Positions 1-27,854 of a stretch of DNA of 27,854 nt are shown here, in pieces (within the stretch, counting starts at the first letter, position 1; each line of letters starts with the position of its first letter). A program made the position numbers and the translations under genes. This DNA is from a virus. The DNA lies in the IMG/VR virus record IMGVR_UViG_3300021599_000584, positions 1 through 27,854 of that record. The stretch is one strand, 5' to 3'. The notes beneath the pieces were generated by a model. The model had not been told where the DNA came from. It worked only from the letters and a program-made list of their open reading frames with translations, and searched no databases.

Positions 1-230
1 GTTGGTCCCTGGCAACTAACTCCAGCACCATACGTATTGAGTGCGTATGGACCCTGTAAGACTTGTACCGCTTGGTTAGTAACGTTACCTGTAGCAGAAG
101 CACTAGGACCAGCAATGTTAGTATTACTAGGAGCTGTTTGAGCCACTGCAGACGATATATAAAAACCTACTGTGTAAAGACAGATACCGAGTTTGTAACC
201 GAGTTTGTTTCCGTTGTGCGATCTATCCAT
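1..230 (-). CDS. Exported protein of unknown function (C-terminus cut by window edge)
   Basis: I read this minus-strand frame directly; it opens at an ATG at 230 and stays open to the left edge (76 codons seen). The N-terminus is basic (MDRSHNGNKLGYK), followed by a hydrophobic stretch (LYTVGFYISSAVA) and an AVA-Q junction that looks like a signal-peptidase site. The visible mature part is rich in Ser, Thr, Asn and Gly (SATGNVTNQAVQV) and holds one Cys in VSCQGP. The start lies 62 nt inside the upstream gene in another frame, and the ribosome site is weak (AAAAG), so translation is probably coupled. Function is unknown. A virion or cell-surface role is inferred only from the export signal and the late promoter upstream. 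Confidence 0.6.
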   Translation of the reverse strand, partial: MDRSHNGNKLGYKLGICLYTVGFYISSAVAQTAPSNTNIAGPSASATGNVTNQAVQVLQGPYALNTYGAGVSCQGP

Positions 231-532
231 GTTTCTTTTGCCACTCCAGGTCCGAGATAGGTTTCACTGAACTGGAATGGAGCACCTTGAGTCATGATAC
301 TATAATTTGCTCCTTGTTGAGGAGTGCCAGGAATGTTAATGTTAGTTCCAGTTACAGTATATGATGTGCCAGTTGTGTATTCAACTTGACGGATTGTTTC
401 TATTACTTTGGTTGTTGATTCTGTGGTCGCAGTAATTGTGCCTCTGGTAAAATTAGGCACAACAGTATTAGCCATCGCAGGAGTACAAATGACTCCCGCT
501 GCTAAAAGCAAGACGGGAGTTAAATGTCTCAT
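167..532 (-). CDS. Small exported protein, paralogue of the preceding gene
   Basis: 121 aa with a clear signal peptide: basic start, hydrophobic core LLLAAGVI, and a predicted cut after CTPAMA. The mature chain is Thr/Ser-rich and looks beta-structured. It resembles its upstream neighbour (529-981) in two blocks: SYTVTGTNINI against QYSVSGTNIQ, and NYSIMTQGAPFQFSETY against SYSINTAGQAFSFSESL. Both also end in a similar SVF tail, so the two look like a tandem duplication. Its ATG overlaps the neighbour's stop (ATGA), which implies translational coupling. Function is not known. A secreted or virion-surface protein is a guess from the export signal and late expression. Confidence 0.7.
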   Translation of the reverse strand: MRHLTPVLLLAAGVICTPAMANTVVPNFTRGTITATTESTTKVIETIRQVEYTTGTSYTVTGTNINIPGTPQQGANYSIMTQGAPFQFSETYLGPGVAKETWIDRTTETNSVTNSVSVFTQ

Positions 533-981
533 TTGAATACACTCAATTCGATACTACGTTGTGCAGTTGCGGTTGTTCCAGCACCACCAGCAGTCACAGT
601 AGGGACTGATGTGCCTGAAAGAGTACCAGCAAGAGTTCCAGCAGTACCAGCAGCAGTAGAGGTAATATTTCCATAGGGGGCAATAGATCCTGTAGATACG
701 GATGCTGGGATTGTATCTGCTTCAATCAAACTTTCAGAAAAACTGAATGCTTGACCAGCAGTATTGATCGAATATGATCCAGCACCACCCACACCACCAA
801 ATGTAGATGATTGAATATTAGTTCCTGAAACGGAGTATTGTCCTCCAATTCTAAGTGCTTGGGAAGCAGCAGCATCGACTTTCAATTGAACAGAGTCAGT
901 GATTCGTGATGTAATTTCAGCAGCATTACCAGGCATAACGAAAAAGGATCCTGCCGCAAGTACGGTTAATACCTTTTTCAT
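529..981 (-). CDS. Small exported protein, first gene of a minus-strand late operon
   Basis: 150 aa. The signal peptide is MKKVLTVLAAGSFFVMPGNA, cut before AEI. The mature part begins with a polar segment (ITDSVQLKVDAAASQ), continues with the blocks shared with the 167-532 protein, and ends in a long Gly/Ala/Thr/Ser low-complexity tail (residues about 95-140). There is a strong ribosome site (GGAGG, about 10 nt upstream of ATG) and a minus-strand late promoter CATAAATA about 40 nt upstream. It heads an operon of three exported-type proteins. Function is unknown. The low-complexity beta-rich tail would suit an adhesive or fibre-associated protein, but that is inference. Confidence 0.72.
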   Translation of the reverse strand: MKKVLTVLAAGSFFVMPGNAAEITSRITDSVQLKVDAAASQALRIGGQYSVSGTNIQSSTFGGVGGAGSYSINTAGQAFSFSESLIEADTIPASVSTGSIAPYGNITSTAAGTAGTLAGTLSGTSVPTVTAGGAGTTATAQRSIELSVFK

Positions 982-1020
982 GGGGGGTTATCCTCCAAAA
1001 ACAGACTATATGGGCAAAGC

Positions 1021-1028
1021 TATTTATG
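1021..1028 (-). promoter_or_regulatory. Late promoter (CATAAATA) for the minus-strand operon
   Basis: The plus strand reads TATTTATG, giving CATAAATA on the minus strand. This is one base from the T4 late consensus TATAAATA used by the gp55-type sigma factor. It lies 40 nt from the ATG at 981, the spacing also seen at the other late promoters in this window. It directly abuts a plus-strand copy at 1030. Confidence 0.65.
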
Positions 1029-1029
1029 C

Positions 1030-1037
1030 TATAAATA
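1030..1037 (+). promoter_or_regulatory. Late promoter (TATAAATA) for hsp20
   Basis: An exact match to the T4 late consensus, 57 nt ahead of the hsp20 ATG. It is separated by a single base from a divergent late promoter on the other strand, so the two cannot easily be melted at the same time. Confidence 0.75.
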
Positions 1038-1094
1038 TCTTTCGGATGCCTTCGGGGTCCATTACAAATTCTTGCTTATTTAAGGAGAAGTTCA

Positions 1095-1550
1095 ATGATT
1101 ACAACTAGCACACTAGACACCTTTTGGAAAGAATACGCACCCCATGCTGTAGGTCTGGATGATATTTTTAATCGACTAGATGCTCTTTCTGGGCACAACA
1201 TTAACTATCCACCCTACAACTTAATCAAACATGATTCCAGTAATTTCACAATTGAAGTTGCACTTGCAGGATTTAAACGAGATGAGATCGAAGTTTCTAC
1301 TGAACAGAACATTCTCAGAGTTACCTCCAAAAATGAGGACAAAGATACTACAAGAAATTATCTCCACAAAGGACTATCAAAAAGGAGTTTTACAAGAGCA
1401 TGGCAGTTATCTGAAGATGTAAGAATTAAAGACGTTCGTTTTGAGGATGGACTACTTACAATCGATCTGGAAAAAATTATTCCAGAACATCAAAAGAGAA
1501 CCGTATATGATATTGCAGGTTCTTCACCACAACTACTTACAGAAAGTTGA
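1095..1550 (+). CDS. hsp20: Small heat-shock protein Hsp20 (alpha-crystallin family)
   Basis: 151 aa, a normal Hsp20 length. The alpha-crystallin domain spans roughly residues 40-135. It shows the family pattern of a hydrophobic strand (FTIEVALAGFKRDEIEV), a short ILRVTSK strand, a charged middle, then SFTRAWQLSEDVR and FEDGLLTIDLEK. ATP-independent holdase chaperones of this type are nearly universal in T4-like cyanophages and are thought to help virion assembly or protect proteins during infection. An AGGAG ribosome site precedes the ATG. The gene has its own late promoter and is followed directly by a terminator at 1573, so it is probably transcribed alone and late. Confidence 0.93.
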   Translation: MITTSTLDTFWKEYAPHAVGLDDIFNRLDALSGHNINYPPYNLIKHDSSNFTIEVALAGFKRDEIEVSTEQNILRVTSKNEDKDTTRNYLHKGLSKRSFTRAWQLSEDVRIKDVRFEDGLLTIDLEKIIPEHQKRTVYDIAGSSPQLLTES

Positions 1551-1572
1551 TAAATAAATCAAACAACAGAAT

Positions 1573-1604
1573 AAAGGGAGAAGGGCTTGACCCCTCCCTT
1601 TTTT
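1573..1604 (+). terminator. Rho-independent terminator after hsp20
   Basis: The stem AAAGGGAG / CTCCCTTT has an inner GGG/CCC extension around a CTTGA loop and is followed by a T run (1599-1604). The loop and 3' arm hold a TTGACC that can act as the -35 of a promoter reading into the next gene. Confidence 0.85.
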
Positions 1605-1615
1605 GTGTGTATACT
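1587..1615 (+). promoter_or_regulatory. Sigma70-type promoter fused to the terminator
   Basis: TTGACC (1587-1592), a 17-nt spacer and TATACT (1610-1615). This would start transcripts near 1621-1623, at the head of the replication operon. The -35 lies in the terminator loop. The start point would fall just after the GGAGG of the next gene, an oddity discussed in the findings. Confidence 0.6.
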
Positions 1616-1626
1616 GGAGGTTAGTT

Positions 1627-1866
1627 ATGAACTACTATGTAAATCTATGTCCACCTGGATGTGATGATATTGAAAATTTAAATATGGATATTCCAAGTCA
1701 GTACATGGATGATGTACTTATTCTTGCAAGAGACTTGGCATATGAAAAAAATATTACACTAAGGAAAGCAATTAGTGAATTATTTAAAGAATCCTATAAG
1801 ACATTAATGGAGAAATCGTATGAGCGTAAAAATCGTAAGACTGCAAAACGGAGAGGACGTAATTAG
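1627..1866 (+). CDS. Small conserved-type protein of unknown function
   Basis: 79 aa from the ATG at 1627, which has GGAGG six bases upstream; a TTG at 1603 in the same frame would start inside the terminator and is unlikely. The N-terminus MNYYVNLCPPGCDD has a C-P-P-G-C pair. The middle is helical (MDDVLILARDLAYEKNI), and the C-terminus is strongly basic (ERKNRKTAKRRGRN). The basic tail is encoded in the 47 nt that overlap the next gene. It is the first gene of the operon that leads into DNA polymerase. A nucleic-acid-binding role is possible from the tail only; I do not recognise the family. Confidence 0.6.
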   Translation: MNYYVNLCPPGCDDIENLNMDIPSQYMDDVLILARDLAYEKNITLRKAISELFKESYKTLMEKSYERKNRKTAKRRGRN

Positions 1867-2164
1867 TGATGTTAAGGAAGCACTAAACGATGAGACAGTT
1901 GTAGGACTGCTACTTACAAATCCTTATCAGGTTTATATTCAATCTGAGCAACTGGTAGTAGAAACTGACGCACCACAAAAACTAAATGATGTTCAGGTTC
2001 AATATCTACCATGGGCACCACTAGCGGATAAAAATGAGTTTCTTGTAAGACTGGATCAAATCGTAACTCTTTACAATCCACATGAAGAAATTCTAGATAG
2101 ATATACTCAAATTATTAACACTAATGACAGTGAAACTACTACTGCTCCAGCAGAACCCGAATGA
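1820..2164 (+). CDS. Unknown protein, possibly Sm-like fold (copy 1 of a tandem pair)
   Basis: 114 aa. It begins MSVKIVRLQNGEDVISDV, a strand-turn pattern of the type x-V-x-L-x-N-G that opens small beta-barrel (Sm/KOW-like) domains; this assignment is weak. The middle is hydrophobic (VVGLLLTNPYQVYI). It ends FLVRLDQIVTLYNPHEEILDRY plus an acidic tail. The following protein shares both the N-terminal and the C-terminal blocks, so the two look like duplicated genes. GGAG lies 7 nt upstream of ATG, and the start is inside the previous gene. Its position directly before gp43 suggests a role in early DNA or RNA metabolism, but this is only context. Confidence 0.65.
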   Translation: MSVKIVRLQNGEDVISDVKEALNDETVVGLLLTNPYQVYIQSEQLVVETDAPQKLNDVQVQYLPWAPLADKNEFLVRLDQIVTLYNPHEEILDRYTQIINTNDSETTTAPAEPE

Positions 2165-2501
2165 ATATCTGATTGGTCATTTAACTGAATTGGATGAAGA
2201 ACCAGCACTCTTCCTACAAAATTGTTATAAGATTGTTGAGTGTGCTGAGTATGGGGAAAATCCAGAATCTCTAGAAAAGAGAGCACACTCACTTGAAAAT
2301 GATCATGTTAAACTTTCCGCAAGGAAAATTGATGAGGGTGCTACCGATAAAGATTGGTATGTTTATGAGTATGCCATTCTTGAGGAGTTCCCCAAATACT
2401 CAGACCAACGAGACCTCTTCTTGACAACCGAATCGATCTTTACTATACTGGATCCGAAGGAGGACATCCTGAAGTTGTACAATCGTTGCCTGGGGAGTTG
2501 A
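2124..2501 (+). CDS. Unknown protein, paralogue of the upstream gene (copy 2)
   Basis: 125 aa. MTVKLLLLQQNPNEYLIGHL aligns with MSVKIVRLQ-NGEDVISDV of the gene before it, and LTTESIFTILDPKEDILKLY aligns with VRLDQIVTLYNPHEEILDRY. It has an extra middle insert of about 20 residues. The alignment supports the start at 2124 even though no ribosome site is visible; the 41-nt overlap implies coupled translation. The stop overlaps the gp43 start as TGATG. Function is unknown. Confidence 0.65.
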   Translation: MTVKLLLLQQNPNEYLIGHLTELDEEPALFLQNCYKIVECAEYGENPESLEKRAHSLENDHVKLSARKIDEGATDKDWYVYEYAILEEFPKYSDQRDLFLTTESIFTILDPKEDILKLYNRCLGS

Positions 2502-4327
2502 TGGATTTCTATACCAGTGTTGAATTAGTGGGGGATAAAATTCTCTATCGTGGGTATGAGGGTAAAGAACCTGTCACCTACAGAGAGAGTTTTACTCCCA
2601 CTCTTTTTGTGCCTACAAAAGGAGAATCTAAACACAAAACTTTGTATGGACAAAATGTAAAACCAATCAAGTTTGAATCTCCCAGAGAAGCACGGGAGTT
2701 CATTAAAAAGTATGATAAGATCGATGGATTTGAAGTCCATGGATATGAGAGGTTTGTGTATCAATATATCGCAGACAAATATCCTAAGCATGTAGACTAT
2801 GACTTTCAAACTCTTCAGATCTATACTATTGACATTGAGGTTGCATCTGAGAATGGATTCCCCGATGTAGAATCATCATCGGAAGAAGTTCTTTGTATTA
2901 CAATCAAAAATCTTAATACTAAAAAGGTGTTTACATGGGTGACCCGTGAGTTTGAAGCACCAAACAATGTTAATTTGTTCTTGTGTGATAATGAGCACAA
3001 GATGCTCCAGCATTTTATTCAGTGGTGGGCAGAGAATACACCAGATATTGTGACTGGATGGAACTGTAATCTATATGACATTCCTTATATTTGTCGTCGA
3101 ACGACAAGAATTCTAGGAGAGAAGTGGGCAAAGTCACTGTCCCCCTGGAATAAGATTACGGAGAATGAAATCTATATCAAAGGTCGTAAGCAAATTTCAT
3201 ATACTTTGCTGGGAGTTTCTATTCTCGATTACCTTGATTTGTATAAGAAGTTTACTTACACTAACCAGGAATCATATCGACTCGATCATATTGCGTTTGT
3301 TGAACTGGGGCAACGTAAGTTGGATCACAGTGAGTTTGAAAACTTTAGTGCATTCTATCGTAATGGTTGGCAGAGATTTGTAGAATACAACATCTTTGAC
3401 GTGGAACTTGTTGACCGTCTGGAAGACAAAATGAAACTGATTGAACTTGCTGTTGCCATGGCATACGATGCCAAGGTAAATTATGAGGATGTATATTCTC
3501 AGGTGCGTACTTGGGATACTCTTATCTTTAACTTCCTCAAGGAACAGAATCTGGTTGTGCCACCTAAGAAAGGTGCTCCCAATAAAGATGAGAAGTATGA
3601 GGGTGCGTATGTGAAAGAACCTATTCCTGGTTTGTATAATTGGGTTGTGAGTTTTGACTTGAACTCACTATATCCTCACTTGATTATGCAATATAACATC
3701 AGTCCTGAAACTCTACTGCCAACTAAACATCCATCTGCAACTGTAGATAGATTGCTACGGCAAGAGATTGAATTGTCCGAATTGAATAATTCAACTGTAT
3801 GTGCAAACGGTGCAATGTATGATACTAGGCACCAAGGATTCCTGCCTAAGATGATGCAGAAGATTTATGATGAACGCACCATCTATAAGAAACTAATGCT
3901 CGATGCTAAGAAAGAGTATGAAAAATCGAAAGACCCTGATCTAGTTAAAAAGATTGCCAAGTATAACAACATCCAGATGGTACGTAAGATTCAATTGAAC
4001 TCTGCTTATGGTGCTATTGGAAATCAATACTTCAGATATTACAATCTTCAGAATGCTGAGGCAATTACTTTGTCTGGTCAACTTTCGATTCGTTGGATCG
4101 AAAAGAAATTAAATGAATACCTAAACAAACATCTTCATACTGAGGATCAAGATTATGTTATTGCTATTGACACTGATTCTATTTACTTGTGCTTGGATCA
4201 TTTGGTTGACCGTGTATTCAAAGGGAGAGAGAAAAATGCTGAAAGCATTGTCACGTTCCTTGATAAGGTGTGTGGGATGGAACTTGAAAAGTATATTGAA
4301 ACATCTTATCAAACCTTGGCAACGTAA
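2501..4327 (+). CDS. gp43: DNA polymerase gp43, N-terminal part (gene broken at about 4322)
   Basis: Family B replicative polymerase of the T4 type, 608 aa before a premature stop. The start at 2501 has GGGGAG upstream. The exonuclease motif (IDIEVASE) is near residue 110, motif A (DLNSLYPHLI) near 386, motif B (KIQLNSAYGAIGN) near 495 and motif C (IDTDS) near 556. All the catalytic aspartates of motifs A and C are present. After YIETSYQTLAT the frame meets TAA, exactly where T4/RB69-type polymerases carry about 27-34 more residues leading into the KKRY primer-binding motif. That motif and the thumb continue in the +1 frame from 4323. The protein as written would lack its thumb, so it cannot be a normal replicase. 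The cause is unresolved: sequence fault or true lesion. Confidence 0.9.
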   Translation: MDFYTSVELVGDKILYRGYEGKEPVTYRESFTPTLFVPTKGESKHKTLYGQNVKPIKFESPREAREFIKKYDKIDGFEVHGYERFVYQYIADKYPKHVDYDFQTLQIYTIDIEVASENGFPDVESSSEEVLCITIKNLNTKKVFTWVTREFEAPNNVNLFLCDNEHKMLQHFIQWWAENTPDIVTGWNCNLYDIPYICRRTTRILGEKWAKSLSPWNKITENEIYIKGRKQISYTLLGVSILDYLDLYKKFTYTNQESYRLDHIAFVELGQRKLDHSEFENFSAFYRNGWQRFVEYNIFDVELVDRLEDKMKLIELAVAMAYDAKVNYEDVYSQVRTWDTLIFNFLKEQNLVVPPKKGAPNKDEKYEGAYVKEPIPGLYNWVVSFDLNSLYPHLIMQYNISPETLLPTKHPSATVDRLLRQEIELSELNNSTVCANGAMYDTRHQGFLPKMMQKIYDERTIYKKLMLDAKKEYEKSKDPDLVKKIAKYNNIQMVRKIQLNSAYGAIGNQYFRYYNLQNAEAITLSGQLSIRWIEKKLNEYLNKHLHTEDQDYVIAIDTDSIYLCLDHLVDRVFKGREKNAESIVTFLDKVCGMELEKYIETSYQTLAT

Positions 4328-4922
4328 GAAACGATACATTCTCAATGCCTGGGATATTGAAGGTGTTCGATTCACTGAACCAAAACTGAAGATCATGGGT
4401 ATTGAAGCAGTTAAATCTTCTACTCCTGCTCCCTGCCGTCAAAAGATTAAGGATGCACTCAAGATTATCATGACAAAAACTAATGATGATCTGATTAAAT
4501 TTATTGAAGAATTTAGAAATGAGTTTAAGAATCTTCCTGTAGATGAGATTGCATTTCCACGAAGTGCAAATAACCTAAAGAAGTTTTCAAGTAACTCTAC
4601 TATCTACGTTAAATCTACTCCAATTCATGTCCGTGGAGTTCTTCTATATAATTTTTACATTCGTAAAAATAAACTAACTCACAAGTATCCAATCATTCAG
4701 GATGGGGAGAAGATTAAGTTCATTATGCTTAGGACACCGAACAAGATCAATGAAAATGTTATTTCTTTTCTTCAGACATTTCCAACTGAATTGGGGCTTG
4801 ACAAATCGGTGGACTATGACCTACAATTTGAGAAAAGTTTCCTCGAACCCCTGAAAACTATTTTGGATATCATCGGTTGGAAAACCGAAAACATAAACAC
4901 CCTTGAATTCCTATTTGCCTAA
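4323..4922 (+). pseudogene. gp43: DNA polymerase gp43, C-terminal (KKRY and thumb) part, out of frame
   Basis: About 199 codons that continue gp43 in the +1 frame: KKRYILNAWDIEGVRF, then EPKLKIMGIEAVKSSTPAP, HVRGVLLYNFYI, and a C-terminus ending INTLEFLFA, close to the T4 end (SLDFLFG). That last peptide is the sliding-clamp binding tail. The fragment has no start of its own with a ribosome site; an open frame extends upstream to 4155, but that part is only a shadow of gp43. Together the two pieces give about 807 residues, short of the family length by the missing block. I treat it as one damaged gene with the 2501-4327 part. Confidence 0.88.
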
Positions 4923-4923
4923 T

Positions 4924-5964
4924 ATGAACTTTTTACAAGATATTGTCAAAGAAATTGGTAATGAATATGCGTCTTTAGTTGCCGATGGAGTTGCAGCAGG
5001 AGATTGTGATGCCTTTATTGATACTGGTAGTTACATCTTCAATGCTCTTCTATCTGGTTCAATCTATGGTGGTATTCCTGCCAACAAGATCACTGCTATT
5101 GCTGGTGAATCTTCCACTGGTAAGACATTCTTTTGTCTGAGTATTGTTAAACATTTTTTGGATAGTAATCCAGATGCAGGTGTAATCTACTTTGAATCTG
5201 AATCTGCTATTACTCGTTCGATGATTGAAGAACGTGGAATTGATTCCAGTCGCATGATCATTGTTCCTGTTGTTACTGTTCAGGAATTCCGAACACAAGC
5301 AATCAAAATCATTGATAAGGTGTTGGAACTTAAGCAGAATGATCGCAAACCTATGATGTTTGTACTTGATTCACTGGGTAATCTTTCGACAACCAAAGAA
5401 CTGGAAGATTCCAGTGAAGGTAAAGAAACAAGAGACATGACTCGTGCTCAGGTTATTAAATCTGTCTTCCGTGTTCTTACACTGAAACTTGGTAAAGCAG
5501 GTGTACCTATGCTTGTCACTAACCATACATATGATGTGGTTGGATCTTATGTTCCTACCAAAGAAATGGGTGGTGGATCTGGATTGAAGTATGCAGCATC
5601 TACGATCATCCATCTCAGCAAATCAAAAGAGAAGGATGGAACAGAAATCGTAGGTAACATCATCAAATGTAAAGCACATAAGTCTCGTTTTACAAAAGAA
5701 AATTCTATTGCAGAAACTAGATTGTTCTATGATTCTGGTCTAGATCCTTATTATGGTTTGCTTGAACTTGGAGAAAAGCATGGTATTTTTTCTAAGTCTG
5801 CAGGTCGATATGAAATTAATGGGGTGAAAACTTATGCCAAAACTATTTTGAATGACCCCGACAAATATTTTACTCAAGAAATTATGGAGAAATTAGATGA
5901 CGCAGCAAACAAAGAATTCAAGTACGGAACAGCAGGACTTCGTGAAACTGAAGTATCTGACTGA
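4924..5964 (+). CDS. uvsX: UvsX RecA-like recombinase
   Basis: 346 aa, a normal length. The Walker A motif GESSTGKT is at about residues 61-68, a Walker B-like strand is [12 protein letters not shown], and loop/L2-type residues follow in [20 protein letters not shown]. The protein coats ssDNA and drives strand exchange in recombination-dependent replication and repair, working with the gp41 helicase encoded downstream. I start it at the ATG at 4924, one base after the gp43 stop; there is no clear ribosome site, so it probably depends on translation of gp43. The upstream in-frame TTG at 4903 would add seven unlikely residues. All family blocks are intact, unlike its neighbour gp43. Confidence 0.95.
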
Positions 5965-6520
5965 TTATATTAAAGTTTATGATAATGTTCTTTCTGAGGA
6001 AACATGTGAAGAATTGATCAAACTATATTCTGATCATCCTCAGTATCATGAAAGATTTGAAAACGGTGGTCGTCCAAACTTTACGCAGTTGAACCTCACT
6101 GATGCTGCTGATAAAGATCCAGAGTCTCCTATCCATAAGATTCACGATCTTCTAGTTGAATCTACACATAAAATGTGTGTGAGTTATATGATGGAATTGG
6201 ATTTGGGACACTTTTGGCCTGATCAAAATGCACTAGAACAATATCGTTTAAAGTGTTATCAAGCAGGAAGTGATGATCGTTTTGATACTCATGTTGATGT
6301 GGGTAATCATGATAGTGCTAAAAGATTTCTTGCCATGTTTTTCTATCTAAATGATATTGAAGAGGGTGGAGAGACACACTTTGATACCATTGACTTTACA
6401 GTGCAACCAAAAGCAGGTAGAATGCTGATCTTCCCACCCATGTGGTGTTTCCCACATACGGGCAGACCATCAATCAGTGATGATAAATTTATCGTAGGAA
6501 CTTACTTACACTATGTCTGA
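5942..6520 (+). CDS. 2-oxoglutarate/Fe(II)-dependent oxygenase (prolyl 4-hydroxylase-like)
   Basis: 192 aa. The double-stranded beta-helix signature is visible: the HxD iron ligands in FDTHVDVG, the short strands [10 protein letters not shown] and GGETHF, and the second His in [10 protein letters not shown]-terminal basic residue (DDKFIVGTY) could bind 2-oxoglutarate. Such oxygenases lie between uvsX and gp41 in many cyanophages; the substrate (protein, lipid or nucleic acid) is not known. I prefer the GTG start at 5942 ([14 protein letters not shown]) with AGGA upstream; an ATG at 5897 would add 15 polar residues and lengthen the overlap with uvsX from 23 to 68 nt. Confidence 0.82.
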
Positions 6521-7901
6521 TCGAATTGAATCTGTTATTATTTCAAAGTTGATGGAGGACGATAACTACTGCCGTAGGGTCCTCCCTTTTATTAGACCTG
6601 AATATTTTGAAGATTATGTAGAGCAGATTCTATTCAACGAAATCAACAGGTATGTACAGGAATACAATACTCTTCCTAATAGTTCAATAATCAATATTGA
6701 ACTAGAAAAGAGGACAGATATTACAGAGGATTCTTACAAGAAAGCATGTGAATATCTAAAGAATCAATCTGTAGTTGAATATAATTTTGAATGGTTACTT
6801 AATACTACTGAAAAGTGGTGTAAAGATCGTGCTGTATATCTGTCACTTTTTGAAGCAGTAAAGATTGCTGAAGGAAAGAGTAAAGATAAGACTAGGGATG
6901 CTATTCCAAGTATCCTTCAAGAAGCACTTAGTGTGTGTTTTGATGACCATGTTGGTCATGATTATATCGACGATTTCCAGGAACGTTATGATTTCTATCA
7001 TCGTAAAGAAGAAAAGATTCCCTTTGATTTGGACTTCTTTAACAAGATCACCAAGGGTGGTTTACCTTCCAAAACACTCAACGTTGCACTGGCAGGAACG
7101 GGTGTTGGTAAATCTCTCTTCATGTGTCACGTTGCCAGTTCAGTTCTTCTGCAAGGTAAAAATGTTCTCTACATTACTCTTGAAATGGCAGAGGAAAGAA
7201 TCGCAGAACGAATCGATGCCAATTTGCTGAATGTTCCTATTCAACAATTAGTAGATATTCCCAAGCAACTCTACGAAAGCAAGATTATCAAACTTGCACA
7301 AAAGACAGTGGGCAAACTTATTATTAAAGAGTATCCAACTGCATCTGCACATTCTGGACATTTCAAGGCACTTCTTAATGAACTTGCTCTGAAGAAAGGA
7401 TTCAAACCAGACATTATCTTTATTGACTATTTGAATATCTGTGCGTCTTCTCGATACAAGGGAACTATTGTTAACTCTTATACTTATGTTAAAGCAATTG
7501 CAGAAGAACTTAGAGGTCTTGCTGTCGAGTTTAATGTGCCTATTGTTAGTGCTACTCAGACTACTCGTTCAGGGTATGGCAGTACTGATGTTGATCTTAC
7601 TGATACCAGTGAATCTTTTGGACTTCCTGCTACTGCAGACCTTATGTTTGCTCTTATCAGTACAGAAGAACTGGAGCAGATCAATCAAATCCTTGTCAAA
7701 CAACTTAAAAACAGGTATAATGACCCTACGGTAAATAAACGATTTATCGTTGGTATTGACAGGGCAAAGATGAAACTGTATGATGTGGATCAATCTGAAC
7801 AAGATGATCTGCTTGACTCAGGACAAGAGGATGATTATGATGAAGATGATCGTCCAAAGAAGTTTGGTAAAAAAGAAGTATTCGCAACTTTCAAAATTTG
7901 A
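6513..7901 (+). CDS. gp41: Replicative DNA helicase gp41 (DnaB-type)
   Basis: 462 aa, close to T4 gp41. The N-terminal domain is helical. The RecA-like motor begins near residue 175 with the Walker A motif GTGVGKS near 195-201. YITLEMAEERIAERID is the typical H1a-region block of DnaB-family helicases, FIDYLNI is Walker B near 300, and ATQTTRSGYG is the H3 motif. The C-terminus is acidic (DDLLDSGQEDDYDEDD) followed by KKFGKKEVFATFKI. It unwinds DNA at the fork as a hexamer and forms the primosome with gp61, encoded at 16795. The ATG overlaps the oxygenase stop by 8 nt. Confidence 0.95.
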   Translation: MSDRIESVIISKLMEDDNYCRRVLPFIRPEYFEDYVEQILFNEINRYVQEYNTLPNSSIINIELEKRTDITEDSYKKACEYLKNQSVVEYNFEWLLNTTEKWCKDRAVYLSLFEAVKIAEGKSKDKTRDAIPSILQEALSVCFDDHVGHDYIDDFQERYDFYHRKEEKIPFDLDFFNKITKGGLPSKTLNVALAGTGVGKSLFMCHVASSVLLQGKNVLYITLEMAEERIAERIDANLLNVPIQQLVDIPKQLYESKIIKLAQKTVGKLIIKEYPTASAHSGHFKALLNELALKKGFKPDIIFIDYLNICASSRYKGTIVNSYTYVKAIAEELRGLAVEFNVPIVSATQTTRSGYGSTDVDLTDTSESFGLPATADLMFALISTEELEQINQILVKQLKNRYNDPTVNKRFIVGIDRAKMKLYDVDQSEQDDLLDSGQEDDYDEDDRPKKFGKKEVFATFKI

Positions 7902-7909
7902 GGTAATTT

Positions 7910-8488
7910 ATGGCAACTAAAAAGAACACTGATGATGCTTTTAACTTTGATGATTTTCGTAAGCAATACGAAGAGAAGGTAAAAGCAGTAGCAGAAGATG
8001 CTGAAACTAATGCTCATTATAGTGTAGATGAAGCAAAAGAAGCAGTTGAAAAAATGAAGAATTCTCGTAAAGAGAATATGCGTTTGGAAGTTGACTTCCC
8101 ACGATACTTTGAATTTGTTGATGGTATGACCAGTGCTGCTACTAAAGACACTGAGGCATGGGTAAAACGAATTCATGAAATCAAAGAATCTGGTTGTGAT
8201 ATTAGTCGTCTTACCACTGCTGCTATTGGTATTTGTGCAGAAGGTGGAGAGTTTATGGAGATTGTTAAGAAGATTAATTTCCAAGGTAAACCTTTTAGTG
8301 AAGACAACCGTGAGCACCTGATCATCGAACTGGGTGATATTATGTGGTATGTTGCTCAGGCATGTATGGCACTTAATGTTGGGATGGATGATGTTATCTG
8401 GAAAAACACTATGAAACTTGCTCGCAGGTATCCTTCTGGTGGTTTTGATGTTGATAAGTCTGAGAATCGTCAAGCAGGTGATCGATAA
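7910..8488 (+). CDS. mazG: MazG-like nucleoside triphosphate pyrophosphohydrolase
   Basis: 192 aa. The metal-binding motifs of the all-alpha NTP-PPase fold are seen: EGGE (in AEGGEFMEIV), then ELGD (in ELGDIMWYVAQA) 25 residues later, matching EXXE-12-28-EXXD. A charged, helical extension of about 70 residues precedes the catalytic core. MazG proteins hydrolyse NTPs or dNTPs; cyanophage versions have been proposed to alter the host starvation signal or nucleotide pools, but the exact substrate here cannot be read. Ribosome site GAGG; 8 nt after gp41. The stop overlaps the next start as TAATG. Confidence 0.85.
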   Translation: MATKKNTDDAFNFDDFRKQYEEKVKAVAEDAETNAHYSVDEAKEAVEKMKNSRKENMRLEVDFPRYFEFVDGMTSAATKDTEAWVKRIHEIKESGCDISRLTTAAIGICAEGGEFMEIVKKINFQGKPFSEDNREHLIIELGDIMWYVAQACMALNVGMDDVIWKNTMKLARRYPSGGFDVDKSENRQAGDR

Positions 8489-8694
8489 TGGTATACGAAA
8501 ATCTTACTGAGTTTGAACGGGCACTTGCCCGTTTCGGTGATAAGGTTGATATGATTGTTGGATTTGAAGTTGCTGGTAAACTATCTGCAGAGGATGCATA
8601 TCAGCAAATCAAAGACATGATGAAAGATCTCAAACGACTTAGGAAGACACAACGGAAATCCCATAGTCCACTAGACAACGATATTTGGGAATAA
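8488..8694 (+). CDS. Small helical protein of unknown function
   Basis: 68 aa, last gene of the replication operon, starting in a TAATG overlap with mazG. The sequence is charged and alpha-helical (LTEFERALARFGDKVD, AEDAYQQIKDMMKDLKRL), ends SPLDNDIWE, and has no membrane segment. It may dimerise or partner another protein; I do not recognise the family. A terminator follows within 5 nt of the stop. Confidence 0.7.
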   Translation: MVYENLTEFERALARFGDKVDMIVGFEVAGKLSAEDAYQQIKDMMKDLKRLRKTQRKSHSPLDNDIWE

Positions 8695-8697
8695 ATA
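8690..8697 (+). promoter_or_regulatory. Possible late promoter (AATAAATA)
   Basis: AATAAATA overlaps the stop of the preceding gene and lies 41 nt before the ATG at 8738, within the 34-57 nt range of most other late promoters here. Transcription from it would start at about 8703, inside the 5' arm of the terminator hairpin that follows. Confidence 0.4.
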
Positions 8698-8698
8698 G

Positions 8699-8731
8699 AA
8701 CCCCTCTCCTAAATATAAGTGGAGAGGGGTT
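8699..8731 (+). terminator. Strong terminator whose 3' arm holds a ribosome site
   Basis: Perfect 11-bp stem AACCCCTCTCC / GGAGAGGGGTT with an 11-nt loop, then TTCTTTT. It closes the replication operon. The 3' arm GGAGAGGGG is also the only ribosome-binding site for the ATG at 8738 (8 nt away), so folding of the hairpin would hide it. Confidence 0.85.
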
Positions 8732-8737
8732 TCTTTT

Positions 8738-10057
8738 ATGGCAACGGATTCTGAGATTCTATTGGCAATAAATCAGGTTCTATCTGATTATCAAGTTTCT
8801 GTGGATACTGCAAATAGTAAGTCAACATGGTTGAAGGTAGTAACTGATGATAGAATGAAAGCATCTGAAGATATTCAGAAGAAACTAAAATCACTTAATG
8901 TTCCTTATGAAAATGAGAAAACTAGTAAGTCTAGTTTTGCTGCTATTATTTTTACATTGAAAGCAGGAACTAAAGAGTACATCTATTTTAAGAGTGCTAA
9001 GGGTGGAGGATCTGGAGCAGGTGCTGCAGAAACAAAATTATCAGAGTCTGCTCAAGCACTATATTGTGCCTTAGCATTTCATGTTGTTAATGGAAAATTA
9101 GATGCTGGGGATATTAATGTAGAGAATTTAAAAGCAGCACGTGCTCATTGTGATACCGATGAGACATTTGAGAATATGGTCAATAATTTAAAAGATGATT
9201 GGGTGAAATCCTGTACAACAGGGGCAACAAAATTGTGGGAAGTTTTCCATGGAACTGGAAACTATACATTTCATAGAGGTAGTAAAACAGTTAATGCTAT
9301 TGAAAAACATGCATGGTCAATTATTCGTGCCGAAGGTGCATTTGGTAATTTAAACAAGTGGAGTCCTGCTGACATTTATATGGTTGCTGATGATTTTGAT
9401 ATCAATGAAATCAAAAAAGAAACAACATTGAGAGGACTAAATGATGCAATGTGGAAGCAACTCCAAGCAAAGAAACTGATAGGAGTTTCACTTAAAAAGA
9501 TTACTAGGTCTACTGCTACTATGTCGGAAAAGAATTTTCCAACAAATGCTAGACCATCTGACATTGTATACAGTGACTATAGTATTAATGCAGATGCTAT
9601 GGATGTATATTTGAATTTCACAAAAGGTAGAATACAATTTAGAAGTTTTGGTGGAGATGTGAGTCTCAGTGGTTGGCAGGGTGAGATGAAAGGTGCCTCT
9701 GCGAACCAGGGGAAAATTTCACTAGGTCCACTTAATTACATTTTGAAACGGCATGGGGTCACCGAGTTGCCAAGCAGCAACGAGTCTGCTAGACTGGCAG
9801 TGAACGGTGGGAAGACCCATTGGGACACCATGAACAAGTTGTTTAAAAAATTAGGAGTCATTAAAACAAATGAAGATCTAACCACTTACATAGCATCACA
9901 AACTCCAAAGTGGAGATATTCAAAATATCTTTCATTGAAATTAGCTGAAACTATGAAAGGTTTGAATAAGCAAAAAGCAGATGCTGTTATGGAAGACATT
10001 TATTTGTATGCAAGTTCAAGCACCACTTACTCTGCACCTTACATCAAACTAGAATGA
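8738..10057 (+). CDS. Unknown 439-aa protein with a possible PD-(D/E)XK-like motif
   Basis: I do not recognise this protein by name. The N-terminal part (residues 1-110) is mixed alpha/beta, with KEYIYFKSAKGGGSGAGAAETKLSE as a Gly-rich patch. A middle section is helical. Near residues 305-325, FRSFGGDVSLSGWQGEMKGA has a D followed about 11 residues later by E-x-K between predicted strands, the spacing of a PD-(D/E)XK nuclease core; this is suggestive only. The C-terminus is helical (LSLKLAETMKGLNKQKADAV). The start at 8738 is set by the GGAGAGGGG site inside the terminator. A patch at about 9690-9840 is richer in GC than the rest of the gene. Confidence 0.75.
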   Translation: MATDSEILLAINQVLSDYQVSVDTANSKSTWLKVVTDDRMKASEDIQKKLKSLNVPYENEKTSKSSFAAIIFTLKAGTKEYIYFKSAKGGGSGAGAAETKLSESAQALYCALAFHVVNGKLDAGDINVENLKAARAHCDTDETFENMVNNLKDDWVKSCTTGATKLWEVFHGTGNYTFHRGSKTVNAIEKHAWSIIRAEGAFGNLNKWSPADIYMVADDFDINEIKKETTLRGLNDAMWKQLQAKKLIGVSLKKITRSTATMSEKNFPTNARPSDIVYSDYSINADAMDVYLNFTKGRIQFRSFGGDVSLSGWQGEMKGASANQGKISLGPLNYILKRHGVTELPSSNESARLAVNGGKTHWDTMNKLFKKLGVIKTNEDLTTYIASQTPKWRYSKYLSLKLAETMKGLNKQKADAVMEDIYLYASSSTTYSAPYIKLE

Positions 10058-10251
10058 ACCAAAACGAAGATCTAGATAAAGCAATGGAGATCTTTCTTAA
10101 AAAGAAAGATGCCAAAGTTGCCATGGCATATTATTCAATCGTTATGGACACTAAGATTGCAACATCAAAGACTAAAGCACTCAAAGATAAATATAGAAAG
10201 ATGAAACAATCTGGATTAGAGTACATTGCGAAGAAGAAATTAGGTAAATGA
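10054..10251 (+). CDS. Small basic helical protein, unknown function
   Basis: 65 aa, rich in Lys (DLDKAMEIFLKKKDAKVAMA, then TKALKDKYRKMKQSGLEYIAKKKLGK). It starts in an ATGA overlap with the preceding gene and ends in an ATGA overlap with the next, so three genes are translationally chained. The net positive charge suggests nucleic-acid or partner-protein binding; no family is recognised. Confidence 0.7.
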   Translation: MNQNEDLDKAMEIFLKKKDAKVAMAYYSIVMDTKIATSKTKALKDKYRKMKQSGLEYIAKKKLGK

Positions 10252-11549
10252 AGAACTTTAAAGACTTTCTAGCAGAGGCATCAGCACCAAAGAATAATAC
10301 GGATAAGCATGATAACAATCCGAAGACTAAAGATGACACTCTGACTTTTACATTTGGTAGATTCAATCCACCTCATATTGGACATGAGAAACTAGTGAAT
10401 TCTGTCCATAAGAAATCTAAAGGTGGAGACTATAGAATCTATGCGAGTCAGTCTCAAGATCCAAAGAAGAATCCTCTTCATCCAGAAGAGAAGATGAAGT
10501 ATATGAGACATTTCTTTCCAGATCATGCTGACAATATCCATGGTCATGCAAAGAATGTTTTCGATATTCTAGCAAGTGCTCATAAAGAAGGATACAAGAA
10601 TGTTCATATTGTTGTCGGTGCAGATAGGGTAAAAGAATTTGAGCACCTAGCAAATAAGTATAATGGGTCTGATATGTATAACTTTGGAAAGATCAAAGTG
10701 TCATCTGCAGGTGAGAGACACGATCATGAGGATGGTGGTGTAGAAGGAATGTCAGCATCTAAGATGAGGAAACATGCTCAATCAAATGATCATGGGCAAT
10801 TTCATGCTGGTGTTCCTGCACATGTTGATCCAAAGATCTCTCAAGAACTTATGAGTAAAGTTCAAGAAAGAATGAAGGAAGCTGAGAAAAAGAAAAAGGA
10901 AGTACAAAAAAAGCAAAAAGAAAAGAAACTTTCTGAAGAACTAACCTTCTCATTCAAACCAGATATTGAAGTAAATCCTATTTTAATTAAAGGATTGAAG
11001 GGTAAACTTATTCAGAAAATAAAACAAGTTAAAAAGAAGAAGAAATTAAAGTTACCTGAACAGTTTGAATTGTGGGAAATTGCTCCTAAACTCGATAAAG
11101 AAGGATTGCGTGAAAATTATCTTTCGGGTAATATTTTTAAGATTGGTTCTATTGTGGAACATTTAGATACTGGAATTTGTGGCAAAGTCATTCATCGTGG
11201 TACAAACTATGTGATCTATGTGGATGAAAATGATAACACATATCGTGGATGGTTAACTTCCTTAAATGAAGGTGCAGATCCTAAAACACAATGGGAGATT
11301 GGAACTGATGCATATCGAATTGCTGTACAGAAGTTAACTCCTGGACAACCAGTTAAAAAGTTCTCAGATCACATTGCTGATGGAACTAACTCAGCAATCT
11401 GGTCAGTTAAATATACTCTGGATAAAATTGGTCCAGGAAAATATTATTATGAAAAGGTTAATGCTAAAACTCAAAGAGAAGCATTGGTCAAAGCAAAATC
11501 AAAATTGAATGGTGCCAAGATAGTTGGACTACCACAAAGAAAACGTTAA
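10248..11549 (+). CDS. Nucleotidyltransferase-domain protein with C-terminal extension
   Basis: 433 aa. Residues about 30-180 form a cytidylyltransferase-like (Rossmann) domain: FTFGRFNPPHIGHEKLV carries the GxFxPxHxGH nucleotide-binding motif, and GMSASKMRKHA resembles the closing (S/T)xxxxR-type motif of NMN or phosphopantetheine adenylyltransferases. A Lys-rich coiled segment follows (about 205-225). A second part has KIGSIVEHLDTGICGKVIHRG, similar to a small KOW/SH3-like barrel, and a C-terminal module of about 80 residues. A role in NAD or cofactor synthesis is possible, but the N-terminus MKNFKDFLAEA and the location before virion-type genes leave other roles open. ATGA overlap with the gene before. 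Confidence 0.75.
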   Translation: MKNFKDFLAEASAPKNNTDKHDNNPKTKDDTLTFTFGRFNPPHIGHEKLVNSVHKKSKGGDYRIYASQSQDPKKNPLHPEEKMKYMRHFFPDHADNIHGHAKNVFDILASAHKEGYKNVHIVVGADRVKEFEHLANKYNGSDMYNFGKIKVSSAGERHDHEDGGVEGMSASKMRKHAQSNDHGQFHAGVPAHVDPKISQELMSKVQERMKEAEKKKKEVQKKQKEKKLSEELTFSFKPDIEVNPILIKGLKGKLIQKIKQVKKKKKLKLPEQFELWEIAPKLDKEGLRENYLSGNIFKIGSIVEHLDTGICGKVIHRGTNYVIYVDENDNTYRGWLTSLNEGADPKTQWEIGTDAYRIAVQKLTPGQPVKKFSDHIADGTNSAIWSVKYTLDKIGPGKYYYEKVNAKTQREALVKAKSKLNGAKIVGLPQRKR

Positions 11550-11550
11550 G

Positions 11551-11558
11551 CATAAATA
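11551..11558 (+). promoter_or_regulatory. Late promoter (CATAAATA)
   Basis: CATAAATA two bases after the preceding stop and 33 nt before the ATG at 11592, which has AGGAG at the right distance. Same motif and spacing as 15202-15209. Confidence 0.65.
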
Positions 11559-11591
11559 ATATCAGAAAGGATAACTTCTAGGAGTAATTAC

Positions 11592-13505
11592 ATGTCGATG
11601 ATGCTAGAATTAAGTAGTCGTATGATTGACTACTTACCAGAAGAAGTGGCAAAGATCCAAAGAACTTTAGAACTTGCTTTGTCAGAATCAAAGTCTGAAG
11701 ATGAGATGTTTTCACTTGTTGATCAACATCTAACAACTAAGCATCTCAGAGAAGGTGCAAGAGAATTCTGGGATGTGTTTTCTAACGCATCTGATTATGC
11801 TGAACCTCTAACTGAAGGTGTTGGTGGATTCCCAGTTGATCGAGCAAATATCCTTAAGAACCGAGCAAAAGATCGTAACATCGGTAGAGTGATGGATGTT
11901 AATGGTCAACAGGTTCTTGTTATTAACAAAAGATCTAACGGTGATTATGTAGTTGTTGATAAAATGGGTAAGAGATCTGTTAAGAAAGGTGAAGGTCTTG
12001 GAACCACTAAAACAGAAACCATCGAACTTAATGTCCTTGATACTATTGAAGAAGAGGATATGAGTGCGTCTGAAGCACCTAACGGAGCAAAGAAAAAGTC
12101 TGGTTCTGGAAAGACTGTAGTTGTAATTAATCCAAAGGCATCCGACCTAATGAAGGAAGCAAAGAAAGAGGATAAGAAAAAGAAACCACTACGTTGGCAA
12201 GATAGTGATGGTGATGGTAAGTGGTATGAACCAGGTCAAGATGTTAAGGTTAAAAAGGAAGAAACTGAAATTGACACAGATCTAACCGAGGATAAAGATC
12301 CATGCTGGAAAGGATACCAGATGGTTGGTATGAAGAAGAAGGGTGGTCGTGAAGTTCCTAATTGTGTTCCTAAGGAAGAGTATGAAGATTTAGTAAATGA
12401 ACTAATCTCTGAGGGCTACGATGATGAAGCAGTACATGAAGTTCTTGCTGCGATTGAAGAAGGCATGGAAGTTGTTTTTGAAGAGAACGGGTATTCAATT
12501 ATTTCTGAAGAAACTCTAGAAGAGCAGTTTTATGAGGATGTTGAACTAGTTGCTAACTGGTTACAAGAAGAAGGAATTATTGAAACAGAAGATGAATTTT
12601 TCTCACTCATGAATGATTTGAATGAGGAAGAAATTGATGAACTATACACAGTTGTAATTGAAGCAACTGCTATGGCAAAACGTGGTTATGATGAAGCACC
12701 AATTCGTCAAAAGATCGCTAAGTCAACTGGTGGTGGTGCTGCAGCAGATAGAGCAACTAAACTTGCAGATAAATCAACTTTCGGTGATGCTAAGAAAGCA
12801 AAGCAAAGACAAGATCTTGCTAGAAAGCAAAGAGGTGATTTCCGTAATACTACTTCATCATCTCCTGGTCTTCATGGATATGCTCACAAGTCTGATGATC
12901 CTAAGGTAAAAGCAAAGCAAGCAGCAAGAGGAGCGCAGAGAGGTGCTCTAACTCCTGCTGAGAAGAAGCAATTTAATAGAGAAGATTTTGAACTTTGGGT
13001 GAATGCTTTGGTTGAAGAAGGATATGACCTTTCTGAATACACTTGGGATGAGATGCTTGATATCTATGAAGCAGAAGGTTCTTATGGTGAAACTCCAAAG
13101 GCATATGCTGCAGCATCAAAAACCAAGATGACTGCAAAGAGAAAACCATTCCTCAAAGCAATGCAAAGGAGAACAAATCCTGCTAATAGAAAGGATGCTT
13201 ATGCTTCTCCTCGTAAGGGTCTAACTGCCGATGATAGAGAAAGAGCAAGAGCAGGTTCTGCTCACGGTGTAGGAACTCGTCAGGATCATGATTATCCTTC
13301 AGAGGGTCCTGGTGGAGTAACCAAGAATCCTAAGAAACTCCGTAAGCAAAAAGCAATGGGTGAGTTTGCTAAAGAAAATATTGAAATGATTGGGGATTCT
13401 CTAGAGGAAGGTGGAATGGAAGTTCGCACTTATTCTTGGAGAGAGGTAATGGGTGAAGCATGGAAGGGTAGCAAAAAAGGAGGTAAGAATAATGGAAGCT
13501 GCTGA
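11592..13505 (+). CDS. Large charged protein, probable virion or prohead-core protein
   Basis: 637 aa, acidic and basic in blocks. Visible parts: an N-terminal helix (MLELSSRMIDYLPEEV), a beta segment DRNIGRVMDVNGQQVLVINK, a DSDGDGKWYEPGQD acidic loop that could bind Ca2+, the motif DPCWKGYQMVGMKKKGGREV ending in PNCVPKEE, and acidic helical repeats (EEYEDLVNELISEGYDD and EDFELWVNALVEEGYDLSEY are clearly related). A basic Ala-rich C-terminal third ends in the NPKKLRKQKAMGE motif that recurs in the next protein. The CWxGYxxxGMKxK-type motif occurs in virion proteins of T4-like cyanophages as far as I recall. Late promoter and AGGAG upstream. The exact virion role is unknown. Confidence 0.75.
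   Translation: MSMMLELSSRMIDYLPEEVAKIQRTLELALSESKSEDEMFSLVDQHLTTKHLREGAREFWDVFSNASDYAEPLTEGVGGFPVDRANILKNRAKDRNIGRVMDVNGQQVLVINKRSNGDYVVVDKMGKRSVKKGEGLGTTKTETIELNVLDTIEEEDMSASEAPNGAKKKSGSGKTVVVINPKASDLMKEAKKEDKKKKPLRWQDSDGDGKWYEPGQDVKVKKEETEIDTDLTEDKDPCWKGYQMVGMKKKGGREVPNCVPKEEYEDLVNELISEGYDDEAVHEVLAAIEEGMEVVFEENGYSIISEETLEEQFYEDVELVANWLQEEGIIETEDEFFSLMNDLNEEEIDELYTVVIEATAMAKRGYDEAPIRQKIAKSTGGGAAADRATKLADKSTFGDAKKAKQRQDLARKQRGDFRNTTSSSPGLHGYAHKSDDPKVKAKQAARGAQRGALTPAEKKQFNREDFELWVNALVEEGYDLSEYTWDEMLDIYEAEGSYGETPKAYAAASKTKMTAKRKPFLKAMQRRTNPANRKDAYASPRKGLTADDRERARAGSAHGVGTRQDHDYPSEGPGGVTKNPKKLRKQKAMGEFAKENIEMIGDSLEEGGMEVRTYSWREVMGEAWKGSKKGGKNNGSC
13323..13360 (+). repeat. 38-bp exact direct repeat, copy 1
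   Basis: Begins AAGAATCCTAAGAAACTC and ends AAAGCAATGGG; identical to 14371-14408, 1048 nt away. It encodes NPKKLRKQKAMG in the same reading phase relative to each gene. Confidence 0.9.
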
Positions 13506-14796
13506 TCAACAAGCACAAAAGCAACTGCAACTTCAAAAGCAAATGCAGTTAAAAAAACAACAACTTGAAAAGCAAAAGATGCAATTAAAGCAGCAGGGTA
13601 AACTTCCAGTGAATACTGAATCTCTGAATTCTAAACTTTCTTCTCTTATTTCTGAGAAAGTTTCTACTCTATCTGAACGTGGAGATTTTTGGGATCCAGA
13701 TCCTGAGAAGGACCGTAAACTAGGTGGCCCAGGTGCAAACCAAAGAGCTCGTGAAGATCGTGCTGCTGCTTCTAAACCAAAAGAAGATCCTAAGAAGTTA
13801 CGTCCAGGTGAATCTTACATGGAGTATGCAAAACGTAGAGCACGTGGTGAATCATATGTTCCTGGTAAACCAGCAGAAAAACTTGGTGCTGTAACTGCTA
13901 TTCCTCAGTCAGAACGTGATGCAGCAAAGGCAAGACTACTTGCTAAGACTGCTGCAAAACGTAAAGAACGTGAGATGCAAGAAGCAGCACCCCCTGGTGC
14001 TAAGTATGAACGTATGGTTAAGCATATTAAGAAAGGATATTCCAAGGATGGTTTAACCGATAAAGAGAAAGGTATTGCTTTTGCTACTGCTTGGAAAGCA
14101 TATAATAAGGAAGAGTTTGAAATCGAAGAAGGCATGACCATGAAAGATTTCAAAGCAAACCGCAGAAAACTCAAGCGTCAGGAAGCTTCTGCTGATGCTA
14201 AGAAGAGAGGTCATGTTGGTAAAGAATGGTATAACAGTGGTAGAACCTATTCTCCCGATGAAGCAAAGAGAAGTCGTGAAAACATGCAGGATCATGAAAG
14301 ACGCACGAGACATCGTAGTGCTGTAGATCCTGATAATGAGGATGATAATAACTACTCTGCAGACAAGACGAAGAATCCTAAGAAACTCCGTAAGCAAAAA
14401 GCAATGGGAGAAGCACTTTCATTCTCGAACTTTATGGAAGCACGTAGAATGGATAAGGAAGGTGTTGATCGTGGAGATTCTCGTCGTGCTGAACGTGCTG
14501 AAAAAGCAAGAGCATCTCTAGCAGCAAAAGCAAAGAGACAATCAGTTCTCGATAAGCATGAGAAGAAGACTGGAACTAAACTAGACATCTCTAGATCGAA
14601 AGAAGGTAGAGAACATGCTAAGAACTTCCCTGGTTCTAGACAGCAACCAAAGGAAAGAGGTAGGAAAGAAACTCCATCTGAGACTCAGAATAGAAGAATT
14701 AATGCGTCTAATCAGAGAAAGATTAAACACGGATTTACTTCTAAGGAAAGAAAAGAAGCAGAATCAATGGCAAAGCATACATCTCGTTTTGACTAA
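13492..14796 (+). CDS. Basic Lys/Arg-rich protein, probable internal or core virion protein
   Basis: 434 aa from ATG 13492, preceded by a strong AAAAGGAGGT; the frame is open further upstream but that part only shadows the previous gene. The first 50 residues are an almost pure Gln/Lys/Leu coiled coil (QKQLQLQKQMQLKKQQLEKQ). PPGAKYERMVKHIKKGY followed by LTDKEKGIAFATAWKAYN is a compact motif also seen in other cyanophage structural proteins to my memory. Then come basic helices, the shared NPKKLRKQKAMGE, and a highly basic C-terminal third (RAERAEKARASLAAKAKRQ). The composition fits a DNA-contacting internal head or scaffold protein. It overlaps the preceding gene by 14 nt. Confidence 0.75.
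   Translation: MEAADQQAQKQLQLQKQMQLKKQQLEKQKMQLKQQGKLPVNTESLNSKLSSLISEKVSTLSERGDFWDPDPEKDRKLGGPGANQRAREDRAAASKPKEDPKKLRPGESYMEYAKRRARGESYVPGKPAEKLGAVTAIPQSERDAAKARLLAKTAAKRKEREMQEAAPPGAKYERMVKHIKKGYSKDGLTDKEKGIAFATAWKAYNKEEFEIEEGMTMKDFKANRRKLKRQEASADAKKRGHVGKEWYNSGRTYSPDEAKRSRENMQDHERRTRHRSAVDPDNEDDNNYSADKTKNPKKLRKQKAMGEALSFSNFMEARRMDKEGVDRGDSRRAERAEKARASLAAKAKRQSVLDKHEKKTGTKLDISRSKEGREHAKNFPGSRQQPKERGRKETPSETQNRRINASNQRKIKHGFTSKERKEAESMAKHTSRFD
14371..14408 (+). repeat. 38-bp exact direct repeat, copy 2
   Basis: Identical to 13323-13360, in the adjacent gene. Flanking sequence diverges at once on both sides, so the identity is limited to the motif. Confidence 0.9.
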
Positions 14797-14799
14797 ATA
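14792..14799 (+). promoter_or_regulatory. Possible late promoter (ACTAAATA)
   Basis: CTAAATA variant overlapping the stop codon of the previous gene, 43 nt before the ATG at 14843. The spacing fits; the motif is weaker than TATAAATA. Confidence 0.4.
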
Positions 14800-14842
14800 A
14801 AAGGGGAGACCCATACATTAAAACAAAGTTAAGGAGGTCATT

Positions 14843-15061
14843 ATGGGAGCAGTAGTCGCAGTGGTAAAACCACTTCTTATGCAAATCGCAACCAGTCCTG
14901 CAGTCAAAAAACTAGTTCTAGATCTTCTAGAAAAGTATGTAAAGACAACTGATAACAGCATTGATGATATGATTCTAACTACTGTTAGAGCAGCAATGTT
15001 CAAAGATCAAGTTACTGGTCAAGTATCAGACGCAGCTGCAAAACTCGGCATTAAACTATGA
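14843..15061 (+). CDS. Small protein of unknown function
   Basis: 72 aa with an excellent ribosome site (AAGGAGGT, 6 nt from ATG). It has a hydrophobic N-terminal helix (VVAVVKPLLMQIATS) and an amphipathic helix (VKKLVLDLLEKYVKTT), and ends VSDAAAKLGIKL. It could sit at a membrane surface but lacks a full transmembrane span. The stop overlaps the next small gene as ATGA. Late expression is likely from the motif at 14792. Family not recognised. Confidence 0.72.
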   Translation: MGAVVAVVKPLLMQIATSPAVKKLVLDLLEKYVKTTDNSIDDMILTTVRAAMFKDQVTGQVSDAAAKLGIKL

Positions 15062-15210
15062 TTACGTGTATCGTAACAAATTGGGGAGTAACCATCTTTT
15101 TGGGGTTACTCCTTTCTTTATCTGAATGGTTATCAAAAACAGATAGAACCAAAGCAAATGGAATATTGGATTTTATACAGATATTTCTAAAACGGGTATT
15201 ACATAAATAA
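15058..15210 (+). CDS. 50-aa single-span membrane protein
   Basis: I read this ORF directly: it starts in an ATGA overlap with the previous gene and ends at the TAA at 15208-15210. There is one hydrophobic span (WGVTIFLGLLLSLSEWL), then a basic tail ending IFLKRVLHK. The topology would suit a small holin-like or membrane accessory protein, but nothing proves it. A terminator-like hairpin lies inside its first third (15085-15112), and a late promoter overlaps its last codons. Confidence 0.5.
   Translation: MITCIVTNWGVTIFLGLLLSLSEWLSKTDRTKANGILDFIQIFLKRVLHK
15085..15119 (+). terminator. Terminator-like hairpin within a small gene
   Basis: GGAGTAACC / GGTTACTCC, a perfect 9-bp stem with a 10-nt loop, followed by TTTCTTT. 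It is strong enough to end transcripts of the 14843 gene. If it works, the 50-aa ORF over it would be expressed only by readthrough. Confidence 0.6.
15202..15209 (+). promoter_or_regulatory. Late promoter (CATAAATA)
   Basis: CATAAATA, 33 nt before the ATG at 15243, which also has GGAG seven bases upstream. Same spacing as 11551-11558. Confidence 0.65.
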
Positions 15211-15242
15211 ATACAGAATATAAAAGTTTACTGGAGAATACA

Positions 15243-15851
15243 ATGTCTCTTTACGGAAAAACAGATACAACTGGAAACCAGAATAAAGCAGCTGCTTCTT
15301 TAGGAAATGGTTATGGTTCTGTGAGTAAAACTGTTGTTTATGTTGATGACACTGAAGCATCTCTAGCAGAAAATAAGAGTCGTGGCATCACTGCTCCTGG
15401 ATGGTGGGCATACAGTACATTTACTGATGCTGAAGGTGTTACTCGTCACAAAGCAGAGCATCTTGTATCATTCACTGATGGTGAAGCAAATGCAGATGAA
15501 TCACTTGCAGATGACACCATTGCAGCAGACGTTGCATCTGCAGTAACCATCACTGGTCAACCTGCTAATGCAACCACAGTTTCTGGTGCTGCAACATTCA
15601 CCGTTACAACCAGCACAACTGGAACACCTGGCACTCTTGCATATCAGTGGCAACGTCAAACAGCAACAGGAACTACCTGGGCAAACGTTAGCAACAGTGG
15701 TATTTATAGTGGAGTTACTACCGCAACTCTAACTCTAACAGGTGCAACTTCAGCAGTAAACGGATTCAAATTTAGAGTGAAGATTACATCTGCTGGTGGT
15801 ACTGAAGAAGTAATTTCTAACGGTGCTGCAACTCTAACATTTGGAACCTGA
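15243..15851 (+). CDS. Virion-type protein with an Ig-like domain
   Basis: 202 aa. The N-terminal 95 residues hold a compact domain (MSLYGKTDTTGNQNKAAASL, then GWWAYSTFTDAEGVTRHKAE). From about residue 100 there is an immunoglobulin-like beta-sandwich: ITGQPANATTVSGAATFTV, LAYQWQRQ with the core Trp, TATLTLTGAT, and FKFRVKITSAGG. No Cys pair is present, as is usual for phage Ig-like domains. Such domains decorate capsids or tails and may bind surface carbohydrates. It has its own late promoter. The precise virion location is unknown. Confidence 0.8.
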   Translation: MSLYGKTDTTGNQNKAAASLGNGYGSVSKTVVYVDDTEASLAENKSRGITAPGWWAYSTFTDAEGVTRHKAEHLVSFTDGEANADESLADDTIAADVASAVTITGQPANATTVSGAATFTVTTSTTGTPGTLAYQWQRQTATGTTWANVSNSGIYSGVTTATLTLTGATSAVNGFKFRVKITSAGGTEEVISNGAATLTFGT

Positions 15852-15867
15852 TAATTAGAAGTATGTT

Positions 15868-16239
15868 ATGAGATTTGATGAGTTAAATGCCGATAATTAC
15901 TTAATGTTTGCCATTAAACATTATGAAAATCCTCAATCGGTTACGAAAGAGGATTTTGATGAAGATATGAAGAGATTCAAGTATCTTAAAAGATTACTTA
16001 GAAAATATTTGAAGGGTGGTGAACTAAGAACTCATCTAATCTTAAATCATATTATTATTCTTTTTAACGTCTTTGGTGATGCTACAATTCCATTAATGAT
16101 GTATAAATTGGAACGTGAATATTGGTCGTCACTAAAGACGTTCCTGGTTTTTCTTGATAGGTATCCAGAATATAATGATGGATCACTACATAATGTTGAT
16201 ATTGATATGGACATTTACAACGAACTAACTTCGGTATAA
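15868..16239 (+). CDS. Conserved-type phage protein of unknown function
   Basis: 123 aa, alpha-helical, with basic (KRFKYLKRLLRKYLKGG) and hydrophobic (ILNHIIILFNVFGDATIP) segments. The middle pattern LNHIIILFNVFG is one I associate with a small protein family found in T4-like phages, but I cannot name a function. It begins 17 nt after the Ig-like gene, with a weak ribosome site (AGAAG). No transmembrane helix is certain. Confidence 0.75.
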   Translation: MRFDELNADNYLMFAIKHYENPQSVTKEDFDEDMKRFKYLKRLLRKYLKGGELRTHLILNHIIILFNVFGDATIPLMMYKLEREYWSSLKTFLVFLDRYPEYNDGSLHNVDIDMDIYNELTSV

Positions 16240-16241
16240 CT

Positions 16242-16400
16242 ATGGAAGGTCAATCTAATCCCCCAACTAATTCTATTGGTCCTAATCAAGGTGCTGAAGT
16301 ATCTTTGCCCCCTTCCGTAGAACCAGGAAAACGTTTGAGACTTCGTAAGACTATCCAAAAAAGACTCAATAAAGAACTAGAAAAAATGAGGAGGGGATGA
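16242..16400 (+). CDS. 52-aa Pro-rich then basic small protein
   Basis: I read this ORF directly: it starts 2 nt after the preceding stop, and the TGA overlaps the next ATG. The first half is polar and Pro-rich (NPPTNSIGPNQGAEVSLPPS); the second half is a basic helix (KRLRLRKTIQKRLNKELEKM). The end of the gene supplies the AGGAGGGG ribosome site of the next gene, which suggests coupled translation. Function is unknown; it may be a partner of the coiled-coil membrane protein that follows. Confidence 0.6.
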   Translation: MEGQSNPPTNSIGPNQGAEVSLPPSVEPGKRLRLRKTIQKRLNKELEKMRRG

Positions 16401-16798
16401 TGCCATTTGGACTAGGAAGAGATTTAGATGTCTTAGAAGCAAAATTTCAAATATATGAAGATCTCTCTAAGGAGATGTTGGATAAACTAGAACGTGCCGT
16501 TGATAGAATTAGTGAGGGTAATCAGCAAGTTGCCCTTATTCTTGAACGACATGAAAATAGATTAGAACAAGTAGATAAAGCAGACGCAGCAATATTGGAA
16601 CTTATTAAAGCAATCAATAATAAACTAGAGAAACTAGAAAGAAAAGTAGAAGAACTTTCAAAGTTTCGTTGGGTGACTATGGGAGTTGCCACCACCGCAA
16701 TTATTGTCATGGGATCAGCATCATTTTTCGGCAACCTCTTGACAGTCGGCAAGTCTGGTGCTAATGTGAGTGGAGGAAATATCACACATACCAGATGA
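16400..16798 (+). CDS. Coiled-coil protein with a C-terminal membrane span
   Basis: 132 aa from the second of two adjacent ATGs (16397 and 16400); AGGAGG lies 5 nt before 16400, a better spacing. Residues 10-90 form a long amphipathic coiled coil (LDKLERAVDRISEGNQQ, NNKLEKLERKVEELSKF). One hydrophobic span follows (VTMGVATTAIIVMGSASFF), then a short polar tail. This layout resembles XhlA-type membrane-associated phage proteins and could serve lysis or membrane anchoring; the evidence is topology only. The stop overlaps the primase start (ATGA). Confidence 0.72.
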   Translation: MPFGLGRDLDVLEAKFQIYEDLSKEMLDKLERAVDRISEGNQQVALILERHENRLEQVDKADAAILELIKAINNKLEKLERKVEELSKFRWVTMGVATTAIIVMGSASFFGNLLTVGKSGANVSGGNITHTR

Positions 16799-17796
16799 AT
16801 TTTGTTGATGCGAAGTACGTTTCGTTACTTCAACCTCGTTTTGAAAAATTCGCAAAGAAAAAAGAGAATCTCTATAATCTTCGATGCCCTTATTGTGGTG
16901 ACTCACAAAAGCACAGGACTAAGGCACGAGGATATTTTTATGAACGAAAAGGTGACTACGTATATAAATGCCATAACTGTGGTGTAGGTAGAACACTTTC
17001 TAATTTCTTAAAGGAACATGCTGCAGATTTGCATTCTCAATACATCTTAGAAAGTTATAAAGAAACTTCGGTTGGTAAGGGAACCTATCGACCAGAACCG
17101 AAATTTACATTTGAAAAACCAAAGTTTCAACACAAAGAAGAAGGAATCATTCCTATAGACAAACTAAATAATGGACACCCAGCAGTTCAATATTTACTGT
17201 CACGAAAGATACCTCAAGAGAAATTCTCTGAGTTGTACTATGCAGAAAAATATAAGACTTGGGTAAATACACAAAAAGATACTTTCAAAGTAGTAGATCC
17301 TGATCATTCTAGGATTGTGATTCCACTAATATCAAATGGTGTTTGGTTTGGGTTTCAAGCACGTGCAATGAACCCTAGAAATCCACTGAGATATATTACA
17401 ACTATTTTGGATAGTGACCAACCAAAAATTTTTAATCTTGATGGTGTTAATTATGATGAACCTGTTTATGTAACAGAAGGACCAATTGATAGTCTATTTC
17501 TAGATAATGCAATTGCAATGGTTGGTGCAGATGTGGATTGGATGTTTGTTCTTGCTAACGAGTATACAGATTTTGTATTTGTATATGACAATGAACCAAG
17601 GAATCCACAAATTGTAAAACGTATGGAGACTATTATTGCTAGACAATATCCTATAGTTATTTGGCCAAAAACTATTAAAGAGAAGGATATTAATGAGATG
17701 GTTCTATCTGGACATGATGTTCAAAACGTGATAGAATCAAACACCTTTCAAGGTCTAGAAGCACAAATAAAACTCGCAGAATGGAAAAAGGTATGA
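16795..17796 (+). CDS. gp61: DNA primase gp61
   Basis: 333 aa, similar to T4 gp61 in length. The N-terminal zinc ribbon is complete: C31-x2-C34 (CPYCGDSQKH) and C59-x2-C62 (YKCHNCG). The TOPRIM catalytic part shows VYVTEGPIDSLFL (acidic Glu) and FVFVYDNEP (Asp), and KTIKEKDINEM follows. It makes RNA primers for lagging-strand synthesis and works with gp41. It overlaps the coiled-coil gene (ATGA) and ends over the start of nrdA, so the three genes are coupled. No defect is seen. Confidence 0.93.
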   Translation: MNFVDAKYVSLLQPRFEKFAKKKENLYNLRCPYCGDSQKHRTKARGYFYERKGDYVYKCHNCGVGRTLSNFLKEHAADLHSQYILESYKETSVGKGTYRPEPKFTFEKPKFQHKEEGIIPIDKLNNGHPAVQYLLSRKIPQEKFSELYYAEKYKTWVNTQKDTFKVVDPDHSRIVIPLISNGVWFGFQARAMNPRNPLRYITTILDSDQPKIFNLDGVNYDEPVYVTEGPIDSLFLDNAIAMVGADVDWMFVLANEYTDFVFVYDNEPRNPQIVKRMETIIARQYPIVIWPKTIKEKDINEMVLSGHDVQNVIESNTFQGLEAQIKLAEWKKV

Positions 17797-18665
17797 GCAA
17801 CGGTACAAAAGTTAAAAAAAGAAACGGTCAACTAGAGGGTCTGAATCTGGATAAGATTCATATTATGGTAGAACATGCTTGTGCAGATCTCTCTGGGGTT
17901 TCTGCTTCACAAGTAGAAATGCAATCTGGTATTCAATTTTACGATGGAATCACTACGGCAGAAATTCAAGAAATTTTGGTCAGATCAGCAAGTGATCTTA
18001 TTTCTCTTGACCATCCAAACTATCAGTTTGTTGCTGCTCGTCTTCTCCTGTTCGGTCTATATAAGCAAGTCTTTGGAGCTAATTGGAAAGTAGCATTCCC
18101 AGATGTTCATGATCATCTTACTGGTGGAGTCTCGTTGGGTATCTATGACTCAGAACTCCTTGGTAAATATTCTATGGATGAGTGGGATAAGATCAATACT
18201 TTTATTGATCATGATCGTGACTTTTTGTTCACATATGCAGGATTGCGTCAGGTTGTAGATAAATATCTTGTGCAGGATAGAAGCAATTCAAAAATTTATG
18301 AGACTCCTCAGTATGCATATATGCTTGTTTCAGCAACTATCTTTGCCGAATATCCTAAAGAGACACGTCTCACATATGTGAAGAAGTACTATGACGCAAT
18401 CAGCAAGCACAAGATCAACGTGCCCACTCCCATCCTCGCAGGAGTTAGGACACCACTTCGACAATTTGCGTCTTGTGTTCTTGTTGATAGTGATGACACC
18501 CTCGATAGCATCTTTACTAGTGACATGGCTATTGGTCGTTATGTTGCACAAAGGGCAGGAATCGGTATCAACGCAGGTCGAATCCGTGGTATCAACAGTA
18601 AGATCCGAGGGGGAGAAGTTACTCACACAGGTGTTATTCCATTCCATCCTAGTACTAAAAAATAA
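17793..18665 (+). CDS. nrdA: Ribonucleotide reductase class I large subunit NrdA, N-terminal part (frameshifted)
   Basis: 290 aa before a premature TAA. The ATP-cone (residues about 1-85, VKKRNGQLEGLNLDKIHI) and the start of the catalytic barrel are present, including the redox-active Cys in FASCVLVDSDDTLDSI and GIGINAGRIRGINSKIRGGE. The frame is correct through HTGVIPF (18644). It then loses register, and about 34 codons found in E. coli NrdA (the block with GGVRGGAAT) are absent before the ILVLKNNKG segment at 18646. The start is ATG 17793, overlapping the primase stop. Enzyme role: reduction of ribonucleoside diphosphates, with NrdB. Confidence 0.9.
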   Translation: MSNGTKVKKRNGQLEGLNLDKIHIMVEHACADLSGVSASQVEMQSGIQFYDGITTAEIQEILVRSASDLISLDHPNYQFVAARLLLFGLYKQVFGANWKVAFPDVHDHLTGGVSLGIYDSELLGKYSMDEWDKINTFIDHDRDFLFTYAGLRQVVDKYLVQDRSNSKIYETPQYAYMLVSATIFAEYPKETRLTYVKKYYDAISKHKINVPTPILAGVRTPLRQFASCVLVDSDDTLDSIFTSDMAIGRYVAQRAGIGINAGRIRGINSKIRGGEVTHTGVIPFHPSTKK

Positions 18666-19920
18666 TAAAGGAACCGAGGACAACCGTGTTCGTAAGTTAG
18701 ACTACAGTATCCAGATCAGCAAACTCTTCTATGAACGATTCATCCGTAACGAAGACATCTCACTCTTCTCCCCTCATGACGTTCCAGGTCTGTCTGATGC
18801 TTTTGGTCTTGCTGGATTTGACGAACTATATCTGGTTTACGAACGAGATCAGTCTATTCCAAGAAAGACTATCAATGCTCAAGAACTCATTCTGGACCTC
18901 CTGAAAGAACGTGCCGAGACTGGTCGCATCTATATCATGAACATCGACCACTGTAATGAGCATTCTTCTTTCAAGGATAAAGTTTGGATGAGCAACCTCT
19001 GCCAAGAGATTACTCTTCCCACCAAACCCCTCCAGCATATCGATGACCCAGAAGGTGAGATTGCCCTGTGTATTCTCTCTGCTGTTAACGTTGGTAAACT
19101 TAAGAACCTTGATGAACTAGAAGATCTTTGTGATCTCTCTGTTCGTGGTCTAGATGCACTGATTGATTATCAAGAGTATCCTGTAATTGCAGCAGAAAAT
19201 TCTACAAAGAATCGTCGTTCTCTTGGTATTGGATATATTGGTCTTGCACACTATCTTGCTCGTCATGGTGAGCACTATGATGATCCTCAAGCATGGAAAC
19301 TAGTTCATGATCTTACTGAAGCATTTCAGTATTATCTACTAAAATCATCCAATGAACTTGCTAAAGAGAAGGGTGCTTGTGGTTACTTTGATCGCACAAA
19401 GTATTCTGATGGTATTCTTCCAATCGACACCTACAAAAAAGATGTAGACGAAATCGTACCTAACGAGTTGAAATATGATTGGGAAACACTTAGAGCATCC
19501 ATCCTGGCTCACGGTCTCAGGAACTCAACACTGTCCGCACAAATGCCATCGGAGAGCAGTTCCGTTGTGTCAAATGCAACAAACGGAACTCTTAAGAACA
19601 ATTATACGTTACTCTGGGATATGCCTAGCAATACTGGCTACATTAACATTGTTGCTGTTATGCAAAAGTTCTTCGATCAAGCGATTTCTGGAAACTGGTC
19701 GTATAATCCAGAGAATTATGCCGATAATGAAGTTCCTACTTCGGTAATGGCACAAGATTTTCTGAATACATATAAGTACGGTTGGAAAACCTCTTACTAT
19801 CAAAATACATATGATGCTAAGAAGGATGCTGATTCTGACACCAATGAAGAGAAACTAAAAGCATTGCTTGATGATTTGAGTTTGGCAGGTGAAGAAGATT
19901 GTGATTCATGTAAAGTTTAA
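18646..19920 (+). pseudogene. nrdA: NrdA C-terminal part, in a different frame
   Basis: 424 codons from ILVLKNNKGTEDNR to the end. Catalytic residues are visible: SNLCQE (Asn, thiyl-radical Cys and Glu), the second redox Cys in GEIALCILSAVN, the paired Tyr in SYYQNTYD, and the C-terminal Cys pair DCDSCKV that accepts electrons from thioredoxin or glutaredoxin. A second gap is seen at about 19587: NATNG is followed by TLKNNYTLLW, whereas E. coli has about 26 additional residues between these blocks. That gap keeps the frame. There is no plausible start codon for this fragment alone; an open frame to 18391 is a shadow of the first part. Confidence 0.88.
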
Positions 19921-19931
19921 GGGAGAAATCA

Positions 19932-21074
19932 ATGGTAGAAGGTATGACAGTTTTCAATACTGAAAAGGTTGAGACTAAGAAACAACCCATGTTCTTTGGT
20001 GCTCCCTTGGGAGTTCAACGTTATGATGGATTTAAATATCCTGTATTTGATAAACTTACGGAGACACAAACTGCATATTTCTGGAGACCCCAGGAGGTCT
20101 CCCTCCAAAAGGATCGTGCTGATTATCAACAACTACGTTCTGAACAGAAGCATATCTTTACTTCTAATCTGAAGTATCAGATTCTGCTTGATTCTGTTCA
20201 GGGTCGTGGTCCAGGAATTGCATTTATTCCATATTGCTCTCTTCCTGAACTGGAAGCATGTATGGAAGTGTGGGGATTCATGGAAATGATTCACTCACGT
20301 TCTTACACATACATCATCAAAAATGTTTACTCTGATCCTAGTGAGGTGTTTGATAAAATTTTAGATGATGAAAATATTTTGAGAAGAGCAAAAAGTGTAA
20401 CGAAAGCATATGATGAATTCATTCGTGCTGCACAAGATTACTCTTCTGGAAATCAGTGGCAACATCAATTAGAAGGTGTTCCTGCTGCTAAAGAAACTTT
20501 GTACGAATTGAAGAGGAAACTCTATCGTGCAATCATGAATGTTAACATCTTAGAGGGGATTAGGTTCTATGTTTCGTTTGCTTGCAGCTTTGCGTTTGGT
20601 GAACTCAAACTCATGGAAGGATCAGCTAAAATTATCTCTCTCATCGCAAGAGACGAAAGCCAGCATCTTGTCATCACACAAAATATTATCAAGAACTGGA
20701 ATAACGGGGATGACCCAGACATGCACCAAATTGCTCAAGAAGAGCAAGAAAACGTTTATCAAATGTTTAGAGAAACTGTAGATGAAGAAAAAGCATGGGC
20801 AGAATATCTATTCAAAGACGGATCTATGATTGGTCTGAATGATAAACTACTTGGTCAATATGTTGAATGGGTTGCCAACCGTCGTATGAAGGCAATTGGA
20901 TTAAAACCAATTTATGATGTACCTCAAAATAATAATCCTCTTCCATGGACCGAGCATTGGTTGAATTCTAAGATGATGCAGAATGCTCCTCAAGAAACTG
21001 AGATCGAATCTTATGTTATTGGTGGGATTAAACAAGACGTAAAAACTGATACATTTGCAGGATTTAAACTATGA
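19932..21074 (+). CDS. nrdB: Ribonucleotide reductase class I small subunit NrdB
   Basis: 380 aa, full length and intact. Iron ligands can be traced: the Glu in SLPELEACMEVWGF and MEMIHSRSY (E and H), the Glu in NILEGIRFYVSFAC, and E/H in ARDESQHLVI. The C-terminal tail (VIGGIKQDVKTDTFAGFKL) is the NrdA-binding peptide. It houses the di-iron tyrosyl-radical cofactor for class Ia reduction. GGGAG lies 9 nt ahead of the ATG, 11 nt after the nrdA stop. It ends in an ATGA overlap with the lysozyme gene. Confidence 0.95.
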   Translation: MVEGMTVFNTEKVETKKQPMFFGAPLGVQRYDGFKYPVFDKLTETQTAYFWRPQEVSLQKDRADYQQLRSEQKHIFTSNLKYQILLDSVQGRGPGIAFIPYCSLPELEACMEVWGFMEMIHSRSYTYIIKNVYSDPSEVFDKILDDENILRRAKSVTKAYDEFIRAAQDYSSGNQWQHQLEGVPAAKETLYELKRKLYRAIMNVNILEGIRFYVSFACSFAFGELKLMEGSAKIISLIARDESQHLVITQNIIKNWNNGDDPDMHQIAQEEQENVYQMFRETVDEEKAWAEYLFKDGSMIGLNDKLLGQYVEWVANRRMKAIGLKPIYDVPQNNNPLPWTEHWLNSKMMQNAPQETEIESYVIGGIKQDVKTDTFAGFKL

Positions 21075-21661
21075 CTGTACCCGCACCAGGACTATCCATC
21101 ATTAAACAATTTGAAGGATGTCATTTAAAAGCATATCCAGATCCTCTTTCTGGTGGGTTGCCAATCACAATTGGTTGGGGAACTACCCGTAAGAAAGATG
21201 GATCTCCATTTAAATTGGGTGATACAATCACCCAACAAGAAGCAGATGATTTACTCATCTCACAATGTGAAACTCAATTCATTCCAGCACTAAAGAAAAT
21301 TCCACACTGGAGTGAAATGACACCAGAGCAGCAAGGTGCTATCCTAAGTTTTGCTTATAACTTAGGTGCAGGATTTTATGGTGATAGAAGTAATTTCAAT
21401 TCTATCACTACTGCACTTTCGTCCAAAGCAAACTGGAAGGATGTACCTGCTGCTCTTTATAAGTATAGGAACCCAGGCACGAATGTTGAGGCAGGATTGG
21501 CTCGACGCAGAACTGCTGAGGGTGAATTATGGAAGAAAGGTTTAGCAAACTCAACAAACGTAACACCACAAAAGGAGTTTAAAATGTCTAAGTACTACTT
21601 AATTTCTTTAAGTTTTATGATGAAAATAATGCCAACCATGTTGCTGCAGTTGGTCTATTAG
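21071..21661 (+). CDS. GH24-type lysozyme (T4 lysozyme family), reading on into the next gene
   Basis: The muramidase domain covers residues 1-165. FEGCHLKAYPDPL and ITIGWGTT carry the catalytic Glu, Asp and Thr pattern of GH24. TPEQQGAILSFAYNLGAG is the usual central block, and NPGTNVEAGLARRRTAEGEL is the family's C-terminal signature. It cleaves peptidoglycan glycan strands. No stop follows the domain: the frame runs through a Thr/Asn linker (NSTNVTPQKEFK) directly into the ATG of the C39 peptidase in the same frame and ends at 21661 only because of a one-base frameshift. The intended product may thus be a lysozyme-peptidase fusion. Confidence 0.88.
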   Translation: MTVPAPGLSIIKQFEGCHLKAYPDPLSGGLPITIGWGTTRKKDGSPFKLGDTITQQEADDLLISQCETQFIPALKKIPHWSEMTPEQQGAILSFAYNLGAGFYGDRSNFNSITTALSSKANWKDVPAALYKYRNPGTNVEAGLARRRTAEGELWKKGLANSTNVTPQKEFKMSKYYLISLSFMMKIMPTMLLQLVY

Positions 21662-22437
21662 AAGCATCGATTCCTGAGCACCTCAAGCAAGATTCCCCAT
21701 GGGTGGTTGCTTATCGTGGAGGCAATGCTGCAGGTGGTCCTGTGGATCTCCACAAGTTCTTTGAGTTCTTCTCAGAACGCAATGCAGGGCACGTGGAGGG
21801 GGTCAGTCTGCTAGAGGAAGCAATGCGTCAGACGGACCCCGACTGCCTCGTAGACGACGGTGCAGGTGGTGCTCAGGATGCTGCATGGATCGAGAAGTAC
21901 CGTAGCAAGCCACCCATCCCACCTATCCTAGCAGTACCATACTTTAACCAGGTGGATAACTATCGTGATGCCCATAGAACATGCAACTCATCCTCATGTG
22001 CAATGTGCCTTGAGTTCCTCAAGCCAGGTACTCTCAAGGGTGCTAAGGGTGATGATGCGTATGTCACGAAGGTATTTGCGATTGGTGATACTACTGACCA
22101 TTCGGTTCAGACGAAGGTTCTTGCGTCGTATGGTATCAAGTCCCATTTCTCATACAATCTTTCTTTTGCTGATCTGGATAAGTCCCTTGCTGCTGGTAAG
22201 CCCGTGGTTATTGGTATTCTCCACCGTGGTTCTCTTAGTGCTCCTACTGGTGGACACATGTGTGTAGTTATCGGTAAGAAGGGTGATGGATATGTCGTGA
22301 ATGATCCCTATGGTTCATGCAACGATGGTTATACTGGTCCTGTAACTAACGGTAAAGGTGCTGTATACAGCAGAGCAATGCTCAAAGCACGTTGGTGTCC
22401 TGGTGGCAACGACGGCTGGGGCAGAATCTTTGACTGA
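21584..22437 (+). pseudogene. C39-like cysteine peptidase, frameshifted near 21601
   Basis: Starts at ATG 21584 with AAGGAG upstream. The first residues (MSKYYL) are in the lysozyme frame. The rest (NFFKFYDENNANHVAAVGLL, then IPEHLKQDSPWVVAYRGG) continues in another frame, so one base is missing at about 21601. The C-terminal domain is a papain-like C39-type peptidase: the Cys in RTCNSSSCAM, the His in GGHMCVVIG, and the Asp in VVNDPYG. With the lysozyme upstream it could cleave peptidoglycan peptides. Without the frame defect the protein would be about 284 aa. Codon use is GC-rich compared with the rest of the window. Confidence 0.8.
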
Positions 22438-22442
22438 TTCTT

Positions 22443-22673
22443 ATGGCAGAACCTAGTTATTACTTGTGGTTATTAGTATTTGGAATCTTTGCATACATTT
22501 GTATCATGGATTCCAATGTAATTAAATTCATACACTTAGTTCTCCAGTTGATTCGGATTAATATTATCCGTTTCTTCTGGGGGAATAAGATGCGGATTGG
22601 TTTGGAGATTTCTAGATGGAAGATGAAGAGAGATATGGAAAAGTTTATCAAAGAACAGAATAAAGATAAATAA
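22443..22673 (+). CDS. Small membrane protein next to the lysis genes
   Basis: 76 aa. One strong N-terminal transmembrane span (YYLWLLVFGIFAYICIM), a second hydrophobic stretch (VIKFIHLVLQLIRINIIRFF), then a charged tail (RWKMKRDMEKFIKEQNKDK). It follows the cell-wall enzyme genes by 5 nt, which would suit a holin or other lysis membrane factor; this rests on position and topology only. No good ribosome site is seen. It ends just before a terminator. Confidence 0.65.
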   Translation: MAEPSYYLWLLVFGIFAYICIMDSNVIKFIHLVLQLIRINIIRFFWGNKMRIGLEISRWKMKRDMEKFIKEQNKDK

Positions 22674-22691
22674 TAGTATATCGTCGGCGCA

Positions 22692-22732
22692 GGTTGTCAG
22701 GTGACAAAGACCACTTGACAACCCCTTTTTTT
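22692..22732 (+). terminator. Terminator ending the nrd-lysis gene run
   Basis: GGTTGTCAGGTG / CACTTGACAACC, a 12-bp stem with one G-T pair and an 8-nt loop, followed by CC and seven T. Its 3' arm contains TTGACA, the -35 of the next promoter. Confidence 0.85.
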
Positions 22733-22743
22733 ATCTGTAGAAT
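22715..22743 (+). promoter_or_regulatory. Sigma70-type promoter sharing the terminator's 3' arm
   Basis: TTGACA (22715-22720), exactly 17 nt, TAGAAT (22738-22743). It drives the 22787 gene and is probably an early promoter read by host RNA polymerase. Confidence 0.75.
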
Positions 22744-22786
22744 CAACCATGTGGAGGGTTGAGAGACATACTAAGGAGTTATAGAG

Positions 22787-23221
22787 ATGGTAGATAAGGA
22801 AAATCCTTGGATGTATAATTCAGAAGTTTTTGAATCGGATCACATTCAAGATTATTTTGGTTTTGTTTATCATATACACTGCCGTTCAACTGGTAGGTCT
22901 TACATTGGTAGAAAATATTTCTGGAGTTTCAAGACACCGAAAGGAAAATCTAGAAAGGTTAAATCAGAGTCTGACTGGAAAAAGTATTATGGATCCTGTC
23001 CAGAACTTAAAGCAGACATTAACGTTTGGGGAAAAACATCCTGCGACAGAAGAATACTTAGCCTCCATAAAACAAAAGGACAATGTAACTTTGAAGAAAC
23101 AAAACAACTCTTCTTAAATAATGTTCTGACAGAAGCCTTGACAGATGGGACCCCTGCCTACTATAATTCCAACATCCTCGGCAGGTACATGAGGAAGGAT
23201 TACTTCAATCCAACCCCTTGA
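22787..23221 (+). CDS. GIY-YIG-like putative endonuclease
   Basis: 144 aa. YFGFVYHIHCRSTGRSYIGRKYF matches the layout of a GIY-YIG core (a Tyr strand, about ten residues, then YIG with a following Arg). A Glu in CNFEETKQLFLNNV and the YYNSNILGRY Asn block are in the order expected for the metal-binding and C-terminal parts. Such nucleases often act in homing or host DNA damage; here it may be a stand-alone free endonuclease. AAGGAG upstream, its own sigma70 promoter, and the first gene after a terminator. Confidence 0.65.
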   Translation: MVDKENPWMYNSEVFESDHIQDYFGFVYHIHCRSTGRSYIGRKYFWSFKTPKGKSRKVKSESDWKKYYGSCPELKADINVWGKTSCDRRILSLHKTKGQCNFEETKQLFLNNVLTEALTDGTPAYYNSNILGRYMRKDYFNPTP

Positions 23222-23247
23222 CACCACCCCCCTGGATGCTATATACT
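23218..23247 (+). promoter_or_regulatory. Sigma70-type promoter for the small gene and tRNA-Arg
   Basis: TTGACA (23218-23223), 18 nt, TATACT (23242-23247). The -35 overlaps the stop of the preceding gene. It reads into 23276-23434 and tRNA-Arg. Confidence 0.7.
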
Positions 23248-23275
23248 TACAAGGTAAGCAACGGAGGAAACGACG

Positions 23276-23501
<226 letters not shown>

Positions 23502-23502
23502 T

Positions 23503-23517
23503 AGTCTCGGACAGACT
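23503..23517 (+). repeat. Hairpin AGTCT-CGGAC-AGACT, unit 1 of a tandem pair
   Basis: A 5-bp stem with loop CGGAC. Together with a TGTGCCCTGGT element 19 nt downstream of the repeat's first base, it recurs at 23557. The imperfect 30-nt direct repeat (23504-23533 and 23558-23587) has a period of 54 nt. Confidence 0.7.
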
Positions 23518-23556
23518 ATAAGTGTGCCCTGGTGGAGTCAAATCCCTAATTATGCC

Positions 23557-23571
23557 CGTCTCGGACAGACG
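23557..23571 (+). repeat. Hairpin CGTCT-CGGAC-AGACG, unit 2 of a tandem pair
   Basis: Same loop and inner stem as unit 1, but the closing A-T pair has become C-G, a compensatory change that keeps the hairpin. Followed by TGTGCCCTGGT at 23577-23587, as in unit 1. Confidence 0.7.
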
Positions 23572-23575
23572 TTAA

Positions 23576-23719
23576 ATGTGCCCTGGTCGGGATGGGTTTT
23601 ACGACCCCTCGGGTTTCTTGCTTCCTAAAAGCAAGTGGTGCGGATGGGGAATTCTTTCTCCGCCTGGTTTCCAATTTCCAGTTAAAGAATTGGTGGCGTG
23701 CATGGTGACCTGTTTATGA
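23576..23719 (+). CDS. Possible 47-aa Cys/Trp/Gly-rich small protein
   Basis: Tentative. A frame opens at ATG 23576 (right after an in-frame TAA) and ends at a TGA that overlaps the next ATG as ATGA, the junction type used all over this window. The product contains DPSGFLLPKSKWCGWG and SPPGFQFPVKELVACM, two related P-x-G-F-x-x-P blocks. No ribosome site is seen, and the DNA also folds into hairpins (GGTCG/CGACC at 23585-23606, CTTGCTT/AAGCAAG at 23617-23635, GCGGA/TCCGC at 23640-23663, CCAATT/AATTGG at 23671-23693). It could be a structured RNA instead. Confidence 0.35.
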   Translation: MCPGRDGFYDPSGFLLPKSKWCGWGILSPPGFQFPVKELVACMVTCL

Positions 23720-24153
23720 ACTTCAATATCGTTGGACAATACTTGAATCAAAAACAAGCATTTTCTAACCCTGCTTATTATGCCATGATTCGTGTCATCT
23801 ATAAGCAGATTGAAGGCAATAAACTGCAATCGGAAAATTGGTACGAGTATATGTTCCCTGATGGGGAACCATATAAAAAAGAGTACCATACATATGAAAC
23901 AATATCATCTAATGAAGTTGAATTTCAATCCTATGATATGGATTGGCAACCCACTTGTAAATTTAAATTCACCTGGGATGGAACTTTTTGGGTTGCATCC
24001 CCCTGTGGTGAATGTATTGTAAAGGGTGTAAAAATCGAAAGTGTGGCAAAGTTTAATGACTCTGTATACATTTCCGAAGATGTAGGGTATGATAAAGATG
24101 GTAATATAGTATTTGGTCGAGTAGGAATGCCATTTGTGTTTGATAGATTATGA
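23716..24153 (+). CDS. Unknown accessory protein
   Basis: 145 aa from ATG 23716. A GTG at 23698 would add six residues, but the ATGA junction with the preceding small frame favours 23716. The N-terminus is helical (NPAYYAMIRVIYKQIEGN), then the protein looks beta-rich with many aromatic residues (NWYEYMFPDGEPYKKEYHTY, CKFKFTWDGTFWVASPCG). No enzyme motif is recognised. It overlaps the next gene by ATGA, so the two probably act as a pair. Probably an early accessory gene of the tRNA region. Confidence 0.7.
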   Translation: MNFNIVGQYLNQKQAFSNPAYYAMIRVIYKQIEGNKLQSENWYEYMFPDGEPYKKEYHTYETISSNEVEFQSYDMDWQPTCKFKFTWDGTFWVASPCGECIVKGVKIESVAKFNDSVYISEDVGYDKDGNIVFGRVGMPFVFDRL

Positions 24154-25109
24154 CAGATATTCCCATCTACAATAATAAAGGTATTCAAATAAATTCAGTT
24201 TTTATTCCTGAAGATATTGAATACGTTAATGGTAGAGTTTGTAAGGGTAAAGACTTTTACTACAAAGGAGTAGGAGTTCCATACAAAGTTCATTTACTTC
24301 CTTCTGATCTAATGACGGATGAATATGAACTTGTGGATGTATCTGATATTTTTTATCTTGGCAATATTGTCAGTAAGAAATGCTATCAACACAAATTTGG
24401 CATCTTCCAAGAAAGGCACCAAAATCATTTCACTGATTGGATCGGTGCCTGTGGAATTAAAGAATTGAATATTCTAGAAAACTTATACGACGAAAATGGT
24501 TTTGAACTTAGTGCTATTGAAGTTCTAGGTTATGAAACTATCGATGAAGAGAATCAGCAGTATTATTTGAAGGTAAACTATCCTGGTGGTAGACTTAATT
24601 ACTTAGATAACCCAGATCCTAAAAAACTGAGATCTCTAATTGATTATATGATCACTAACAATTGGAACTTTCCATGGGATAAAAATTCAATATCTGATAT
24701 TTCTTCAGACTCTTTAGTTACAGATGTTGCTGATATCTTTCACTCAAAGGATATTCAAAATAAAATCGGTAGTGTTTACTCTGTATTACATAGTTTGGCA
24801 AAGAAAGATTTTAATGAGTATTTAAAATTCTGTAAGGTTAATAATCTTCAACATCTAGATGATACTTGGTTTGTATTCAATACACTATACCTTCTTACTT
24901 TTTCTGGTGAAAATGTAGTACATCTCTTTGATTCATCTCCACAAGAAACATACAAAAATATTGTTAGTAATTATCTTGTTACTGGAAAGAATTGTGGTTT
25001 CTGTGGAATAGGAAGTTGTAAGGGAAGAAAGGATGCAAACCAAACATACGGGGAAGAGATTAGAGATACATATATTGAACTAACAGAAAAACAGTTTTCT
25101 GTCTCTTGA
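24150..25109 (+). CDS. Unknown 319-aa accessory protein with a C-terminal Cys cluster
   Basis: No family recognised. The N-terminal part is beta-rich (IYNNKGIQINSVFIPEDIEY). A middle charged section has YLKVNYPGGRLNYLDNPDPK, and the C-terminal helical part ends near CGFCGIGSCKGRKD, a C-x2-C-x4-C cluster that might bind a metal. AT-rich with many Asp/Asn. It starts in an ATGA overlap. The stop TGA lies in the TTGACA of the following tRNA promoter, after a perfect 8-bp hairpin ACAGAAAA / TTTTCTGT (25083-25102). Confidence 0.68.
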   Translation: MTDIPIYNNKGIQINSVFIPEDIEYVNGRVCKGKDFYYKGVGVPYKVHLLPSDLMTDEYELVDVSDIFYLGNIVSKKCYQHKFGIFQERHQNHFTDWIGACGIKELNILENLYDENGFELSAIEVLGYETIDEENQQYYLKVNYPGGRLNYLDNPDPKKLRSLIDYMITNNWNFPWDKNSISDISSDSLVTDVADIFHSKDIQNKIGSVYSVLHSLAKKDFNEYLKFCKVNNLQHLDDTWFVFNTLYLLTFSGENVVHLFDSSPQETYKNIVSNYLVTGKNCGFCGIGSCKGRKDANQTYGEEIRDTYIELTEKQFSVS

Positions 25110-25134
25110 CAATCAGAATATACAGTGCTATATT
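25106..25134 (+). promoter_or_regulatory. Sigma70-type promoter of the tRNA-Leu cluster
   Basis: TTGACA (25106-25111), 17 nt, TATATT (25129-25134) with an extended -10 TG. It is placed 9 nt before tRNA-Leu, so the primary transcript would start almost at the tRNA. Confidence 0.78.
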
Positions 25135-25142
25135 CTGTACAT

Positions 25143-25224
25143 GCCCGAGTGGTGTAATTGGTAGCCACGCATGACTTAGGATCATGTTCTGTAAGGAGTG
25201 GAGGTTCAAGTCCTCTCTCGGGCA
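25143..25224 (+). tRNA. trnL-TAG: tRNA-Leu (UAG anticodon)
   Basis: 82 nt with a long variable region. Acceptor GCCCGAG / CTCGGGC, anticodon stem CATGA / TCATG with loop CTTAGGA (TAG at 25177-25179), T-arm GGAGG-TTCAAGT-CCTCT, discriminator A. Reads CTA and possibly CTG/CTN codons. Confidence 0.93.
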
Positions 25225-25225
25225 C

Positions 25226-25290
25226 TTGAAAGGAACGGAAATGGAAATGTTCAATCCTTTCAAACGAGTCGGGATCATCATATCCGACTC
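25226..25290 (+). other. Two hairpins between tRNA-Leu and the tRNA-like element
   Basis: TTGAAAGGA / TCCTTTCAA (25226-25234 with 25255-25263, perfect 9 bp) and GAGTCGG / CCGACTC (25266-25272 with 25284-25290). No T run follows, so they are more likely RNA-processing or spacer structures than terminators. A 21-aa ORF (25241-25306) overlaps them. Confidence 0.6.
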
Positions 25291-25296
25291 ACCAAT

Positions 25297-25368
25297 CCTC
25301 TGGTAGTCTATTGGTAAGGACGGGTGGACAACACACATGGAAACTGGGTTCGATTCCCAGACAGAGGT
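25297..25368 (+). tRNA. tRNA-like element with an abnormal anticodon arm
   Basis: Acceptor CCTCTG / CAGAGG, T8-A9, a D-arm GTC-TATTGGTAAG-GAC with the GG pair, and a perfect T-arm CTGGG-TTCGATT-CCCAG are present. The anticodon arm (25323-25339) pairs badly and its 7-nt loop lacks the universal U33, so no anticodon can be assigned with trust. It may be a decayed tRNA, a tRNA with a local sequence error, or a tRNA mimic. Confidence 0.5.
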
Positions 25369-25417
25369 AAATAACACCCCTCAAGCCTATCAACGATGCT
25401 CAAACAGAGGGGTCACT

Positions 25418-25489
25418 GCGGATGTAATTCAGTGGTAGAATGTCTGCCTTCCAAGCAGAACGTCGTCGGTTCAAGTCCGATCATCCGCT
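25418..25489 (+). tRNA. trnG-TCC: tRNA-Gly (UCC anticodon)
   Basis: 72 nt. Acceptor GCGGATG / CATCCGC, anticodon stem TCTGC / GCAGA with loop CTTCCAA (TCC at 25450-25452), T-arm GTCGG-TTCAAGT-CCGAT, discriminator T. A 7-bp stem ACCCCTC / GAGGGGT (25376-25413) sits just upstream. Confidence 0.94.
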
Positions 25490-25510
25490 TCCTCCATGAG
25501 GATACATACA

Positions 25511-25666
25511 ATGTCACTTATTTCACAAAAAGATCGGCAAAATGTCATTGAATCTCTTGACTTCTATCTATTCAGTAAAGGAAAAGATTTCAGTGAAGAA
25601 AAGAGAGCAGAATTCAATGCACTTATTAACTGGATTAAATTGGAATATTTCAAACATGAAAATTAA
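25511..25666 (+). CDS. 51-aa small protein
   Basis: I read this ORF directly, between tRNA-Gly and the next gene. GAGGA lies 8 nt before ATG. Charged and helical (QKDRQNVIESLDFYLFSKGK, then KRAEFNALINWIKLEYFKHE). It overlaps the following gene by 11 nt. Function unknown; one of the many small early-type genes here. Confidence 0.55.
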   Translation: MSLISQKDRQNVIESLDFYLFSKGKDFSEEKRAEFNALINWIKLEYFKHEN

Positions 25667-25826
25667 TTTATGGTACTGTGAACAAATGAAACAATGGAGA
25701 TGGTCTCTCACTGATGATCACAGACCTATTGTTCGTCAAGAATCTGGTCAACAACCCCATCTTCGTGATGCAATGAATGACATTGCTAATACTGTAGAGT
25801 TTATGTTACAGTCACAACAAACTTAA
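25656..25826 (+). CDS. 56-aa small protein before tRNA-Asn
   Basis: Starts at ATG 25656 within the previous gene; the frame is open further upstream but only shadows that gene. Trp-rich N-terminus (MKINLWYCEQMKQWRWSLTD) followed by a helix (LRDAMNDIANTVEFMLQSQQ). The TAA directly abuts the first base of tRNA-Asn. Function unknown. Confidence 0.6.
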   Translation: MKINLWYCEQMKQWRWSLTDDHRPIVRQESGQQPHLRDAMNDIANTVEFMLQSQQT

Positions 25827-25898
25827 TGCCCAGTAGCTCAGCGGTAGAGCATTCGACTGTTAATCGACTGGTCCCTGGTTCGATCCCAGGCTGGGCAG
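25827..25898 (+). tRNA. trnN-GTT: tRNA-Asn (GUU anticodon)
   Basis: 72 nt. Acceptor TGCCCAG / CTGGGCA, D-arm GCTC-AGCGGTA-GAGC, anticodon loop CTGTTAA (GTT at 25859-25861) on a stem with four good pairs, T-arm CCTGG-TTCGATC-CCAGG, discriminator G. Confidence 0.93.
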
Positions 25899-25933
25899 TC
25901 CGTGTGAAGGAAGTGCAAACAAAGGAGTAAATT

Positions 25934-26284
25934 ATGGACAAGCAACAATTTGAACAAGTTAATTTTGCCGAGTTGGAAGCAAAATCCAGATTTGCTTCTT
26001 TGTTTCCAAAAGATATTAAATTTTTAATTACTCTAGTAGAGGAATTTGAATCAGGTAAAGACTTAGATCACAAAACAGGATTTAGTGAATCTAAGATGAT
26101 GAAAGAAAGAGTTTTACTTAAATTGAATGCATACTTAGATCTGTTTAATGGTTTGGATCCAGAAGCAATTGATCCAAATATGATCTCTCATGTAATGCCA
26201 GAAGATTTTAAAAACAAGTATTATGATCAAATTTTTAAATCGCATCAAGAATACCTCGGATCAAAACTCCCTCAACGATACTAG
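25934..26284 (+). CDS. Unknown helical protein
   Basis: 116 aa with AAAGGAG upstream. Entirely alpha-helical in appearance (FAELEAKSRFASLFPKDIKF, MKERVLLKLNAYLDLFNGL), acidic, with no membrane segment or Cys. The last 62 nt overlap the zinc-finger gene. Family not recognised. Confidence 0.72.
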   Translation: MDKQQFEQVNFAELEAKSRFASLFPKDIKFLITLVEEFESGKDLDHKTGFSESKMMKERVLLKLNAYLDLFNGLDPEAIDPNMISHVMPEDFKNKYYDQIFKSHQEYLGSKLPQRY

Positions 26285-26408
26285 ACAGTGTTCCAAGTGT
26301 CAGCAGGAGAAACCCCTTGACAAGGACCACTACCAGGTAGTAAAGTACTTTCGTACAGGGTTCTCCTACTACTGCAATGACTGCAACAAACCAAAACCGA
26401 AAGATTAA
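26223..26408 (+). CDS. Small zinc-finger-type protein
   Basis: 61 aa. The second half is RQCSKCQQEKPLDKDHYQVV, then FRTGFSYYCNDCNKPKPKD, giving C-x2-C about 24 residues before a second C-x2-C, a four-Cys zinc ribbon. This resembles the N-terminal zinc part of endonuclease VII/HNH-type phage proteins but no nuclease domain follows. Many cyanophages have a similar short gene as far as I recall. ATG 26223 is the only start codon in the frame and has no ribosome site. Possible role: DNA or RNA binding. Confidence 0.65.
   Translation: MIKFLNRIKNTSDQNSLNDTRQCSKCQQEKPLDKDHYQVVKYFRTGFSYYCNDCNKPKPKD
26317..26346 (+). promoter_or_regulatory. Possible sigma70-type promoter inside the zinc-finger gene
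   Basis: TTGACA (26317-26322), 18 nt, TAAAGT (26341-26346), 30 nt before the ATG at 26377. The -10 is a modest match. Confidence 0.4.
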
Positions 26409-26643
26409 AGTTCTACTTGATCGATTTCCATATCGATATGTTCAGGTTGGTACATTAGAAATTAATGATAAACCTGATTGTCGTATTCAAAAAGTAGATT
26501 CATATACTGGTCGTTATCGGGATATGTATCTTTGTGATAATGAGATGCAACTGATGACTGCCATGGAGGATCATGATTACACTTGCTGGTTAGATCCAGA
26601 TCGAGTTCCATGTTATGTTAAAGGAGATGATGACGATGAATGA
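26377..26643 (+). CDS. Unknown small acidic protein
   Basis: 88 aa. Beta-like N-terminal part (IKVLLDRFPYRYVQVGTLEI), CRIQKVDSYTGRYRDMYLCD in the middle and an acidic tail (KGDDDDE). It starts inside the zinc-finger gene. Its end carries the AAGGAG of the next gene and overlaps it by 8 nt. Function unknown. Confidence 0.68.
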   Translation: MTATNQNRKIKVLLDRFPYRYVQVGTLEINDKPDCRIQKVDSYTGRYRDMYLCDNEMQLMTAMEDHDYTCWLDPDRVPCYVKGDDDDE

Positions 26644-26875
26644 CAAAGCACTCTATCAACTAGAACGTGCTATTGATGCACTAACTGAAATGGTAAAGTA
26701 TCTAAAAGAAGATAATACTGTAATTACTGGTTCTGGTGTATTAGGTGGAAACGATGATGTTCCACACTCTCAATATTGGTATGACTATGATCGTAATGAT
26801 CTCTATCGTTCCAATCCTTTCTTTGGAACTACTGTAAGTAGTAGTTCTTCCCCTGACGTTATTACTTTCTCTTAA
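26636..26875 (+). CDS. Unknown small protein
   Basis: 79 aa from ATG 26636, which is 9 nt after AAGGAG; ATGs at 26615, 26627 and 26630 lie in the same frame but are upstream of or too close to that site. An N-terminal helix (YQLERAIDALTEMVKYLKED) is followed by a polar, Ser/Asn-rich disordered part (VSSSSSPDVITFS). Function unknown. Confidence 0.65.
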   Translation: MNDKALYQLERAIDALTEMVKYLKEDNTVITGSGVLGGNDDVPHSQYWYDYDRNDLYRSNPFFGTTVSSSSSPDVITFS

Positions 26876-26877
26876 TT

Positions 26878-27132
26878 ATGCTTCGTGTAAAAGTTGATCT
26901 TGAACCTTTTGGCATGACCATTAATGGTAAACAACTTGCTGAAATTCGTATTTGGAACTCTACTGGTAAAGGTCTCACCTCAAAACACAACTACGAATAT
27001 GAATTGATTGAACCTAATCCTTTGGTTGGACCTGCAATCATTCGTCGTGGTAGTATCACAGGATACGATAGAGACCAACCAGTTGTAAATCTTGTCAGCA
27101 AAGTCTTACAAGAGGCACTTGACAATCCTTAA
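26878..27132 (+). CDS. Unknown small beta-rich protein
   Basis: 84 aa, 2 nt after the previous stop. Looks beta-stranded (MLRVKVDLEPFGMTINGKQL, YEYELIEPNPLVGPAIIRRG), ending in a helix (VVNLVSKVLQEALDNP). I recall similar small genes next to hli in cyanophages but know of no function. Its last codons carry the hli promoter -35. Confidence 0.7.
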   Translation: MLRVKVDLEPFGMTINGKQLAEIRIWNSTGKGLTSKHNYEYELIEPNPLVGPAIIRRGSITGYDRDQPVVNLVSKVLQEALDNP

Positions 27133-27147
27133 CAAATCCTATATAGT
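27119..27147 (+). promoter_or_regulatory. Sigma70-type promoter of hli
   Basis: TTGACA (27119-27124), 17 nt, TATAGT (27142-27147), 23 nt upstream of the hli ATG. A near-consensus host-type promoter, so hli is expected to be expressed early. Confidence 0.78.
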
Positions 27148-27169
27148 ATGGTCTGTCACAAAACTTAAC

Positions 27170-27388
27170 ATGACCACAACTACTAATGAATTTGGCCAAC
27201 AGAATATGTTTGCCAAAGAACCACAAATGTACATTCCTCAGGAGACTATCGAAGCTATGAACAACAACGTATATGAAACTCACAATGAAAAGGCAGAACG
27301 TCTGAATGGTCGTCTTGCTATGCTCGGTTTTGTAATTGCTGTTGGTACTTACATTACCACTGGTCAAATCATTCCTGGTGTTCTGTGA
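27170..27388 (+). CDS. hli: High-light-inducible protein (Hli)
   Basis: 72 aa. The chlorophyll-binding helix AERLNGRLAMLGFVIAVGTY has the ExxNGRxAM motif of the Hli/ELIP family. The helix is followed by TTGQIIPGVL, the usual end of phage copies, and preceded by a polar 45-residue N-terminus. Phage Hli proteins are thought to protect the host photosystems during infection. ATG 27170 is chosen because it follows the promoter at a suitable distance; the frame is open further upstream but lies over the promoter. Confidence 0.94.
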   Translation: MTTTTNEFGQQNMFAKEPQMYIPQETIEAMNNNVYETHNEKAERLNGRLAMLGFVIAVGTYITTGQIIPGVL

Positions 27389-27540
27389 GTGCTGGAATGC
27401 TTGGGCAATTGAGTCTTGCCCTTCAGAAACTTGTAGAAGATGGGGTATGGGACAAAGATGATGAACTTAAAGTCTGTATAGCAGGCACCTTACCAAAAGA
27501 TAAGTTCATCGTTATTCAGAATACTAGCAAGAGGGGGTGA
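27385..27540 (+). CDS. 51-aa small protein coupled to hli
   Basis: I read this ORF directly. The GTG at 27385 overlaps the hli stop (GTGA); ATG 27397 is the alternative and would give 47 aa. MLGQLSLALQKLVEDGVWDK is helical, and ELKVCIAGTLPKDKFIVIQN is probably a strand-turn-strand. The stop codon lies in the loop of the terminator that follows. Function unknown. Confidence 0.6.
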   Translation: MSAGMLGQLSLALQKLVEDGVWDKDDELKVCIAGTLPKDKFIVIQNTSKRG

Positions 27541-27552
27541 CCCCTCTTTTTT
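27530..27552 (+). terminator. Terminator after hli and its small partner
   Basis: AGAGGGG / CCCCTCT with a GTGA loop, then T6. The TGA stop codon of the last gene is in the loop, and a late promoter starts one base after the T run. Confidence 0.88.
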
Positions 27553-27560
27553 CATAAATA
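27553..27560 (+). promoter_or_regulatory. Late promoter (CATAAATA)
   Basis: Immediately follows the terminator T run. It reads into the exported-protein gene at 27689 with an unusually long leader of about 120 nt. Confidence 0.6.
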
Positions 27561-27602
27561 CTTATGCCTATGATTTGTCAATTGAGTTTGTAACTCTATT
27601 AA

Positions 27603-27658
27603 CAAGTCACCTTAGCAGTGACTTGGTGCATTTATTAATCTAAAAACATTCTGTTTTT
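27603..27658 (+). other. Hairpins in the long late leader
   Basis: CAAGTCAC / GTGACTTG (27603-27625, perfect 8 bp, loop CTTAGCA) and AAAAACA / TGTTTTT (27642-27658). They could control translation or stability of the downstream message, which has no clear ribosome site. Confidence 0.5.
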
Positions 27659-27688
27659 GTTAATCAATCACTTATTCACTGCATAAAA

Positions 27689-27854
27689 ATGAACAATATT
27701 CAAAAGACGCTTGCTGTAGCGTCTGCTCTTTTAATGGGAGCACCAACAGCAGTCGCAGATACTATATCTGGGACAGATTTTGAGTCGGGAAATACTTCGG
27801 GATGGAACACTGGAACTCAAACAGGAACACTAGATGCCACAATCAGTGGAGGAG
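27689..27854 (+). CDS. Exported protein, N-terminus only (cut by window edge)
   Basis: 55 codons visible. The signal peptide is MNNIQKTLAVASALLMGAPT ending AVA, cut before DTISG. The mature part DFESGNTSGWNTGTQTG resembles the N-terminal strand of secreted beta-sandwich or carbohydrate-binding domains (D-F-E-x-G-x-x-x-G-W); that family link is only a suggestion. No AGGAGG is seen before the ATG. It is under a late promoter, like the exported-protein operon at the left end. Confidence 0.68.
   Translation, partial: MNNIQKTLAVASALLMGAPTAVADTISGTDFESGNTSGWNTGTQTGTLDATISGG

Follow-up and report, generated by a model that had tools for sequence, protein, structure and literature searches.

The gp43 break in a cyanophage metagenome contig is very probably a local assembly error

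Two pieces of gp43 separated by a missing block

We asked whether a cyanophage could really carry a broken replicase gene, or whether the break belonged to the contig in which it was seen. The window, which is the whole stretch of 27,854 nucleotides analysed here, contained gp43 (family B DNA polymerase) on the plus strand in two pieces. The first piece (2501-4327) gave Pfam matches to DNA_pol_B_exo1 and DNA_pol_B, and its exonuclease and polymerase domains were aligned with solved T4-type phage polymerases, as expected for a T4-type family B enzyme. It closed with a TAA at 4325-4327. The last piece (4326-4922, plus strand) was read in the +1 frame, and no Pfam match was found for it alone. 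Two contigs, L002 (IMGVR_UViG_3300008113_000104) and L003 (IMGVR_UViG_3300008108_000832), represent the same phage and were compared with the window. The 198 residues of the last piece were 100% identical to both, and the alignment placed a junction at 4326-4327 (plus strand, 2-nt ambiguity) where 71 nt were absent from the window. Loss of these 71 nt between the flanking pieces resulted in a false junction and, immediately past it, a false stop.

The gap length is 2 modulo 3 and corresponded to about 24 codons. These results agreed with the preliminary description, which had proposed a change to the +1 frame and a deletion of 2 modulo 3 that was not a clean in-frame variant. It had also put the loss at about 27 codons; the loss itself was real in the window, but its size was overestimated. 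When the lost block was sought elsewhere in the window, the best matches were of 11-14 bases only. RB69-type gp43 had 8 more residues in the stretch of the loss.

The intact gene in the same phage and in its relatives

The two contigs differed from the window by few substitutions over about 12.2 kb, 16 in L002 and 13 in L003. In L002, gp43 was a single intact ORF of 830 residues, and L003 carried the identical 71 extra bases at this site. The intact 31-mer at the site was found in two viral contigs, which were L002 and L003, and the exact 34-base junction of the window was found in 0 other viral contigs (the scan may omit the window's own record). Since nearly identical copies of the phage have the intact gene, the break in gp43 appeared to be ordinary. 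It had been implied that the phage has no thumb or clamp-binding tail on its only replicase. This consequence was not supported, because the same phage retained the 71 bases in L002 and L003. The alternative of an assembly fault, which had been raised together with it, almost certainly applies, as the intact longer sequence was present in these contigs (contigs, not reads).

A wider comparison was performed with 160 gp43 sequences, consisting of the best 80 loci of one scan, 78 of the best 80 loci of a second scan (the remaining 2 were already in the first set) and 2 isolate phages; at least 5 contigs were counted twice in the 160. The block was found in 159 of them, and the exception, L034, stopped upstream of it. 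With the exception of L034, which stops earlier, every locus of the first scan (79 of 80) had the block free of gaps and stops, as had all 80 loci of the second scan and the 2 isolate phages. Among the 25 aligned positions of the missing block, 10 were invariant to two decimals in the 159 sequences. As the block was present in 159 of 160 sequences and the other one stopped earlier, its absence from the window exceeded what chance would give. Comparison with gp43 of T4-like cyanophages, which had been suggested at the outset, gave the same picture. In the Synechococcus phages S-CREM1 and S-SSM4, gp43 was similar to that of the window and was a single polymerase CDS. Both contained the 24-residue block, in contrast to the window. 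The gene order of S-CREM1, with polymerase, UvsX-type recombinase and 2OG-Fe(II) oxygenase, was the same as that of the window.

A gp43 coding sequence in two pieces is not in itself foreign to T4 relatives. According to PMC2988022, split gp43 and split nrdA genes are known and functional in this group, and Aeromonas phages 25 and 44RR carry gp43 as genes 43A and 43B. The window resembled these phages in having two pieces. However, in the cases described there an insertion separates the pieces, whereas here about 24 residues, with their invariant positions, were gone from the DNA. The coding sequence remained incomplete across the two pieces, the missing DNA was nowhere else in the window, and an intact copy of the gene existed in the same phage. 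A natural polymerase of two polypeptides is therefore hardly credible. The same applies to recoding, in which a programmed frameshift or a ribosome hop would link the two frames. In favour of this reading, the frames come together at the junction, with the stop immediately behind it. But recoding cannot supply residues that are absent from the DNA and that the same-phage contigs encode, and we gave it next to no weight.

Two further gaps in nrdA

The gene for the large subunit of ribonucleotide reductase, nrdA, was also broken in the window. It was compared with G001, the record behind L002, which served as the reference for the window beyond gp43 and in which nrdA was an ORF of 768 residues. 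The first piece in the window (17796-18665, plus strand) matched the Pfam domains ATP-cone and Ribonuc_red_lgN and the start of Ribonuc_red_lgC, and was out of frame past 18645. Alignment to G001 placed a second false junction at 18645-18646 (plus strand), where 101 nt were absent and the frame was broken. The last piece (18646-19920, plus strand) matched Ribonuc_red_lgC and contained a third false junction at 19588-19589 (plus strand), where 78 nt were absent in frame. From 17700 to 19950, zero substitutions separated the window from G001 apart from the two gaps.

Both nrdA blocks were intact in relatives. We compared 82 loci, of which L129 and L135 had no nrdA match, 17 did not span the first block and 1 did not span the second. 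The first block was present without gap or stop in all 63 spanning loci, and the second in all 79. Neither of the nrdA junctions was found in any other viral contig. In five relatives (L137, L213, L219, L224 and L239), the nrdA match was interrupted by about 0.9-1.2 kb, and in most of them residues of about 424-437 were matched on both flanks. This interruption is perhaps an intron, an intein or a split gene.

Length losses between near-identical sister contigs

Pairs of near-identical contigs were drawn from the best 80 gp43 loci and the window, with at most 0.5% substitutions and at least 3 kb aligned. An event was a length difference of at least 20 nt, with a match floor of 40 bases. We take the 3300008xxx records to be Lake Erie bloom samples. 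The window was counted with this group, although its membership of the series is one that we infer. Length differences were seen in 8 of the 14 pairs of 3300008xxx contigs, window included, compared with 1 of the 23 pairs from other records; the contigs were grouped by record number post hoc, after the losses were known. Fisher's test on these pairs gave 6e-4, although some contigs occur in more than one pair, which makes the pairs non-independent. The single control event was in L035/L036, with 35 against 3 unmatched bases (a 32-nt difference) after a 124-base match; the control count became 0 of 23 when matches shorter than 200 bases were dropped. Substitutions were alike in the two groups, with 121 in 145 kb for the 3300008xxx pairs and 118 in 182 kb for the others. 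Among mixed pairs, 1 of 7 showed a loss, and it lay in the 3300008xxx member, L061. Six 3300008xxx pairs had no such loss, for example L051/L058.

The 3300008xxx events amounted to 17 pair-events with 8 distinct lengths (51, 71, 182, 189, 194, 211, 299 and 371 nt), of which only 51 and 189 are multiples of 3. Homology at the junctions was 0-2 nt. The near-identical contigs L058/L061, L012/L013 and L057/L058 showed losses of 182-371 nt. Some losses disrupted frames that were intact in the sister contig; among these, the 371-nt loss in L061 cut a 356-codon frame of L058, and the 194-nt loss in L057 cut a 267-codon frame. Other losses were in frame or fused two frames. L056 was identical to L057 across 10,201 bases and stopped there, and L057 resumed without 194 nt that were present in L058. 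Because L056 stopped exactly at the skip in L057, the latter looked like separate contigs that had been joined with the loss of intervening sequence.

These comparisons also bear on whether the 71-bp deletion is real and faithfully assembled, in a defective subpopulation sustained by co-infecting intact phage. Illegitimate recombination can produce a clean join of this kind, with 2 nt of homology, and the record was without any N. However, one contig with few substitutions would need to have undergone three or more distinct losses, spread over two replication genes; such losses were in excess in one record series, and the three junctions occurred in no other viral contig. We consider a real deletion improbable. 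Its more far-reaching form would be an abundant defective freshwater cyanophage in which parts of both the replicase and the ribonucleotide reductase are deleted and which depends on co-infection with intact siblings; this is more improbable still.

Assembly as the probable source of the breaks

In contrast to these alternatives, we hold with high confidence that a local assembly error in a metagenome contig accounts for the apparent gp43 deletion, and that the phage itself has an ordinary, intact gp43 of the cyanophage type. The main evidence was the intact contigs of the same phage and the additional gaps in nrdA. At gp43, the window was contradicted by the independent assemblies L002 and L003. 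The two nrdA losses in the contig, together with like losses in the sister contigs (8/14 against 1/23 pairs), indicated an assembly fault. Judged from the sequences, the gp43 feature is real in the DNA as given and would very probably be absent from the phage. The two flanking pieces would have been joined and the 71 nt between them dropped. Read-pair scaffolding was probably the joining step, and joining or scaffolding would be the point at which the sequence is dropped.

The positions at which other contigs end were examined among the best 80 loci. Upstream contigs that ended inside nrdA did so at aa 275-319 in 9 of 25 cases, with the range set post hoc around the missing block (aa 284-318). 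Downstream contigs ended at nrdA aa 280-312 in 6 of 12 cases, with a query biased towards ends at or beyond aa 280 and a range likewise set post hoc. The first nrdA gap appears to be a place where assemblies tend to break. For gp43, 0 of 13 contigs that started inside the gene did so at aa 609-633, and this lack of clustering at the gap counts against an assembly fault.

The reason why assembly would fail at these particular places was only partly shown. Folding energies of 10 missing segments were compared with those of 100 random segments each. The fractions of random segments as stable or more ranged from 0.02 to 0.84 (0.18 for the gp43 block), and drop-out at hairpins was not supported as a general cause. 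The k-mers shared with other contigs were also compared; an excess was seen for the nrdA block of 101 nt and for two L061 blocks, whereas the gp43 block showed none. Not every site was accounted for by hairpins or by shared k-mers.

Local assembly errors are described in PMC7111523, where they are suspected to be prominent in IDBA-UD assemblies. The window resembled them in having a join that is contradicted by relatives and in having broken protein-coding genes. It differed in that the errors set out in that paper are defined by lacking read support, whereas the window was judged from contigs. PMC5647855 reports the use of IDBA-UD (k 52-92) to assemble Microcystis isolates from the Great Lakes; those are isolate genomes, and the contigs studied here are from metagenomes. 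That IDBA-UD produced the present contigs is a guess. A literature search returned no described assembly tied to these record numbers.

Read in this way, the gp43 break alters nothing in the understanding of phage biology. In some contigs of the 3300008xxx series there seem to be silent joins, unmarked by any N, at which about 50-370 bases were dropped and conserved genes were broken. Where a gene in such a contig looks split or frameshifted, it should first be checked against sister contigs and only then interpreted.

Other differences and open reading frames in the window

Several smaller differences were kept out of the argument for an assembly fault. An in-frame difference in a small ORF at 2123/2124, where the window was 12 nt shorter than L002 and L003, may be natural variation. 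Single-base differences from G001/L002 at about 987 and at 21590 may also be natural. At 22787-22800 (about 22798), the window was a net 180 nt shorter than G001; a small ORF was gone and two similar gene starts were joined. This difference could come from natural recombination instead of an assembly fault.

For the 319-residue ORF at 24150-25109, a PHROG match was not found at E 0.001. The protein encoded at 22787-23221 matched phrog_447, whose label of NAD synthetase may be incorrect, and gave weaker matches to two families of homing endonucleases. Two adjoining lysis ORFs (21071-21661 and 21703-22437) matched opposite halves of phrog_3617 in swapped order, and the 1-nt difference from G001 at 21590 lay in the first of them.
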